Assembly: GCF_042453785.1 (NCBI RefSeq)
Contig: NC_091666.1
Coordinates: forward strand, 25,812,501-25,876,500
Source of the DNA: Malus domestica
Taxonomy: Eukaryota; Streptophyta; Magnoliopsida; Rosales; Rosaceae
Reading direction: 5' to 3'
DNA length: 64,000 nt
The position numbers and the translations under genes are program-made. Shown piece by piece: positions 1 through 64,000 of the stretch. Under the pieces are notes generated by a model. It saw only the letters and a list, made by a program, of their open reading frames with translations, made no database searches and had not been told where the DNA came from. Position 1 is the first letter of the stretch. Each line of letters begins with the position of its first letter.

Positions 1-190
1 GATTCAATGAAAAAACAAAAATGGTACCCCATCTCTCCATTTGATTTTAACTGAAAAAAATAGGAATAAATGAGACTGGTTTGTCCCATGAAATACGATA
101 CTTTTCACAAACTTCAACTCAAACCTATCCACCAACTGGAATACCCCATAATCCAGTGTCTTCTGGTATTTATGTCTATCAATACATAAT
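1..190. repeat. Direct repeat copy A (about 190 bp)
   Basis: This stretch is repeated in the same orientation at 1693-1875 with roughly 85-90 percent identity by eye. Both copies contain the run ggtaccccatctctccat and the run cttttcacaaacttcaactc. Similarity stops near base 190. The left edge may lie outside the window, so the full unit is unknown. It could be a pair of old LTR fragments or a local duplication; no coding capacity is seen. Confidence 0.7.
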
Positions 191-1692
191 ATCTTAAGGA
201 GGTCGACAGGCCCTCTGCATACACCTTCTATCTCTACTTGTTCTTTGAGATTTACTTTTATTTCTCTAAATGATTTCAGGTATACGATTAGCAGCTACTT
301 GGAAATTGGCTCCTGCAGGCCCTCTGTTATGTCTTTCTCTCAGTGCACCGGCTGTGTTTATATCAGCTTATCTAAAAGATAGTGGCACCATATCTTAGTC
401 GTCCTTAACAATAATTTAATGTTGTTCATAAGTCGAATTCCTTGTGTTAATGAGATCAAGACTCGAGTTGTAAGGTCTTCTTTAATTCAGTTCTTGAGTT
501 CGAACTCTTTTCTCTTTTTCGGGTTTGAATTTCTGACTTAGTGCTGGTTTTTTTTTTTTTTAGTATGAGTGCTTTTTTCCTCAGTTCCCACCTCCATTAT
601 ATTCGCTCCACCCACCTTCTTTTTCTACTTACCACAAAGTTGTTACCACCTTACTTAACATGCTCCTCAACATTTTAGAAAAACACCGACCATGGATGGC
701 AACCTTGTGCCGCCCTGGCCTAGTTAACCATGATTGCCGGAATTTATATCCACTCTTGCTATTCTTATTTCTTCTGATATGGAGGTGTTACAGCAAGAAA
801 GGCTGGATCAAATTTCGTTCATGGAGTTTCGTTTGATATTGCACATTTGTTCACGAACTCTCGCTTGTTTTGTAATCTCAAATTATGTACCTTTGCTTCC
901 TTTGTACTACTAGTTCCTGGCATTGTCAATAATACAAGTATCATGTGTTTTTTAATCTTTTTTTTTTTTTTTTTCACTCGAGATTGTATGGTCTTTATAT
1001 ATGAATTTAAATGTATTATGTATTGCTAAGTGCTTCTCCTCTTGGCCCGAAAAGAAAGTGCTTCTCACGGCACAAGTTGAACCCACATCTATATTTTAAC
1101 TGCCCCTTTTCCAGCAATCATCTTCTCCCTTTAGGCCTTCTAGCTATATATATTTGTATCGACTACTTTAGTAGGACTGTCATTTTAGGGAAATCATCAC
1201 ACTTGCGAGACCAATGTAGGGTAATTGGCAGAACAATACATGATTCTCATGTTTGATGAGAGTTGTCAAGGGGATAGCGTGATTCGGGTCCCTTTACACA
1301 AGTTTTGTTTTCATAGGTGAGAGGAGACAAAATGCCAAGACTGAAGATCATGAATTCAATCTTATATCCAAATGTAAGATGAGGTACTTATAGCTAAAAA
1401 GTAGTTTGATGCACCTATTATGTTTTTTTAATGATACCTTCAAGCAATTTTGAAGTTGGTATACATATAAAAGCGTATAGGAGACAAACTCTAGTTGTAT
1501 GAACCGACCTCACAATTCATGAGTAAGTAAATCAAGACTCGTAAAAGCTAACGTTTGAGTTTACGGTTCATTTAATTGTCCTGCCAACAAAACTCCACTA
1601 TGAGAGATATAAATAACCTGATAATGTGATTTTAAGTTGTATTTTAATTTAAATTAAGGGCTAATGACTACAAGCATAATGTGACTAATTAT
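191..1692. other. Intergenic spacer, no gene found
   Basis: AT-rich sequence with poly-T runs (near 550 and 957-974) and only short, codon-poor open frames. Nothing here resembles a known protein or RNA gene. A short open stretch at 280-398 preceded by an acceptor-like AG is discussed under rejected items. Confidence 0.5.
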
Positions 1693-1875
1693 GGTTCAAT
1701 GAAAAACCAAAAAGGTACCCCATCTCTCCATTCGATTTCAACTGAAAAAATGAATAGGAATAAATAAGATTCTTTTGTCCCATATGATACTTTTCACAAA
1801 CTTCAACTCAAACCTATCCACCGACGAGAATACCCCATAATCAAGTGTCTTCTGGTATTTTTGCCTATCCATATA
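1693..1875. repeat. Direct repeat copy B
   Basis: Second copy of the repeat at 1-190, in the same orientation, with scattered substitutions and small indels. The flanks on the 3' side differ completely from those of copy A, which marks the repeat border near 1875. Confidence 0.7.
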
Positions 1876-4070
1876 GTGATTGACTGTGCGTGCACAATGC
1901 AGAAACTTTGGGTGAGAACTGCTGCTGTTGCTCTGTTTCATCATATATTTGATTAAGTCCACTTTCGTTGAAAAGAAAGCAGCTAAAATATGGAAAAAGG
2001 CGAAAAAAAAAACAGAAAGAGAGAAGGATGGATGCATGGACCTTCCTTCCGAAAACTTTGAGAATCATTTTTGAGTATCTTCTACTCAACACGACATGAA
2101 TTATTAAAACTTTACCTTCTTTTTTTGTTCATGTTTGAAGTTTCTTTTTTTTCTTTTACTTTTTTATTAATGGAATCACTATAAAAAAGTCAAACCCTCC
2201 CACTACAACTTCCTCGCATGCTATAACTTTTTTTCTAAATGTTTTGTGATGTTATGCTTATGCTTAGTACTTGGCCGGTTTGTGATGTCTCGCTTCAGCA
2301 TGTTGATGCAACCTTGGTCTTTTAGTTTGTACTAATTTTAGATCTGTCGCGTTTACTATTGTGTGGCAGATTTATATTACTGGCTCTTAATTTTTGTGGT
2401 GGTTGTACAAAAATCTAACCTTATTTGCTGGTTGTGCGAATTTCTCTATATCACAAAATTGGTCACGGAGAAAAATGTACTGACATAGTACCCTCTTATT
2501 ATATATGTATAATTATGCTAATCCAAGTCCAAAGTGATTTCATGGGAATGTGGGGCATATAAATGCGGCAACTGCCTTATAGCACCGTAACAAGTTCAAG
2601 TGAATGAAAATTATGAAATTCCCCTTTTTAGTATTAAATTCGGCAGCAATAGGGTCACTTCACTTTTGGTTTGAAGAAGTGGGAGTTGGATTTTGTATGT
2701 TTCTTTTCTTTATTTGGATGACACTATGAATAGTGGGAGTCGAACAAAATCTCTACCTGCAGCTCCAAGTATGGTTTCTGGTTTCTGGGTTCCGATGGGG
2801 ATCAGGAAAGGAAGAGTTTGATTGTGTGAGACTTTCGCATCTAAAGGTTCTCCACTATGTTTTGTCTTGTCTAAAGTCTAAGTGCTGCTTGATCATGTGA
2901 TGCAACATTCATGAATATTCAAGACCTTGTTAGAAACAATATTACTTAAGAATAGACCATGGAACTGAATCTAATAGATGGAAAAATTAGAAAGATCTCA
3001 CCCCTATCCAATTCAAAGTTTATTCATGGTAATGTAACAAATATACATATTATAACCGTATTATTAATATATTTTGGGTTTAAATCTCGTTTCTCATTTA
3101 TTTGTCAGTGCAACCAAAAGTTGATTTTTTACCGCATAAATGAGTTTGCATGTAGATAAATGTATATTTGTTGATATATATTATCCATACATTCCTCAAC
3201 CACTTGAATTTTAGGATTAGTATATATCAAAAATTGAATTAAAGTCCAATGTGTAAAACTCAACTCAAATGGGTTCAATGAGTAACCAAACAAAATTAAT
3301 GGATATAAAGAATCAAAACTAGGAAATAGGATTCTCTCTAGATCCCTTCCACCCGGATCCTTGGATTCTTCAATTTTATTCGTTCAACTGAAAATCTAAT
3401 CGCAAGAATGAATTCCTTGTTCGCCATCACCTTCTCATGTTCATCCTCTTCCATCTTATTTGCGGTTAAGCTTCTTCCATCTTATTCGTGGTTAAGCTTC
3501 TCATGTTCATCCGTCTTCTCCATGATCGCTCTCTTTCTAGCTCTAGAATTGAAGGAACTGGAGGATCTAGATGGAAGGGATCTAGAGAGAATCTCAGTCC
3601 CAAAATTAGGGCACAGTTATACACGTGCATGCAGACTGTGGAGCCATAGACAGTGGAGATGTATGTACTTGTTTGATGCTACCAAGTAGCTAACGCGGTA
3701 ATCAAGAGAATAGACTATAGTTAGGAAGGTGATTAGGAAGTGAATATAATTAGGAACTTACTCATCAAGTATTGTCTGATTGTTCTCTGGTTATGATTCC
3801 GATATATAAACAGGTTCTTAATTGAAATACAATATAAATATAAAGCCTGGTACAGGAATCTTAGGGTTTTGTGAGCAAAAAGTGCAACTGAGACATATCT
3901 CATCATGTTAATCATATAATTAAGAAATGACAATTACTTATTAATCAACATGATAACTGTTAATGATTATAGTAAATTTTTGCCCCATATAATGCGTTAT
4001 GCACTTTCATTATATAATTGTGTTCTGACCATGCTTTTGTGTAATCTGTAATAAAGAGATAAAATAATTA
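1876..4070. other. Intergenic spacer, no gene found
   Basis: AT-rich sequence without convincing coding potential. A 93-codon open frame at 3408-3689 contains a small internal tandem duplication (3449-3500) and has no recognisable domain, so it is not called as a gene. Confidence 0.5.
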
Positions 4071-4188
4071 GGGAAGTGTTATTGTCACTCCAAAATTCTC
4101 ATTCTACACTCATCACAAGTGTATTTTTCTTTCCTAATATAGAAAGTTCGAAGTATAGAATGAGATTTTTGGAGTGCAAATAACAATT
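4071..4188. mobile_element. MITE, twin copy 1
   Basis: About 118 bp element with terminal inverted repeats: it opens with gggaagtgttattgtcactc and closes with the near reverse complement ending in tttttggagtgcaaataaca. It lies head to tail with the next copy, and a third relative is at 7641-7761. It has no coding capacity, so it is a non-autonomous element. Confidence 0.75.
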
Positions 4189-4189
4189 A

Positions 4190-4310
4190 GGGAATTGTTA
4201 TTTGCACTCCAAAAATCTCATTCTACTCTCCTCATAAATGTATTTTTCTTTCTAATTATAGAAAGTTTGGAGTGCTAAATGAGATTTTTGGAGTGCTAAT
4301 AATAATTTCC
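4190..4310. mobile_element. MITE, twin copy 2
   Basis: Same family as 4071-4188, with terminal repeats ggaattgttatttgcactcc and the reverse complement at the right end. The central part (tgtatttttctttctaatta) is shared by all three copies in this window. Confidence 0.75.
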
Positions 4311-4492
4311 AATAATTAATGTATTATTGTTATTTCTTTGACCTTGTTATTGAATGAACATCGTACTCTTAAAAAAGTGTATGTATTGTTAATTAATTAG
4401 AAATTGGGCTTGAGCAAATAGTTATGATTAATTAAGAGTTAATTAATCTGTATGAAGTGTTAGAGAGATAATTATTAATTAGGATAATACTA

Positions 4493-4914
4493 GGGGAACA
4501 ATACTTGGCTACTTAAAGATGGGTAGGAGCTCCTACTCAGAACTCTTAGTGTTTTAATCACAGAGCTTTGTGCTTATGATCATAATCGTTCATACTATGA
4601 ATCACACTGTAAAGATCATCTTTGCAAAAAATAAATTAAAACTAAGGTTATCTAGTCAATCTATTGTAGCAAATATATAGACGGTTTGTAATGCTTTTAC
4701 CAATATCGTTTATTTGTTTTTAAACAGTTTGATGACTAAACGACCTGAGTTTTATTTGATTTTTTGCAGAGGCGATCTTTATAGGGTGATTTATAATATG
4801 AACGGTTCTGATTATAAACACGAAGTTCTATAAATTGAAAACGATCAATTTTGAGAAATTTTGAATATGAGTTCTCACTCATCTTTGAGTAGCCAAATAT
4901 TGTTTATATTAGGG
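4493..4914. mobile_element. MITE-like element with about 40-bp inverted ends
   Basis: The left end (ggggaacaatacttggctac, then an aaagatg run) is the near reverse complement of the right end (catctttgagtagccaaata). The inner 330 bp are AT-rich and non-coding. This is the layout of a non-autonomous DNA transposon. A clean target duplication was not identified. Confidence 0.65.
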
Positions 4915-6900
4915 AGACCAGAATTTTAAACTAAATAATGTGTGACCAATAAAAAATAAACATGTTAATCAGCACTTAAGTAATAATTCAATCATCAACA
5001 TCCACTTCATTTGGTTCATAAAATGTGAGTTAGAAATTTGATCTCCTAACATTATCCAATAAATTAACATGATGCACGGTTTGGAAATTGGAATGTATAT
5101 ATGAGATATCAGTCACTCATCAGCACGTTTGGCGGCCAGATTTTTTAAAATTAAGAGACAGCCATATGACTTATGATATAAAGCTGTATTGGTTATATGA
5201 ACTAAATTAATATTTTGACTAGTTGGCACATGATGAAAGATTTTATAAGACTAATTTCACGATAAGAAATCATTTTCGCACATTATTTTTCTCATTTTAC
5301 GTATTATTGGTTATTTTTGTGGCTCCTCAATTGTTTGGTTCGTTGACTTCCATTGTCCCACTATTTCTTAGCTAGGAACTTTATAGATATGACAAACTTT
5401 TTTATTGGATCAAACTAAGGCATCAATTGGACTTTGCTACCTATTTATGTTGGATGTTGAATGTTAGACAATAAGTAGGCTTTGAAAAATTTAAGGAGTT
5501 AAAAAATGAGCCGACAATGTATATAGTAGAAATACCGCATTTCTGCATATTTGAAGTCCTATCTAAAACATGTGCAATTCTTTCCCGATAAACAATAATT
5601 AAAATATGCGAGATTTAGGTGTTTGATCCAAACTTCCTATGATACCAAAGGATAATACTTGCATTCCTTCTTTCGCGGATGAGCTCAATTCTCCCTTATG
5701 AATAACATATCTTGATAGTACAAATTTCATTACCGGAACCATTTGATTTCTTAATCTTAATTTGAAGATCACCCTATAAAAATTATTTTAATTGAAAATC
5801 ATTTAATCATTTATTTGATACGTTTTGATGATTAAATGATCTTCAATTCAAACAATTTTTTGTAAAAATGATTTTCAAATAAAGATTAAAAAAATAAATT
5901 GTTTTGATCGTTGATAAACATATGTTATACGCAAATAAAAAAATATAAACTTTCCTACATGAAGATGCAAGTATTCATGCCGCTTTGAACTATTTTTGGT
6001 AAAATATTGTGAGCCCAACAATTACCAATATTGGTCTACATGAATACAGCCGTATGTAGGGTTGCCATGATTTGCCATTACATTCCACTTGCTATCAAAT
6101 ACAAATTCAGCCGAAAAACACAGCTTAAATGCGTTAACAATTTGATACCTACCCCTCTGCTCATCTTGAACCAATTAAAGAAGGAAAGCACCACGTTGGT
6201 AGGCTGCAGATTCAAACAGAGTAAGTAGAGTCATAACTCATAAACTCTCGGACTTCTTTTTTTTTTTTTAAATGAATTTTAACGAAAAACTCCTGATATT
6301 GTTTACTTTAACGAAAAATCACATTTTTACACTAAAAAATAAATCCTGATACTATTCACTTTACCCTTTATTTTGTCATTTTCGTTAAAACCAAAAGTTT
6401 TCAAACCATTTTCATTAGTTTTCCCTTTTTTTAACTGATATTGAGTAATACATATAGTTTACAAAAAAAAAAGAAAAAAGATGTTGCAATAAGTTCATAT
6501 AAATTAGGAATGTGATTGTATAAATTCTTAATAGATTATGTGTACGAATTCTATGAGATCTAGAAGATCTTTTCTTTTACAACTTGTATTACTTGGATCA
6601 AGTTTCTCCCTCCCTTGTTAGTATAAATAAGGACACAATACATGAAAATATCAACACATAGAACTCCTCAAACCCCTTTTCTCTTCTTCTTTCTCATCAA
6701 TGTGCGATTCATTTACAACATGATTGATTACTTTATTTTCTTTTATAATGTGAGTATGAGTGCCAAACAATCCAAAATACATGTCATATTAAGCTTGAAT
6801 AATGTGAATTTAGTGTTGTAAAATCACTACCGTCTTACTTAATATTTAAATTGTATTTAATAAAGTATAGATAAACAAGTGTGTTTAATATCTACTAAAT

Positions 6901-6933
<33 letters not shown>

Positions 6934-7640
6934 ATCTAAGATACATGTATGTTTAAGATTGCTAATATTTAGGTTAATCGGTTTCTAATAATACTTTAAC
7001 CCAACAACTAAACTCACCTATTGGCGAGTGGTTGAATTGTTACCCAAAACAAAAAATTTAAAAGTCTACAACCCAACCAATATCGGTTGTGGTAGAAGGG
7101 TTGGTCAATACACTCACTTAAATGTCTACCCTTACATAACATGATGAGGTAAGAAGGACACATCTGTTGAATATTGAGAAAAATATTGGGCCACATACAT
7201 TAATATAATTCAATAAAAGTAGAGTAATTATATGGTTTTTGTTGAATAATTACACTGGAGATTGAAAGACGGGTATTTTTTTAGTAGATGATTGGGTGGC
7301 TGGTGGGATTATTATACTGGACCAAAAATGAAGGGCTTCACAGTTCACGGCTTCTCTCACATGTTGGTCATGCTCGAGTGGTGAAAGAGGCCTCCTGTCC
7401 AACTGCAAAATTGCAATCCACATCAGAGTCAATGAATTCAAGCGCGCATGAAATGTGGCTCACACGTTCTATTAGCCATCTTTACTGTGATCACACGGCA
7501 GCGAATTACATATACATTCGAAAATTGGCTACAATACTTATAAATATTTAATATAATTTTAATTTGACGGTTCGATATAATTTATGTGAAGATATATAAA
7601 ATATGAGATACATGCATGTAAGTATTGAAAATCTTTTCAT
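4915..7640. other. Intergenic spacer with AT-rich repeats
   Basis: No gene is supported. The stretch 5760-5900 contains an inverted sequence around atcatttaatcat. The stretch 6265-6425 looks like a small inverted-repeat element built on ttaacgaaaa motifs. A TG microsatellite is listed separately. Confidence 0.4.
6909..6933. repeat. TG microsatellite
   Basis: About 12 uninterrupted TG units, preceded by a short TA tract. Confidence 0.9.
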
Positions 7641-7761
7641 GGGAACTATTATTAGCACTCCAAAAATTTCATTATACACTCTTCATAAATGTATTTTTCT
7701 TTCTAATTATAGAAAGTTTGGAGTGCCAAATGAGATTTTTGAAATGCTAATAAAAATTCTC
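7641..7761. mobile_element. MITE, third copy of the 4071-4310 family
   Basis: Carries the same ends (attattagcactccaaaaat and the inverse at the right) and the same tgtatttttctttctaatta core as the twin elements at 4071-4310, with more changes at the right end. Confidence 0.7.
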
Positions 7762-8846
7762 TTTATTATTGACGTTCAAGTTTATATTTTGCTTAACATT
7801 TGAACTAAGGTCAAGCAAGTTGAAGTTCTCAACATTTGTTAACGCTTTACAAGCACATATAATATTTAATATGGGAAGTTTTTTTCGCATCCTCGCATGC
7901 CTCTTCCTTTTTTCACAGTGACGAATTTTCAAACTTAAGACGTGAACAACATTTAGTAATTATTGATAAACACATGTACGTTTATATGAAGAAACGACAT
8001 TGGATTTATCATTTTGGTAATAATTTGTGTTTTTTTAGGAGAAATTGAGTGAGACTGAGGAGAAAGATGGAGGAGTTGAACAAGGATGAAGATGCACACG
8101 GGGCACAAATTGAGTGACGTGTAGCATGTGTGACTAGTAAGCTTCACACACAGAGCAATATGTTTTGATACCTGAAGAAAGTTGATATTTTACCATAAAA
8201 TCATTTAACAATGTAATGAGTAGTTCAACTCCTTATAAAAATATGAAAAGTTTAGTAAACTTTTGACGCAAGAGATTTCTTATATAGCTCACACAAGAAC
8301 AATATGTTGCACTGATAAACGAAAATTAAAATTTATGTCAAGTGCTAATATGCCAAGGACAAAGTATCTCTTGACTACAAGTTCTTAAGTGAAAAAATTG
8401 GGACTAATTGTTGAAAAGGAAATTATCATTATTAAGAGGAAAATAATTTCCACACATTATTTTTTTATGCACCCTCATATTTATTTATAATATTTTGAAT
8501 GAATTTAAGCAAATAAGAACCAATGAATAGAAATTTACACAACGAAAATAAACAATTTCATCTCAGAAATTACTACTCACGCCAGAATTTGTCAATTTAT
8601 CGAGTCTTCTAGTAGCACATCAAAAATAAACAATGTACATTAAAGACGAATATGCAGAAATAATTGTATTATCAAACCAAAAGCTAGGTCATGCACGCTA
8701 TACCGCGGTGGATTAGGAAGTGGACTTCGCGAGCATTACCGGGGGCCAGCGGCAGTGACTAGATCATTGCATAATGCAAAAAAAAGTGCAAGAAAACTGT
8801 TAAATGCAGTGCCCCAATGGAAGGCATTGACTTTCTCCTTAAAATA

Positions 8847-8850
<4 letters not shown>
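7762..8850. other. Intergenic spacer upstream of the NIP gene
   Basis: No gene or clear repeat seen. This is the distal upstream region of the aquaporin gene that follows. Confidence 0.4.

Positions 8851-8899
<49 letters not shown>
8851..8899. repeat. AG microsatellite in the NIP promoter
   Basis: About 24 AG units immediately upstream of the presumed core promoter (TATA at 8930). GA/CT tracts are common close to plant promoters. The length is likely to vary between cultivars. Confidence 0.9.
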
Positions 8900-8900
<1 letters not shown>

Positions 8901-8929
8901 TGGAGTTTGTACTGTCTCGATTTTCTGTT

Positions 8930-8939
8930 TATATATAAA
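8930..8939 (+). promoter_or_regulatory. TATA box of the NIP5;1-like gene
   Basis: The sequence tatatataaa follows the AG microsatellite. A start of transcription about 30 bp downstream would give a leader near 700 nt. That matches the unusually long leader known for Arabidopsis NIP5;1. The assignment is an inference from position and sequence. Confidence 0.5.
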
Positions 8940-9385
8940 CACACACATCTATGCATTTAAGCCTGACTGCCTCTGAGTTATCTAAAACATCCTTCTCTTC
9001 AATCCCTACGTCATATATCTATCTCTTCTTCAGCTCACCTCTGTTACAGTGCAATCCAATCCTCCTCCTTCTTCTTCTTTTGACCAGTTTCAGTCCTTTT
9101 CAAATCGTCTGCACTTTTCTGCTGTTTTGTTGCTCCGGTTTTGAACCTGGATCCTTACTTTTTCACCATTCTTCCTTAAACAAAACCTCAAAAAAAAATC
9201 ATTCCCAGCATGTAATCCAGACTTTAAATCACATCCCACAAAACCCCTTTCTCAGAAAAACCAAAAAAAAATTTGTTTGATTGCTTTTTGTTTGAAAAAC
9301 TAGAGCTATCCTTGTAGTGGGTACTCTGGATTTCTTCATTTCTTCTATCCCTTAACAAAAAAAATTATAAAAAAACCTTCGAAAT

Positions 9386-9391
9386 ATGTAA
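9386..9391 (+). promoter_or_regulatory. Upstream AUG-stop element 1 (ATGTAA)
   Basis: A start codon followed at once by a stop, 284 nt upstream of the NIP start codon. In Arabidopsis NIP5;1, AUGUAA elements in the leader cause boron-dependent ribosome stalling and mRNA decay. Flanking sequence (ttataaaaa about 20 nt before, acccaattc 22 nt after) is shared with element 2 at 9560. Function here is inferred from position and family. Confidence 0.7.
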
Positions 9392-9470
9392 CTTTTATCC
9401 TTCCAAAACCCAATTCCCAACCCAAAAACCCCTAAAAAAAAAAAAAAATTAGGTAAATTTTATTTTCGGT

Positions 9471-9485
9471 ATGTACTATCCATAG
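9471..9485 (+). promoter_or_regulatory. Four-codon upstream ORF in the NIP leader
   Basis: ATG TAC TAT CCA TAG lies between the two AUG-stop elements. It would be read only if this part of the leader is retained in the mRNA. A GT at 9453 and a pyrimidine-rich AG near 9660 leave open a leader intron that would remove it together with AUG-stop 2. Confidence 0.35.
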
Positions 9486-9559
9486 CCATATTGTCGTCCC
9501 CCACTCTGGCCACTATCAAGATTCTCGTGTAGAATTTTTTTTATAAAAATCGTCAAATT

Positions 9560-9565
9560 ATGTAA
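9560..9565 (+). promoter_or_regulatory. Upstream AUG-stop element 2 (ATGTAA)
   Basis: Second start-stop element, 110 nt upstream of the main start. Its surroundings resemble those of element 1: ttataaaaa 19 nt before and acccaattc 25 nt after. The pair thus looks like a diverged duplication of one regulatory module. It is expected to make translation and mRNA stability depend on boron. Confidence 0.7.
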
Positions 9566-9669
9566 CTCCGAGCTCATTCCCAGAACCCAATTCTCAAAAA
9601 CCAAAAAAAAAAAAAAAAAAATCTTTTTTGTTTTATCCTTTTTCTTTGTCTTGATTTTGGAAGCTTGAA

Positions 9670-12600
9670 ATGGCGGAATCTGAGCCAGTGACGCCGTCTG
9701 CGTCGGCGCCGGCGACGCCTGGGACGCCACTGCCACTGTTTTCAGGGCCGAGAGTGGATTCGCTATCGTATGAGCGTAAGTCAATGCCTCGAACCAAGTG
9801 CTTCCCTGTGAATGCTACTGCGTGGGGTCAATCTCCCACGTGCTTCAACGAGTTCCCTACTCCGACTGTCTCCCTCACCCGCAAGGTATGCAAAATGAAC
9901 TATAAACGGTTATGATGTGAGAATCTCTAGGATGTATATAAAAAGGATTTGGGAAGAATCTTCATCCCTCATAACCAATCCTTTTACTATGCACTTTACC
10001 AAAAATAATCCATTTACTATGCACCATTTTTTTGACATTTGTGGCTGTCATATGATTGAGAGGTTTATTCGAGTTTAGGTTCGTTTGGTGTCCGGGATAG
10101 AACAAAGAGTAACCAATTGAAATGGAACTCTACTTTCGGTTTTTTGTTTAGTACATATAATTAAAAATTAAACCCCCACTTTAATACGATAAACCATCTA
10201 ATTTAGTTCCTGTCAACCTTAATTTACTCGGTTGCTAAGTTATACTTGAACGAATAATAGTATGAAAATAAAATTATTAGTGTCTCAATTTAAATATTGT
10301 CACCTCCATTGGTGTTTAAAACTTGACAAAATGAATTTCATATCGAAAGAAAATATTTTGATACTGCTTTGGTGCATTATTGTTGGTGCTTCAACGGTGA
10401 CGTATTTACAGTTTCAGTCATGAAGTTGAAAATATACAAAAAGCTGGATATATTATTATTTTGTTAGAAAAAGATTAATAATTTGTCTATAAATTAATAA
10501 ATAAACACATGCTCGGGAGAAAAGCATTTTGTCCGTACTCTCAATTATTTAATAGAAGAAACAAATTGGTTAGGGTTTGACTCCTATTGATACACATTAG
10601 AAACGAAAGCTTTTCACCTGCTCTACATATATTTTAGCAAACCGCCCTTTTAATCGATTTATTTTTTGGCCGTGGTCCTTAAGCAACTTGGTCGGTTCTT
10701 AACAAACCTCTATAATTTATCCCAAAAAAAAAAAAACCTCTATAATTTGAATAAAGTATTGGGATTAAAATAAATCCAGGACGGCTAGTCCGAAGGGATA
10801 TACTTTTGAAGAAGTTAATTTATCCAACAAAAAAAAAAAGAAATTAATTTCATATTCGGCATGTGGTCTACCTTCTACCAGTATTTCTTTTTAAATAATA
10901 GGAAAAGAAGAAAAAAGTAAACTGCATATGTATAACATATGTCGTTCTTAGTTGTCATCATCCTAATGTCAAACTTATTTTCTTTCCCGAAAATATGCAT
11001 ACGATGCTAGTAGAACCATGCCTTAAGAATTCATGTCTAGGCTTTTCAACACGATCGATAATGCTACTCAAACACTTTCAAGTGCTTTACGCTTTATTGC
11101 ACGTCTATTAGCTAAGATCCATTCATTGTGCTTTGAGAACTTTTTAAGGTTTCAACATTTGAAAATGCATTTTTGATGGTGGGCATTACCAAAGAAAGTT
11201 AAAAAGTATTCCCAACAAGAACATCTCATTGGGCAAAAGCTTTGTTCATTACACATTTAAAAAATGCTTGCACTTTAGCCGCTAGGGTTAGCTTAGTGGT
11301 GAGGATGGACCGTGTGATATGAGTAAGTTTTGAAGGTTTCAGAGTTGAATCAGCGGTTCATAACTAATCACATTTATATTGTCCACAAAAAGTCTCTGTT
11401 CAATTAGAGGTGAAATTATGCAATACAAGTTGTACTTTATCTTGTGAAGTTTCAAAAAAAAGATTCCATTATCCAACACATGAATTACGTTCAGAGTTCA
11501 AATTCCTCCAATGTAGTAAAGAAAATGTGTATGCTAAGAGAGGCACGTTAAATAAACCCTTTACACTTTAGCATACCGATTTAGAAAAAACTCGTTCAAC
11601 CGATTAAATTAGAGAAATCAGTCTAAACCAATTAACAATGAGTGGAGAAGTTTCGTAGCGGTTAGTTATATAACGTTACACAAAACTTTAATTTCCTGAT
11701 GTGGGATAATAACTAATTTTGATCAACATTATGTAGCTTGGAGCTGAGTTCGTAGGAACCTTCATCTTGATGTTTGCAGCAAGTGCTGGACCAATCGTGA
11801 ACCAAAAGTACAACGGAGCAGAGAGCTTGATCGGAAATGCAGCATGCGCAGGGCTTGGCGTGATGATCGTGATTCTCTCCACTGGCCACATCTCTGGTGC
11901 GCATCTGAACCCATCTCTCACCATTGCATTTGCCGCCCTCCGACACTTCCCGTGGGTCCAAGTCCCAGCCTACATCGCAGCTCAGGTTTCGGCCTCCATT
12001 TGCGCCTCGTTTGCTCTCAAAGGGATTTTCCATCCGTACATATCCGGCGGAGTCACGGTGCCTACTGTGAGCACTGGCCAGGCTTTTGGACTTGAGTTCA
12101 TCATCACTTTTAATCTGTTGTTCGTTGTCACTGCTGTTGCAACTGACACTCGAGCGGTATGTAAATATATCAACCTCACATAAATTTGATTGTTCATATC
12201 TCAGATTCTTTTAACTAATTTCAAATATATTCTGTCTTTCTAATGCGCTTGGGATTTGGTGACATGCAGTTGGGAGAATTGGCTGGTTTAGCAGTTGGGG
12301 CTACTGTCATGCTAAACATTCTTATTGCAGGGTTAGTACTTCATCTCTCTCTCTCTCTCTCTCATTTTATCCTTCTTAATGCTATTTATCTACTATTGGA
12401 CTGCTTTGTGATTTAGTTATAATTAGGGTTTATTTGAAAATAATTTAAGTTTTAATTTTATGTTCTCATTTAAAAAAAGAATAAAACCAAAAACTAAAGG
12501 AAAAAAAATTGCAAATGGCCTTTTATTATAGTGGTGGAAAGATGTTGAGCATGATGGCGTGGATTTAAACTCCGTCGGTGGCTAATCTAACAAAATCTAA

Positions 12601-13652
12601 AGCCTTTTTTTTTTTGCTTTATTTATTTTTTTCTATGAATTCATATATAATTGTGGGTAGGTGACTTTTTCTTATTTTTATCAAATTGTAATAATAGTCT
12701 GCAAATTTTGTTATTACTTATTTTCAATATAATGCTCCACATAATTACTTTTCTTTCGTGATAAAGTTAATGGTGTATGTGTGTTAGATCAATTTGTCTT
12801 TGTATTTGCCTATCTAGCATCAAACTATATCTTCTTCGTAAATTGAAGTGGTTTAAACTATCGTATTGTCTAAAAAATTATTTTGAGTAGTCTCATTTAT
12901 GCTCGAGTATCGTTAAATTAGCACCCTATAAGAAAACAAAGTTTTCCCATCATTGACTAGCTGAAAAAGAAAAAGAAAAAGCAAACTAAAGAAACCCTTG
13001 TTGATGCTTAAATTTTTTGTCTTAATTTAATTATTATGTTTCCCAATTACAATGGGTATTTGTTCAAAACAAATAAAATGGTCGACAAATAAATATAGAC
13101 TTATCACAATGTACTACAAAAAGTGACTCATCCCTACAAAATAATAATGGAAATCATATAGCTAACGTATACACATATCCCTGATACAAACAAAGTTAAG
13201 CTTGTCATTTGTTTGTTTTTGTTGGGTTGGAGGGTGGGCAAGTTGGTAGCTCCCACAGCAATCAAAACAGTTTCATGCACACTCATCATCCTCATGTTGG
13301 CATAACGCCACATAATTGAAAGGGAAAAACTCGATGGTGGTGTGTTGTTTTTGTTATCATCTTAGCATTTCCCTCCTACACCCCAAGTCTAAAGATAAAA
13401 GATTCCAGCGGAATGTAGTACTGAAAATTAGGGTTTTGTTTTGGCGTTGGCAGGCCATCTAGCGGTGGTTCAATGAACCCGGTGCGCACTCTAGGTCCCG
13501 CTGTCGCCGCCGGAAACTACACGAAGTTGTGGATATACCTAGTGGCTCCTACCCTTGGAGCTCTCGCCGGGGCGGCCACCTACACAGCTGTGAAGCTCCG
13601 GGAAGATGAAGTGGATGCACCTGTGCGCGAGGCCAGGAGCTTCCGTCGCTAG
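9670..13652 (+). CDS. NIP5;1: NIP5;1-like boric acid channel (aquaporin family)
   Basis: Four exons join in frame: 9670-9885, 11737-12156, 12270-12331 and 13454-13652, giving 298 aa (Arabidopsis NIP5;1 is of similar length). The protein is a plasma-membrane channel of the nodulin-26-like group that imports boric acid and possibly other metalloids. Both pore loops are visible: HLNPS at about 130-132 and SMNPVR at about 241-244. The NPS/NPV pair is the signature of NIP5;1, whereas NIP6;1 has NPA/NPV. The N-terminus contains a TPGTPLP proline motif and the C-terminus ends in RSFRR, as in the family. The start is the first ATG of the long frame and sits after two AUG-stop elements. Introns of 1,851, 113 and 1,122 bp separate the exons; intron 3 begins next to a CT repeat. 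No break is seen. Confidence 0.93.
12535..12592 (+). repeat. SINE-like fragment in NIP intron 3
   Basis: Shares the block ccgtcggtggctaatctaac with a repeat at 18103-18180. The preceding ggatttaaactc resembles a decayed tRNA-type B box. Probably an old tRNA-derived SINE fragment. Confidence 0.4.
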
Positions 13653-14689
13653 AGCTATAAAAGGGCACGAATACGTAGGACAATAATCTCTTGTCATGCA
13701 GTTTTTCGTGTTATGTTATTTAGTTATTAATCTAGATTATTGATAAGATGAAAATCTTATTAATTTTCTTTATTATAAAAGGGAATAACAATATGATAAC
13801 ATAGCATACGAAAACGATTGCAAAACATATTACCTTAAGTATGCTTAGTCCCTTGCATGGTTTATACGATATGATATGACGTGATTAGATATCTTAAGAC
13901 AAGTTTGATAAGAATAAAGGGAAGGGCGGGAGATATATGTAAGATGTGATGGAAAGTCTTGCCCCCTGGCCCATTTGGCTTTTCACTATAAAGAAGTGTG
14001 TGATATCATCTCTCACAAGGTCATTGTCCGATCGGATGGTCCTGCGAGAAGACTTCGGATGGGATCTGTTTGTTTAATTTGTGTTATGTAGTTCTTTTGT
14101 TTTCTTTTCTTTTCTGCGTTCGGAAAGTGACTTTATGTAAAAACTGCATGCAGTATGATGCATGGTTTGATAAATAAATAAAGTTTGTGTGATAAAATGG
14201 ACTTTGATTTGATCTGCTGCATAGTTTAATTTGGTACATGCATGGCTGGATCTGCCGACCATATCAATTATACTAAATTACGTTACGTGGAGAGGAGGTT
14301 TGACGGTATATGCACCCTAGTATGAGAGAGATGCAGGTAATAACGTTACCAGATGAGGAATGTTAATATTACAAGTGTATATAATCATAATTAATTTTTA
14401 GCAGAGAATTCCATAATGATTTGACTTAATATTATTCTAATTAAAGTTCAAGAGGCAAGTGCCCCTTGACCACATTGGTGAAAAAGTGTTTTGCGCTTGC
14501 ATGAATTGCGTAAGTTCAAATCCAAACGATGACTAATCTAACATGTAACTTATTAACGCAATCACTCAAATAAAAATAAAAAATAAAAAAAGTTCGACAA
14601 GTCTTGTGTTGTTTGTCCAAGGGTGATCGTGGTTGACCGGTTAGTGAAGGTGTTAAGGGTGATGGTGTTGGTACGGTGGAGTTGTTAGT
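13653..14689. other. 3' flank of the NIP gene and spacer
   Basis: Contains the presumed 3' UTR with several AATAAA-like signals near 14175. A further diverged SINE-like stretch around 14462-14560 includes gactaatctaacatg. No gene is supported. Confidence 0.4.
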
Positions 14690-14862
14690 AGAGGTGATAA
14701 ATCAATTTATTAAGTTGTTCATAGGTATCCATTAAGACTTATTTAATTTAATTTTATACTATTAGCATCACTACCAATCTCACATCTATTATATAATGAT
14801 ATCAAATTAAACGAATCTTAAGCGATACTCATTAACAACCCAATGATTAATTTGCCACCTCT
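14690..14862. mobile_element. MITE with about 40-bp inverted ends
   Basis: The left end (agaggtgataaatcaattta) is the near reverse complement of the right end, which closes with aattaatttgccacctct. The core contains tgatatcaaattaaacg. A related half-element lies at 49034-49175, so this is a dispersed family. Confidence 0.7.
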
Positions 14863-15429
14863 AGTTACTAGTGATAAAGTGATAGGATGGGGGTGGTAGT
14901 GGTCTTATGACATGGTGGTGTTTGTGGTCGATCATATGATTGTTTTCTATTTTATTTTTTCAAAAGATTGTTGCTATTTTTTTTTATCATAGTCTTTAAA
15001 ATTTAGAAATAACAATTATTTTTTCAATAATGCTATTATTATTACGTTTGTGTACTACAATTGTATACCATATCAGATTGTATCTGATGTGGACAGCTAC
15101 ATCATTTAAATTAATCAAAATTTAACTTCAATTAGAAACTATTAATAAACCAATAATTAAGAAAAAACCGGTTAATTAAATTATATATTAATATGTTATC
15201 CAAAGTTTTCATTGCCATATACAACTTAGTTCCTCAATAATGCACTACAAATCTTATCCATGGTAACCAAATCAAGAGATTTTTTTTTCACTTTCAGATT
15301 AAGCTTTTTATCACTTTCAAATTAGGCTTTTTGATCACTTTAAGTCAAATTAGGCTTTTTTATCACTTTCAGATTAAGTAACAAACTTAATTAAAGTAAG
15401 TCTACTTGCCATAGAAAGCATTTTCCTAA

Positions 15430-17160
15430 TACAAGGAGACAACTTTATCTAAACTTTATCCACCACATATTGATAAGTTGCACTATTAACCCTTTTATGC
15501 AATAAAGGAACTCCAAGATATGTCCCAAGCGAGATAGCCACATTTGAGCGGCATATCTTGCTGATTTTACGAGCCACTCTTCTCCTAGTATTCAAAGAAA
15601 CAAAAAACTTTGACTTATCAAAATTTATTAATTCACCAGAAAAAGCACAGAACTTAGCAATGCACGACTTGACAATCTTTGCTGGTGAAATAGTACCTTT
15701 AGTAAAAACAAGAAGATAATCTGCAAAAAATAGGTGGGAAATACCAAGACCTCTTCTTAAGACTTCTGGCAGGTTTCCATTTTTATTATTAACTTCATGG
15801 GTAATCAAATGACTTAGCTTCTTCATACAAATAACAAAAAGGTAAGGAGAAAGAGGATGTCCCTGTCTTATATCACAACCTGGTTGAAACGCATCAGTAA
15901 GTTCACCATTAACAATAGCTCTGAAATTGACATAATTTATACAACTTAAGATGATCTAGAGTAAACTTCCATTAATACCAATTTCAAAAAGAATATAAGC
16001 AACAAAACCCCACGATAATGTGTTATAAGCATTAGATAAATCAAATTTTCAAGCCAAGAAGCCATTTTTTCCTCTAGCAAGCTTAAATTTATGTAAAACT
16101 TCCTGAGCTAAAGCACCAGAAACAAAATTAAATTAATTTGGGCTAATAATTTTCTCCATTATAGGCTGCAACTTGCAAACCAGAAGTTTGGCAACTACTT
16201 TATACATTGTATGTAGTACATAAACTGGTGGGCCTAATTAGAGTCATAAAAATTGGATTAGGAACTTTAGGTAATAAAGTGCTAAGCGTTTCATTTATAC
16301 CAAGAGGAATTTTGCTATGCTAAAAAAAATATTGAACATAAGTGATGACGCCGTTAGCACTACGATCTCTAAACTTTAACAACTTGAGCATTAAGATCTC
16401 TAACTTCTTCCTCCAACAACGGGGGTGGAAAAACAAAAACTTAGGCATTACGATCTCTAACTTCTATCAGTGAACAAATCTTTGAAATAATTAACCACCA
16501 CAGCTTTCAGATCCTGTTGACCCTCCTTCCAAACACCAGAACCATCTTCAAGTCCTTCCAACCTGTTTTTCCTCCTTCTAATAAGAGTAAACATATGAAA
16601 GAATTTGGTGTTTCTATGCCGTCTTTAAGCTTAGAAACTCTGAATTTTTATTTTTTTACAAAAACATGCTTCCTGATCATTTAAGATTAATAATCTTGGA
16701 ATAACTTATCTTCTAAATCAATGAGAAAGCTTCACATTCAAAGCTTTTTGGATACCTTGGATTTGATAAAAAAAAATAAAGTTCTTATGAAAAAAAATTC
16801 CCAAAGATCTCCTAATTCCACTTTTGAAGAACCCCTCTTTAAACGCATTGAGTTTGAAAGCAATATCATGGTTATTGGTATACCAATTAGGATGCACATG
16901 TTCTTCGAAACTCTCATGTTGCAGCAACATGGCCTCAAATCCAAAAGGTTTGAGAGTAGCTCAAGAAACTTTGTTTAATAACAAACTGATTAATAAAGAA
17001 TTGTGATCAGAGCTAAGCTTGGGTAAATGCTTCACGAAAGTATCAGGAAAAACAACTCTCCAAGAAGGATTACAAATAGCCTTGTCAATACGCTGCTTAA
17101 TAACCTCACTGAAATACCTCTTGTGACCTAAGTGTACTTACTGCCCATAAAACCCATATC
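15430..17160 (-). pseudogene. Decayed LINE (non-LTR retrotransposon), ORF2 remnant
   Basis: Read on the minus strand, the sequence gives the end of an endonuclease domain (QRIDKAICNPSW, then LPKLSSDHNS at about 17000-17110). A linker (MLLQHESFEEH, 16930) follows, and then reverse transcriptase with SHLFFADYLLVF and YLGVPLLHKR near 15470-15760. The active-site ADD box reads ADY and in-frame stops occur, for example just after the endonuclease. The order endonuclease then reverse transcriptase fits plant L1-type LINEs. The 3' end stops near 15430 without a clear poly-A tail. A pyrimidine-rich leader with tandem cagcctc units extends to about 17745 and may be its 5' region. It is an inactive copy. 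Confidence 0.75.
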
Positions 17161-18102
17161 AATCATACCAACATTATCAAACCAGCAAAAAAAGTCCAGC
17201 CTCCAGCCTCCAGCCTCCATCATATATGGAAGGAATGAAGATTCCAGCCTCCATCAAGGAAGGAAGCCAGTGGAAGTCCTACCAACAATACTGCCAACAA
17301 AGGCAGATCGTGAGAATGAGGTGGTGCGAACACTCGAGTCGGTGCGAACACCATAACTCTACACACCTTCGCAATGAACCGCAACAGAAGGCGGTCAAAA
17401 GTAGTTGCAGGCCGGGATTGAAAAGAAATTGATGAAGGATAGAGCCAAATTATGTTGATCAAACAGAATATGGATAGGTAACAGAGAGGAAAGAAGATAG
17501 GATGGTGGATCTGAGGACAAAAACTAGTTGGATCAACGATTTGTAGGGTGAAAGGACCTTGCTGTTGAGGAAGGAGAGCAGGGGAGAAAACATATGAGGA
17601 AAGAAGGTAGAGAAGGGAAAAGAAAACATAAAGAAGAAGAGAAAGGCTGCCACCAACCCTGACCATAGCTAGGGCCGACGGCCGGAACGCAAGACCTGAA
17701 ACTAATGACCGTCACACACAGTGAGACCAACTCTCAAAGAGAGAGAAGTAAATACCTTTTAGACATCAACATTGCCATTAACCAAATCAATTGTAGAACA
17801 AACAAAATTCTCTACGCCAACCCATCTAACATTCTCTATACTAAGGTATACTAAGGTGTATTCAATTGAGAATTTGGGTAATTTTAATGGATTTATAAAT
17901 TTATAGAGTTTAATTGATTTGTAGAGATTCCATGAAATTTTTTTATTCAATTCATTTGAAATCTCAGGGGAGATAAGATATTTGTGAATGCTTAAGTTGC
18001 ACTACAAAACCCCTCTAATTCCCACAAATTCCTCAACTTTTAAAAACTATTCAAAATAAATTCTTAATTGAATACACCTGGATTGCAAGTGGTCATTTAC
18101 CA
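17161..18102. other. Possible LINE 5' leader and spacer
   Basis: Contains tandem cagcctc units (17199-17219) and a long minus-strand open frame (17220-17666) that is rich in Leu, Ser and Phe and has no recognisable domain. Because it adjoins the LINE ORF2 in the same orientation it may be the 5' part of that element. No independent gene is supported. Confidence 0.35.
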
Positions 18103-18180
18103 CAGTGATGGAAATGTGTTAAGCCCCCATGACAGGGTGGGTTCAAACCCCGTCGGTGGCTAATCTAACATAATCTATCA
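18103..18180 (+). repeat. SINE-like tRNA-derived repeat
   Basis: Contains gggttcaaacccc, which resembles the B box of an RNA polymerase III promoter, followed by gtcggtggctaatctaac and an A-rich, AAT-rich tail. Similar blocks occur at 12535-12592 and more weakly at 14462. Confidence 0.45.
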
Positions 18181-18208
18181 TTTGATAAAAAAAAAATAAT
18201 AATAATAA

Positions 18209-18404
18209 TAAAAACCTCGGGGCTATTTAAATTTTTTTCTTTAAAAAAAATAGAACAATTGGTAACAAGCTACGATTATCCACCATTTCCGTTTGATAAA
18301 AATAAAAAAATTAAAAAAAAACCTCGAGGCTATTTAATTTTTTTTTCTTTAAAAAAAAGGAGACAATTAGTGGTAAGTCACGGTTATCCACTATTTTCGA
18401 GGGT
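18209..18404. repeat. Two-unit tandem repeat (about 90-108 bp)
   Basis: Units at about 18209-18316 and 18317-18404 share cctcgRggctatttaa, a poly-T and poly-A block, and ggttatccac near their ends. It lies about 440 bp upstream of the phosphodiesterase gene start. Confidence 0.6.
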
Positions 18405-18843
18405 CAAAAAGACTCATAGAGGCATTTCAGCTTCCCTTTCTACACCAAGAGTGGGTTTTGAATCCGAGTCCTCCAATTTTTAGTTAGAACGAAGGCTCAC
18501 AATCCACCATTTACTACTAAACCACTTTAATTTGCGGTTTGGTGGGTCCATTTTTCTGTGCTTAATATTGTAATTGGGACACTTCTTGTACCTTTGAACA
18601 AAAAAGAACCACCAATTAATGGGCCGAGTGTAAACTTCAAACCTGAGATCCAGTTCCGTTATCCATGTCCAGTGTGGGTAAGGGCGTCACCGCGTTAAAA
18701 TAAGAAAAACAAATTTTGGAGGGAAATGAACAGCGGAAGACAAACGATTCTTCAATCCTCTTCGTCCTCTCCAAACTCCAATCCACTCCAGCGACTCTGA
18801 TTTTTTCCAATTTTCCAGATTTATTTCCATTGATATTCTTGCC

Positions 18844-21800
18844 ATGGCAGATTTGTCATCCGATTACGGAGGAGAAGTGAAACGGTGCCCTATTCACCGC
18901 AAGCGACCGAGACCGCCGAGAAGCGAAGCGAGTACGGCGGTTTCGGTCCACGTGAAGCAGCTCGACGTCCCTCTCACGTGTCCGGAAACCGGTTCTCCGG
19001 TCGATTCAATTTGTCTCCAACCGGATCGCCCTTACACGATCGGGCGGAGCAATCGTGGTTGTCATTTCGTCTTCGCCGATCGCCGTGTGGGTAAGAAACA
19101 TTGCCAGATTATTTATAATTCTTTTGATCGGAAACTGTATGTTATTGACGGCGCATTGATTTCGGTTCCTCAATTTAGGAATCGATTGGAATTGGAAGAG
19201 TGTTGTAATGTTAGGGTTTCTTTGAATGGGGTTTTTGTGAATGGGATTAGGGTTAGGGAAGGCGTGGCGGTGGAGTTGTCGGATGGAGACCGGGTCTCAC
19301 TCGGTTGCTCAACTGAGAATTGTTGTAATCCGATTCGGATTGGATTTGTTGTTAATAAGATTGTTTGTGAGGACCAAATTGTACAGAGTTTTGATAACCC
19401 CCAAGGACCCGTTAAACCTTTATGTGTATCATGTCCATGGGGACGTAAGAGGGTTTTTGCTTCCCGGGCTGAGGGTTCTCCGTCTTCAATCGTTGGAAGA
19501 GCAAACTTTCTCTTAAGTGAGTGCAGGCACATTTTGCTTAGCAATGACCCTATATCGTATATTCGAAAATGTTGTAGATATTCTTTTGAGAATGGATTTA
19601 TACGAAGTAATGATATAGGAGAATCTCCAGGTCTCGATACTGATAGGCTTCCGCTTAACGGGGAAAAATCATTGTTGTGTCAAACCTCACACATAGATTG
19701 CGATGTGAAAAATAAAATGCAGTTCACTTCAGTCATGCATCAGTGTGAAAATGTAGTGGCTTCAGAACCAAATGGTGTCATCTTACATAAACAAGACAAT
19801 GCTCAAGTTCCCTCTGAGACTGCTGTTGCTGATGGGAATCTTGAGACTTCATCTTTCAATTTTACGGGTAGGGAAGACCCTCCTAATTGTGATGGTATTG
19901 TCAAGAACAAAACCCGGTGCAGAAATGTTGCTTCACAACCTGGCAAGAACTTTTACTTGAATCGCCTTTCTTTTATGGGCCACAACTCTTCAACTTCAAG
20001 TCAAGATTCCGTTATTTCCTTGCCCGAGCTTCTTTATCCTGTGCAAAGTATTTCACAGATGTTTATTGCAACATTTACAAGTGACATTTTGTGGTAGGTT
20101 AACCATATGTTTTTTCATACTTTGTTGTTGGCATGCCTACCTATGAATTGTTTATGCATCGCCCTAGTAGTTTCTCATTCCATTTGGCTTCTCCTTTTTA
20201 TTATATTATATATTTCACTCATATGTTTCACCTCAAGTACTCTTTTCAATCCTAACTGTCTAATGGTGGTGTATGGGTAGGTTTTTGTCATCCTGTGAGA
20301 TTCCTAGCCATCTGCCAGTTACAGTTGCTTGTCATAATACTGAAAGATGTTGGAGTTCAAGCCCTAATAAAAGAACATCTTCACCTTATCCAGATTTTCC
20401 GAAGTTAGTTTTAGTGTGAGTAATTTGTCATATATCTCGTTCGTTAATGGGGCACTTATATTGTGCACAAGACCTTTATTTTTATTTAACAATAATCATT
20501 TTTATGGTTTTCATAATAATAGGTATCCCCCGTTTCCCGAGGCCATAGCTTTTGGTAATGACCGCAAGAGACATGGAATTGCTTGCCATCATCCAAAATT
20601 GTTGGTCCTGAAAAGAGATGATAGTATTCGTGTCATCATTACCTCTGCAAATTTAGTGTCAACACAGGTGCTTGTGCAGTTTGAAGTCCTGTTATTTATA
20701 TTCTATTATTTTGATGTTAATTACATTTCCTATTTGCAAAAGGTCACTTCTAATTTATTTAAGAACTTTGGGAATAATGTAATTGCAACTTGGAATGCAT
20801 GTATGCTTTGATTTTTATTAATAAAGAAATGTCTGGAAAATTTTATGGAATGTGCAAATTTTTGTTTCTCAATTATAAGAAAGCCTATCGATGATGGATA
20901 AATGCAAACTCTTATGTTTATTAATTGAACATTCTGTCACAATTTCTGCCATGTCATTTTCAGCACAGATTACTAATTGCTTCTTATAACTTAGCAGTGG
21001 AATGCAGTGACCAATACTGTCTGGTGGCAAGATTTCCCTTGTAGAAGCGCACCTGATTATACTTCCCTTTTTACTCAATTCCACGATGGGGAAACGAATC
21101 AAGACTCAAAAACAGATTTTGCTTCTCAGCTGGCTGGATTTATGGCAATGCTACTGACTGATGTACCTAGTCAGGCCCAGTGGATTGTTGACTTGACAAA
21201 ATATGATTTTGGAGGTGCAACTGGACATTTAGTTGCTTCTGTTCCTGGAGTTCATTCTTATAAAACTCCCTTTATGTTGGATTCCAGGCACTTCGGGCTT
21301 GTAAGTGCTTTCATTTGTGATGTGTGCAGTCCAACATCATCTATACATATGTTATTATTATTATTATTATTTTTTGAATAGGAAAGCTGATCTCCAAATG
21401 TCAACACCACCTTGACATTTTCTTATCCAGAACTATAGACATTTGTCTTTTTATTGAATTATTCTCTTTGAATGTGACCCAGAAACTCAGTTGATCCATG
21501 GCATTAGGTAGTAATATGTTTCAGTGTTTTTCTTGTAAGTCAAACTTAATGAGTTTTTCATAATTTATTTTACCGTATGGGCAGGGAATTCATTAAATGC
21601 CCACTTTTCAAACATACAAAAAAGTCCTAAATAGGATTTAGCTCAATTTTGGTGGTTGCATTTTATCAGTATCAATAGGGAAGACTTCAGATGTTTTTTT
21701 TTTCAGTGGCTGCTTGGTCAAACTACGTTTCTAATTCTGTTACTAATTTTTATGTCAGGCTGATCATGGTGCGTCATCTGGTGCAAAATTCCTTGGATCT

Positions 21801-24232
21801 GTTGAAGCATCTGTAGTTGGTCTAAGCTACCTCTTTCGCAATGCAAAAGACTCAAATGGTGCAAAGCTTAAGAAATTGGCTTCATTTCTGAGGAAATCAT
21901 GTGAACATGCAAAAGCTTTATCAATTGTTTTAACAAGAAACACAAATGTTCCTGCAGATGCAAATGCAGTGAATATTGTTGTTCCTGACTCCAATGAGGG
22001 AGGTAAATTCACATTGCTTTTAAAAAAACAGTCACTTATAAATTTATTTTTATGTACTTTTGGTATCAGGTGTTGTTTGCATAATATAATTATAAAATTG
22101 TATGAATGGGGATTGTTTCTCTTTTATTGCATGCAGGATGATTGTTCTATTTGTCTATCGTGAATCCTCTAAATGTGTGAATGTGGTTAAGTTGTGACCC
22201 TTGATGCTGTTGGTTACCTAAGTAGAGTAACTTCTTTGTTTGTTGTAGCAGACTCTGTTCAACTTGGCTTCTTGCCTAGAAATGTTGCAAAATGGGTCTC
22301 TCCACTGTGGGATATTGGACTCTTCAGCTTCTCTGGTTATATCTGTCCTAAAGAAGCTCTTACAGCAGCTTTAGGAGGAGGAAACAGCAAGAAAGTGCAA
22401 CTGATACTGCATGTGTCACAGGTATTCTATTCTGCATTATTGATATGCTTTGTGGAGTCATGAACTGGAGCTTACTCTAAATGCTAGCACGAAGACTTCG
22501 ATTTGGAATGTGCATTTATGATAAACATAATGCTGCTTTTTGCAGGGACCCAAGTTTGAGGATATATCAAATATCATGGAATCTCAACATATTTTTGCAT
22601 TATGCTCTCTGATTGGTGCCGTTCAAAGGTGTACAGGCCTCTGGCGACTGCAGGAGGTAATAGCTCCGATATTCTTAGTTGTCAAATTTCAGTTTATACT
22701 TCCATGATTAAATGTTTATATGCAACTGATGCTGTTCAGTGCTTCCTAGTTTATGTTGTTGTTGCAGTATCTTATGCAGTATTTTCTCTTTATCAGGTTT
22801 TAGGTCAGTATAATTGGCCCGAATCACTTGACTCTGATTTTGTTTATGGTGAGTGTATCTTATCTTATCTTGAACAATCTTAATCTATTTTAGAATTTGG
22901 AATATATATATCATTAACGAAAAGAGAAACTCCAAAGACACGTTCTGATTATTCAGTTGGATTTTTTTTAAGGCGCATCCTCAATTGGGTCAATCAATGC
23001 CAAATTTTTAGCTGCATTTTCAGTAGCTGCAGGAAAGAAATCATTGGAATTCGAGTCTGAAGAGTCCGATCCAGAGGTAATTAGACACTCTGTCCTTTTA
23101 TAGAAATTCTTGAAGAGTTTATGTCATGTTTATTCATTTACCTCTGGAGTTCTCTATACTCTTAACAGTGGGGCTGTTGGAGTGCTAGTCAAGAATCAAA
23201 AAGTCCATCCATTAAAATTGTTTTTCCTACCATAAAAAGAGTGAAGAATGCATGCAATGGAATCTTTCCTTCAAAACGCATTCTTTGCTTCTCTGAGGTA
23301 TGTGATCTTTCAGCTTCTTGCAATATCGGTTTTATCTTATATTTCCGGATTATTATCTGCATTGGTTTAGCACTATTTGTATTCAAGTTTAAAAAGTTAT
23401 TGTGAATCCGTAACTGATGGTTAGGAATTTTTTCTTTTTCAGTGATAGGGTTTAGCCCTTACATCTTACTATTTGTTGACAATGTACAATTTTTTTATTT
23501 CCTTAGAAAACATGGCAAAGGCTGAGGACTATAGACATACTTCATGATGCAATTCCTCACCCCTACGATAGAGTAGGACATCCAATGCACAGCAAGGTAT
23601 GAATTTATCGCAAGAGGCATCTGGCATCTTGTCTTACACTTACACTGCCATATGGATAATATTGTAGCATCTTATCTGCATTACATTTCTAATATATGCA
23701 GGTGGCACGGAGACGCTTCCACTCAAAGACAGACGGATCTTCATTTGGTTGGGTATATTGTGGTTCCCATAATTTCAGTGCAGCGGCCTGGGGACGACCA
23801 ATCAATGGTCCATTTGGTTTAAACATGAACGGACTAGGGAAAGCCAACTCTACTTTGGGTCAGATGCTTCATATTTGCAACTATGAACTTGGGATCATTT
23901 TCACCTTTCCCCCAACAGACACAGATGGTAGCGCCAACAAAAATAGCGCAAAATTGGATAATATTGTTTTGCCATTCATTGTGCCTGCTCCAAAATACAG
24001 GCGAGGAGACAGGCCAGCAACAGGGAAGGCTATGAGGGAGGCATTAGCCGAACTTACTGAACAAGAGAGACAAAAACTTTTAGAAGCAGCTACAATCGAG
24101 GAAATTATGGAAGAGACTCCAGACGAAGATGAAGTAGTTGAGGCGGATGATTATGTTGCAGAAGAGAAGGAAGAGGAGAAGGCTTACGCCAAGATACTTT
24201 GGAGCCAAGTAGACTCATCCGAGAGCAGTTGA
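18844..24232 (+). CDS. TDP1B: FHA-domain tyrosyl-DNA phosphodiesterase (TDP1-beta type)
   Basis: Twelve exons join in frame: 18844-20093, 20281-20415, 20523-20667, 20998-21300, 21759-22002, 22249-22421, 22546-22656, 22797-22848, 22973-23076, 23169-23297, 23507-23596 and 23702-24232, giving 1,088 aa. The Arabidopsis homologue (At5g07400) is about the same length. An N-terminal FHA domain (about 60-155: YTIGRSNRG, KKHCQI, FVNGIRV) should bind a phosphothreonine partner. The catalytic half has two HxK motifs of the phospholipase D superfamily: HHPKLLVL (His484, Lys486) and PMHSKVARR (His910, Lys912). These are followed by ITSANL and GSHNFSAAAWG. Enzymes of this family hydrolyse 3' tyrosyl-DNA links left by stalled topoisomerase I, in the nucleus. 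The tail is very acidic. The usual FHA SxxH serine appears to be Gly83. All junctions keep frame. Confidence 0.92.
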
Positions 24233-24953
24233 ATCTCCATTTGGAGTGAAATGCAATCACCCGGAGCAGAAAGAGTTAAGCACCGCAGCTGCTTATTTAT
24301 GCAAGATAGAAATCTTGCCGTGCATATATCATTAAGACATGCACTGTCCCATCTTCCTGCTTAAACCGTTGATCTCACTGACAAGGCGAGAAGTAGATTT
24401 GGTGCGTCATGTCTTTGGAGGAAATAAAAACCGAAACTCGCCAACTCGGTATCCTCCAAATTGGTAACGACATCTATCCTCTAGCATTTTTTACCTTGAT
24501 CAATTTGCTGGTGGCCTGCTAGTAACTTTAGTTTCATGTCTTTCGTGTTTCAGGCCCTGGAAAGTCAGCTGGATTATAAAAGCAGCAGGGCTGCATTTTT
24601 TAGGGCTCAAAATTGATATGTAACAGAAATATATGTACAAACCAAACTTTTATATGATGGAAGGGAAGTTTGGCAAACTTAATCCCATGACATTTCCAAT
24701 TCAACCCTTACCCAACTCAACAAAATCTGCATTCTTTGAGGGATGAAATTGGTATTTAGCAGGTCCTAGTGTATGAAATACAAGAACCAACCTTCGTAAC
24801 ATGCTGGAAAGGAGAGTTGGGCAAGTGTTTGTCCTTATAGACTGACCTCAACACATGCCCAATTGAAACGAGAGATTTATGGTTGTGATTGTAACACCGT
24901 CACGTAAGTGGTGGATATCAACTTGTATTCTAATGTATTTTGTTAACTAAAGA
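24233..24953. other. 3' flank of the phosphodiesterase gene
   Basis: Presumed 3' UTR followed by spacer; aataaa occurs at about 24423. No other gene is seen. Confidence 0.45.
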
Positions 24954-25098
24954 AGTGTGGTATCCACACATCTTTTTTTGTTTCTCACACCCTTATAATT
25001 TCCGGCCGTCGGATTGGATGAATTGAAGAAGATTAATGGACAGAAATCAACAAGGGGTGTGCGAGAAGTAAAAAATAGTGTGTATGGATAGTACACCC
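24954..25098. mobile_element. MITE with about 40-bp inverted ends
   Basis: The left end (gtgtggtatccacacatctt, then ttgtttctcacaccc) pairs with the right end (ggtgtgcgagaagtaaaaaa, then gtgtgtatggatagtacacc). The centre holds ccggccgtcggattggatga. Compact, non-coding, foldback structure. Confidence 0.65.
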
Positions 25099-25207
25099 CT
25101 AACTAAATACTATACCCTAAAACATAAAGCTCATCATCTACCCATATATGGACATGTGGATAGTACTCCATGACGGTTTCATAGTCAAACAAACGAATCC
25201 AGATTGG

Positions 25208-25408
25208 CGGATCCTTTTGTGGGGATACTGGAGATTCGTGAATCGTGTTCGTTTATCGTATATCATGCGATCAAAAATTATTTTAAATATTTTTAATTAA
25301 AATTAAACATAAACAGTACTTGACAAAAACTGAGCTCACGATATATGATGAACGAACATGATTCACAGATTCCTAGAATCCTCAACAAAAGAATCCGAAG
25401 AGGATCCT
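25208..25408. mobile_element. MITE, ggatcc-ended family, copy 1
   Basis: Opens with cggatccttttgtggggata and closes with the near reverse complement ending gaatccgaagaggatcct. Inner arms continue the pairing (tcgtttatcgtatatcatgc versus acgatatatgatgaacgaac), so nearly the whole element folds on itself. Confidence 0.7.
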
Positions 25409-25840
25409 GTTGGCAAACAGACAGTTAATCTTGCATTTTAAAATTAAAAATGCTACATAATAGTGCACGATTGACTTAAAATAACCTTTCTCCGGTATGT
25501 ATCTGCCAGTCAGCCGCCCGAATCTGTGAGAAAGAAAGATAAAAAACCGAAGTTGTTTTCTTTAATCCGGACAAAAGAAAGAGTTGTAGGAGGAGGAGAA
25601 AAAGCAACAGTAGCAACGTGCACAAAGAGCAAAGGTTGACGTGTCGGCCCATTGTACTCATACCTTTCGTCCACCCCTCTCCTTCCTTTCCTTTCCTTGC
25701 CGTCTTTCTCTCATCAAGGTTTAAACTTGAAACCTAATTACTTTTCTACTTTTTTGCAAAAAAATGGGAAGCAAGCGAAAAAATGGTACTTTGGGGACTT
25801 GTCAAACGTGGTTCTGTTCTGTCCTCACCCAAGTTCCTGA

Positions 25841-26075
25841 ATGAGGATCTTCTCTAGATCTTCTTTGTGAGGATTTTCTTTGTAAGGATTCTGAATGGAA
25901 ATCTTCAAATTGTATGCATTTATCGTACATCGTAAGGTCATAAATCATTTTAAATATATTTATTTAAAATTAAATATTAATAATATTTGATAAAAATTGA
26001 TCGCACGATATATGATAAATAAACACGATTTGAAACTGGATCCTCACAAAGAGAATCGTGAGGATTCTCATTCCA
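25841..26075. mobile_element. MITE, ggatcc-ended family, copy 2
   Basis: Same arms as copy 1: catttatcgtacatcgtaag in the left arm and acgatatatgataaataaac in the right, closing with cctcacaaagagaatcgtga. It lies about 740 bp upstream of the ClpD start. Confidence 0.7.
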
Positions 26076-26553
26076 ATTTCCTTAACGTATTGGGCAATTG
26101 AGCGGTGGACGGTTCCGACTTCAAACTAAAACGTGACTTTGCTCTTCCAATCATGAGCCACTCTTTTGTTTTGGCAGGCAGGCAGGCAGCGCTCATATGC
26201 TTACTTTCTAGTCAGCCGTATGTTCCCTTGTTCAAATTGGGTACACCGTACACATGTTTATTAACTTCTGAATTGGAGGGAATTTTACGTACGACTAACC
26301 GCATGCAAATGATAACTTAGGTAATTTCGGTTTTGCATTTGGTCATACAGATATTTGACTTGTCAAACATTAAAGTTTTTTATAATCTATGATAAGACTG
26401 ATCAAATAAATTAAGGTAAAAATATTCTTGAGTTCATTTAGTTAAAACCACAATAGTATTCGAAATCTCCACACTCTTTTTCTTAGCAATTTATTGGACT
26501 AAATATGTTGATAAATTTTAGTTTAAGAAGCATTGATTATGATTGGGAGAGAG

Positions 26554-26560
26554 TATAAAA
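26554..26560 (+). promoter_or_regulatory. TATA box of the ClpD gene
   Basis: The sequence tataaaa lies 266 bp upstream of the ClpD start codon. The implied leader is about 230 nt and contains a CT microsatellite at 26767-26800. An acgtgg core (an ABRE-like motif) at 26619-26624 falls inside the leader; ERD1 is drought-induced in Arabidopsis, but its role here is untested. Confidence 0.5.
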
Positions 26561-26764
26561 AGAAAAGAGAAGAAGGAAGAAGTGTTTGCTTTCGCTTGGA
26601 AATGAAGAGATCTCTTGGACGTGGTTAAACATTAGCATCAATCAAGACACCTTTCTTTCGTCTTCAGCTTAACAAATTTATCATTTTATACAATTTTTTG
26701 GATCCAATAATCCTCCATTTATTCTTTACACTATTTTTTCAAAGCAAACCCAAACCTTCCCACC

Positions 26765-26766
<2 letters not shown>

Positions 26767-26800
<34 letters not shown>
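26767..26800. repeat. CT microsatellite in the ClpD leader
   Basis: About 17 TC units that end some 20 bp upstream of the ClpD start codon. Confidence 0.9.
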
Positions 26801-26803
<3 letters not shown>

Positions 26804-26819
26804 GTCAGAGCTCAGGAGA

Positions 26820-29800
26820 ATGCAAGTGTCATCGTCGTCGTCCTCCTCCGTGCTGATTCCTTCACTTCAATGGTGGACTCCGTCTCTAAATTCTTCTACT
26901 TCTAATTGTTGCTGCACTCAATTCCTCCGTTATGATCGCAGCCGAAGCAGAAGTAGCGGCGGCGGCAGGCAAGTCTTCTCTCTCTACCCAATTCGCCTCG
27001 CCAACCCATCACCCCCTTTTGCTTCTTCTTTCCTTTCCCCCTTCAAAGCTCGCACCTTTCCCACCGGCCCCACCGGCCGGCGAAAAACCAAGCTCCGGAT
27101 CGTCGCCGCCGTCTTCGAGCGGTTTACGGAGCGAGCAGTCAAATCCGTCATCTTTTCCCAAAGAGAAGCCAGAGCTCTCGGCAGAAACATGGTGTTTACC
27201 CAGCACCTGCTTCTGGGTCTGATCGCCGAGGAGGAGCAGCACCGCCATCTTCATCCGAATTCCCACGGCTTTCTGGGCTCGGGCATCTCTATAAAGCAGG
27301 CCCGGGAAGCTGTTCGCGCCATTTGGCACCACCATAGTCAAAGTCAGACTTCTGCTTCTGCAGAAGTTGATCCTTCTAGCCGAGCTGCTTCCTCTTCCGC
27401 CACTGATGTCCCCTTTTCAATTAGCACAAAGCGGGTCCTCGAGGCGGCGTTGGAGTATTCGAGAGCTAGAGCTCACAACTTCATTGCGCCGGAGCACATT
27501 ACCATTGGTTTATTCACCGCTGATGATGGAAGTGCTGGTCAGGTCCTCAAAAGGTACTTTTTTGTCCTCAATTTTGTTTTTCTAATTTTTGTAATTGGGT
27601 TGATTAGCTATGAATTTCCTTTGTTCGAAATGCAGTGTGGAACATATGATTTCAAAACTTGGTAGAAAGAAGTATGATGTGCCTATACTTGTTTACTATG
27701 GGGTCCTCTATATGCTCCATGTGTTTGTGTTATGAATGGTGGGAATTGGTTATTTTCTTGTCAATAACTACCTTATGCATTTGTCATGCTTCGACGAGTT
27801 TGCAATTGCATGGTACATAACCGAAAAGTTGTACCTTGTAATGAAATTGTGTGACCTGAGAGAGAGGGATAGAGAGCATATGACATCTGTACGGGCTGCA
27901 TTTACATGATTTCATTTTTGGGGACGAGGTTTAAGGTGCGAAAGTGTATATGAGTTTCCATTCTGAAGCTAATAAATGAATGCGATTTCAGACTGGGGGT
28001 AGATGTAAACCAGTTGTTAGCCGAGGCAGCCTCGAGGCTTCAAGTAGAGCTTGTCAAAGATGGTAGAGAACCATCTGGGGGATTTCAAAAATCCCTTTCC
28101 AAAAAATCAACTGCTTCTGGGAAAAAGAAAGGTAAGAAGTAGGTTTGCTCGTCTCTATTGTTTAGTTTTTTTGCTACAAAATCAGAGGGAATTGCCCTGT
28201 AATTCCTCTGTCTTCTCAGATAAAAGTGCTTTGGACCAATTCTGCGTGGATCTTACTGCTTGTGCTAGTGAGGGACTCATTGATCCTGTTATTGGCCGAG
28301 ACACTGAAGTTCAGAGAATTATTCAGATACTTTGTCGCAGAAGTAAAAATAACCCCATTCTTCTTGGTGAAAGTGGGGTTGGAAAGACGGCCATTGTTGA
28401 AGGACTGGCGATTAGTATTGCACAGGCGGATGTCCCTGCTTTTCTCCTGGTGTGTTCTCACAAATGATTTATATTCCTCTAGCTCATCTAACTGATCTAG
28501 CTTATCTAGCTCTACACTCTCATCCCAATTCAGTTGCTTATACATTAAATTTAATGTAGCTGCATATTAATAATTTGATTAGCCTTATTTTTCCACAGGA
28601 AAAACGTGTAATGTCCTTGGATATAGCACTATTAATGGCTGGTTCAAAAGAGAGGGGGGAAATGGAGGCGCGTGTTACCACATTGTTAAGTGACATAAGA
28701 AAAGCAGGTGAGTAAACATTTTTCAGTTATTTATATAAGAAAATAATCAATTCCTGTCTGCTCATTCATGATGTGCTAGCATTGCAGGAAACATTATTCT
28801 TTTTATTGATGAAGTACATACCCTCATTGAGTCTGGAACAGTTGGACAAAGAAATAAGGGGTCTAGTCTTGACATTGCCAATCTAATAAAACCGCCCCTT
28901 GGGAGGGGTCAATTACAGGTTATTTGTCTACTTCGCCTTCCTTCAATCTTGTTCTATATGTAATTTTAGTGACCGTCCTCATGTATTGGCATGACATCTC
29001 GTCATAAATATTAAATCTAGTTAGTGAAGGCATCACTGACACTTAATTGGAAGCCATTAGTCATCTATATGATCAGTCGTTAACTGATCTTCGCAATATA
29101 GGGCATTGACCTATGGCGTTATGCTTAGTGCTCGACTTATGGGGTTATCTTAGTGCTTGACCCAGAGATCCTTTGAATAAACGTCTTCATGCATTGAAGA
29201 GAAAGTCTAAATTGTATGCCAGAAGGGATTTAAGCATGAGATTGAGAGATTGCTAAGAACTAATAGTGACAGATAACTTGTTGATAATGATGCTTGCACC
29301 CAAAGCCAAGTACAGGGATATAAGCATTTGATTGACACTAGTTCTTATTACCAAATATAATTACTAATGTTGAACTCAAGTCTAGTTCCTTTTCTCTTTG
29401 GATTATGATGTAATTGTCTTAACCTTCACAAGTAGATATAATAATTCAAAGGTACGTTTTCGTTTCTTGTTCTTATTTCAGTCAGTGATGTTGGAAAGTG
29501 ACTCGGTACACTTTCTAAGTTTCTAGGGCTATTATCTCATTCATTCATGCATTATTGCTCTGAGTAGCTGAAGTTATTTTATTGAATGAATCTTGGCATA
29601 CAAAGATAGGAAGTCCAGATTTTTTGTGATCCCACCGTAGTTTTCTTTGTTGTTACATGGAAATGGAATCCAAATCAGTTATGTTGGAGCAATGCCCTGA
29701 TTTTGTGTTTAAGATCTGTGCTTGTTTTCTAAGTTCTCTTAGTCTAAGTTGCTTTAACATTCTGTTGTTTGCAGTGTATTGCAGCCACAACTGCAGATGA

Positions 29801-32168
29801 ATACAGGTTGCACCTTGAAAAGGATAAAGCATTTGCACGAAGATTACAACCTGTTTGGATTAATGAACCAAGCCAGGTATTTTTCAAAATGAATTTTCAT
29901 CTTACTGTATGTGAAGTGATCGGTCATTATACAACCCGGAATTGAAATGATATAAATTTTTTTAGGATGATGCAGTTAGGATTCTATTAGGTCTACGTGA
30001 GAAATATGAGGCCCATCACAACTGCAGATATGAACCAGAAGCCATTATTGCAGCTGTGTATCTAGCAGCAAGATATATACCTGATAGATATCTACCTGAT
30101 AAAGCTATTGATCTCATTGATGAAGCGGGAAGTAGAGCTCGTATGGATGCCTTTAAGAGGAAAAGAGAACAGCAAATTTGTATACTTTCAAAGTCACCTG
30201 ATGACTATTGGCAAGAAATTCGGACAGTTCAGGCGATGCATGAAGTGGTACTGACATTGCTCCTGTTGTCTGTTATATACTTATCGTGTTTAGTGATCCT
30301 CGTATGATGCTAATGTTGTGACTACAATATAAGCAGGTCCTAGCGACTGAACTAAAAAATAGCGATGCTTCTAGTGTGGATGATATCAGAGAATCCTCCT
30401 CTTCATCTTCCACATCTGGTGATGAGTATGACCTTTGGCCCTGAAAACATATCTGGAGGATAATGCAGTTGGCCTTTCCTGAGGTCACAGAAGGATTTTT
30501 AACTGGATTTCTTGCTAATATATTTTTCAGACCTGCAGTGGTGGGACCAGAGGATATAGCAGCAGTTGCCTCACTATGGTCAGGAGTCCCTCTTCAGCAG
30601 CTCACCGCTGATGACAGAATGCTTCTGGTCGGTCTTGATGAGAAGCTTAGGAAACGGGTTGTTGGTCAAGAAGAGGCTGTTGCTGCCATTTCTCGAGCTG
30701 TTAAGAGATCCCGGGTTGGACTGAAGGATCCTGACAGACCCATGGCAACACTGCTCTTTTGTGGTCCGACCGGGGTTGGCAAAACTGAATTAACAAAAGC
30801 TTTGGCTGCATCTTATTTTGGATCAGTAAGTCTTCACTCTTTATAAGAGAAGGTACTCTTTCTGCAATTGAGTAATTGCTAAGAGAACCTTGATGCATTA
30901 GGAGCTCGATGAGGCATAGGCATACATCCAATCAAAATATTTTATGTGATTCTTGATGCTATTGTTACAGGAGGAAGCCATGCTACGGTTTGACATGAGT
31001 GAATATATGGAGCGCCATTCTGTTAGCAAATTAATAGGGTCACCCCCAGGTTATGTTGGCTATGGAGCTGGGGGCACTCTAACCGAAGCTATTAGAAGAC
31101 GACCTTTTACAGTGGTTGTGTTTGATGAAATAGAGAAAGCCCATCCAGATATCTTCAACATCCTTCTCCAAATTTTTGAAGATGGCCACCTGACTGATGC
31201 TCAGGTTTGTTACCTTTGGCTATAAGTTAGTTGGGTATTTAGCTCGATACAAGGAAACTGTCGCTTGGTTTCTACTTAGTATTTTTTTGGTTGCTCTAAC
31301 TTTTTAAGTTTTGTGATCGCTTTCTTTCTTACTATAGTCTTTGATTATTGACTCATTTTGTCGACAATGTGGGTTTGATAGGGAAGGAGAGTGTCATTTA
31401 AGAATGCGTTGGTAGTGATGACGTCTAATGTTGGGTCCACTATCATTGCTAAGGGCAGACAAAGCTCCATTGGTTTCTTGCTTGCAGATGATGAGGTAAC
31501 TTCATACGCCGGACTAAAAGCAACTGTAATGGAAGAACTCAAGACATATTTTCGTCCAGAGTTGCTGAATCGGATAGACGAAGTAGTTGTATTCCATCCC
31601 CTTCAAAAGGCTCAGGTATGCCATCTTTCATTGGTTTTAGGAATTCCAGTCCCTTAAAAGTAGAAATTCATCACCTTAATCCATTACATCTCTAGGGTTA
31701 GGCATTTCCATAGCGCAGTTTGTCTCCTCAAACTCCGCATCTTTGAATTTTTGTAACCTCCGGTGCTGCTCCTCACCGGGCTTGTAACCTCCGGCTTGAT
31801 ATTATATTTACATTCTAATTTTCGTGTCATTTTTTTTACGCTAGATGCTCGAGATTGTAAACTTAATGCTACAAGAGCTGAAGAAGAGGCTGATGTCTCT
31901 GGGAATGGGATTGGAGGTGTCTGAATCTGTCAAGGGCCTCATATGTGAGCAAGGCTACGACCGGTTTTATGGCGCCCGCCCGCTTAGGAGGGCGATTACG
32001 TCAATAATTGAAGATCCGTTGAGCGAAGCGCTTCTTGCCGGAGGTTACAAGCCCGGTGACACTGTCGTTATCGACGTAGATGCTACCGGAAACCCGTTCA
32101 TAAGAAATGGATCAGATCAGAGTGTACGGTTGTCCAACAGCAGTATACAACATCCATCTTGTAGTTAA
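26820..32168 (+). CDS. CLPD: Chloroplast AAA+ unfoldase ClpD (ERD1)
   Basis: Twelve exons join in frame: 26820-27553, 27992-28131, 28220-28449, 28599-28707, 28788-28918, 29775-29876, 29966-30247, 30337-30425, 30531-30825, 30971-31204, 31382-31615 and 31845-32168, giving 967 aa (ERD1 is about 945). The protein feeds unfolded substrates to the ClpP protease in the chloroplast stroma. A Ser- and Arg-rich transit peptide precedes the double Clp N domain (about 95-260). AAA module 1 has GESGVGKT (341-348) and ILFIDE (408-413). Module 2 has GPTGVGKT (684-691), VVVFDE (752-757) and the pore loop GYVG (731-734). The IGF loop that docks on ClpP is present (812-814). The text [11 protein letters not shown] and [14 protein letters not shown] is closer to ClpD than to ClpC. 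No break is seen. Confidence 0.94.
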
Positions 32169-32367
32169 TCAAAGTTTTGTTTAAGTTCTCAGGTGATTAA
32201 TTAATTGTATATACTATATAGTAAATCATTAATTCTTGAAGCATTGGGCTCACATTATTTATTTTTAAATACAAATTGGCATGCTGCCGCCTTTAACTTT
32301 CTCACTTTAGTACAATTATTATTGCTTAATATTGTTTTAATATTAACAGTAATTAAGCAAAACAATT

Positions 32368-32580
32368 CGGACAAGGATTGTCTGCCTCTTCTTGTTCCCG
32401 TGCCTTCCTGTTTTGTGTGGTCACGGTTAAGTCATGTCAACATTTTATATTGTTTTTTTATAGATATAATAAGACAAAAATGAATAGTAATATAAAATAT
32501 TGACGTGGCTTAATCGTGATCACACAAACAGGAGGTCACGGGAAGGACACCGGAAGTGGAGGGCAGACAATCCTTGTCCG
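32368..32580. mobile_element. Foldback MITE in the ClpD 3' flank
   Basis: The first about 85 bp (cggacaaggattgtctgcc, cacggttaagtcatgtcaac) are repeated inverted at the right (gacgtggcttaatcgtgatc, ggcagacaatccttgtccg). The loop is short and AT-rich. It lies 200 bp past the ClpD stop codon and may be transcribed as part of its 3' UTR. Confidence 0.75.
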
Positions 32581-33223
32581 ATAAACAGAAGGGAAAAAAA
32601 AAAAACACTGTATGGGCCTAACTGAGGCACAACGTCAGCACGACACATTGGAGGATAATTCATGGTCGATTTTTAGTGCAAGTATGCTAGCAACTATCAA
32701 CGGCTAAGCTAGTGACAACACTAAAATTAATGATTGATATACCCTCTAAAATATACTCCGTGATACTCGAAACTCGTCTTTGTCTCATCCCTCCAACTCT
32801 GTCAAAAATTCGGCTATATCTCAAGTGGCAAAAGTTAACCTACAAATGTTGTTGCTCATGTAAAATCTGCCTTTTTTTTTTCCTTCATCTCCGTTCAATT
32901 TTCACGCACGTCCTTCCAATCAATCAAGATGTTAACTCTTTTTTTAATTCATCTGTTAATTTATGATTTAGTAGACAAATTTGTTTGGTTTGATCTTACA
33001 AAATTCTCTTCTTTTGGATTTTTTTACAGGTAGGTAAATTTTATACCTATCTCGACATTTTTCAAATCCTTATATTCTTATATATCTCAGATCACATGCA
33101 GTCCAATATCTTAGTGGATAGAGTGTTAGATTTTACTCATCCCGGTTTCAAAACTCCCCCTTTCCTAAATTAATATAAGACTTTGGAATTCCCCCTCCGT
33201 TTAATAATAGTAAATTAAAAAAA

Positions 33224-33225
<2 letters not shown>

Positions 33226-33261
<36 letters not shown>
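33226..33261. repeat. TA microsatellite
   Basis: About 18 TA units followed by a short TC tract. Confidence 0.9.
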
Positions 33262-33265
<4 letters not shown>

Positions 33266-34490
33266 CTCAGATCAGTCAAATAAAATATCAGTACCAAGGG
33301 GTCAGAATTAAAAGTAAAATAAAAACCATGTGGGGTTTGAATTATGTACTTGTTGTGTTCTTATTTATGCACCTAATTTAATGTTGACTCTCCCTTAATT
33401 AAATTAGTATTAATCCTAATTTTTTGGTATATGTTTTTGAGCCATCTGCACAAACGTTATTCCCTTTGTTTTTAAGTGATGAGCTGCCCTGGAGTAGTTG
33501 GCCTTTGTCTCTATAATTTTATTTTTTTGGGTCATGGGGGAAGAGTAAGGAGTATACATTGCACCTACACATTGAACTATCATCAATGAGTGAGGAAAAA
33601 AAATATATATATCATGTCCCTTAGCAATATGGCTCACAGGTGTTATTCTTTCACTTCTAAGTGAACAGGTTTAAATTCAACTCTCATGGATGATGAGTTT
33701 GATTTTAAATTGTAATTACCAATGTTTAAAATATTTATGAAATTGTCAATATTTTCGTCAAAATATTTAAAAAATCAAGGACTGATATGAAAAGGGGCTA
33801 AAATGGAAACTTCAACCTATATCGACGAGATGTAAGAAAATACTGATTCACTACAGAAAATTTGTCGAAACCCATGACAAATTTTGAACTTTTAAATTTT
33901 TTTGAGAAATTTTTCTCTAATTTTGACTAAATTTGAATGAGTTGATATACACACCTATTGTAAATTTCCATAATTTCCGTCGAATGCAACCAATATCGAT
34001 ATTTTTATAAATTTATATATCAATATTTTCACCTATATCAATTTTTAAACACAGATTAAGACTGATAGCTTACTTCAAATCCGCATCCTTTAGTGTACAT
34101 TATAATTCTAATATTAAATGTTTATTAGCTATCTATGTATTATGTGTAGGGTGTGCCATGTGGATCTAAAACCAAGCTCAACGGCCTCATACAACCAATT
34201 ACTTTAACTATCCATTTAATCACAAATCATATGAAATATATATTTTAATTAGGTACTATTGATAAGCATGAAGCTCTATAATCGACTTAAATGCAAATCA
34301 TGTCGTGTTTCTATTTCCTGGAACCCTATTTTGCAATTTAATACTGCCACTGCAAATATATAAACTTTTGCAGCTTTTATTTTTCTTGTGTCTCAAGTAA
34401 AACAAAATTGGTATAACAGAAGTCATTTGCTGTCACATGTTCACTGTTTGTTGTGATGAGGGTGAGTGGTATTTTTGTTTTGTTCTCTTG

Positions 34491-35587
34491 TTGATTTTAG
34501 GGTAAATTATATAGAAACCCCTCAAGTTTGAGGTCTATTACAACCTCATACAACATCTTTAAAACATTTCACTTTCATACCTTACGTACTATTTTATTTC
34601 AAAACAACACCTTCGTTAGATTTTCCATCCAATAGTCTGTTAAATGCTGACGTGGCTGCCACATTTGTGCTGATGTGGCTGCCACATGGCAAAAAAATAA
34701 TTTTTTATACATCAACAATATTATAATATTAACCCTATTAAAGAAAAAAAAAAACCAGAAAACCCGAACCCAGATCCCCTTCCCCACAACCCCACATCTC
34801 ACCCCACCCCCTTACCCATCTATTCCTTCCCGTCCGTCCGTCCCCACCCCCTTACCCATCTCTTCCTTCCCGTCCGTCCGTCCCCACCCCCTTACCCATC
34901 TCTCCCACTCTTCTTCTTCCTCCACACCAACCCCAACACTCCCTGACACCCTTTTTTCAATTCCCTCATTCCCTCTCCCTCTCCCTCTCCCTCTCCCTCT
35001 ATAGGGTTTGAACTTTGAATTCCACCCCTCTCTCGCCTCTTCCCTCGCCACCCTCTGCCTCCACACATCTCCTTCCCCCAAAACCCATATCCCCCTCCAC
35101 CTCTCCCACCTCAAAGCCCCCACCTTTAATCACTTATCTGATTTTTTTTCACTAGTTTTCTTAGAAACCCCTGCAACCCACTACCTGCAAAACCACAACC
35201 CATAGCCCACAAGCCAAATACCTGCAATCGTCGCCCAAGGAGGTCGCGAGCTTATCGTCGACGGGAAGGGCAAAGGAAGGCATGTGGGTCGTCGCGGGGG
35301 GGGGGGGGGAACAGACGGGTTTGGTTTCTTCTGATTCTGGTTTTTTTTTGTTTTTTTTTAAATAGGGTTAATATTATAATATTGTTAATGTATAAAAATT
35401 ATTTTTTTTGTCATGTGGCAGCCACGTCAGCATTTAACAGACCATTGGATGGAAAATCTAACGGAGGTGTTATTTTGAAATAAAATAGTACGTGATGTAT
35501 GAAAGTGAAATGTTTTAAAGATGTTGTATGAGATTGTAATAAACCCTTAAACCTGAGGGGTTTCTATGTAATTTACCCTTGATTTTA
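34491..35587. mobile_element. Mutator-like (MULE) element with 9-bp target duplication
   Basis: The 9-mer ttgatttta occurs directly at 34491-34499 and 35579-35587. Between them a 1,079-bp element begins gggtaaattatatagaaacc and ends with the near reverse complement. Inverted arms of about 220-250 bp can be followed on both sides (for example gctgacgtggctgccac at the left and gtggcagccacgtcagc at the right). A 9-bp duplication with long inverted ends is the hallmark of Mutator-like elements. The inside is C-rich with a ccgtccgtccccacccc tandem repeat and a 14-G run at 35296-35309. It encodes no transposase, so it is non-autonomous. Confidence 0.85.
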
Positions 35588-35596
35588 TTACTGTTT

Positions 35597-36070
35597 TAAA
35601 AGTCTCCGTCTAGTGGTGCTTAGGTTCTGCTTAGGCCTTAGGTAGATGATTACTGCCATAATTAATCCTTAAGCGTTTAGACTATTTAGGTGCCCACCCA
35701 CCTAGACTGCTTAGGTTGCGACTCTCATTTAAACAAAAAACAAATAATTTTCATTTTGTATTTTACTTTTTCAATAAATTGTAAGAGATTTGTTAGATAC
35801 ATGGATGAACACTCATTATATGTTGTTTCCCCATGTTTTCAATATAATCTAGTACTCTATAATTTATATATCATTATATTTCGTAGTTTATGTATCCCAG
35901 TACAATTTGTATTTTATAAAGTATAAACAGACATTTATTTATATGTTATATAATAAATTTAATTAAATTAAAAAAAAAGGCCTAAGCCTATGCCTAGGTC
36001 CCGCTTAGACGCCTATGTGCTAACACTTGCTCGCCGTCTGGCTAGCGCTTAGGGCCTTTTAAAACCTTAC
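35597..36070. repeat. Dispersed repeat with gcttaggc motifs
   Basis: Carries many cttagg / cctaag words and begins and ends with a loosely inverted ttttaaaa block. A shorter relative lies in RBOH intron 9 at about 40290-40455. Probably an old MITE family. Confidence 0.5.
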
Positions 36071-36555
36071 TTTTTCTTATATTATATAGGTAAATCAGAT
36101 TCACTATATTCACATTCGCTTTGAAAAGAGATTTATAGATAAAGAAAACGTAAAAAACAAAAATGAGTGATTAAAGATAACTTACTTGAATGAGGATTTG
36201 GCTTGGGGTATAAAAGGCCGGACATGTTGACTTATCCCAGATTCATGAGATTCACGTTTACCTTAGAGGTTTATAGATAAAGAGAAAGTAAAAAGGAAAG
36301 AACAGTGATTAAAGATTGTAACTTTCTCAGCACCATCCAGACTACTCTACGAGACATCGCACACGTCATAATATCAGAATTTATAGTGTTAGCTGTTTAC
36401 GCACACAAATGATAGGCAACCATCGACTGTTACAAAACTTATAAAAGTCTCACACTAATCAATCATTAAAAAATTATTTCGCATTTGCGCGACTGATTCT
36501 AACAAAACTCGTAGATAGAATATACTTTCTTTGAAGTGGGAATGATCTGACCTGC
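36071..36555. other. Upstream region of the RBOH gene
   Basis: AT-rich sequence with a short direct repeat (ataaagaaaacgtaaaa near 36137 and ataaagagaaagtaaaa near 36276). No gene is seen; this should be the RBOH promoter. Confidence 0.45.
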
Positions 36556-36557
36556 TC

Positions 36558-36565
36558 TATAAATA
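36558..36565 (+). promoter_or_regulatory. TATA box of the RBOH gene
   Basis: The sequence tataaata lies 199 bp upstream of the RBOH start codon, giving an expected leader of about 165 nt. Confidence 0.55.
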
Positions 36566-36756
36566 ATATAAACATCACATGCATACACTCCATCCACTAA
36601 GCCCCAGAAAGAAATGAAAGAAACAGAAAATAATTAACAACCCTTTTGGACTCTTCTCTCATTGCCAGCCTTTCCTTTGTTATAAGCAAAGAAACACACC
36701 AAGATCTTCAGCCTTAAAATTTCTTCCTCACAGAAACTCGTTTGGTTACTGAGAAA

Positions 36757-39700
36757 ATGGGAACAAATGAGGCTGGAGGAGTTCATTACCACTCAGATAC
36801 TGAGATCATCGGTGGTAACGAAAAAATGGCGAATTATAGCGGTCCGCTGAGCGGACCTCTTAGCGGACCACTGAACAAAAAAAGATCAGGCACAAAGAAG
36901 AATGCCAAGATCAACACACCGGAGCCAATCTCTGCTACCAAGCCTGGCATTAGTTCAAATGATGAAGAATCTTATGTCGAGGTCACTCTGGACGTCCGAG
37001 ATGATTCTGTGGCGGTTCACAGCGTAAAACCTGCCGATCATCCTCCTCATGAAGATCACGAAGATCATGTTGAGCTGCTGGGAAAAGGGTTGGAGAAGAG
37101 CCGGTCTTTTGTTCGAAATGCTTCATTTCATATCAAGCGCCTGGCCTCGTTTTCAAAACAAGCAGTAGTAGCAGCAGTGCCTCATCATCATCCGCGAAGG
37201 CGGTTTGATCGAACACAGTCAGCGGCTGCCCCTGCATTGAAGGGCCTCAAGTTCATCAGCAAGACTGATGGGAATGAGTGGCCTGAAGTTGAGAAGAGGT
37301 TCTGCAAGCTCACTGCTTCCACCAATGGCCTGCTTTCCCGTGCGCTTTTCGGGGAATGTATAGGTACTAATAGCAGCTTTTCCTAATGCTACTTCAATTT
37401 CTGTTTACATTTCTCATGTTTGATGTTTTGGAAAACTCTTATGTAGGAATGAACAAGGAATCGAAAGAGTTTGCAGGGAAGCTTTTCGATGCGCTTGCTC
37501 GAAAGCTCGACATCAAAGGCGATTCTATCAATGAGGATCAGCTGAAAGAGTTATGGGATCAAATCTCTGAGCAGGGATTTGACTCCAGGCTTCAAACTTT
37601 CTTTGACATGTAGTTTACTTCATGCTCATCCCAGTTTTTTTTTCTTTTCGAGATTTCCTGAAGCAATCGCTAAAATTAAAAACTATAAATGGAATGGTTA
37701 TCAAACGAACTCTTAATTTCTCTATTCTTTCTCATCTTTTAAACATGAAAAATTTCAGGGTTGATAAAGATGCAGATGGAAGAATCACCATAGAGGAAGT
37801 CAAGGAGGTATGGCAGAAAGAATCACCAAAAGTTAAATTAATTCATGTGATTTTTGTGTAGGTCTCTCAGGACATTTTCGAAATTAATTTTTTTAATCCG
37901 AGATGCAGATTATTAGCTTCAGTGCTTCTGCCAACAAGCTCTCAAACATCCAAAAACAAGCAGATGAGTATGCAGCATTGATCATGGAAGAGTTAGATCC
38001 AGACAATCTCGGATACATCATGGTAAATAGTTTTTTCATTTTATTCACTTTCTAATTAATCGAATCTTAACTGCGGAAGGGAGGATTCAAACTTAGGGAT
38101 GGAGAGGGGAGCACACAACTCTAGCCAGAGTTCTTAATTTTAAAATTCTCAAGTCCTTGGTTCATTTGATGATGGTGACGAATGTGGGAACAGATAGACA
38201 GCCTCGAAACGCTCTTGTTGGAAGGACCGGAAGAGACTGCAGCTGCGGCAAGAGGAAAAGACAGCCGAAACCTAAGCAGAATGCTGAGCCAGAAGCTCAA
38301 GCCTACAAGAGAGCATCCATTAACAAGGTGTTATAACAATACAAAGTACTTCTTGCAAGACAATTGGAAGAGAGTTTGGGTAATGATCCTGTGGCTCGGA
38401 ATCACGTTAGGTCTATTCGTGTACAAATTCATGCAGTATCGAAACAAGGCAGCGTACGAAGTGATGGGACACTGCGTCTGCATGGCGAAAGGTGCAGCGG
38501 AGACACTCAAATTCAACATGGCGCTCATTCTCCTCCCGGTCTGCCGGAACACCATAACCTTGCTCCGAAACAAGACCAAACTAGGAGGCGTTATCCCCTT
38601 CGACGACAATCTCAATTTCCACAAGGTGATAGCTGTGGGGATTGGGTTTGGAGTTGGGATACATGCAATCTACCATATGGCCTGCGACTTCCCGAGGCTC
38701 ATTCATGCGAACAGCGATGACTACGAGCTGATGAAGCCATTTTTCGGGGAGGTGCAACCTTCGAGTTACTGGTATTTCGTGAAATCTTTGGAGGGAGTGA
38801 GTGGGATTGTCATGGTGGTTTTGATGGCGGTTGCATTCACATTGGCTGCTCCTTGTTTCAGAAGAGGTAAAGTTAACCTGCCTAAGCCTCTGAATAAGCT
38901 CGCTGGGTTCAATGCCTTTTGGTATTCCCACCACCTTTTCGTCATAGTCTATGTCCTGCTGATTATCCATGGAGTTCACCTGTATCTGACCAAGAAATGG
39001 TACCAGAAAACAGTAAGAAACCTTCTTAACTACCTCATGTTTACAATAAAAACAACCCTGCAACGTTGATGTTCCTGTGATAGTATCTCAAGCTAATCAT
39101 GAACTGTCATGTGAGAACGTTAAACATGATTAGTTTGGAATACCGTTATAGTGACATCATTGTAGACAAGTTTCTCTCCATACTTCACCTTTTTACTGTT
39201 GTATCAATTTGTCCGACGATGTTCATTTTGTAATAATTGACGTTTTGCATAAAGAATTTCTATATGATTAATGTATGATTTTTTTGTTGTAACACTTATT
39301 TCATGGTCATGGCATTGACAGACATGGATGTACCTAGCTGTTCCACTCACACTCTATGCTGGTGAAAGATTAGTTAGGGCACTCAGATCCAGCATCAAGC
39401 CTGTTCAGATTCTAAAGGTAAGCAACTTTATATATATTGGAGAAAATACCACCAAATGATTAACATAAAAAATTAACAAAAATGACATTTATAGATCTGA
39501 TTATTATTTGTTTAATTATGGTGAAGGTGGCTCTCTACCCTGGTAATGTCTTGGCACTTCATTTGTCCAAGCCTCAAGGCTTCAGATACCATAGTGGGCA
39601 ATACATGTTTGTTAATTGTGCTGCTGTGTCGCCATTTGAATGGTAATTAACCTTAATCATTGTTTTAACATATGAATCAATTAAATTGTCATGCATGATT

Positions 39701-42700
39701 GTGCCACATTTTTAATCATATAGCTACTAAGTGGAATTAGGTTTACGATTTTGATTAGTAGTCTAACAATATAACATTATGATCCTATGATCCTTACATG
39801 TCTTTTTCTCACGCACTTGTCTATTTTCTTGTGTTGTTAATGTACAAAAGGCACCCGTTTTCCATCACCTCGGCCCCTGGAGATGACCACCTCAGTGTTC
39901 ATATCCGGATCGTCGGAGATTGGACCCGACAACTTAAAACGGTGTTCTCAAAGGTGCGTCTGCGATCACAAACTTAATTGCTTAATTACATACACTGCAA
40001 GTGTAGCTAGATTTTCCTTAAAGAACAAATATTGACATGTATAACATAATTGTATATGGATATAATTGAGACCCACATTCTAACTATTAATCTCATGGGA
40101 TGTTAATCTTGTTGTGCTGATTTGTTTAGGTATGCCAACCACCTCCTAGTGGGAAAAGTGGACTCCTTACAGCTGACCACATGCAAGGAGCTGAAAACTT
40201 GATGTGAGTAACAATAACTTAAGGATTAATTAGCTGGTAATGCTCCACTAAATCATGAGTTTAGTAACATCTCTTAATGGGTAAAAACAAGGTTGTCAAT
40301 TTCGCTAATCGGGCTGCAAGCACGGGCCTAGCGTCTAGGCGACTTAAGCAGCTTAGGCGATTCTTTTAATTTTAATTTTCAAACGCTTAAAGATTAATCA
40401 GGGTGGTCGTCAACTGCCTAACCCCTAGGCGCAGCCCTAGGAGGCGTTAGGTGGAGATTTTTAGAACAATAGGAAAAAAGAAAGCAAAAAAAAATCTAGT
40501 GTTTAAATCTAGGATAATGAGGGTAAAGTAAAAGTGCCTAGCTACTAGAGAATTTTTTTTAATCTATTCTCCACCTATATTTTATTGTATCTATCTCTCT
40601 CATCACATAATTAATTTACGTAGGCAACTTAAATGATTAGATAATTGGACACTATGGGATATACACTGGCTATCAATTTGGTCATTAGTAGACAAAATAT
40701 TCCCAATTGCATATACTTGTAGGACAAATTGTAGGACAAAAGAAGAAAAGGTACTTAATCTTGATTGGTTGTGCTTAAAGAAAATAAGATAAACGCCTAA
40801 ACATGGATGTGGTCTATCATTTTTCCTGATGTGCTGTTCACATATTTTTTTTACTTTCCATATACCGTATTAATTTTTGGACGTCTAATCAAATAAATTG
40901 AAGAATATCAAATAAAAAAAATTAATAATATATATGTGAGAAATAAAAATAAGTGTGTGAATAACACATCATTTCTCTAAAGTAAAAACTAGGTGGCCTT
41001 AGTTTTTCCTTCTTTGTTATTTCCTTTGCTCATGATAAAGTTGCTTTGTGTCTTTTCTGACAACGACTAATGAGGGAAAGAAAATTTGTCTACTTTATGG
41101 GTGCTGGTTGGCCTGTATCTTAAGCCAATTAGCACTATTGTCGTTGAAAAATGCTAAGAATATTTTTTCAAAGTTGAACTCTTTATCGGCTCTCTGTTAC
41201 CTAACAGTTTAATGTTAATTTCTGTGTTAACATTTTAAAACATTGTGCAAAAAATATGAGGTAGCAGAGAGTCCATATAGAGTTCCACTTTTGAAAAAGT
41301 CTCCTTAGCATTTCTCTTGTTCGTTTTAACTTTCTCATATGGGAAATGCTAAGGAGTCTCTCTCAAAAGTGGGACTCTCTATAAACTCTTTAGCGACTGA
41401 TGTTTTTTGCACAATGTTTTATAGTGTTGGCACTGGAATTGTATCACCACATTGTGCAAAAAACAAGAGTCGGCGGAGAGTCCATAAAAAATCTCACTTT
41501 AAGAGAATTCCCTTAGTATTTCTCTTCTCATATTACAATATGCGATTAACTTTAGAATACCGCGACTTCACATTTTTAAGTAAAGTTCTAATAATGGGCT
41601 TATTATTAGTTTTTTCTTTTTCTTTCTTGATGTTAGTGGGAAGTGATTAGTGTGATGATTTATTTATTTATTTTTGAAAACAGATTTCCAAGAGTGTTGA
41701 TCGATGGACCCTATGGAGCACCAGCTCAAGAATACAAGACCTATGAAGTGGTGTTGTTGGTAGGGCTAGGGATTGGGGCAACCCCAATGATTAGCATTTT
41801 GAAGGACATAGTGAACAATATCAAGGCCATGGAGGAAGAGGAGGAGGACAATGCTTTAGAAAATGGTGGTGGTGGTGGTGGCGGCACCAAGTTACCACAC
41901 AAATCATCAAAAACACATGCTGGGTCGACCTCGGTGGGACACCATAACTTTAAGACCAAGCGGGCGTATTTTTATTGGGTGACACGGGAACAGGGCTCCT
42001 TTGATTGGTTCAAAGGAGCGATGAATGAGGTGGCGGAATTGGACCACAACAGGGTCATTGAATTTCACAATTATTGCACTAGTGTGTATGAAGAAGGTGA
42101 TGCACGTTCTGCCCTCATTGCCATGCTTCAGTCTTTGAGTCATGCAAAGAATGGTGTCGACATTGTCTCCGGCACACGTGTCAAATCGCACTTTGCCAAG
42201 CCAAACTGGCGTGAGGTCTACAAGCGGATTGCACTCGATCACACCGATGCTAGAGTTGGTGAGTTCCCTTCCCTCTGCCACAAAACTTCATCACACAACA
42301 AATTTTGAAGGAAAAAAAAATAAAAATTTTAATTTCCCTAATATGGGAGGAATTTAAAGTACTCGTGTTATGAAAATTGTTTTCATAATATAATTTATAA
42401 TTGCAGTGTCATAGTAACAGTATTCCAAATCAATAAGTTTTATACTTTCTCACATAATAATGCATAATTGACTTAAAATGTTGTCACTATGACATTTAGT
42501 CACGTGGAAGTTCTGCTCTACTAAGAGCATCTTCAAATGAGATGTCAAATCCTAGGTGGAGATGTCACTGTGCGTATTTGATATAAAAAAATCCTTCCAA
42601 TCAAAGTGTTATTTGTTAATTTGATTTCAAGCCTTGATTAGAAGTCAAATTTGACATCAACATCAAATTTATTTTTAACTAATTTTAATGGTGGGTTCTT

Positions 42701-43304
42701 TATTCCACTAACATTTACAAATTTTGTTTCAACAATTTTTTAAAATATAACAATCATTTAAAGTTCTATATTAATAAGAAAATAGCATTTGACAATTCAG
42801 TTAGAGAAGTACAAAATTTGACATAAGACTTCGGATGGGATTTAGGAATGATCTAATACACCAAATATTCCTCAAAAAATAACATATCATATTTACAAAC
42901 TATTAGTAACCACATCTTTTTATAGGATAAGGTTTCTCGTAAAGCATAACTTTTTTAAAAGTATGAATAACAATTCTCTTCTTTGTTTTAACGTGTTACA
43001 CATATTAGCTTTCCTAGTTCCTTTTACTATCGCATTTATGTCGTCGTTAAAGAAAGTCATTGGTTGGATAATATTCTAGGGGGTGGGGCTTTTGTTGTTG
43101 AGGATGATAGAACGTGGATGACCATCAACACAATATCAATGTCTTAATCATGTTCAATTATTTAACCAGAAGGGGTTGTTTTTGTGTCGTGCAGGGGTGT
43201 TCTACTGCGGGCCACCGGCGCTTACCGAAGAGCTACGCCAGCTGTCCCTCGACTTCTCTCACAAAACCTCCACCCGATTTGAGTTCCACAAAGAAAACTT
43301 CTGA
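36757..43304 (+). CDS. RBOH: Respiratory burst NADPH oxidase (RBOH, RBOHA/C/D group)
   Basis: Eleven exons join in frame: 36757-37363, 37447-37609, 37759-37807, 37909-38022, 38194-39012, 39322-39417, 39527-39642, 39851-39953, 40130-40203, 41684-42258 and 43195-43304, giving 941 aa. The enzyme sits in the plasma membrane and passes electrons from cytosolic NADPH through FAD and two haems to oxygen, making superoxide. Visible parts are a calcium EF-hand loop ([12 protein letters not shown], 259-270), a second EF-like loop (DPDNLGYIM) and haem histidines in FHKVIAVG and WYSHHLF. HPFSIT (656-661, FAD), GPYGAPAQ and [12 protein letters not shown] (NADPH) are also present, and the protein ends in ENF. 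The start is the first ATG; an upstream in-frame TTG was ignored. The N-terminus has three SGPL repeats. A poly-Gly stretch (775-781) lies within the NADPH lobe. Intron 9 (1,480 bp) holds two MITEs. Confidence 0.95.
40290..40455. repeat. gcttaggc-type repeat in RBOH intron 9
   Basis: Contains gcctagcgtctaggcgac, cagcttaggcg and ggcgcagccctaggaggcg. These words resemble those of the repeat at 35597-36070. Confidence 0.45.
41146..41316. mobile_element. MITE in RBOH intron 9, copy 1
   Basis: About 171 bp with inverted ends of about 55 bp: it starts gaaaaatgctaagaatattt and ends with the near reverse complement aaaaagtctccttagcattt. The same family follows directly at 41341. Confidence 0.75.
41341..41524. 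mobile_element. MITE in RBOH intron 9, copy 2
   Basis: Opens with gggaaatgctaaggagtctc and closes with agagaattcccttagtattt. It shares tttgcacaatgtttta-type core words with copy 1. The two copies are 24 bp apart in the same intron and end about 160 bp before exon 10. Confidence 0.75.
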
Positions 43305-43844
43305 TAACACAAGTCTGTCCCACACATTATATATATAATTATAATTATACAAGTTAATTACAGGTTGGATTGAAGAGATGTGCAAACCATGTTATACAAT
43401 GATGCAATCGTTGTAATCTCTTATTATCATGTGAGATGAGAGAGAATAAGAGAAGATAATATTTTGTAATGATAGAATCTCTCAGGTTTTAGGAGAAATT
43501 CTTGGGTACGGCTGACGCAGCAACACACTCATTAGGATTTGAGACTCACATGTAAAGTCGCATATTGTTAAGGTATTGTTGTGTGCAGCAGTCGCATCTT
43601 AAATTCTCCCATATTGTAGCATAAAGTTTGTATTCGAGTTATTTTCTTTTTCCTTAACTTATACATAGAAGAGAATGTGGATGTATTTTTAAGTCATATA
43701 TGATAATCATATAAGGTTGTGTTTGGTCAAGAAGATAATTTCCCAAGGGAACTTCCCAGTGTAATGGCAAGCTTGTAATTTCACAAGCTTCTGGTACTTA
43801 TACGACTCACAAGTTTAAACGGCTAGTTTGGCGGCGGTCATGTT
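43305..43844. other. Tail-to-tail spacer
   Basis: 540 bp between the stop codons of two convergent genes. It should hold both 3' UTRs; no other feature is seen. Confidence 0.5.
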
Positions 43845-46800
43845 TTATTTATGCTTCCTTTTTAGCCTCTGGAAATTTGGTTTCATTAGTTGGCTACCAG
43901 TTATGGGTTGGTTTGGAGCAGAAATAGGCTGGGATGGGATGAAAGGCCTCTTTACCTCAACAATCGGATTCTTTGTGCCGCCGGCATTGTTTGTGAGGAT
44001 CGGAGACACTGATTCTCTTTTGAACTGTCTCGGCACCTCGAGTCTCTCTAGAATTCTTGATGTTTTCGCGTCAAGTTGCCGGTTACCATCTGGTGGCGAT
44101 AGGACTGATTGATCTAGCTTCGGTTTGGAAGTGCAAACTGGAGAATGTAGCTCGGAGACATCATTGACGATCAGCTTCTCCCACTCTTCTGTAATGCAAG
44201 CAGATGCTTTGTCTTCTATGGCTGTCGGATCACAGTGTGAGGCTTCGTTTCTGATGATTGGAAGATCTATTGTTGAATTTGACTGTGCAGCCACTTCTGG
44301 AAGTTTTGGTTCGGTTGCGTTTGGCTCATAGGTTTGCTCTTCAAATCCAGGGGCTATTGATCTGAAATATTCACGTCAAAAAGCAATTAACAGATGGAAC
44401 TTTCACCATTAGTTCTCGTATATAGTTGCTAAACACCCTGAATAACACTAGTGAATTGAAAATCAGTCCTAGACACGTGCCTAAATAACAATATCGATGA
44501 AAATGAGGCCATCCTTGTACACAAAAACCTTGAGTTGGATCATGAAAAAGTAGACCGTGACTAGATATCTTCAATGATGACAAAAGAAAAAAAAAAACCG
44601 AAACATTCATGCTGAGTAACAAAATCCATGTTTTCAACATTCGCTTCCTCTACCATTTATAAAACATGAAACGGGTGTGCTGAGAGTAACAAGAGCCAAT
44701 TGGTGCCTGTATATCTGTACGATTATTTCTATATGTTATGCAGGCTCAAGGTGGATGAAGAGAACAATTACCCCAACTGTAAGCTCTCCTTTACAAGCAA
44801 GTTTAAATTCTGATGGAAGCCCCTCTCGTGCAGCATGGGATTATAATCTCTAACATCAATCTGCACAAATATTTGGCGGAATCACTGCATCATGCAACAA
44901 TCTAAGCATTGAAATGCATGCACATAACTCAATTTTATAGACGTTCTGTGATAAAAGTCACTAATCTAACTCATGAATATGGTAAAATATATTGATCTCT
45001 TCACCAACACTCTGCACTAACAACATATTTAAGATATTGAAAACAACAAATAATTCCTGGGAAGATTTGGTTCAAATTGTAGCTTACACCATGCAGCACT
45101 TTGTGGTCTAGACGAATTGTGAAACTCAACAACCTTGTCAAACTAGATATTTAAAGAAATTGATTCAAGTCGCTTACTCATAAGAAGGATTAAAAGAAAA
45201 GGATTTTCCCAGTATTTTCCAGAAGAATGCAAGCAGAAACATGGTTCATACCTTTGACAAAGATTCGTTAATTGAGTTCTCAATCTCCTTACGTACTGAA
45301 GAACTAGTTGTTAATTGGTTGAGATTGGGAATGTGCAAAACTTCCTCTGATCCGGCAATGCGCTGCAAATAATATAATAATGGTTAACAGAGATACAAGA
45401 TATAGCAGAGTAGAGAAAATAAAGGCAAAATAATTAGCCAATGCATATAATCCATGCTATGTGGAACTAAAACTGGACCAAGCTGGAAGCACAGAAACAA
45501 TGATATACACAGCACAAAGATAATTGTTGTGTAAAGAATTTTAGTATTTCAGGAACTTAAAGAGAAATATTCACTCTGAGAAGCATCGGCCCGTTGCCCG
45601 AAGGTTGAAGAATATAATAGCAGTGCAATGTGCCCTCCGTCATACTTTCTACATTACAATTTGAAGAGCATAACAGACACTGGTCCATTGAATGTAGTGC
45701 ACTGCAAATCCCACGGAAAACTGCAAATTTGTAGCCTGGTTAGGAGAAAAGAACAAAATGTGAACATAGATAAGAGTTACTGAAGCATTCAGAGAATCCC
45801 TGCAAGTCCTAGTATTAGACATCCACAAAGTCTCTGAACTAGGTTGTCCTGGATTAACGTATCAGCAACTCTTACTGGTATACAAGCGAAGTGACAAACC
45901 AAAAAAAATCAAAGGAGGTCTTCAACGCACGTTGAGTATTCAATTCTGACTGATCAATTTCATCCGGACTAGTTTCTATCTCATGAAAAGTTGATGGAAT
46001 CACAACATAGGAAGCTCCCATTATAACACCTGTGATAAAAAGCCCAAGAAAGGGGTAGTTAATCAATGCTGAGACCAAAAACTGAAAGGACCGATCAATT
46101 CTTTAGTGACTTTCTAGTAAGCTCAGAAGGAACTAATAAATGTCAGCTTCAAGCTTAACATTTACCTTCGCTTAGAGACCCCATGTTAGTCCTCTCAATG
46201 ACATTGAAGTCAATTGGCAAAGAAGCACGCTTGAGCTTCATAGAGCTTGGGAATGAGGGCAGTAAAAGGATTGTTTTTACTCCAACTTTCACAGAATTTT
46301 CAATCACATCACATCTTCCAAGATTACAGCCTGTGACCGGACAAGAAAGTTCCTCGCTTCTATTTCTAACAGCATCTTCCAGCGAAATGCCATGACATCT
46401 GCATGTCTATAAGCAGTAAACCTATAATCAAGATCTTAATTGTAGACTTAAATTGTGAAGTTGAAATAAATGAAAATGGAGGAACGAAGGAGTATATCAT
46501 GTAACAAGAAAACATGATGTCTTCCATATTGCTTCTATGCAGGGAGGATAGAGCAACTGTAAATTAAGTTTACTCAGATTTAACTAAGCAGCTCTCTAAT
46601 TAAGTGATAGCAGTTGCTTGGAATAACAGAACAAACCATACAGTGCAGATATCATTGTACTATGCTCACGATTTTACGACTACTAATACAATCTTCTTGA
46701 AGCAATGATAACCCACACATAATCAACCTAGCATAATCCAGGACAGAAATTAAAAATATGAACCAAATTCCTCTGTATCCATCATGACAGCTATTTCAGT

Positions 46801-48525
46801 TAGCTTTTGGATCTCAAGAAAATGAAAGCCATGTATTACTCTACTTGTGATAAATATCAGTGTCTCAGGCCAGATGATGATGCTGTAACAACTCTAAGCA
46901 GTTTTCACTTTAACACCACAAATCATAAGTTCATAACATAAGATTTTAAATGATGCTCAGTAGTCAGTACATAAGTTATGATGGCAAATATGACCACAAA
47001 AATCCACCACCCATGAAGGTTTTTCAGCCAACATGGATGGTTCACACGTAGAGGAACTATAAAGTTTGACAAAGGAGTATTACATATAGTACCTGACAGG
47101 GATAGAAACCATCGATAATTGGATTGACAGATATATACAAGTTGCAGGATATCTGTTTCACAGAGCCCACAAGGTTGTTCTTGAAGTTAAAACGAGCTTG
47201 CAGTGGTTCTTCAACGTCATCCTTTAAATCCTGTAACCATCGGTTTACCAGGCCATGCAATACTTTGACATCTGCAAGTTTTGTTAATAGTAAGAACAAA
47301 CTAACCCCAGCTTGTGGCCTTGAACGGCTACAATGATTCCAGTCTCTTAGACTGTAATGACAACTATTAACATACATAGAGAGAATTAGTGAAATGGAAA
47401 GAGCACTTGAAGGAAGTATATGGCCATCCGTTTATGCTCTCACGCACATGAAAGATTTTTTTTCATTAATCAAAGTTGGCTGTCCTAGTATCCTACGTAC
47501 AGAGATGAATGATAGGAGTGGAAAACCTGGGAGATATGCTTGAAATGAGCAATTATCAAGATCAGAGATACATGTTTGAAAATTGTTGAAATTCTCTTTT
47601 GTATTGCTCAGATGGGATGATCTTTGCTCAAACAGTACAAAATCGACAGAAACACACTTTTCGGCCGCCGCCTGTGGAAAAAGAAGCCAACACCAAAAGA
47701 AAACCGTGCCATGAGAAGCAAGCTGCAAAAGTAAGCATGGCGAAAAAAGAAAACACTGAAGATAAGTAAGCAATGAAAGGCTAACCGTGAGAGTTTTTAG
47801 CATGACAAAGTCGACATCTCGAGGCAAACAGGAGGTTATGACAATCACTTTTCTCATGATATCTTTACCTCCCCAGTGGTACAAAACTTGATCATTTAGG
47901 ACACTGGAAAGTTTCACACCTGCAATAAATTAAACAGAACTTAACAAAATGAGCATGAAGAAGAAAACAATGGATCCCATAGATTACCCAAATCATCGAT
48001 CTGAGGCCAAAATCCATGTGCAGGCAAGTTGTTAACCGCATGGTGGAAGTCGCGGAGATTGAAGTTTCCGCTCGGACTCGGTGTATATATGATCTTCATC
48101 TGCAAAAACGATATATTCAATCGCTCTCAGCCTCTCGGCCTCTCATGGACAATAAAACAAACAGGTAGCCTGCATTACGAATTCACATACCTCATCGGAC
48201 AAGGAAATCGGATTTTGAAAAACGTAGCACAGGCCAATCCGATCTCTGAGCGACTCCGATCTGCCCCACGGCGCCGGCGATGAAATGGCGTACAAATTCG
48301 CAAGCTGCAACAGCGACTAGCAAAATTGACCGGGAAAACGCATGCGATTCGTGAGTCGATCGATTTCGAAACAGCAATTTGTATGGATAATTTGTACGAA
48401 TTGTTGCAATTTATAGAGAAATTAAACAGTGTTAATTGAACTGAATTGCTTCTTACCTGCTTCAAGTCTCTGAGAAATGGAGGCGGTAAGCTTCGCAGGT
48501 CCAGAACAAAGCACAACTCCACCAT
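43845..48525 (-). CDS. Conserved plant protein of unknown function (At5g07380-like by position)
   Basis: Twelve minus-strand exons join in frame, from the start: 48457-48525, 48191-48304, 47988-48099, 47786-47919, 47527-47671, 47093-47271, 46166-46406, 45931-46029, 45575-45720, 45252-45362, 44772-44860 and 43845-44361, giving 651 aa. I do not recognise a named domain. The N-terminal half alternates hydrophobic strands and helices (MVELCFVLDLRSL, then KVIVITSCLPRDVDFVMLKTL, then SVDFVLFEQ). This could be a von Willebrand A-like fold; that is an inference. A Cys/His cluster, CQTCRCHG (about 250-257) with a later CPVTGC, and CLLCSSNC may bind zinc. The last 170 residues look disordered and end in a basic RLKRKHK. 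The weakest junction is the donor of exon 8. Its place between RBOH and IPK2 matches At5g07380, an uncharacterised gene. Confidence 0.8.
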
Positions 48526-49033
48526 TGCGCTTCGTCTTCGTCTTCGATCGGTCTCGGAAAGCTCGACAGGTTTGGCGCGAAATAGCTAACAAATGACTGT
48601 TTGGTTTCTCGGAGTAGAGAATTGGGCCCCAAAATGCTATGTGCTGTGGACTTAAGTAAACGACATGCCGTGGAATGAGAAAGGTGCAAAATTAGCACCC
48701 AAAGCTAAGAAAAAACATAGGTCAAAGTTCATTTAGACGTACGATTTAGGGTTGGTTTGGAAGGTGTTTCAAAAGGACAGAAAGAGTTTTTTTATAAATA
48801 TATTTTTGAAACCAATTCTTGGTAAAAATGCAAGAAATCGTGAAAAAACACTTGAAGTGCTTGTTGCAAGAAGGACATAGTAGTAGGAAGCACTTCAAGT
48901 GCTTTCGGGTTAGCTTGGAGATTTTGAAGTCGGGGGCAGTGATGTTGTTTGGATTCTTGCACGGGAAGCCATTGACGAAAATTGCTTGCTTTGCGGGCGG
49001 GGATGTAGGGAAAGTGTCTTGGAGATTATTGTT

Positions 49034-49175
49034 AAGGTGGCAAATCAACTCATTGAGTTGTTAATGGATATCCATTAAAACTCGTTTAGTTTGATTTAGC
49101 TTTACATCACCATCACTACTACCAATCTCACTTTTATATTACAGTGATATCAAATTAAACGGGTCTGAGATATTT
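49034..49175. repeat. Half-copy of the 14690-14862 MITE family
   Basis: Begins aaggtggcaaatcaactcat and contains tgatatcaaattaaacgggt, both matching the other copy. The right inverted end is missing. Confidence 0.6.
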
Positions 49176-49960
49176 GAAGTAAAACAAATTTTGCAAGCTT
49201 AGAGTTCACTGCTGCATTTGAAATGGATTATGTTGTAAGAAGTGTTTTTGCTTAAAGGACAATTATATTTTTGCTTTTCTCTGAGATATTTGCTTTTTAG
49301 CTCCTAGGTCGGCAGAGAGCATTCCATCATGGACCCTACTCGGACAGAAATTTGAGACATAATCCTATGTTTGTTTGATGTGCCGTCTTCGTTGTTATTA
49401 CAGGAAAGGGAAATGGCTGCACTGGTGCTTTAGACAGCGACATTGAGAAAATTTTGAAGAAAATATATGCTGTGAATTATTAGCAGCTCTTTTTCCATTT
49501 GATGGGCTCCCCAACAATGATATATAGAGCAATTTTTGTGTGAATATTTGGAGGAGTTCTTCGGTCCAAACGCCAGAAACAAGCGGCTGTCCGACCAATG
49601 ACTCATCGGGTGGCACACGCTAGACGTGGGTCGTGTGATATACACCCAGTTACATGCTATAATTTGTCCTTGCCTTGCATTTCTAACATATAATCGGTTG
49701 TATATCCATCTCGTTTTGTGAAATGTGCAATGTGATGAGAGATATACAAATAAGAAGATTTACAACCGATTATACTCCAGAATTTCCCATCCTAAAGGGG
49801 GAATCTGTCTAGTAACCGGTTGTGTATCCCGTTGCACCTAATCTCCGGCCACGATACGCAAGGGAGTATACAACCAGGGATAGCAAAAAATCTCTCCTCT
49901 TGTAGACCATGCCTGTTATGATATTAAAGTTCAAAGATATTTGTATGGGATATTGGTACT

Positions 49961-49978
49961 TACTCTAGGAAGACAATT
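49961..49978. repeat. SINE target-site duplication, left
   Basis: The 18-mer tactctaggaagacaatt is repeated exactly at 50122-50139 on the far side of the SINE. Confidence 0.9.
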
Positions 49979-50121
49979 GGTCGTACCCAATGCACAAGGT
50001 CTGGGAAAGATGAATGTCGGCTAGCCTTACCCCCATTTATGAAGAGGCTGCTTCCAAGTCTCGAACCCGAGACCTACCGCTCATGGACGAAGGCACTTGC
50101 CATCGCACCAAGTGCGACCTC
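49979..50121 (-). mobile_element. tRNA-derived SINE (Au-like)
   Basis: 143 bp flanked by a perfect 18-bp target duplication. On the minus strand it begins gaggtcgcacttggtgcgat (A-box region). It carries the B box gggttcgagac and ends in gtgcattgggtacgacc. This arrangement and the 3' end resemble the Au family of plant SINEs. The perfect duplication points to a fairly recent insertion. It lies 240 bp beyond the IPK2 stop codon. Confidence 0.85.
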
Positions 50122-50139
50122 TACTCTAGGAAGACAATT
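50122..50139. repeat. SINE target-site duplication, right
   Basis: Exact copy of 49961-49978. Confidence 0.9.
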
Positions 50140-50360
50140 AAATCAAAAAAATTCAATAAACATCGTCAACAATTGAAATCATGAGCAGTATCAATTACTT
50201 CAGTAGCAAGAAAACTGAATATTCATGGATTTAGAATCCAAAATCCCCACAGGAGGAATGACAAAAGGAGAGTTCCCCTTAGGATACTGCATTTCTCCTA
50301 GCTGTTATTAGCATAAAATGCTTCTTCTTTTTCAGAGTTGTGGGCATAACATGCGTCGGG

Positions 50361-51209
50361 TCAAGTACTAGGATCGGTGACAATTTCTGAGATCATCCTT
50401 ATCAAGGAGCAGAGCCCGCCCAAGAAGTTATGGTCGATTACACCTTTCCCGTCGATCACATGAGCAAAATCAACAAGTTTAATTTGAGCACCTTGTTTCT
50501 TCCCTTGCTGCAACGATTCCTTGTCGTAAACCATCATAACTGAACAAGAGTAGAAATGGTAAATGGTCTGCTCCTCAAACCACGACTTCAGTACCAGCAA
50601 CTGTGCCAATATCCCATTATGACCACCATAGACAGTCGATGCAAAACAACAATCTGGTTTGATATCTGAATCGGTAGATGGGTTAGAAGATACAAATTTC
50701 CTAAGAGTTAACTTAGTCTCATCAACGCTACCCCTCTGAATAACCGTCCTGTCTGGCTTCCAAACTCCAGTTTCTTTGTTTCCATGCACTTGGAGTCCAG
50801 ATATCCTGAACCCCAGTTCCAGGCTCGCGGTTTCTCTATCTTTCTTAAGACACCTTTGGAGATAATCTTCAGCAGCTTGTGGGTACCATGTTCTGGCACC
50901 AATTTTAGCGTCCAATATACATGGATTGATTCGGCTTGAGACAATATCTTCCAAGGCCAGGTGAGGAGACAGGCCAGAACCATCAGACGCCTCTAAAAGC
51001 TTAGTGCCATGAAATACAGGGAAGAACTTGCGGATGTGGTCTGGAATCCTAGTGTCAGTAGAGAATGCTGTATAGAATGCTAACTCTTGGGATCCACGCT
51101 CGTCACTTTGAAGAGGCTTGTAAAAGTGCCCTGAATCATCCACAAGAGGGCCAAGCTTTCCACCACCGGCTTGGTGGCCAGCAACTTGATAATCTGGGAC
51201 CTTAAACAT
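50361..51209 (-). CDS. IPK2: Inositol polyphosphate multikinase (IPK2)
   Basis: One uninterrupted coding exon of 282 aa, matching the usual length of plant IPK2 (about 280-300). The enzyme phosphorylates inositol trisphosphate and tetrakisphosphate at the 3 and 6 positions on the path to InsP5 and phytate, in nucleus and cytosol. The family signature PxxxDxKxG is present as PCILDAKIG (96-104). An SSLL-like segment is YHFYSCSVMMVYD, and the metal-binding KLVDFAHV stands near the C-terminus. The start is preceded by acc and is the first ATG after the leader intron acceptor. The leader is split: donor at 52189 and acceptor at 51213 give a 977-bp intron in the 5' UTR, with a MITE inside it. No break is seen. 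Confidence 0.94.
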   Translation of the reverse strand: MFKVPDYQVAGHQAGGGKLGPLVDDSGHFYKPLQSDERGSQELAFYTAFSTDTRIPDHIRKFFPVFHGTKLLEASDGSGLSPHLALEDIVSSRINPCILDAKIGARTWYPQAAEDYLQRCLKKDRETASLELGFRISGLQVHGNKETGVWKPDRTVIQRGSVDETKLTLRKFVSSNPSTDSDIKPDCCFASTVYGGHNGILAQLLVLKSWFEEQTIYHFYSCSVMMVYDKESLQQGKKQGAQIKLVDFAHVIDGKGVIDHNFLGGLCSLIRMISEIVTDPST

Positions 51210-51212
51210 GGT

Positions 51213-52189
51213 CTAGAAAATGAAGAGAATTATCAGATACATTCAAATGTGTTTCAGCAGGCAATATTCAATTAACGTATAAGAATTTGCTGATGCTACA
51301 ACATGCAGAATCAACGTAGTGCCCTTGTGAATCCAAGAATTAAAACTTTATTGAAAATTAGAAACAACAAGTATATCAATCACAAACTTCTCATCATCAC
51401 GAACTGAGATGGCAAACTTCAATGCTCCTAAATACAGTCAAGCAAATTTGTCTAGTAGATGCTTGGCTTCAAAACAATCAAAACAAGCAAATTCGTTTGG
51501 AAGTGTTTTTAAAATGGCTGAAAGCGCTTTTGATGAAAATGTTTTTGAAATCAATCCTTAGTAAAAATGCAAGTAAATCTAGGAAAAGCACTTAAGTGTT
51601 TCCTGGAAGAACTTTTTAGTGCTTCTGGAACCAAAAAAAACATTTTCTCTAAAAGCATTTTCACTCATTTTAAAAGCACTTCCAAACGATCTCTAACTCA
51701 GCCAATAAATGAGTTTTCCGTTGCGCTAAAACTCACCAACTTAGCACATTCAACTCAAGGATAACTAATACTTTCTTAGTTCCCATAGAAAAGTAAATTC
51801 AGAATGATAGTAAGATGTATCCCAGAGCCAATTAGAACCCTGCGATAACAATCGAGTACTGCAAGTTTCTGGCAAAAGGAACCTAAGCTTCTGACACCAA
51901 ACACAAAAATAGCAACACCAAAAGGATTCCAAAAGTATTTAACATACAAAATACATCCAATTTCTAAGTAAATTTCAGATGGGTTTATACAAAAACCTAT
52001 AAAAATACAGTCTTGAAGCAAAGAAAGCAAATTTAGAGTACCAAGAACCAGATTTTGCTATGAAATCAGAGAAAACTGAAATGCATTGGAATATCTACAA
52101 ATCTAATCCAAGAATGCAAACCAAAACCCTTTTTCTCAGGGAACTTTGGACAGAAAGATTGTAGAGAGAGAGCAAGAGAAGAGACATAC
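51213..52189 (-). other. 5' UTR intron of IPK2
   Basis: On the minus strand the non-coding leader exon ends in gatccag before gtatgtctct, and the intron ends in cattttctag three bases before the start codon. Both borders fit consensus. No ATG was found in the leader exon upstream (the open frame that crosses it starts with GTG). Leader introns often raise expression; that is an inference here. Confidence 0.7.
51494..51688. mobile_element. MITE inside the IPK2 leader intron
   Basis: Perfect or near-perfect inverted ends: cgtttggaagtgtttttaaa at the left, and at the right ttttaaaagcacttccaaac. The centre contains aaaagcacttaagtgttt. A relative lies near 48751-48930. Confidence 0.75.
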
Positions 52190-52234
52190 CTGGATCTGGC
52201 TGCAATTGCTGTTGCTGGCGATGAAGGCTTGGCA

Positions 52235-52805
52235 GAGAAGCCTTTACCTTTCACTCGCTTTTGATTTCTGTGGCCACCAGAGAGAAACCTTTCTCTTTAA
52301 AACAACGGAATAAAAAAAGGATTTGTTGACTTCAAAACAAAGCTAAAGTTAAAGTGCTTATTGGACACTGGATTGGCTTCTTCATTTGGAAGAGAATCCT
52401 ACGTTCTTCGAAATCACAATTTAATACGGTAGATTAAATTTTTAGATAAATTTATGAATTGTGTAATGGGTTGTATTTACGTTGATTAATATTTAAATAA
52501 TAATTTAATCATCAACAACTATGTCATATGAATTATAAAATTCAATTTAAATATCCATCTAATATGTGCAAAAAATCTCATAAAAAAATGCACACAAAAA
52601 TGGTGCACACATGTCAAGGGACATTTTATTGTTTAACAAAAGAAAATAGTACTTTTATAAATATTGTAACATAACTCATGTGTTGTATCATTTATAATAA
52701 TAATGGTAAATGATACTCTTAATATATCGTATGACTAGAATATAGTAATACAAAAACAAATACATATGTTATAATTTGAGTAGAATTATAAAGTCTTTTG
52801 ACGTG
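52235..52805. repeat. IPK2 upstream region, duplicated copy A
   Basis: The block from the leader exon outward resembles 55368-55745 in the same orientation. Shared words include cctttacctttcact, cttttgatttctgt, ttggattggcttctt-type text and atacaaaaacaaatacatat. The order of these words is kept in both copies. Confidence 0.65.
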
Positions 52806-53010
52806 TTCCAGTTACATAAAAAAACTATTCTACATGTCAAACTTTAATTGGGAGAAACATTAGAAATTTATCCCAAAGTAAGAAGCTTATTATCATCCAT
52901 GTTTATTTAACCATGCACTGATGCACCCCCATTTATCCACCCTATTTTCCTAATGCACTGAGGTTCTTGGGAAAATTCTATGTCGATTTAACCCAAATCT
53001 CAAATCAATC

Positions 53011-53285
53011 ATCACATTTCTTCATAATCATTAAAGCAAAAGCAACCACCTTTTTCTATTTTCTTACAAGCATCATCATTGTGTCTTTACTCATGATGAT
53101 GTTCACCAAACTTTTCTTTGTTTAGTTTACTAGCCGAAAAGCATTTGGCTTGTTGTCGACTTTTGCTTTTACTTTGCAGCATTTGTCTGTAACTTTCATG
53201 CAGCCCACACCATGTGATATTTCCACCGAAAGCAAACACAGGTCACTTCATTGTTGCCAGCTTAAAATATGAGCCAATCACAACA
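53011..53285 (-). mobile_element. Copia 3' LTR (truncated)
   Basis: About 88 percent alike to 54676-54953 by eye, same orientation. On the minus strand it starts tgttgtgattggctcatatt and follows a polypurine tract. Its distal part is missing or rearranged: only a short piece near 52980-53008 matches the remainder of the 5' LTR. Confidence 0.75.
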
Positions 53286-53297
53286 ATCTCCACCTTG
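53286..53297 (-). other. Polypurine tract of the copia element
   Basis: Read on the minus strand, caaggtggagat stands directly before the LTR start tgttgtg. This is the normal primer site for plus-strand synthesis in copia elements and fixes the orientation as minus. Confidence 0.7.
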
Positions 53298-54201
53298 GCG
53301 AATACACCATGCAAAATCCTTGCACCCATCACCAAAGCTCATTGGCCTTACGTACCAGCATACACACCCTGAATCAACCTCATTGGTCCTGTTCTGATTC
53401 AGTCACTGCCAATGCATGTGCAGCTGCTGCAAGCTAAAAATCACCATTTAGCTTTAGTCATGATCTCGACACACCCTCGTCTCCTCCAACATGTTTTCCT
53501 CTTCTTCATTGTCTGCAACCTGGAAACTCACCAGCGCGCCCGTTTCTAGCAACAACCCATTAAGCCAGACAAAATTCCCACACTTCCTCCTACCTTAGGA
53601 CCATCTCATCACCTATGAATCTCATAGCTCCACCTGCTGCAAAACCCCTGCAACACTTGAGACTAAACATCGTCAGGAGAAGTGTTGCTTCGAGTACCTA
53701 GAGGGCATACTCGAAGCCTTATGCCACAAACTTGCTACCACCCGGCCTTGCACCGTAGCACTGTGGACCCTTGCCTCCGGAACCGGATTTGAATCTGTTG
53801 TCTCTTTCAGATCCTCTTTTCAATTTTCTTCCACGATTCCAACCTTGAATAGCTTAAGCAGTCTCGTGCCCACCATCATCCATGGTTTCCTTTGTGTATC
53901 ATTCCACACCAAAGAAGCTTGCACCTGCTCCAAACTTACAGTATATTTCCATGCAGTAAAGTTTCACAAGGTTCTCGTACGAATTTGAAAGTGAGCTAAG
54001 AAGAAAGAGGCCTTTGTCTTCTTCCTCAACATCAACTTTCGCAGTTGATCTAAGCATCCCTGAACACGATTTCCATTTCTTCAGGCTTCCATTAGTCTCT
54101 TTTACCAAGAGTAAAACCGCCTCTCCCATTAAGCTGCTCAACTGAAAATTCCATGGTGAACAACAAATCTGGACCTCCAACGAACAAAAGCGCCCAACGA
54201 T
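53298..54201 (-). pseudogene. Internal region of a shrunken copia element with a gag remnant
   Basis: Only about 900 bp separate the two LTRs, so pol is absent. Reading the minus strand, a gag-like piece with the typical EEEDKGLFLLSSLSNSYENLV-like text occurs at about 53930-54020. It is cut off on both sides, and an ATG at about 54153 opens a short unrelated frame. The element could move only with help from other copies, if at all. Confidence 0.65.
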
Positions 54202-54213
54202 GCTCTGATACCA
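54202..54213 (-). other. Primer binding site of the copia element
   Basis: Minus-strand tggtatcagagc is complementary to the 3' end of initiator methionine tRNA, the usual primer of plant copia elements. It lies two bases inside the 5' LTR end. Confidence 0.8.
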
Positions 54214-54215
54214 AT

Positions 54216-54953
54216 TGTTGTGCCTTGGCCCGTTCGTTAGTGCGGAAACGAGATTCAGATTACAACCTCACCAAATCACACTCAGTTGAACATAATAAAA
54301 TACAAGAAGTAAAGACACCAAGAAATTTAAGAGGTTCGGCAAAAATCTTGCCTACGTCCCCGGAGAGATATTGCTCTTCACTATGAGAATAACAGTACAA
54401 GATACACATGAGTTAAATCGACATAACCCAATCCCAAATCCCTTGCACACCCACTTATAGAATTTTCCCAAGAGCCTCACTCTACCCCAAGAGTTCTTTC
54501 ACTAGAATACTTTTCACTTTAGCTCTCTTGGTTTTCTCTCAACCCATGTTCAACCTTTCCCATGGTAGAGCCAAATGCTCTCACCATCTCCTTGGATGCT
54601 TCCCTGATGCAAGCCTTCTTCCTCGGTAAGCACACATAATGCAAGCATTTCCTTGCATTAAATAAAGACCAATCCATCATCACATTTCTTCATAATCATT
54701 AAAGCAAAAACAGCTGAATTTTTCTATTTTCTTACAAGCATCATCATTGTGTCTTTACTCATGATGATGTCCACCAAACTTTTCTTTGTTTAGTTTATTA
54801 GCCGAAAGTTATTTGGCTTGTTGTCCACTTTTGCTTCTACTTTGCAGCACTTGTCTGCAACTTTCATGTAGCCCACACCATGTGATATTTACACCAAAAG
54901 CAAACACAGGTCACTTCATTGTTGCCAGCTCAAAATATGAGCCAATCACAACA
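54216..54953 (-). mobile_element. Copia 5' LTR
   Basis: 738 bp on the minus strand, starting tgttgtg and ending cacaaca, a perfect short inverted terminus of the TG...CA kind. It is directly followed by the tRNA primer site. The first about 278 bp match the truncated 3' LTR at 53011-53285. Confidence 0.8.
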
Positions 54954-55367
54954 AAAAGAGAGGGTCACGTGGCTTTTTTAAAGAAAGAATATGTTCTTTT
55001 AGTTGTCTTGGCTCAAAACTACGCCATTTGGCTAAGTCAATTAAAAATAAAACAAACTTCTAATTCTTCATTATCTATTTGCAGTCTACACAACCTGTAA
55101 TTGTCGTTGCATACCTCTCCTCTACCACATGCCCAGACTGTCGAGTGGTACTCGGAGGTCCTCACAACCGCTTCTTCGGACTTCCAGAGGGTGTCGGGAC
55201 CCACCAGGTCCCTGAATGGATCCATTTTTGTTCCCCGTATAAATTTCATAAACGAAACCATCAATTTCTTAATCTTTATTATAAGATCATTCTTACAAAA
55301 AAAAAATTCATTCGAATTGGATGTCGTTTATTCATTCAAGTTTATCAAATAAATGAACGTTCTTCAG

Positions 55368-55745
55368 TAGCCTTTACCTTTCACTAGCCTTTTGATTTCT
55401 GTAGGGAGGGAAACCTTTCTCCTTATTTGACTTGACAACAAAGCTAAATTTAAAATGCTTATTGGACATTGGATTGGCTTCTTCCTTTTGGAAGAGATTC
55501 CTACATTCGAAGTCACAATCCAATATCAATATGCGCAAAAAAAATTCGTAAAACAGCCCTGGTCCACTGTCAAATCGAATGAAGTGAAAAGTTTTATGGC
55601 AAAGAAATAACAAGAGTGTATGAATAATACTTTACTCTATGAATATCGAAGCACAACTCACTTATTGTATTATTTATGATATTAATACAAAAACAAATAC
55701 ATATTTCATAATTTAAGTAGAATTGTAATGTCACATGACATTCGA
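55368..55745. repeat. IPK2 upstream region, duplicated copy B
   Basis: Diverged copy of 52235-52805 with several deletions. It begins gcctttacctttcactagcc and includes tgcttattggacattggatt. There is no IPK2 coding sequence beside it. Confidence 0.65.
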
Positions 55746-56135
55746 AACGAAGTTCATTTAGTCATTATAATTTATCAAATAAATGAACGGTTCTTCGTGA
55801 ATATGTTACTCGGTATCTATACCGTTAATGTATATGATAAATTTGAATGACTAAACAAACTCTAATTAAAATGTTTTTGTAAGAAATGATCATATAATGA
55901 AATTTAAGGATATTATAAGATATGGTCTTAAAATGTTCTCTATATAAATTTATAAACCGAATCGTTTTTTCTTTATCTTTATTATAAGATCATACTTACA
56001 ATAAAGCATTCGAATTGGAGTTCGTTTGTTCATTCATGTTCATCAAATAAATGAACGGTTTTTCATGAATATGTTACTTGGTACTTACACCATTGATGTA
56101 TATGATAAATTTGAATGACTAAACGAACCCTATTT
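55746..56135. repeat. AT-rich local repeat units
   Basis: Two units share aaataaatgaacggttyttc, then gaatatgttact and tatatgataaatttgaatga. A third, partial unit lies at 55235-55367. They look like local duplications of a small repeat. Confidence 0.6.
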
Positions 56136-57061
56136 TGAATTATTTTCTTGTAAGAATGATCTTATATTGAAGATTAAGAAATTAAATAGTTTCAATAATG
56201 AAATTTCTACAAAAAGAAAAAACGTTATTTAAAAATAGTAGACTGAACTCATACAACAGTACATAATTGATTTAAAATACAAATTATATAATAATATTCT
56301 CGGTGAAGGCAAATTTCTTCAACAGCCACATGTTGGTCTCTAGTGGCTAAAAGAATAAAAAGGGTAAAGCTTTCATCTTTTGTGCATTTTCAATCTTTGC
56401 TTAGTCCTTAACCTTTTAAAAAATATTGCTTAGTCCTTCAAAAAATATGCCATAGATGGTTTAAATCCGACGGCACCCATGAAATATTCTTGGGTTGACT
56501 TCATTTTACACCACTAGTTTGGTGGTCATTTGTAAAATGATACACGAAGTTTTGATTTTTGCATTTTACACTACGTGATTTTTGAATTGTACTAACTTAA
56601 CATTTTCTCTAATTTTATGTCTAATTGACATAGGCCAGCCTACATTTTGACAGTCATTGACCGTTAATTTTAATGTTTTGTACTTTACTTTTTTAATGCT
56701 TTTATAAAATTGATAGTCAATGTCTGCTTAAATATGAATCAAATCTATGTTACATAGTACTTAATGTTTAATTAGACAGTGAAACTGAGAAATGTTAAAC
56801 TGATGATATTACGTGATGTAAAATGCAAAAATTGAAACCTCGTAACTTATTTTTTAGATGACCTAAAATATTGTGGTGTAAAGTGCTATTCTACGACTAT
56901 TCTTTCTTTTTGTTTGACGTTAGCATCTTCATCGTACACAAAGTCAGCACAGCATGTGCGCAGGCACAGCACCAGAGTGATAGACCGGCCGTCGCCGTGC
57001 CTGCAAATTTGAGCCTAGAAAAACAGATATCACGGCAAGTTAGGAAGACAGACATTAAACC

Positions 57062-60000
57062 ATGATGCTCAAGAACAAGTTTCTTCCATCAGTTAGGGGG
57101 TGGTGGCCCCACAGTGGCATCATCGCCGTCGTCGTGCTTCTAGCTCTCATCTGTTGCTGCCGCCCTGTAGCTGCTTCAGATGTTAAAAATATGGTAACTC
57201 TCTCTCTTAAACCCTAGATATTCATCGTAAAATACTTGGCGGTGACCGGTACCATCACCATTAATTGTCGGTGAATGAGTGCTATTAATGCAACACAAAT
57301 CTTGAATTTAAACTCATTTCGCGGTTGTTATATTGACGCGGTGGTGATCGCCAATTAAGGATGGTGGGCGAAAATTAATGCTATCTTTTCTTGTGTTAAG
57401 TTTTCTTTTTGTGTTTCCGGCATTACTTTGGCACATATGTCAAATTGTGATTTGCACGACGCTGGATCGGATTCTCAGTGTTGGTATTCACATGCACGTT
57501 TAATTGGGATATTTTTTATTTAATTTGATTAGGAGAGTGATCGCAAGGATGGTGTGTGTTGGACGAGAGTTGGTCAACCTTGCCCCCTCAAATGTGCATT
57601 TGAGTTGTTTGACACCACATTCTTGAATAACACAAAGGTAATCACTTCTGGTGCATTTTATGGATTAGTAGAATTTTAGATTAGTTATCTTAATCATGAA
57701 GTTTAAACCATTTTTTCTATACAATTTTAGATGCTGGAGATTGTGAGGGGTCAAAAGGACTTTAACCTGCCCATAATCACAGCTAATAGAAAATTAGTAG
57801 CTTCTGAGGATGGAGGTTTGCGTAACCCCTCTTATTTGGTTTTCAATTCTGGATGGGGCAGTGAACAGTCTCAGCATGCCACTAAAAAGTTCAATTATCC
57901 TTCTCTTTCCGGCATAAAAAAACCGAGAAGTGAAGAAGATATCGCCTTTATGAGTGTAAGTCTGTTGCTGCAATCTCATTGGGCTGTCACAATGGCGGTA
58001 TCCCAACCTAACCACACACTGCCGTGCGTTTTAGCTTTCGTCACATATGGCAGTGAATGATTGACTTGGGATAGCGCAATTTTTACATAGACACTGAAAC
58101 GCATCTGTAACTTTGTGAGTGTTTTCAGGTTCTTGAATTAGGAGAGCTCATTAGAACAAAGCAAATTACGTCGAAGGAGCTTACGAGAATTTTTCTGAAA
58201 AGACTGAAAAGGTAACAGATCAGCTCTAAAAACACTTACCTTGCTTTGTTATAGTATTCAGGACCTGTCATTTTAACGATTCATCGTCGGAAAATTAGGT
58301 ACAATGATGTTCTTGAGGCTGTGGTGACATATACAGAAGAGTTAGCATACAAGCAAGCAAAAGAGGCTGATCAATTGCTTGCCAAAGGAGTGTATTTGGG
58401 TATGTACTTTTCTTGTTAGACCTCAAATGCTTGTACTCGGATAGTTTGGTAAGGAACGCTACTCGGTTCCTTATAGTTACTGAAGTAACTCACAAAAACA
58501 ACTAAACGAAAAGTTTCTGTGCATGTATCAAACTGTGATATTGTCTGGGAGGAGCCGAGTATTTTTCTTTCGTTAAAGCTATTTTAGATAAGGCTTGTTC
58601 CCACCTTCGGGGCATCGCCTATTTTGTCCACACAAAATGTCTTTGTACAAGAGTAGAGAGTTTACAATTGCTTTCCTTGCAGGTCCTCTGCATGGGATTC
58701 CTTATGGGTTGAAGGATATAATTGCAGTACCGCACTACAAAACAACGTGGGGTTCCAGAAGTTTCAAAAATCAAGTTCTTGACATTGAAGCTTGGGTTTA
58801 CAAGAGGTTGTGAAGAAGCATGAGCATTGTAGATTGCAGTAACTTAAATTGCATTTTGCTTATTGGTTGGTCTCTGCTGAATATAGGCTGAAGGCTGCAG
58901 GGGCAGTTCTCGTCGCAAAGCTTGTTTCCGGATCACTTGCATATGATGACATCTGGTTTGGTGGTCGAACAAGGAACCCATGGAATATCGAGGAGTTCTC
59001 CACAGGTTCATCAGCCGGCCCTGCTGCCTGCACTTCAGCAGGTACCGCTCAAACTTTCTGCCCTCGGAATTTTCATTCATTCCTTATGCACTTCTACTTT
59101 ATTAAGGGTCTTTGCTTAGCTGAGTTAACTCATTGTTGAAAGAGTAGCGATTTTCGCACCATATTTTTAATCATCTGCACTTCAAAATTGGATATATACT
59201 AAAATCACTAGCCTTTCAAAATATGAGAGAATAACAAGAGATCCTTCACAGGTATGGTTCCATTCGCAATCGGATCAGAAACAGCTGGCTCTGTGACCTA
59301 CCCTGCTGCACGCTGTGGCGTGACAGCATTGCGCCCAACGTTTGGCACTACTGGGCGAACTGGTGTAATGAGCATATCGGAAAGCTTGGTACTTTAATCT
59401 TCTTTCTTCATGTCCTTCTGTGATGCAGTAAAGATAAATTGTGGAAATTATAGCTCTATGTATTTAACAGGACAAGCTTGGACCTTTCTGTCGAAGCGCC
59501 GCAGACTGTGCCATTGTTCTGGATGCCATTAGAGGAAAGGACCCAGATGATCTTTCGTCGAGAGACATTCCTCTTGGTGATCCGTTTTTGGTTGACATTA
59601 AAAAACTTACGGTCGGATATTTAGAAGATGCTGAGATGGAGGTCAGTAAACTTAGTTGGATTTTAACCTTAGACCCCTAACCCTCAATTATTAACATTAG
59701 GCTAGCAATTTTAACACTCCTTGTTTAACTTCCTGCATTTCACCTGTGCGTGCAAAAAATTGTAAAACATTCAGTTAGGAGTGCGGGTGGAGAAATAAGG
59801 ACTGCCAAAATCGCTAGCCTTAACATAATGTATCCGTTATCAGGTCCTGTTTCTTCAACTATTTTATGTAGAGCTTAAATGGAGAGTGTTTTACAGGTTG
59901 TTCATGTTCTTGCATCAAAAGGTGTAAAAATGATCCCTTTCAAGCTAAACTACACAGTTGATTCTGTTCAAGGCATCCTAAATTTTACCATGGACGTCGA

Positions 60001-60551
60001 CATGTTGGCTCACTTTGATGAATGGCAGCGCTCCCGCCATGATGATGTTTACGAAGCTCAAGAACAGTGGCCTACTGAACTCCACCGTGCACGTGTCATT
60101 CCTGCAGTAGATTATGTACAAGCACAAAGAGCAAGGGGGAAGTTAATCCGAGAAGTAAAAGAGAGTTTTACCGTGGATGCGTTCATTGGCAATGCAACTG
60201 ATTGGGAGAGAGTTTGTTTGGGAAATCTTGTTGGTATACCTGTAATTGTTGTTCCAACAGGGTTTAAAAGCATATCAAATTCACCTCATAGCAACCATAC
60301 TCGAAGAAGAACCACGATCACCACCGGCATTTATGCTCCTCCTGAGCGTGACCATATTGTAAGCTCGAATCAACTAAAATCTAAAAACGAAATGATCAAA
60401 TGTGTCCTTAACTATTTGATAACATTTTTTTGGTCATATGCAGGCTCTAGCACTAGCTATGGCTTTCCAATCCGTCACCAATCACCACAAGCAACGGCCT
60501 CCGATCGATAATCGTGGATCAAGTGATCCAATCCAAACTCTTCCCAAATGA
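57062..60551 (+). CDS. Amidase-signature hydrolase with predicted signal peptide
   Basis: Eleven exons join in frame: 57062-57193, 57533-57637, 57731-57955, 58129-58211, 58299-58399, 58683-58806, 58887-59041, 59252-59388, 59471-59641, 59897-60358 and 60444-60551, giving 600 aa. The amidase-signature triad is complete: Lys226 in GIPYGLKDI, the cis-Ser298 in FSTGSSAGP and the nucleophile Ser322 in GSETAGSV. The spacing of 24 between the serines matches fatty acid amide hydrolase. The substrate is unknown; the family cleaves amide bonds in GatA, indole acetamide hydrolase and FAAH. Residues about 18-38 form a hydrophobic stretch (GIIAVVVLLALICCC) ending in RPVAAS, which looks like a signal peptide or anchor. 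The closest remembered relative is At5g07360. The start is the first of two adjacent ATGs. No break is seen. Confidence 0.9.
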
Positions 60552-61008
60552 TTGCATCCCAAGGACAACTTTTCTGCAACGGATGCCATTGTAGCGAAAT
60601 AACAAGAAAACTACGCATTGCCATGCATTTTATAACCAATCACCATAACTATGTGTGATTGCGTTAGAATAGCGTCACAATGACTCCCGTTGTAAGTAGG
60701 TTTCTCTCCGTCCTTAGAGGAACTGAAACTGCAGCCTCAGTACTATTCTAGTTATGTAATATGAGTCGACATTCGATATATACGTGGACAATGAAATCGA
60801 GATTGAGATGTACACAAAATGAAAGGAACCCATACATTTCATGATATGCATAAGCAAGTAAGATATTACATAAGCTTGATACATTAAAGCTCGATCTGTG
60901 GTCTTCAGTTCAGGGTGTAGAGTAGGGCTACACGTACGTGTCGTTGCTCATTTCCTGACAGTTTAAGCTCGTCTACCCTCCACTTGTCGTTGCTCATTCC
61001 CTGAAAGT
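60552..61008. other. 3' flank of the amidase gene
   Basis: Presumed 3' UTR and spacer. A near-duplicate of about 33 bp (gtcgttgctcattycctga, then agttyaagct) occurs at 60940-60968 and 60984-61016 and overlaps the end of the next open frame. Confidence 0.45.
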
Positions 61009-61257
61009 CTAAGCTTTGTCGCCGAGCGTGATAGCCTGCACGAGAAGATCTCGTTGTTCTTGGAGCAGGGAGCTCTTCTTGTTTTCGAGAGAGTGTATTT
61101 GATTCTGGTGAAAAAGCATACGATCTCGTATGAGAAATGGATCAATAGCAGGCATATGTTCCCAGAACGCACCTAGATTTTGCTCGTGTTGGAGCTTCTC
61201 ATCTTCCACCTGCCCTATTTCTTGCTCAATTCTTCCAAGCCTGCCAGTAACCTCCAT
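61009..61257 (-). CDS. Possible small coiled-coil protein (82 aa)
   Basis: Single-exon frame with a true ATG. The composition is rich in Glu, Gln, Leu and Lys with heptad-like spacing (RIEQEIGQVEDEKLQHEQN at about 9-27 and HSLENKKSSLLQEQRDLL in the second half), so it is probably helical or coiled coil. I do not recognise a family. Either a small gene or one exon of a larger or decayed gene. Its codon use is less AT-rich than the flanks, which favours it being real. Confidence 0.4.
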   Translation of the reverse strand: MEVTGRLGRIEQEIGQVEDEKLQHEQNLGAFWEHMPAIDPFLIRDRMLFHQNQIHSLENKKSSLLQEQRDLLVQAITLGDKA

Positions 61258-61900
61258 GGCTACTCAAAGCAGCACTTTCTTGCGTTATTTTGCCGACTCA
61301 AATCCGTCCTACAAACTTTCCTGTTGCCTTTTATGACTTGGTGCCATGTATCTGTATCTGACGTATTTCAGCCGTTTATAAGCCTTAATTACACTACATC
61401 AGCAACTATTTTCTTTTTTTGGAAGGAACTTATCAAACAATAATTTGAAGGCGAGAAGGATGCGCATGCACCTTCAATAGTGACGTGACCTGTCTAGAAG
61501 AGAGTTTGGTACGTCTGACAATTAATGTGCAAAAAATAATCGAGAACAATATAGAGACGACATGTGGATTCTTAAGTAAAAAAGGTAAAATTATCTTCAA
61601 GGGATACCGGAACTCTTACGCGTAAGCAGTGAACAAGCACGACTCAATCAAGGTCAAAAGTAATCAAAATAGGTATTTATTCAAAACCTATTTCATCCAT
61701 CCTCACTAAATCTTCCCCGCAAGGTAACCTTCAATTATTCATTCAAATATGATTAATTACCTAAATTAATAGATTAATTTCTTAATTAATTTTCTAATTG
61801 ATTGCAAGATATTATTTTGACATAATATCTTGCAATTACACCCAAAAACCGCCATAAGTGGCCAAACCCCTTTTCTCCAAATAGGGGTTGGCCACACTCT

Positions 61901-61910
61901 TATAAATACC
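61901..61910 (+). promoter_or_regulatory. TATA box in the gypsy LTR
   Basis: tataaatacc within the LTR, about 230 bp before the LTR end. Confidence 0.5.
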
Positions 61911-62130
61911 ACCTCATTTCTCCAAAAACCTAATTTCAACTCTCTTACAAAATTCTCTAAATTTCTCTAAACACTTTTCCTTCAAATTCTAACTTTAGCA
62001 TAAAAGGTTCTTCGGCCAAAGCCTCCCATTCATTGTGGGCGCATGAGGCTCTTAGCCTTGACCTAATGTGTTAATTGTTTTGCAGGTGCAATTTCATCCA
62101 AGAAGAAGAATGTGGAAATTTGCATCCACA

Positions 62131-62150
62131 AATTGGTGCTTTCATTGAGA
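62131..62150 (+). other. Primer-site region of the gypsy element
   Basis: The motif tggtgctttcattgaga directly after a CA that closes the LTR is the common start of internal sequence in plant gypsy elements. Confidence 0.6.
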
Positions 62151-62997
62151 GCTTGAGTCACACACTCCTAGAAGACTCTCGTATTCAAGGTTTTTCGTTT
62201 TCTTGTTCATTTGTAGATTTTTCGTACGTTCTTGTTCCTAGAATTTTTTTTCGTAAAAATTATTCGAATAAACATAAAAGAATAGTACAATGACGAGAAA
62301 TTCGAAAACCTCAATGAACGAAAATTCCAACGTTCAAGAATTAGGACCACGGTGATCCATAAGGCTCAACATGACGATGAGTGGAGCGGCACCACCCTCA
62401 TGGGGCACCACGGCAGCCACCCTCGGCAAAGTCCATGGCGCCACAACCACGGCCCAAGCCATTGCCATTCAAGCCCACACAGGCCCAAGCCCAAGGAAAG
62501 CCAGCCTGAGCCACTCAAGCCCAATGCGAGCCTAACATGTTGCTGAGGTGAGCTATAGCCTTGCACCCATGTGCACTACATGCCGAGCAGCCCACTCCCG
62601 CGACCTTCTAAGTAGCCCAAATTGGTCTAAGACCAGTCCAACCGTCTCGGCTCAAATTTTCTACACCAACGATTGAACCATTGGCATTTTCACCTCATTT
62701 CTCCACGGATTTGACATTCCCCAACTTAAATCTTGTGCTCGAAGTCTACCACACTTCCATTACTCAAGGAGACACATTCCTTCCAAGCTCTTCCAACCCA
62801 AATGGAGAACAACACTTGTCTTGACAAGTCATAGAGTTGACGAATGCCCTCACACATCAGACGACCTTAGTGAATCAGCTCTTACAACGTACTGAGATGC
62901 AACATGCCCTAGATGAGGTGTCCCGAAGTAGGACAAGGGTAAATAAAGAACCTCTCCGGCAGCGTCCCGGTAAGCAGCCGCGAACCGAGCGTTCGGG

Positions 62998-63190
62998 CAG
63001 TGTACACTCTCGACTGAGTCCCCGAGATAGTGTATACTCCCGTCTTAGTGCACGGAGGAGTGTGCACTCTTGACTAGGTCCATGAATGAGCATGCATTCA
63101 CGGTTACGGCCACACTCCGATAGTCAACATGAGCAACCTTTCAAGCGAAGTGTTCATTCCCGACTAGGCTCGCAAGGAGCATCATCCACC
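62998..63190 (+). repeat. Tandem repeat in the gypsy gag leader
   Basis: Degenerate units of about 30 bp of the type agtgtacactctcgactgag, repeated four to five times. They encode Ser/Arg-rich text of the type SVHSRLSPRDSVYSRLS until stops appear. Confidence 0.6.
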
Positions 63191-63539
63191 TCATATCGGA
63201 GTAGGCAGCATGAAAGATGGAGAGAAACAGTCACTTAGTCCGACTTAAGTTCAGCCAGCAGTTTGTGAAGAATTCCCTCGCCTGCTAGGAACGAACCATA
63301 TGCACCGCCGCCGCGGCATAGACGAGTCGAGCACGTAAAAGAGCAGCTTAGACTGGCAGGTCAAGGCTAGAGGCAGCCGAGAGCTCCACTACCTCAACAA
63401 AGATAGATTCAGGAAGAGGTAAGGAAACTCTTAAATGAGCGATTGCGTGATTTCTAACGTAACGAAGTCGCCGATGAAGTGCTACGATGAGACATTACCA
63501 ATATGAGCAGGTCATTTTTCACGGACGAGATCGAGTAGG

Positions 63540-63912
63540 CGGAACCTCCACGCAAGTTTAGCATGCCACACTTCACATTTTTCAAAGGAGATGAAGATCC
63601 GAGAGGCATTTGAAGCACTACTGAAGCGCGATGGTTCTTTATTGGAACAACGATGCCCTTATGTGCAAGATATTCGCCATCACTTTGCAAGGTGAGGCGC
63701 AAGATTGGTTTCACACCCTACCTCCACGATCCATCCGAAGTTTCGATGATTTTTCCTTGGTCTTAACCAAAGAATACTCATCCTACCGCTCGATCAAGAA
63801 AAAGTCCGATCATTTGTTCAATGTGAAGAAGAATCCAAATAAGTCGCTCCGCAACTACATGAAAAGGTTCAAAGTAAAGAATGCAAAGATAGTCGGATGC
63901 AACGACTCATAG
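63540..63912 (+). pseudogene. Gypsy gag fragment (Retrotrans_gag domain)
   Basis: The open frame from 63631 carries typical gag text: CKIFAITLQGEAQDWFHTLP, then SFDDFSLVLTKEYSS and NYMKRF. The start of the domain (FFKGDEDPRG) lies in another frame and meets a stop near 63611, so the gene is broken. A further stop ends the frame at 63910. Confidence 0.75.
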
Positions 63913-64000
63913 CAAGTGCAACCTTCCAAAAAGGACCCCCAGCAGATTACCCGTTATTTAGAGAGTTGATCATGAAAGAAGATTTAACTCTGGCAGACTC

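Follow-up and report, generated by a model that had tools for sequence, protein, structure and literature searches.

A leader with two AUG-stop modules in series, very probably a boron switch, in an apple NIP5;1-like gene

Whether the 5' leader of a boric-acid channel gene of apple (Malus domestica) carries the boron switch known from Arabidopsis, and in what form, is the question raised by the locus considered here. The AUG-stop boron switch in the 5'-UTR of Arabidopsis thaliana NIP5;1 was reportedly described by Tanaka et al. in Plant Cell in 2016. An earlier note on the 64,000-nt stretch of apple DNA analysed here (the window) had claimed that it contains a NIP5;1-like gene and that the leader of this gene has two ATGTAA, each embedded in a copy of the same module. 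In Arabidopsis, the NIP5;1 leader is likewise described as having two AUG-stops, at which ribosomes are stalled by boron (PMC11915504, PMC12666852, PMC7503886). A conserved region 12-19 nt upstream is stated to enhance decay, in a sentence of the source that is itself awkward (PMC12666852), and the 5'-UTR is reported to be well conserved across species, most of all around AUGUAA (PMC9208793).

The claim that the gene is NIP5;1-like is supported by its sequence. The exons are given in the table below; the boundaries of exons 2 and 3 were set to fit GT-AG. The product belongs to the MIP family (PF00230, E 5.5e-51), and, of its solved relatives, the plant aquaporin NIP2-1 comes first (E 1.9e-62); an alignment of the two by eye gives a selectivity filter of A-I-G-R. 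The combination of NPS and NPV motifs with an A-I-G-R filter is what we take to be the signature of NIP5;1, NIP6;1 presumably having Ala at the third place, and these features point to a predicted boric-acid channel of the NIP5;1 type. The sequence GASMNPVR of a paralogue on contig C17 is, we assume, a NIP6;1-like signature. This gene was considered as a further carrier of an AUG-stop and rejected: its 9.9-kb piece has a single ATGTAA, which stands about 20 nt downstream of a TATA-like box and, as judged by eye, probably outside the leader. A paralogue on C9 is 79% identical over a 141-aa piece of exon 2; its exon 1 and leader were not found at the locus. It is one of two adjacent NIP5/6-like genes at 9.993-9.998 Mb of that contig (G000:C9; L026, L027), arranged in tandem and possibly decayed. 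In the window itself, an open frame at 15449-15955 on the minus strand resembles, by eye, part of a LINE-type reverse transcriptase.

Table. Features of the NIP5;1-like gene and its leader (positions in the window; C14, contig of the homeologous gene)
Feature	Positions	Strand	Remarks
TATA-like box	8928..8942	+	TTTATATATAAACAC; C14 has similar TATATATAAACACAC in the same place
Third, most distal AUG-stop, AUGUAA	9210..9215	+	-460 from main AUG; without UAUA element
TTATAAAAA element, module B	9365..9373	+	21 nt before ATG; 2 nt off the -19..-12 position
AUG-stop, module B	9386..9391	+	-284 from main AUG; C14 counterpart L025:2189
ACCCAATTC, downstream of module B	9408..9416	+	C14 version is ACCAAATTC
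Four-codon uORF MYYP, between modules	9471..9485	+	AUG UAC UAU CCA UAG; on C14 at L025:2271
TTATAAAAA element, module C	9541..9549	+	TTATAAAA exactly at -19..-12
AUG-stop, module C	9560..9565	+	-110 from main AUG; C14 counterpart L025:2360
ACCCAATTC, downstream of module C	9585..9593	+	C14 version identical
Exon 1, NIP5;1-like	9670..9885	+	main AUG 9670; tblastn with joined protein and splice check
Exon 2, NIP5;1-like	11737..12156	+	first NPA-type motif is NPS; end at GT donor
Exon 3, NIP5;1-like	12270..12331	+	start after CAG
Exon 4 and stop, NIP5;1-like	13454..13652	+	second motif is NPV

The AUG-stops are placed in the leader because of the transcript start predicted from the TATA-like box at 8928. 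A 25-nt block just below this box (8955-8979) is identical in the gene in the window, which spans 25812501-25876500 of contig C6, and in its homeolog on C14, and a start at about 8960 would give an unspliced leader of about 710 nt. Within this leader both ATGTAA and their flanks are found as the earlier note had described them: the distance from the start of the upstream element to the ATG is 21 and 19 nt, that from the A of the ATG to the start of the downstream element is 22 and 25 nt, and the spacings of the three elements are 174, 176 and 177 nt, i.e., the 174-177 nt that had been claimed. A UAUA-type element 12-19 nt upstream is in the exact position for 9560, is shifted by 2 nt for 9386 and is absent at 9210. 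The natural module consensus is UUAUAAAAA-N-CUUCAAAUUAUGUAACU. The word ACTCTGG also occurs twice, at 9323-9329 and 9503-9509, about 60 nt (63 and 57) before the two AUG-stops; its first copy reads ACACTGG on C14.

The similarity of the two sites might be an accident of an A/T-rich leader, or the result of a recent neutral duplication without function; the leader has 34% G+C and many A runs, which dominate its repeat list. ATGTAA alone is a common word, with 45 sites on both strands of the window and 58.4 expected. When all 990 pairs of these sites were compared by the similarity of their flanks, the pair 9386/9560 came first with a score of 46, the pair 9210/9386 second (33) and the pair 9560/16091 third (29), the top-scoring pair without any leader site reaching 27. 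None of 400 dinucleotide shuffles of the 9386/9560 flanks reached the real score (10 of 400 for the left flank alone and 1 of 400 for the right), and because of this result and the first rank among 990 pairs the pair is no product of chance. The module pair on C14 scores 61, which was reached in none of 2000 shuffles, and the same is true of its left flank. The right flank on C14 fails this test (218 of 2000 shuffles reach the real score), and the downstream part of the module is therefore not robust in the homeolog. Since both modules are present in both homeologs and Arabidopsis also has two AUG-stops, the two-module arrangement must be regarded as old. An accident or a recent functionless copy, against which the shuffles, the homeologs and Arabidopsis all speak, is thus extremely improbable, and the claim of a genuine repeated module, with flanks similar beyond chance and kept in the homeologous gene, is borne out.

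The number of AUG-stops tells less than their flanks. Three or more ATGTAA were found in a 710-nt leader in 3 of 3000 shuffles, and since three ATGTAA also form a second cluster at 13937-14543, spanning about 600 nt on the 3' side of the gene, the count in the leader alone is only moderately unusual. Between the predicted start (~8960) and the main AUG, three of the four upstream AUGs on C6 are AUG-stops, as are three of the five in the stretch scanned on C14. The ATG at 8951 is excluded from this count as lying above the predicted start, and its C14 counterpart is aligned but falls outside the scanned stretch. In the window, TAA follows 1.74% of the ATGs; at this rate, at least three of four would have a chance probability of about 2e-5, a figure that is post hoc and leans on the predicted transcript start.

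The homeologous gene makes it possible to look at the history of the modules. The leader (8960-9669) aligns to C14 with 581 of 742 columns identical, and all three AUGUAA and the MYYP uORF are retained there. The C14 modules read TTATAAAAAACCTTCAAATTATGTAACT and TTATAAAAATCTTCAAATTATGTAACT and are closer to each other than are the two on C6. Most simply, this would mean that the two modules were both close to one common sequence before the homeologs parted and that C6 then drifted by a few bases. Identity between the homeologs is 82-84% in the three AUG-stop segments, 84.5% and 86.3% in the two spacers, 83% in 9606-9669 and only 66% far upstream, in 8960-9174. Because the modules do not surpass the intervening spacers in identity, footprinting by the homeolog adds little. 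Of the individual 21-nt windows, the one at 9210 is identical between the homeologs, with 2.3% of windows equally good, and those at 9386 and 9560 are ordinary, 47.7% and 24.3% of windows, respectively, being equally well kept.

The occurrence of module-like patterns elsewhere in the genome (651 Mb, 19 contigs) was assessed by pattern searches with reversed patterns as controls, in which only the best candidates were scored, so that the counts may be lower bounds. The pattern TATAAAAA-N9..13-ATGTAACT has at least 21 matches, versus 19 for the reversed control. Among the 21 matches listed, four are the two modules on C6 and the two on C14; the other 17, which lie outside both NIP5;1 leaders, were rejected as further modules, their number being about that expected by chance, as the control indicates. 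The upstream core TATAAAAA-N1..6-TCRAAWTATGTAA gives four listed matches, all of them the four homeolog modules, and one in the control; it was built from those four copies and therefore demonstrates rarity elsewhere and is no independent test. For ATGTAACT-N12..20-ACCCAATTC, four matches are listed versus two in the control, three of them in the NIP5;1 leaders, module B of C14 being unmatched. At a locus on C3 (L030, G000:C3:3934400-3934435), ATGTAACT followed by ACCCAATTC is found about 317 nt before an open frame of 394 aa, whose start resembles, by eye, a leucine-rich-repeat receptor kinase; this is possibly another leader AUG-stop. In the viral contigs searched, three stretches match a pattern and none is a relative.

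Do both modules reach the mature mRNA? It is conceivable that only one does, module C being lost with a leader intron at about 9453-9583 or the start of transcription falling between the two modules. Such an intron would be framed by a donor-like TAG/GTAAAT at 9453, which matches the consensus at 7 of 9 positions, and by an acceptor-like CCCAG that ends at 9583; these words also occur on C14, the donor slightly changed. However, the candidate intron has 63% A+T, which is not above the 66% of the whole leader and compares with 68-71% in the three introns of the gene, and the TATA-like box at 8928 argues against a start between the modules. The Arabidopsis transcript, moreover, is described with both AUG-stops (PMC12666852, PMC7503886), and a construct from which the -122 AUG-stop was deleted is reported to have lost the boron response of transcription (PMC11915504). 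We therefore consider a single-module mRNA unlikely and a mature leader with both modules probable. The leader has no RNA structure beyond that of shuffled sequences (z 0.60, with folds at least equally good in 14 of 20 shuffles), and a search of 8700-9800 against Rfam at gathering thresholds gave 0 matches.

The count of two AUG-stops proved too low, since there are three above the main AUG: the one at 9210 had been missed, as had the MYYP uORF at 9471. The distal AUGUAA lies within a 25-nt block (9198-9222) that is identical on C14, and the -19..-12 place before it is all A. As a full third module it was rejected: on C6 the likeness of its flanks to those of the other two sites was reached in 48 of 400 and 45 of 400 shuffles. 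On C14 it was reached in 3 of 400 shuffles for one pair, which is suggestive, and in 118 of 400 for the other. Tentatively, and with more doubt than conviction, one may imagine the three AUG-stops of the leader as an array of three steps that divide the labour: the site at 9210, which has no UUAUAAAA, would do no more than pause or meter ribosomes, and the two proximal modules would trigger decay. If true, the response to boron could be steeper, or extend over a wider range, than that of the two-step leader of Arabidopsis. The site at 9210, being an AUGUAA that lacks the UAUA element, also offers a natural contrast for separating stalling from decay.

By analogy with Arabidopsis, we consider it highly likely that the 5' leader of this NIP5;1 boric-acid channel gene carries the known boron switch in the form of two modules in series, and the repeated start-stop signal is very probably a means by which ribosomes sense boron. 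The two modules are, judging from their sequences, very probably orthologues of the two Arabidopsis AUG-stops. Scanning ribosomes would start at AUGUAA and terminate immediately. At high boron, boric acid would stabilise eRF1 on the 80S ribosome at the AUG-stop, so that the ribosome pauses and does not re-initiate. Located 12-21 nt upstream, the UUAUAAAA element would promote decay of the mRNA, which would be cut behind the paused ribosome; less channel would then be made and boron uptake would be limited. With modules B (9386) and C (9560) in series, a ribosome or an mRNA that escapes one would meet the other. Stalling, decay and boron dependence at the apple leader are all carried over from Arabidopsis, where eRF1 on the ribosome at the AUG-stop is described as stabilised by boron and the cut ends as lying 13-14 nt upstream (PMC11915504); the serial action of the two modules is proposed here. 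It had also been proposed that the conserved flanks mark what stalling needs. This is not supported: the cited work ties the upstream flank to decay, and the downstream motif fails the C14 shuffles.

The AUG-stops could also act only as ordinary inhibitory uORFs that lower translation of the main frame independently of boron. All three have A at -3 and should therefore be read, and AUG-stops are widespread: in adult leaves of Arabidopsis, 153 translated AUG-stops are reported, 119 of them with more footprints at high boron (PMC11062462). Nevertheless, the orthology to the Arabidopsis switch, the matching position of the UUAUAAAA element and the repetition of the whole module, which extends beyond the six bases, make this explanation very unlikely, and a boron-responsive pair of modules remains the preferred one.

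The apple leader is like that of Arabidopsis NIP5;1 in having two AUGUAA with the conserved region 12-19 nt upstream. The distance from UAUA to AUGUAA is 17 nt at the Arabidopsis -122 site, as follows from a construct named -139 UAUA / -122 AUGUAA (PMC11915504), versus 18 nt at the -110 site (module C) of apple. Unlike the Arabidopsis leader, which is described with two, the apple leader has the third AUGUAA at -460, without UAUA, in both homeologs, and its predicted length of about 710 nt compares with the -558 of the Arabidopsis constructs. In apple the MYYP uORF sits between the modules. The 5'-UTR of Brassica napus BnaA3.NIP5;1 is reported to have two conserved uORFs, its expression being tuned by a CTTTC repeat (PMC8279314). 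The 5'-UTR of rice OsNIP3;1 (DTE1) is reported to be highly conserved with that of AtNIP5;1 and to be boron-responsive in protoplasts (PMC12666852). The novelty implied by the earlier note thus falls away, since the two AUG-stops of Arabidopsis and a pair of conserved uORFs of Brassica napus had already been described.

The principle of the switch is already published, and the third AUGUAA at -460 is a modest extra. What the apple locus provides is a NIP5;1 layout with two modules that is kept in both homeologous copies of another plant genome, which may be of use for boron nutrition in apple.
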